A stretch of DNA of 5,944 nucleotides from Chloroflexota bacterium. GTDB taxonomy: Bacteria; Chloroflexota; Anaerolineae; B4-G1. Where the stretch lies: positions 1 through 5,944 of the forward strand of contig QMOE01000171.1 in the NCBI GenBank assembly GCA_003648125.1, read 5' to 3'. The notes under the pieces were generated by a model. That model had not been told where the DNA came from, did no database searches, and was given only the letters and a program-made list of their open reading frames with translations. Position 1 is the stretch's first letter, and every line of letters starts with the position of its first letter. The translations under genes were made by a program, and so were the position numbers. This document shows, in pieces, positions 1 to 5,944 of the stretch.

Positions 1-1
1 C

Positions 2-181
2 TTCAACTCTGACCTGTACCGCTGGGATAAAATCAAAGAACCATTCTTGCGCCGTTTCACCCAAGCGGCGGCAGAGGCGCGCGTGCCGGTCGTGCTGGGC
101 GGGCACTCGATAGTGGCCGGAGGGCTGATGGCGTTGGTAGAATCGTTCGAGGCTAAAAGGCAGAACCCACAATGCCGGTAA
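2..181 (+). CDS. C-terminal fragment of an unrecognised protein
   Basis: The window opens inside a reading frame that stays open for 59 codons and stops at TAA 179-181. The visible tail begins FNSDLYRWDKIKEPF and contains an alanine-rich helix-like stretch, then VPVVLGGHSIVAGGLMALVE, which looks like a buried beta strand, a glycine-rich turn and a helix, as in an alpha/beta fold. It is not a clear match to any family I know; the GGHS turn recalls a hydrolase nucleophile elbow but lacks the usual G-x-S-x-G spacing. The stop lies 10 bases inside the following phosphatase gene, so the two are probably cotranscribed and translationally coupled. The coding call is fairly secure because the frame is open to the edge and abuts the next start; the function is unknown. 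Confidence 0.6.
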   Translation, partial: FNSDLYRWDKIKEPFLRRFTQAAAEARVPVVLGGHSIVAGGLMALVESFEAKRQNPQCR

Positions 182-639
182 TACTCATCGTCTGCACCGG
201 AAACATCTGTCGCTCCCCGATGGCAGAGGTGCTGTTGCAGGCGCGGCTGGCCCGCGACGAGGCGCGACAGAATTGGCAGGTGAAATCAGCCGGCGTCTGG
301 ACGACCGACGGATGTCCGGCGAGCGACCACGCTATTGCGGAAATGGCCCGGCGCGGGCTTGACCTGCGCCATCACTGCTCGCGCAACGTCACTCGCCAAA
401 TGGTGACCGAGGCGGCCCTGGTGCTGACAATGACACAGAGCCACGCCGAGGCGCTGTCGGCAGCTTTCCCCGAACACATCCACAAGGTACATCTGCTCAG
501 CGAGATGTCCGGCCCGGCATACTCTATCCGCGACCCGTACGGGGGCACGCGCCAGGAATATGCATACACGGCCAAAGAGTTAGAGCAGTTGATCGAGAAC
601 GGCTACGAGCGCATCGTGGCGCTGGTTCAAGAGTCGTAA
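172..639 (+). CDS. Low-molecular-weight protein-tyrosine-phosphatase family protein
   Basis: This 155-residue cytoplasmic protein has the normal length of the low-molecular-weight phosphatase / arsenate reductase family. The P-loop CTGNICRS begins at Cys8, the expected nucleophile, with Arg14 binding phosphate. The general acid is Asp121 in the DPYGG motif near the C-terminus. The family cleaves phosphate from protein tyrosines through a phosphocysteine intermediate; some members act on phosphoarginine (YwlE) or arsenate. In YwlE the residue four after the catalytic Cys is Thr, whereas here it is Ile12, which favours phosphotyrosine over phosphoarginine; that is inference from one residue. 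The ATG at 172 overlaps the upstream stop by 10 bases and has only a weak AAAAGG about 11 bases upstream, consistent with coupling. A hairpin/T-run terminator follows at 646-666. The substrate is unknown. Confidence 0.92.
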   Translation: MPVILIVCTGNICRSPMAEVLLQARLARDEARQNWQVKSAGVWTTDGCPASDHAIAEMARRGLDLRHHCSRNVTRQMVTEAALVLTMTQSHAEALSAAFPEHIHKVHLLSEMSGPAYSIRDPYGGTRQEYAYTAKELEQLIENGYERIVALVQES

Positions 640-645
640 TGTAGG

Positions 646-666
646 CGCGGTTTTTAACCGCGTTTT
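646..666 (+). terminator. Intrinsic terminator after the phosphatase gene
   Basis: CGCGGTT (646-652) and AACCGCG (656-662) form a 7-bp stem with a TTT loop, followed by TTTTAGG. It starts 7 bases after the phosphatase stop codon and separates it from convergent proS, which ends at 682. The T-run is only on the plus-strand side, so it should act mainly on the phosphatase transcript. The segment from 639 also resembles the inner hairpin of the repeat at 2465-2601, so it may be a repeat copy serving as a terminator. Confidence 0.7.
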
Positions 667-681
667 AGGTTACCGAGTCTA

Positions 682-2439
682 TCAATCGTTGTAGGCTACC
701 GTTACCACTCTCTCGGCAATCTCTGCCTCCAAAGCCTCAATTTGACCCGTGACGCGGGAGACTATCTCACCTTGCGGAATGACCGTGCGCTCCGCGCTGC
801 GGCGCAATTTTAGCTCAATGCCCCCGGCCTTGAGCGACCGTTTGCTCACCGTCAACCGGATGGGGATGCCTATCAAATCGGCGTCGTTGAACTTGACGCC
901 CGCTCTCTCATCGCGGTCGTCGTACAGCACCTCGACGTTGGCGGACTGCAAATCGGCGTACAATTGCTTGGCCGCTTCCTCGCCGCCTTGCAGAGCTATC
1001 AGATAAACTTGATAAGGCGCTACCGTGATCGGCCAGATGATCCCCTGCTCATCGTGGTACTCTTCGGCCACACAGGCGAGCAACCGCCCCACGCCGATGC
1101 CATAAGACCCCATAATCACCGGTTTATCTTGCCCATCTTGGTCCGAGAATGTACAACCCAGGGCCTCGGTGTAGCGGGAGCCGAGCTTGAAAATGTTGCC
1201 CACCTCTACCCCTTTCGAGACCCGCATCGCAGCGCCGCACTTGGAGCAGGCATATCCATCCTCGGCCACGACGATATCCTCGACCACGTCGGCCTGATAG
1301 TCCCGCCCATAGTTGACGTTCAGCAGGTGATATCCATCCTCGTTAGCGCCGGCCACTAGATTGGGCGACTCGGGGATGAGATCGTCCACGACCACCAGCA
1401 CGTTCTCGATCCCTATGGGAGAGGCATAGCCAGGAACCGCGCCCACGGCTCTGATTTCCTCCTCCCGCGCCGGGCGCAGAGATTTGGCTTGCAGAGCGTT
1501 GGTCAGCTTGGTGTCGTTCACATCCATATCGCCGCGCACGACGGCGAAGATGAATTTCTCCACGTCTTCCCGTTCCTCGGTGATCGTCGCTATCTTAAAG
1601 ACCGCTTTGGCGGTTTTTGAGGCCGGCACGCCCAACAGTTCCGCCAGTCCCTTGATCGTGGTCGTCTCCGGCGTGGCGACTTTTTCAATCGGCCGCGGCT
1701 GCTCCGGGGACGGAATGGGCTTTTTGAACCGGGCAACCTGGCGATTAGCCATATAGCCGCACTCGTCGCAGATGATCAGAGTATCCTCTCCAATCGGGGT
1801 CAGGTACATGAACTCGTGAGCGATCTTGCCCCCCATCATCCCCACGTCCGATTTGACCGCTGCCACATGCAAGCCACAACGATGAAAAATGTTAAAGTAA
1901 GCCTGATAGTGAGCGCGATACTGAGTATCCAGCCCCTTCCAATCCGCATCCAGGCTGTAGCTATCCTTCATAGTAAACTCTCTGACCCGGATCAGACCAG
2001 CGCGGGGGCGCGGGTCGTCGCGCCATTTGGTCTGAATGTGGTAGATCAGGCGGGGCAGTTGCTTGTGGGAGCTGATTTCCGTGCGCACCAGCGAAGCGAC
2101 GACTTCCTCGTGGGTCATGGCCAGCACCATATCGTGATCGTTCTTGTCGCGGAAGCGCCCCATCTCCGAGCCGATCTGATACCAGCGTCCGGTCTCTTTC
2201 CAAACGTCGGCCGGATGGATGACAGGCATGGTGATCTCTTGCCCGCCGATACCGTTCATCTCATCCCGCAGGATATTTTCGATTTTAGTCATCGAACGCC
2301 GCGCCAGGTGCAGATAGCTAAAGATACCGGCTCCCAACTGGCGTATGAATCCCGCCTGGACGAGCAATTGATGGCTGGCAATCTGCGCGCCTGCCGGCGG
2401 CTGCCGCAAGGTCTGGCCAAAAAGTTTACTCATTTTCAT
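682..2439 (-). CDS. proS: Prolyl-tRNA synthetase, bacterial type with editing insertion
   Basis: This class II aminoacyl-tRNA synthetase charges tRNA-Pro with proline in the cytoplasm. At 585 residues it is near the usual length for bacterial ProRS (about 565-575). The catalytic core shows the THEE loop (109-112), motif 2 as RDDPRPRAGLIRVREF (140-155) followed by TMKDSYS (156-162), and motif 3 as GSYGIGVGRL (444-453). Between motifs 2 and 3, roughly residues 240-385, is the INS (YbaK-like) editing domain that hydrolyses mischarged Ala-tRNA-Pro. CDEC (224-227) and CSKCG (398-402) flank it as a zinc-ribbon-like pair. The anticodon-binding domain occupies about 470-570, with the ERAGVKFNDADLIGIP signature at 511-526. 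The ATG at 2437-2439 is chosen because AAGGAGGA (2456-2449) lies 9 bases upstream; a second in-frame ATG at 2433-2431 is possible. The gene is monocistronic here and preceded by a leader of about 310 nt with a proline-codon leader peptide and terminator. Confidence 0.98.
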   Translation of the reverse strand: MKMSKLFGQTLRQPPAGAQIASHQLLVQAGFIRQLGAGIFSYLHLARRSMTKIENILRDEMNGIGGQEITMPVIHPADVWKETGRWYQIGSEMGRFRDKNDHDMVLAMTHEEVVASLVRTEISSHKQLPRLIYHIQTKWRDDPRPRAGLIRVREFTMKDSYSLDADWKGLDTQYRAHYQAYFNIFHRCGLHVAAVKSDVGMMGGKIAHEFMYLTPIGEDTLIICDECGYMANRQVARFKKPIPSPEQPRPIEKVATPETTTIKGLAELLGVPASKTAKAVFKIATITEEREDVEKFIFAVVRGDMDVNDTKLTNALQAKSLRPAREEEIRAVGAVPGYASPIGIENVLVVVDDLIPESPNLVAGANEDGYHLLNVNYGRDYQADVVEDIVVAEDGYACSKCGAAMRVSKGVEVGNIFKLGSRYTEALGCTFSDQDGQDKPVIMGSYGIGVGRLLACVAEEYHDEQGIIWPITVAPYQVYLIALQGGEEAAKQLYADLQSANVEVLYDDRDERAGVKFNDADLIGIPIRLTVSKRSLKAGGIELKLRRSAERTVIPQGEIVSRVTGQIEALEAEIAERVVTVAYND

Positions 2440-2448
2440 TGTAACTAT

Positions 2449-2456
2449 TCCTCCTT
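2449..2456 (-). promoter_or_regulatory. Ribosome binding site of proS
   Basis: The minus strand reads AAGGAGGA, 9 bases before the ATG at 2439 and 15 before the in-frame ATG at 2433. The spacing favours the first ATG as the start. Confidence 0.85.
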
Positions 2457-2464
2457 GATGTCAG

Positions 2465-2601
2465 GATATCACAGCAATTCCCGTTTTGTAGCCGCGATTT
2501 CCAAATCGCGGCTGTTTTCCCACGTAAAGCAACCCTGCGCGATTGCGAAATCGCGGCTACGACCTGACTTTTCACCCATAACGGGAATTGCTGAGAATAT
2601 C
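2465..2601. repeat. Nested palindromic repeat (MITE/REP-like) in the proS leader
   Basis: This 137-bp unit has two nested inverted repeats. The outer arms are CAGCAATTCCCGTT (2472-2485) and its exact complement at 2580-2593, and the similarity runs out to GATAT-type ends at 2465 and 2601. The inner arms are GTAGCCGCGATTTC (2488-2501) and its exact complement at 2547-2560. Each inner arm also sits in its own hairpin: AGCCGCGATTT/AAATCGCGGCT (2490-2513), and GCGATT/AATCGC (2539-2554). It encodes nothing obvious. Its form suggests a short non-autonomous mobile element or dispersed palindrome. It lies between the proS terminator and ribosome binding site, so readthrough transcripts carry the whole folded unit. 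Copy number cannot be seen from one window. Confidence 0.75.
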
Positions 2602-2603
2602 AT

Positions 2604-2636
2604 AACAAAACCAGCCTTCCGAGGTCGGAAGGCTGG
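2604..2636 (-). terminator. Intrinsic terminator in the proS leader (attenuator)
   Basis: Reading the minus strand, CCAGCCTTCCGA (2636-2625) and TCGGAAGGCTGG (2622-2611) are exact complements. About 10-11 pairs form around a 4-6-base loop, followed by TTTTGTT (2610-2604). The T-run is present only for minus-strand transcription. It lies about 165 bases before the proS start and 37 bases after the leader-peptide stop, inside the proS transcript. That is where an attenuator belongs rather than a terminator ending another gene. The nearest upstream minus-strand gene ends at 3024, with a consensus promoter in between. Confidence 0.9.
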
Positions 2637-2715
2637 CAGGGCGGGCAAAAAACTGGCGATGCCCAGGCAGCGCTAACCGAACCCTCGAAACGGGCGCGGT
2701 GGCGGGCTGCTAGGG
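2611..2715 (-). promoter_or_regulatory. Attenuator RNA of proS with alternative 1:2, 2:3 and 3:4 pairings
   Basis: Four segments can be assigned by eye on the minus-strand RNA. Segment 1 is CCCUAGCAGC (2715-2706), inside the proline codons. Segment 2 is GCUGCCUGGGC (2671-2661), starting just after the leader-peptide stop. Segment 3 is GCCCUGCCAGC (2642-2632), which runs into the terminator 5' arm. Segment 4 is the terminator 3' arm (2622-2611). Segments 1:2 give 8 pairs around a 2x2 internal loop; 2:3 give 9 pairs with two mismatches; 3:4 is the terminator. A ribosome waiting at any proline codon from 12 to 16 would cover segment 1 and leave 2 free to pair with 3. One at the stop codon (2675-2673) would cover 2 and allow termination. 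This matches the trp/his/pheST mechanism. Pairings were found by hand, without energy calculation. Confidence 0.75.
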
Positions 2716-2738
2716 GTGGGAAACGTGTACTCCATCAT
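2673..2738 (-). CDS. Proline-rich leader peptide of proS
   Basis: This short ORF has 21 codons from ATG 2738-2736, or 20 from the adjacent ATG at 2735-2733, and ends with TAG 2675-2673. GAGGA (2745-2741) is 2 bases before the first ATG and 5 before the second, which favours the second. Six of the 21 codons are proline (positions 7, 9, 12, 13, 14, 16) within the stretch TFPTPSSPPPRP, using CCC, CCT, CCG and CCA. The promoter -10 element ends only 19 bases before the first ATG, so the 5' untranslated region is about a dozen bases. A strong intrinsic terminator follows, then proS. The product is presumably not functional as a peptide; its translation would report the supply of charged tRNA-Pro. 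The Pro-Pro-Pro triplet may also make it sensitive to EF-P. Confidence 0.82.
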   Translation of the reverse strand: MMEYTFPTPSSPPPRPFRGFG

Positions 2739-2756
2739 TATCCTCGACTGGGCAGC

Positions 2757-2785
2757 ATTTTAACACGAGATGAGATACCTGTCAA
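2757..2785 (-). promoter_or_regulatory. Promoter of the proS leader transcript
   Basis: The minus strand carries TTGACA (2785-2780), a 17-base spacer and TAAAAT (2762-2757). That is a perfect -35, optimal spacing and a 5/6 -10 hexamer for the housekeeping sigma factor. The predicted transcript start is near 2750, about 5 bases before the leader-peptide Shine-Dalgarno and about 310 bases before the proS ATG. Confidence 0.88.
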
Positions 2786-2882
2786 TGGGTTGAACAGGAG
2801 CGCGCCCATACCTGGGGTGCAGCCACAGACATCCGCTGCCAGTCGCTCTGTGGGACAGCGTCCAATTGGGACTGTCGTATTC

Positions 2883-2898
2883 AGCAATTCTCATTATG
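2883..2898 (+). repeat. Remnant resembling one end of the 2465-2601 repeat
   Basis: AGCAATTCTCATTATG here matches 14 of 16 bases of AGCAATTCCCGTTATG, read on the minus strand at 2592-2577 across one end of the larger palindrome. It abuts the second repeat at 2897-2993. The rest of 2786-2882 shows no gene or site I can support. Confidence 0.35.
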
Positions 2899-2993
2899 TC
2901 ATTGCGAGAAGCGTTTTTTGCGACGAAGCAATCTCCAAGCGACTGGGGGAGATTGCTTCGCCTCGGGAAAACCGTCCGGGGCTCGCAATGACA
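2897..2993. repeat. GTCATTGCGAG-type dispersed palindromic repeat
   Basis: The unit is bounded by TGTCATTGCGAG (2897-2908) and its exact complement CTCGCAATGACA (2982-2993). Inside is a second inverted pair, CGAAGCAATCTCC (2924-2936) and GGAGATTGCTTCG (2948-2960), with an 11-base loop. From memory, this 'GTCATTGCGAG ... GAAGCAATCTC ... CGCAATGAC' architecture recurs as an intergenic palindrome in genomes of several unrelated bacterial phyla and behaves like a short non-autonomous mobile element. It lies between the small membrane-protein gene and the proS promoter, and as a hairpin could limit readthrough, although there is no T-run. Internal segments between the arms differ, so this copy is imperfect. 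Confidence 0.75.
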
Positions 2994-3023
2994 CCTCAGA
3001 TTGAGACTGGTTGTATTGGCCGT

Positions 3024-3248
3024 CTAGCTCTTGCTTTTATCGTAAAAGTAGTAAACGGCGTAGATGACGATGGCGGCCAGGGCCGTGATGCCCCAGATGG
3101 GAAAGCCAGCCTTGAGAGCGGTAAAGATTCCTCCCGCCGGCCCGGCGAACATCATGATGTAGGCCGTGATTGCCGCAAAGACGATCACCACTGTGCCAAA
3201 TAGCCAGAAAGCCAATAATTTCGCGCCTTTTTTCGGTTCCTCAGACAT
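3024..3248 (-). CDS. Small two-helix membrane protein of unknown function
   Basis: I do not recognise this 74-residue protein. A short charged N-terminus (MSEEPKKGAK) is followed by a hydrophobic helix at about residues 11-35, a glycine-rich connection (GPAGG, 36-40), a second hydrophobic helix at about 49-68, and a lysine-rich tail (YDKSKS). It should be an integral membrane protein with two segments and no visible catalytic motif. It is judged real because AGAGGAGG lies 7 bases before the ATG at 3248-3246, the hydrophobic pattern is coherent, and an extended -10 promoter is present upstream at 3303-3311. It is transcribed divergently from the ECF transporter operon, and no functional link is shown. 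It could be a subunit or a stress-related small membrane protein; there is no basis for choosing. Confidence 0.75.
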   Translation of the reverse strand: MSEEPKKGAKLLAFWLFGTVVIVFAAITAYIMMFAGPAGGIFTALKAGFPIWGITALAAIVIYAVYYFYDKSKS

Positions 3249-3302
3249 TGTCTTGCCTCCTCTACTGACGACCTTGCCAAACTAGAACAAGAGATTGAAC
3301 AT

Positions 3303-3311
3303 ATTGTAGCA
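3303..3311 (-). promoter_or_regulatory. Probable extended -10 promoter for the small membrane protein
   Basis: The minus strand reads TGCTACAAT: TACAAT (3308-3303) preceded by the TGn extension (3311-3309). No good -35 hexamer lies 16-18 bases upstream, as expected for an extended -10 promoter. The transcript would start near 3296, leaving about 48 bases before the ATG. Confidence 0.5.
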
Positions 3312-3424
3312 TACTTTGGGGGAATATAAAAGTCGCTGACCCGTTTCTTGATCCAGGGCTGCTTGTTTTACGATGGTGTGGCTGAACCGTCGAGAACGCC
3401 GCCGCCGCCGAGCTACCTCAATCT

Positions 3425-3452
3425 TTGTCATCCTGTCCCTATTTGGTATAAT
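3425..3452 (+). promoter_or_regulatory. Probable promoter of the ECF transporter operon
   Basis: TTGTCA (3425-3430), a 16-base spacer and TATAAT (3447-3452) give a 5/6 -35 and a perfect -10. Transcription would start near 3459, leaving a leader of about 140 nt before the ATG at 3603. A second TTGACA hexamer sits inside the palindrome at 3532-3537, but I see no good -10 at the right distance. Confidence 0.7.
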
Positions 3453-3459
3453 ACGTCTG

Positions 3460-3488
3460 CCACGGCTCCACGAGGCGGTGGGTTTTTT
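3460..3488 (+). terminator. Weak terminator-like hairpin at the 5' end of the ECF leader
   Basis: CCAC (3460-3463) pairs with GTGG (3478-3481), with GC/GC inside after a G-G mismatch, followed by TTTTTT (3483-3488). The stem is short and lies directly at the predicted transcript start. It may be a pause or attenuation element, or a chance fold. No upstream plus-strand gene needs a terminator here. Confidence 0.35.
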
Positions 3489-3514
3489 GATAAACGTAAC
3501 ATCCTGGTTCCTGG

Positions 3515-3552
3515 GGCCAATGTAGGGCAAATTGACAATTTGTCCCTTGGCC
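3515..3552 (+). promoter_or_regulatory. Structured palindrome in the ECF operon leader (operator or RNA element)
   Basis: GGCCAA/TTGGCC (3515-3520 and 3547-3552) encloses GGG/CCC (3525-3527 and 3544-3546), which encloses CAAATT/AATTTG (3528-3533 and 3537-3542) around a GAC loop: 15 pairs in 38 bases. It lies downstream of the predicted promoter, so it would be transcribed. It could be the stem of a regulatory RNA or a repressor operator. I compared it by memory with the TPP, FMN, cobalamin, preQ1 and THF riboswitch core motifs and saw none. There is no T-run after it, so it is not an ordinary terminator. Confidence 0.5.
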
Positions 3553-3602
3553 ATTCTATGTCTCTTGGTTTTCAGCTAATTTGACGCGAGGAGGAAACAA
3601 CT

Positions 3603-4196
3603 ATGGAACAGAATCAACCTGCTGTCACGGGTCGGTTGCGACTCGGTACCTTTGATTTGGCTATAGCCGGCATCTTTGGGGCGCTGGCTATCGTGTTGGC
3701 CTTTACGCCGCTGGGATTGATCCCTGTCCCCAATCCCACGGAGGCGGCTACCACTCTGCACCTGCCGGCCATTATCGCCGGAATTCTCTCCGGTCCCATT
3801 GTCGGCGGCCTGGTGGGATTGGTGCTGGCTATCTCGTCCTGGTATCTCTACAGCGCCGTCTTTATGACTTTTGCCGATGGCAATTTGTTGCTCGCTTTGT
3901 TGGCCGCTTTCCTGCCGCGCATCTTGATTGGCATCCTGGCTTACTATACTTATCGCTCCCTGCGACGCTGGCGCGCGCTGGCTGCTGGCGCTGCCGGGCT
4001 GGTCGGCACATTGACCAACACAGTCGGCGTGCTGGGACTCTTGATGTGGCTGGGCACGTTCCCGGTGGCGCTGTTATCGCCTGTCCTCTTGATGAACGTT
4101 CCCATCGAAGCCGTCGTGGCCGTGGTCGTCACTATCCCCGTCGTCGCGGCTCTGCGGGCAACGGGAAAGGGCCGGATCGCCGCAGAACTTGATTGA
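3603..4196 (+). CDS. ECF transporter S component (vitamin/cofactor-binding membrane subunit)
   Basis: This 197-residue hydrophobic protein fits the small, about six-helix S components of energy-coupling factor transporters, which bind a vitamin or metal in the membrane and hand it to the shared EcfA-EcfA'-EcfT module. Visible segments include helix 1 at about 18-41, then TPLGLIPVPNPTEAATTLHL (35-54), the helical GILSGPIVGGLVGLVLAISS region (60-79), LPRILIGILAYYTYRSLRR (104-122) and GLVGTLTNTVGVLGLL (132-147). The TPxGxIPVP...HxPxIIxGIxxGP pattern recalls the vitamin S-component superfamily (ECF_trnsprt), including pantothenate-type members, but I cannot assign a substrate. The ATG is supported by GAGGAGG 8 bases upstream. 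It overlaps the next gene by 8 bases and heads an S-A-A'-T order, suggesting these subunits work together. Confidence 0.88.
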   Translation: MEQNQPAVTGRLRLGTFDLAIAGIFGALAIVLAFTPLGLIPVPNPTEAATTLHLPAIIAGILSGPIVGGLVGLVLAISSWYLYSAVFMTFADGNLLLALLAAFLPRILIGILAYYTYRSLRRWRALAAGAAGLVGTLTNTVGVLGLLMWLGTFPVALLSPVLLMNVPIEAVVAVVVTIPVVAALRATGKGRIAAELD

Positions 4197-5031
4197 CTTG
4201 GCGCGCCCCTTTATCCAAATTCGGGGGCTGAGCCACATCTACCCGCTGATGGATGGCGGGCAGGCCGTGGCCCTGCAGGGCGTGGACTTGACCGTCGAGC
4301 GGGGAGAGTTTGTGGCTCTCGTCGGGCCGAACGGCTCGGGCAAGTCCACGCTGGCCCAGCACATCAACGGACTGCTGCTCCCTACGGCGGGACAGGTCTG
4401 GGTGGATGGCCTCTTGACTTCTGACCCGCGCCACCTGTGGAAGGTGCGGCAGCGGGTGGGGATGGTGTTCCAGAACCCGGAAAATCAACTCGTCGCCAGC
4501 ACCGTGGAGGAGGACGTGGCCTTTGGCCCCGAGAACCAGGCCCTCCCGCCAAAAGAGATTCGCCGGCGAGTGGACGAGGCGTTGGAAATCGTCGGCTTGC
4601 AGGACTATCGCATCCAGCCCCCGCAGATGCTCTCCGGCGGCCAGAAGCAACTGGTAGCCATCGCCGGCGCCCTGGCGACGCGCCCCGCGTGCATCCTCTT
4701 TGACGAGCCGACCTCTATGCTCGATCCGCCGGGCCGCCGGCGGGTGTTGGAAACCATCCGGCGGCTCAACGCTGAAGAATCGCTCACTGTGATACTGATC
4801 ACCCAGTCTATGGACGAGGCGGTTGCCACCGAGCGGGTGTTGGTGATGCACGAGGGTCGCATCGTGATGGACGGCCCGCCGGAAGAGATATTTGAGGAGG
4901 GGAAGCGGCTGTGGGCGCTGGGACTGGATCTGCCCCCGGCCGCCGAGATCGCCCATCGCTTGCGAGAACAGGGGATAAAGCTGCCAACCGGCTTGCTGAC
5001 GGTAGAGACGCTGGCGAGGGCGCTGTGCTGA
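4189..5031 (+). CDS. ecfA: ECF transporter ATPase, first subunit (EcfA/CbiO type)
   Basis: This 280-residue ABC ATPase should sit on the cytoplasmic face and power the ECF transporter. Walker A is GPNGSGKST (46-54), the Q-loop is FQNPENQL with Gln95, the signature is LSGGQKQ (148-154), Walker B is CILFDEP with Asp172 and Glu173, and the D-loop is SMLD. The C-terminal part (about 225-280) with GPPEEIFEE resembles the ECF ATPase dimerisation region. At the H-loop the sequence is ILITQSMDEA, so Gln206 (codon CAG 4804-4806) replaces the usual histidine. The start is TTG 4189, 8 bases inside the S-component gene; TTG 4198 is an alternative. No strong Shine-Dalgarno is visible, so coupled translation is likely. 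The following ATPase overlaps by 7 bases and probably forms the heterodimer partner. Confidence 0.93.
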   Translation: MIDLARPFIQIRGLSHIYPLMDGGQAVALQGVDLTVERGEFVALVGPNGSGKSTLAQHINGLLLPTAGQVWVDGLLTSDPRHLWKVRQRVGMVFQNPENQLVASTVEEDVAFGPENQALPPKEIRRRVDEALEIVGLQDYRIQPPQMLSGGQKQLVAIAGALATRPACILFDEPTSMLDPPGRRRVLETIRRLNAEESLTVILITQSMDEAVATERVLVMHEGRIVMDGPPEEIFEEGKRLWALGLDLPPAAEIAHRLREQGIKLPTGLLTVETLARALC

Positions 5032-5885
5032 TCCGGGTCGAGAACCTCGTCCACACATACTCGTCAGGCACTCCCCTGGAGCGCGCGGCCCTGCGTGGAG
5101 TGAGCCTGGAGATTAGAGCCGGGGAGCGGGTTGGCATCCTCGGCCCGACCGGTTCCGGCAAATCCACCCTGGTACAGCACCTGGTCGGGTTGCTGAAACC
5201 CACGACTGGCCGGGTGTTGCTAGATGGTGTAGCGGCCCACGCGCGCACGACCGAGGCTCGCGCCCGGCGGCGACAGATGGGGTTGGCCTTTCAGTACCCG
5301 GAGGCCCAGATATTTGAACAGACCGTGTTTCGCGAGGTGGCCTTTGGGCCGCACAACCTGGGGCTTGGGGAAGCCGAGATCGCTGCGCGGGTGCGCTGGG
5401 CGCTAGAGGTGGTAGGTCTGGCCCAGGCGGCGATGGAGGAGCGGTCGCCATTTACGTTGAGCGGTGGCGAGATGCGCCGGGTGGCGCTGGCGAGCATCTT
5501 GAGCTTGCAGCCCGAGGTGCTGATCTTGGACGAACCGACGGCTGGGCTGGACCCACAGGGGCGGCGAGAGTTGTTGGCGCGGATACAGGACTGGCAGGGT
5601 AGCCTGACACTGATCATAGTATCTCACAATCTGGACGAGTTGGCCCGCGTGGTGGAGCGGGCGGTGGTGTTGAAGGAGGGAGAGGTGGTTTCTGATGGGC
5701 CAGCGCGCCGGATATTGAGCGACGGGCCATTGCTCCGCGCCGCTGGACTGGACGTGCCGCAGCCGGTGGCTTTGCTCCAGACACTGCGCGAGGCGGGGTG
5801 GCCGGTGCGCACCGACAGGCTTTTGCCGGAGGAGGCCGCCGCCGAGATTGCCCAGGCCCATAGACTCTTGGAGGGTGGGGCGTGA
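5025..5885 (+). CDS. ecfA: ECF transporter ATPase, second subunit (EcfA' type)
   Basis: This 286-residue ABC ATPase has Walker A GPTGSGKST (40-48), Q-loop FQYPEAQIF with Gln90, signature LSGGEMRR (145-152), Walker B VLILDEP with Asp169 and Glu170, D-loop AGLD, and H-loop VSHNLDE with His201. The Q-loop region FQYPEAQIFEQTVFREVAFGP is typical of CbiO/EcfA proteins. A longer frame runs back to 4911, but GTG 5025 is preferred: the ABC fold begins immediately (LIRVENLVHTY), GAGGG lies 4 bases upstream, and the gene then overlaps its predecessor by only 7 bases. Unlike the first ATPase, all catalytic motifs are intact, so the pair may be functionally asymmetric. The EcfT gene overlaps its stop by 4 bases. 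Confidence 0.95.
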   Translation: MLIRVENLVHTYSSGTPLERAALRGVSLEIRAGERVGILGPTGSGKSTLVQHLVGLLKPTTGRVLLDGVAAHARTTEARARRRQMGLAFQYPEAQIFEQTVFREVAFGPHNLGLGEAEIAARVRWALEVVGLAQAAMEERSPFTLSGGEMRRVALASILSLQPEVLILDEPTAGLDPQGRRELLARIQDWQGSLTLIIVSHNLDELARVVERAVVLKEGEVVSDGPARRILSDGPLLRAAGLDVPQPVALLQTLREAGWPVRTDRLLPEEAAAEIAQAHRLLEGGA

Positions 5886-5944
5886 ATTTGCTGATTCCTG
5901 GTATGTACGTGGCCGCCGATTCGGCCCTGCACCGCCTGGACCCA
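5882..5944 (+). CDS. ecfT: ECF transporter transmembrane component EcfT, N-terminal fragment
   Basis: The last 63 bases give 21 codons from GTG 5882, running off the window. The translation begins MNLLIPGMYVAADSALHRLD, which fits the conserved EcfT N-terminus (I-P-x-Q/M-Y ... D-S-x-L-H-R-L-D-P) just before the first membrane helices. EcfT is the scaffold joining the two ATPases to the S component. GGAGGG (5870-5875) is 6 bases upstream, and the GTGA overlap with the preceding stop indicates tight coupling. Everything after Pro21 is outside the window. Confidence 0.88.
   Translation, partial: MNLLIPGMYVAADSALHRLDP

Follow-up and report, generated by a model that had tools for sequence, protein, structure and literature searches.

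Is the prolyl-tRNA synthetase gene (proS) of this Chloroflexota bacterium controlled by a ribosome that translates a short, proline-rich leader peptide? The question is raised by a stretch of 5,944 nucleotides (hereafter the window), whose minus strand carries, in this order, a promoter, a Shine-Dalgarno sequence, a 21-codon open reading frame (ORF), an intrinsic terminator and proS. Our analysis answers, with high confidence, that proS is governed by ribosome-mediated transcription attenuation in which the leader senses charged tRNA-Pro, and this switch very probably turns a low level of charged tRNA-Pro into more ProS enzyme. The basis of this reading is the parts themselves, their conservation, computed folds, the average co-evolution of two pairing segments, and the occurrence, before other amino-acid genes, of similar leaders whose codons mostly match; from these we infer that the proS leader is actually transcribed, terminated and subject to stalling, and that it responds to proline.

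A proline-codon leader upstream of proS

The downstream gene, at 682-2439 on the minus strand, encodes a bacterial-type (family II) proline--tRNA ligase of 585 amino acids, which matches the NCBIfam proline--tRNA ligase model with 674.9 bits (cut-off 558). All leader features lie on the same strand. The sigma-70-like promoter at 2757-2785 (TTGACA, 17 nt, TAAAAT) matches the consensus at 11 of 12 positions and places the predicted transcription start near 2750. It is followed by a Shine-Dalgarno GAGG at 2742-2745 and by the leader ORF at 2673-2738, which starts with ATG ATG (the second at 2735), opens with ATGATGGAG and closes with TAG. The encoded 21-residue peptide, MMEYTFPTPSSPPPRPFRGFG, contains six proline codons (CCC, CCT, CCG, CCA, CCG and CCG) and includes three consecutive prolines (PPP). 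The likely control codons are CCC ACC CCT at 2712-2720 (Pro7-x-Pro9), with a bias to CCT at the second proline.

A spacer of 35 nt separates the ORF from the intrinsic terminator at 2605-2637. Its arms, 2637-2626 and 2621-2610, form a stem of 12 pairs, 8 of them GC, with a hairpin energy of -23.2 kcal/mol, and a T-rich tail (TTTGTT) follows. The leader as a whole folds with z = -2.99, and 1 of 200 shuffles was as low. Across the window, the numbers of promoter-like sites (4 against 2.0 +/- 1.6 in shuffles) and terminator-like sites (7 against 4.9 +/- 2.2) are unremarkable as counts. The initial annotation, made from the sequence alone, had listed a promoter, a Shine-Dalgarno sequence, a proline ORF of 20-21 codons with six proline codons, a strong terminator and proS; every one of these parts is borne out.

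The leader is kept in the nearest relatives of the window

We infer membership of the window in the GTDB family to which G284 (the L099 genome) belongs, since the window proS is 82% identical to that of L151 and the leader itself is alike. Eleven genomes of this family were searched and six have a window-type proS. The leader is present at five of these six loci (L099, L151, L153, L154 and L155); it is lacking at L152, which has the same upstream region as L005.

All six window-type leaders (the window and the five loci) have exactly 21 codons, and M1, P7, P9, P14, P16 and G21 are invariant among them. The remaining residues drift, with peptide identities to the window of 33-71%. In the DNA alignment of the six leaders the ORF is free of gaps, and indels occur in the spacer before the terminator. 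A seventh window-type leader found later, L158, is likewise 21 codons long; P9, P14 and P16 are retained, and position 7 is threonine. Each of the leaders of L151, L099, L153, L154 and L155 is preceded by TTGACA with TAGAAT, TTAACA or TATTAT as the -10 hexamer. GAGG likewise precedes the ORF in L151, L099 and L153, and AGGA/GGAG does so in L155; the GGAG of L154 is more distant from the ORF. The upstream comparison that had been proposed for this locus thus finds, in the nearest relatives, a proline ORF that is kept while its codons and other residues drift, together with a terminator and a complementarity between segments 2 and 3 (defined below) that are kept as well.

Computed folds depend on the position of the ribosome

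We folded the leader RNA with a ribosome placed at chosen codons, its offset from the A-site codon being assumed to be 13 nt. Segment 1 (2692-2715) is the protector, and its 1:2 helix pairs 2715-2692 with 2684-2662. Segment 2, the partner in the antiterminator, spans 2668-2687 and comprises the last codons of the ORF, its stop codon and 5 nt beyond. The part of segment 3 that pairs with it (2620-2635) covers the terminator 5' arm, the loop and the start of the 3' arm. The 2:3 antiterminator joins 2687-2668 with 2635-2620, pairing CGAGG..TCGG..AG.GCTG with CAGC.CT.CCGA.CCTCG. The initial annotation had foreseen both alternatives and drawn them differently. The 1:2 helix comes out larger than proposed there (2715-2706 with 2671-2661), and the segments named for the antiterminator (2671-2661 and 2642-2632) give way to those above. 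The stop codon, said to lie right before segment 2, is at 2675-2673 and falls within it.

For the window without a ribosome, the 1:2 helix forms and segment 3 stays free. Once a stall at Pro9 or Pro14 is imposed, segment 2 pairs with segment 3. When the ribosome sits on the stop codon, only a weak fold is left (-4.0 kcal/mol), so the terminator can form. As computed, then, the 1:2, 2:3 and 3:4 pairings are mutually exclusive and tied to ribosome position, and the expectation that a stall would free segment 2 for the terminator 5' arm, and that a ribosome at the stop codon would not, agrees with the folds.

The other window-type leaders behave similarly, with some exceptions. A stall at Pro9 leaves 11-16 of 19 nt of segment 3 paired in all six leaders. 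A stall at Pro14 gives 10-16 of 19 nt in five of six (8 in L155), and one at Pro16 gives 11-12 of 19 nt in four of six (3 in L154 and 8 in L155); the antiterminator therefore fails in L155 at Pro14 and in L154 and L155 at Pro16. With no ribosome, 0-6 of 19 nt are paired in five of the six leaders. L155 is the weakest case, since its segment 3 is paired (14/19) without any ribosome. A ribosome at the stop codon leaves 3-10 of 19 nt paired across the six leaders, with energies of -1.2 to -9.0 kcal/mol.

These folds suggest the following model. RNA polymerase would start near 2750 and a ribosome would begin the 21-codon peptide. When Pro-tRNA is plentiful, the ribosome would reach the stop codon inside segment 2 and mask that segment; the terminator (3:4) would then form and transcription would end near 2605. 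When Pro-tRNA is short, the ribosome would stall at the proline codons and cover segment 1, leaving segment 2 free to pair with the terminator 5' arm, so that RNA polymerase would read on into proS. If the leader is not translated, the 1:2 hairpin would keep segment 2 off segment 3, making termination the default.

Proline leaders recur upstream of proS

We took the best 80 of at least 590 confirmed loci from a ProS protein scan. By script and reading, 15 of these 80 have an ORF with proline codons followed by a terminator before proS (L004, L006, L007, L009, L014, L015, L016, L018, L019, L022, L026, L031, L035, L036 and L040), and all 15 are labelled Chloroflexota or groups within Chloroflexota. 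A search of the class around G005 covered 298 genomes, 157 of which have proS at 1e-150; it supplied 30 loci and 40 of the other 127 upstream regions.

For a blind scan we assembled 141 distinct proS upstream regions, window included, after removal of 10 duplicates, and asked for a promoter, an ORF and a terminator. Fifteen loci qualify, and 14 of the 15, L119 and L125 among them, contain P.P. The same scan for other amino acids yields Ser 4 as the next best, then Ala 3 and Gly 3. The fifteenth candidate, L001, lacks proline. Five leaders missed by the scan (L009, L016, L018, L026 and L099) were added by reading, so that scan and reading together find a proline leader in 19 of 141 upstream regions. 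None was seen in the remaining 122, of which four (L030, L086, L094 and L128) offer under 220 nt of upstream sequence. The proS start is uncertain in six upstream regions (L064, L066, L069, L073, L116 and L117), where no ATG, GTG or TTG stands at the matched start. Close relatives (L081, L082 and L005) are among the upstream regions with no visible leader.

Twenty-four proS leaders, window included, share the promoter/ORF/terminator layout, and their modes of initiation appear to be of two kinds. In the 17 leaders outside the window type, the ORF starts 6-10 nt past the -10 hexamer and hence these are probably leaderless, whereas the window ORF starts 18 or 21 nt past it and has a Shine-Dalgarno sequence, as is typical of the window type. 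L026, L036 and L019 have poor -35 boxes.

In the first P.P, the second proline is CCT in 20 of the 24 leaders (which are related sequences), compared with 13.6% CCT among 382 proline codons counted across 16 proS genes from those loci. Because CCCT also pairs in segment 1, there may be an RNA reason for this bias. Proline density in the 24 leaders is 0.179 in the ORF frame against 0.128 and 0.164 in the other frames, so density alone does not single out the ORF frame; the other two frames are interrupted by stops in 18 and 20 of the 24. Two or more consecutive prolines occur in five of 24 leaders (the window, L151, L158, L006 and L019).

As a separate remark, the window has the motif CCCTAGC at 2715-2709, and AGC or AGT follows the second proline in 13 of 24 proS leaders. 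When the preceding codon ends in C, this creates a TAG in the -1 frame after CCC, which might suggest a frameshift stop or merely a pairing constraint.

Segments 2 and 3 co-evolve on average in a swap test

In a duplex test with 1000 dinucleotide shuffles, segment 2 of the window binds the terminator arm with -21.1 kcal/mol, as opposed to -14.0 +/- 2.5 kcal/mol in shuffles (p = 0.009). Across leaders, p < 0.05 is reached in 13 of 23, with a combined Fisher value of 2e-13 that is too small because the leaders are related. Other segment limits give p = 0.042 for the window and, for 20 members of the RNA scaffold described in the next section, p < 0.05 in six of 20 (Fisher 1.3e-8).

A swap test compares cognate with non-cognate partners: for the 24 proS leaders the cognate mean is -19.8 against -15.6 for non-cognate pairs, and 0 of 20,000 permutations were as low. 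The same holds when L151, L099 and L153 are removed (21 leaders, 0 of 20,000) and for the 20 scaffold members (-22.2 against -20.0, again 0 of 20,000). By this test, segments 2 and 3 co-evolve on average. The average hides a wide spread, as a leader's own partner ranks first in only nine of 24 proS leaders and three of 20 scaffold members, and L007, L009, L026, L151 and L158 rank 11th or worse of 24.

Other statistics count against the model. Among the 22 leaders scored, the total fold energy of the stalled state falls below shuffles (p < 0.05) in only five, and the pairing of segment 3 in that state reaches p < 0.05 in only six; this analysis cut segment 3 short, and the window is significant on neither measure (p = 0.33 and 0.52). 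In pair counts on six sequences, 2:3 is 80.0% paired versus 81.4% in shuffles, with no covariation above shuffles, and slid versions reach at most 55.6%. The 1:2 and 3:4 stems together are 86.7% paired versus 84.7% (4 of 500 shuffles as high); their covariation score is matched by 48 of 500 shuffles, which is little covariation across the six sequences. Alignment A4 (26 rows, with six opposite-strand matches, four of them partial) was left out of these counts. The covariation that the initial annotation had asked for in the stems is seen only in the swap test and not in the pair counts on six sequences.

Similar leaders precede other amino acid genes

A covariance model, R1, was built from six proS leaders only and run on 396 genomes of the class. 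At E <= 0.01, 29 genomes have a match and 31 matches are listed; because the E-values are per genome, about four chance matches are expected. Two of the 31 are model members and 17 others were read; 12 weaker ones (L173-L184) complete the list. Five of those read lie before proS, one of family II (L158), one of family I (L163), and three before a two-gene operon followed by family-I proS (L162, L164 and L165). Five lie before glnA (L159, L166, L168, L172 and L185), with three to seven Gln or slightly more, and two before citrate synthase (L160 and L242), with AQQP, 2-3 Gln and 2 Pro. Single matches precede lysX (L161, a leader with 5 Arg and 2 Lys), argC (L167, 4 Arg but also 4 Pro) and acetolactate synthase (L171, named by eye, a Leu/Val/Ile leader). 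L169 and L170 showed no convincing leader on reading.

An additional search of 16 chosen genomes, 15 of them with a match, added serA (phosphoglycerate dehydrogenase) with a Ser/Gly-rich leader ORF and terminator (L237), another citrate synthase, whose leader contains 8 Pro and 1 Gln (L243), and two more proline leaders about 1.2 kb upstream of family-I proS (L238 and L239); the match L241 had no convincing leader. NCBIfam supplied the gene names for L158, L160, L161, L163, L166, L167, L242, L237 and L243, and for the remaining glnA genes and the family-I proS at L162, L164 and L165 the names were given by likeness to these.

Homologous leaders that keep the terminator and lose the ORF or its proline codons had been named in advance as evidence against attenuation. 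All R1-type matches read before proS keep proline codons, which favours attenuation; L001 and L083, on the other side, have a terminator-like hairpin right after a promoter and no proline ORF.

Counts from targeted searches run partly counter to these associations, and those for glnA and argC lend them weaker support. Six glnA leaders combine Gln runs of three to seven with a terminator, namely the five R1 matches and L195, which has six Gln. A glnA search in the class matched 112 of 199 genomes, and among the 30 upstream regions read, Gln runs of at least three occur only in L190 (from the same genome as L168) and L195; the blind count for glnA is higher for Ala (9) and Arg (7) than for Gln (3). 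Since the CTG of segment 2 pairs with CAG, a Gln codon, the preference of R1 for Gln leaders may be partly structural. For argC, ORFs with at least three Arg or Lys and a terminator were flagged in five of 13 loci (L221-L224 and L229), a count that has no control for other amino acids and whose terminator rule overlooked the L161 leader in L220. Of 12 family-I proS loci found, 10 were read over 1.5 kb upstream or less at contig ends; eight have no proline leader, and L253 and L254 do.

Leader codons appear mostly to follow the downstream gene: glnA has Gln, argC and lysX have Arg, serA has Ser/Gly and family-I proS has Pro. The shared features, a segment 2 of the form ..GGTTAG.GCTG.. and a terminator arm CCAGCCT.., form a recognisable RNA scaffold, and these relatives, with codons mostly set per gene, offer a test of attenuator origin, in which a scaffold copied and recoded stands against convergence. 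We give even chances to the proposal that Anaerolineae have one homologous attenuator scaffold whose control codons were re-coded per gene, a family specific to this lineage as opposed to independent inventions. In that reading, held at the same even odds, both proS families would have received Pro codons, glnA Gln, citrate synthase Gln/Pro, argC and lysX Arg, and serA Ser/Gly.

Several details of these loci were seen in passing. In L162, L164, L165, L238 and L239 the proline leader precedes an operon that runs from a metallophosphoesterase-like gene (by eye) to family-I proS; in the L165 operon no NCBIfam model matches this first gene at 1e-10, and it too was judged metallophosphoesterase-like by eye. 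A ParB-like-looking gene lies between in the operon loci read further (L186-L188). Arg-rich ORFs followed by terminators stand upstream of argC, or of an operon holding argC, in L221, L222, L223 and L224. Citrate synthase (L160, L242 and L243) is an odd target for a Gln/Pro signal unless it feeds the glutamate family.

Alternative explanations

Could a translated, stalling ORF sense something other than tRNA-Pro charging, such as polyproline stalling (EF-P activity) or a nascent-chain effect? The PPP of the window and the runs of two or more prolines in five of 24 leaders fit this idea, and Salmonella mgtP, with three consecutive proline codons, is a precedent for a proline-codon leader (PMC3641672). 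However, it is the separated prolines (P.P) that are conserved and not the consecutive ones, and polyproline sensing leaves unexplained why the codons change with the downstream gene, to Gln runs before glnA and Arg before argC and lysX. We consider it unlikely. Control of the terminator by a structured RNA, either a T-box or an unknown riboswitch, would make the ORF a by-product of a C-rich segment 1. Pairing of C-rich proline codons with a G-rich segment 2 could by itself yield CCN triplets, proline density is also 0.128 and 0.164 in the other frames, and T-box matches occur at two other proS upstream regions, L051 (a Chloroflexia MAG, 87.5 bits) and L054 (a MAG labelled Proteobacteria, 62.8 bits), both below the RF00230 gathering score of 93. 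Yet no T-box (Rfam RF00230) is among the Rfam matches in the window at E <= 1, ORF length and four proline positions are kept in six of six leaders with indels outside the ORF only, and the codons turn to Gln, Arg or Ser/Gly in similar leaders, which makes this explanation very improbable.

An ordinary terminator with a fortuitous ORF and no regulation would fit two facts: terminator-like sites are no rarity, the window having 7 with 4.9 expected, and the arrangement is absent from most sampled proS upstream regions. The recurrence in 24 proS leaders, the specificity for proline and the average co-evolution of segments 2 and 3 speak against it, and we regard it as barely credible. On the evidence given for each, the T-box, the plain terminator and the EF-P sensor were all considered and rejected for the proS leader. 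Ribosome-mediated attenuation, which the initial annotation had proposed, is supported by the nearest relatives and the 24 leaders, the folds and the swap test.

Relation to known leader peptides

The classical attenuators are those of trp, his and pheST in enterobacteria. The proS leader shares with them an ORF of cognate codons, the 1:2/2:3/3:4 alternatives, an intrinsic terminator and a synthetase or biosynthetic gene downstream. It differs in sensing (as predicted) proline, in targeting proS and in its Chloroflexota host. T-boxes, which bind uncharged tRNA directly and involve no ORF, commonly control synthetases at the RNA level; a T-box before proS (RF00230) would share with the proS leader its target and the kind of signal, and is absent from the Rfam matches at E <= 1 in the window. 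Rfam at gathering finds tRNAs only in 13 and 15 loci of relatives. If attenuation is confirmed here, proS and Chloroflexota would join the genes and phyla that use it.

In Salmonella, the proline codons of mgtP respond to proline, and mgtP and mgtL, like the proS leader, are short ORFs with proline codons, which respond to charged tRNA-Pro (PMC3641672). Unlike the proS leader, they control Mg2+ transporter genes, and these leaders are described there as not resembling, or lacking, intrinsic terminators, with Rho acting for mgtA and proposed for mgtCBR (PMC3641672). A proline leader of the Rho type would have no intrinsic terminator, and the window leader has one. Two further papers predict leader-peptide attenuation of synthetases outside Proteobacteria, as we do for proS, with amino acids and phyla other than those of the proS leader: in bacilli, a His leader peptide upstream of hisS/hisZ (PMC2965389), and attenuators of trpS and leuS in Streptomyces (PMC1262725). 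As of 2010, leader peptides were known from Proteobacteria and Actinobacteria, with Firmicutes then added (PMC2965389), and PMC2494555 reports T-boxes from two genomes of Dehalococcoides, linked with ile and trp genes. Among the papers listed from open-access PubMed Central, none deals with a proline leader upstream of proS or a Gln leader upstream of glnA, and none joins leader peptide and attenuation terms with Anaerolineae or Chloroflexus. Attenuation is described for proS or Chloroflexota in none of the papers so listed; Lopatovskaya et al. (2010), cited in PMC4833913, may hold cases.

Neighbouring elements

Between the terminator and proS lies a palindromic element of 128 nt (2469-2596) whose ends are inverted repeats of 20 nt (CAGCAATTCCCGTT..) and which encloses an inner palindrome (GTAGCCGCGATTTC..GAAATCGCGGCTAC). 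It resembles a small mobile element of the non-autonomous kind, and L151 is without it. Four Rfam matches occur in the window at E <= 1, none of them reaching gathering; the sole bacterial element among them, the S4-Bacteroidia leader at 2496-2514 (20.1 bits, gathering 34.7), falls within this palindromic element. A further palindrome, REP-like by eye, lies upstream of the leader promoter at 2890-2995 (TCATTGCGAGAAGCG...CTCGCAATGACA).
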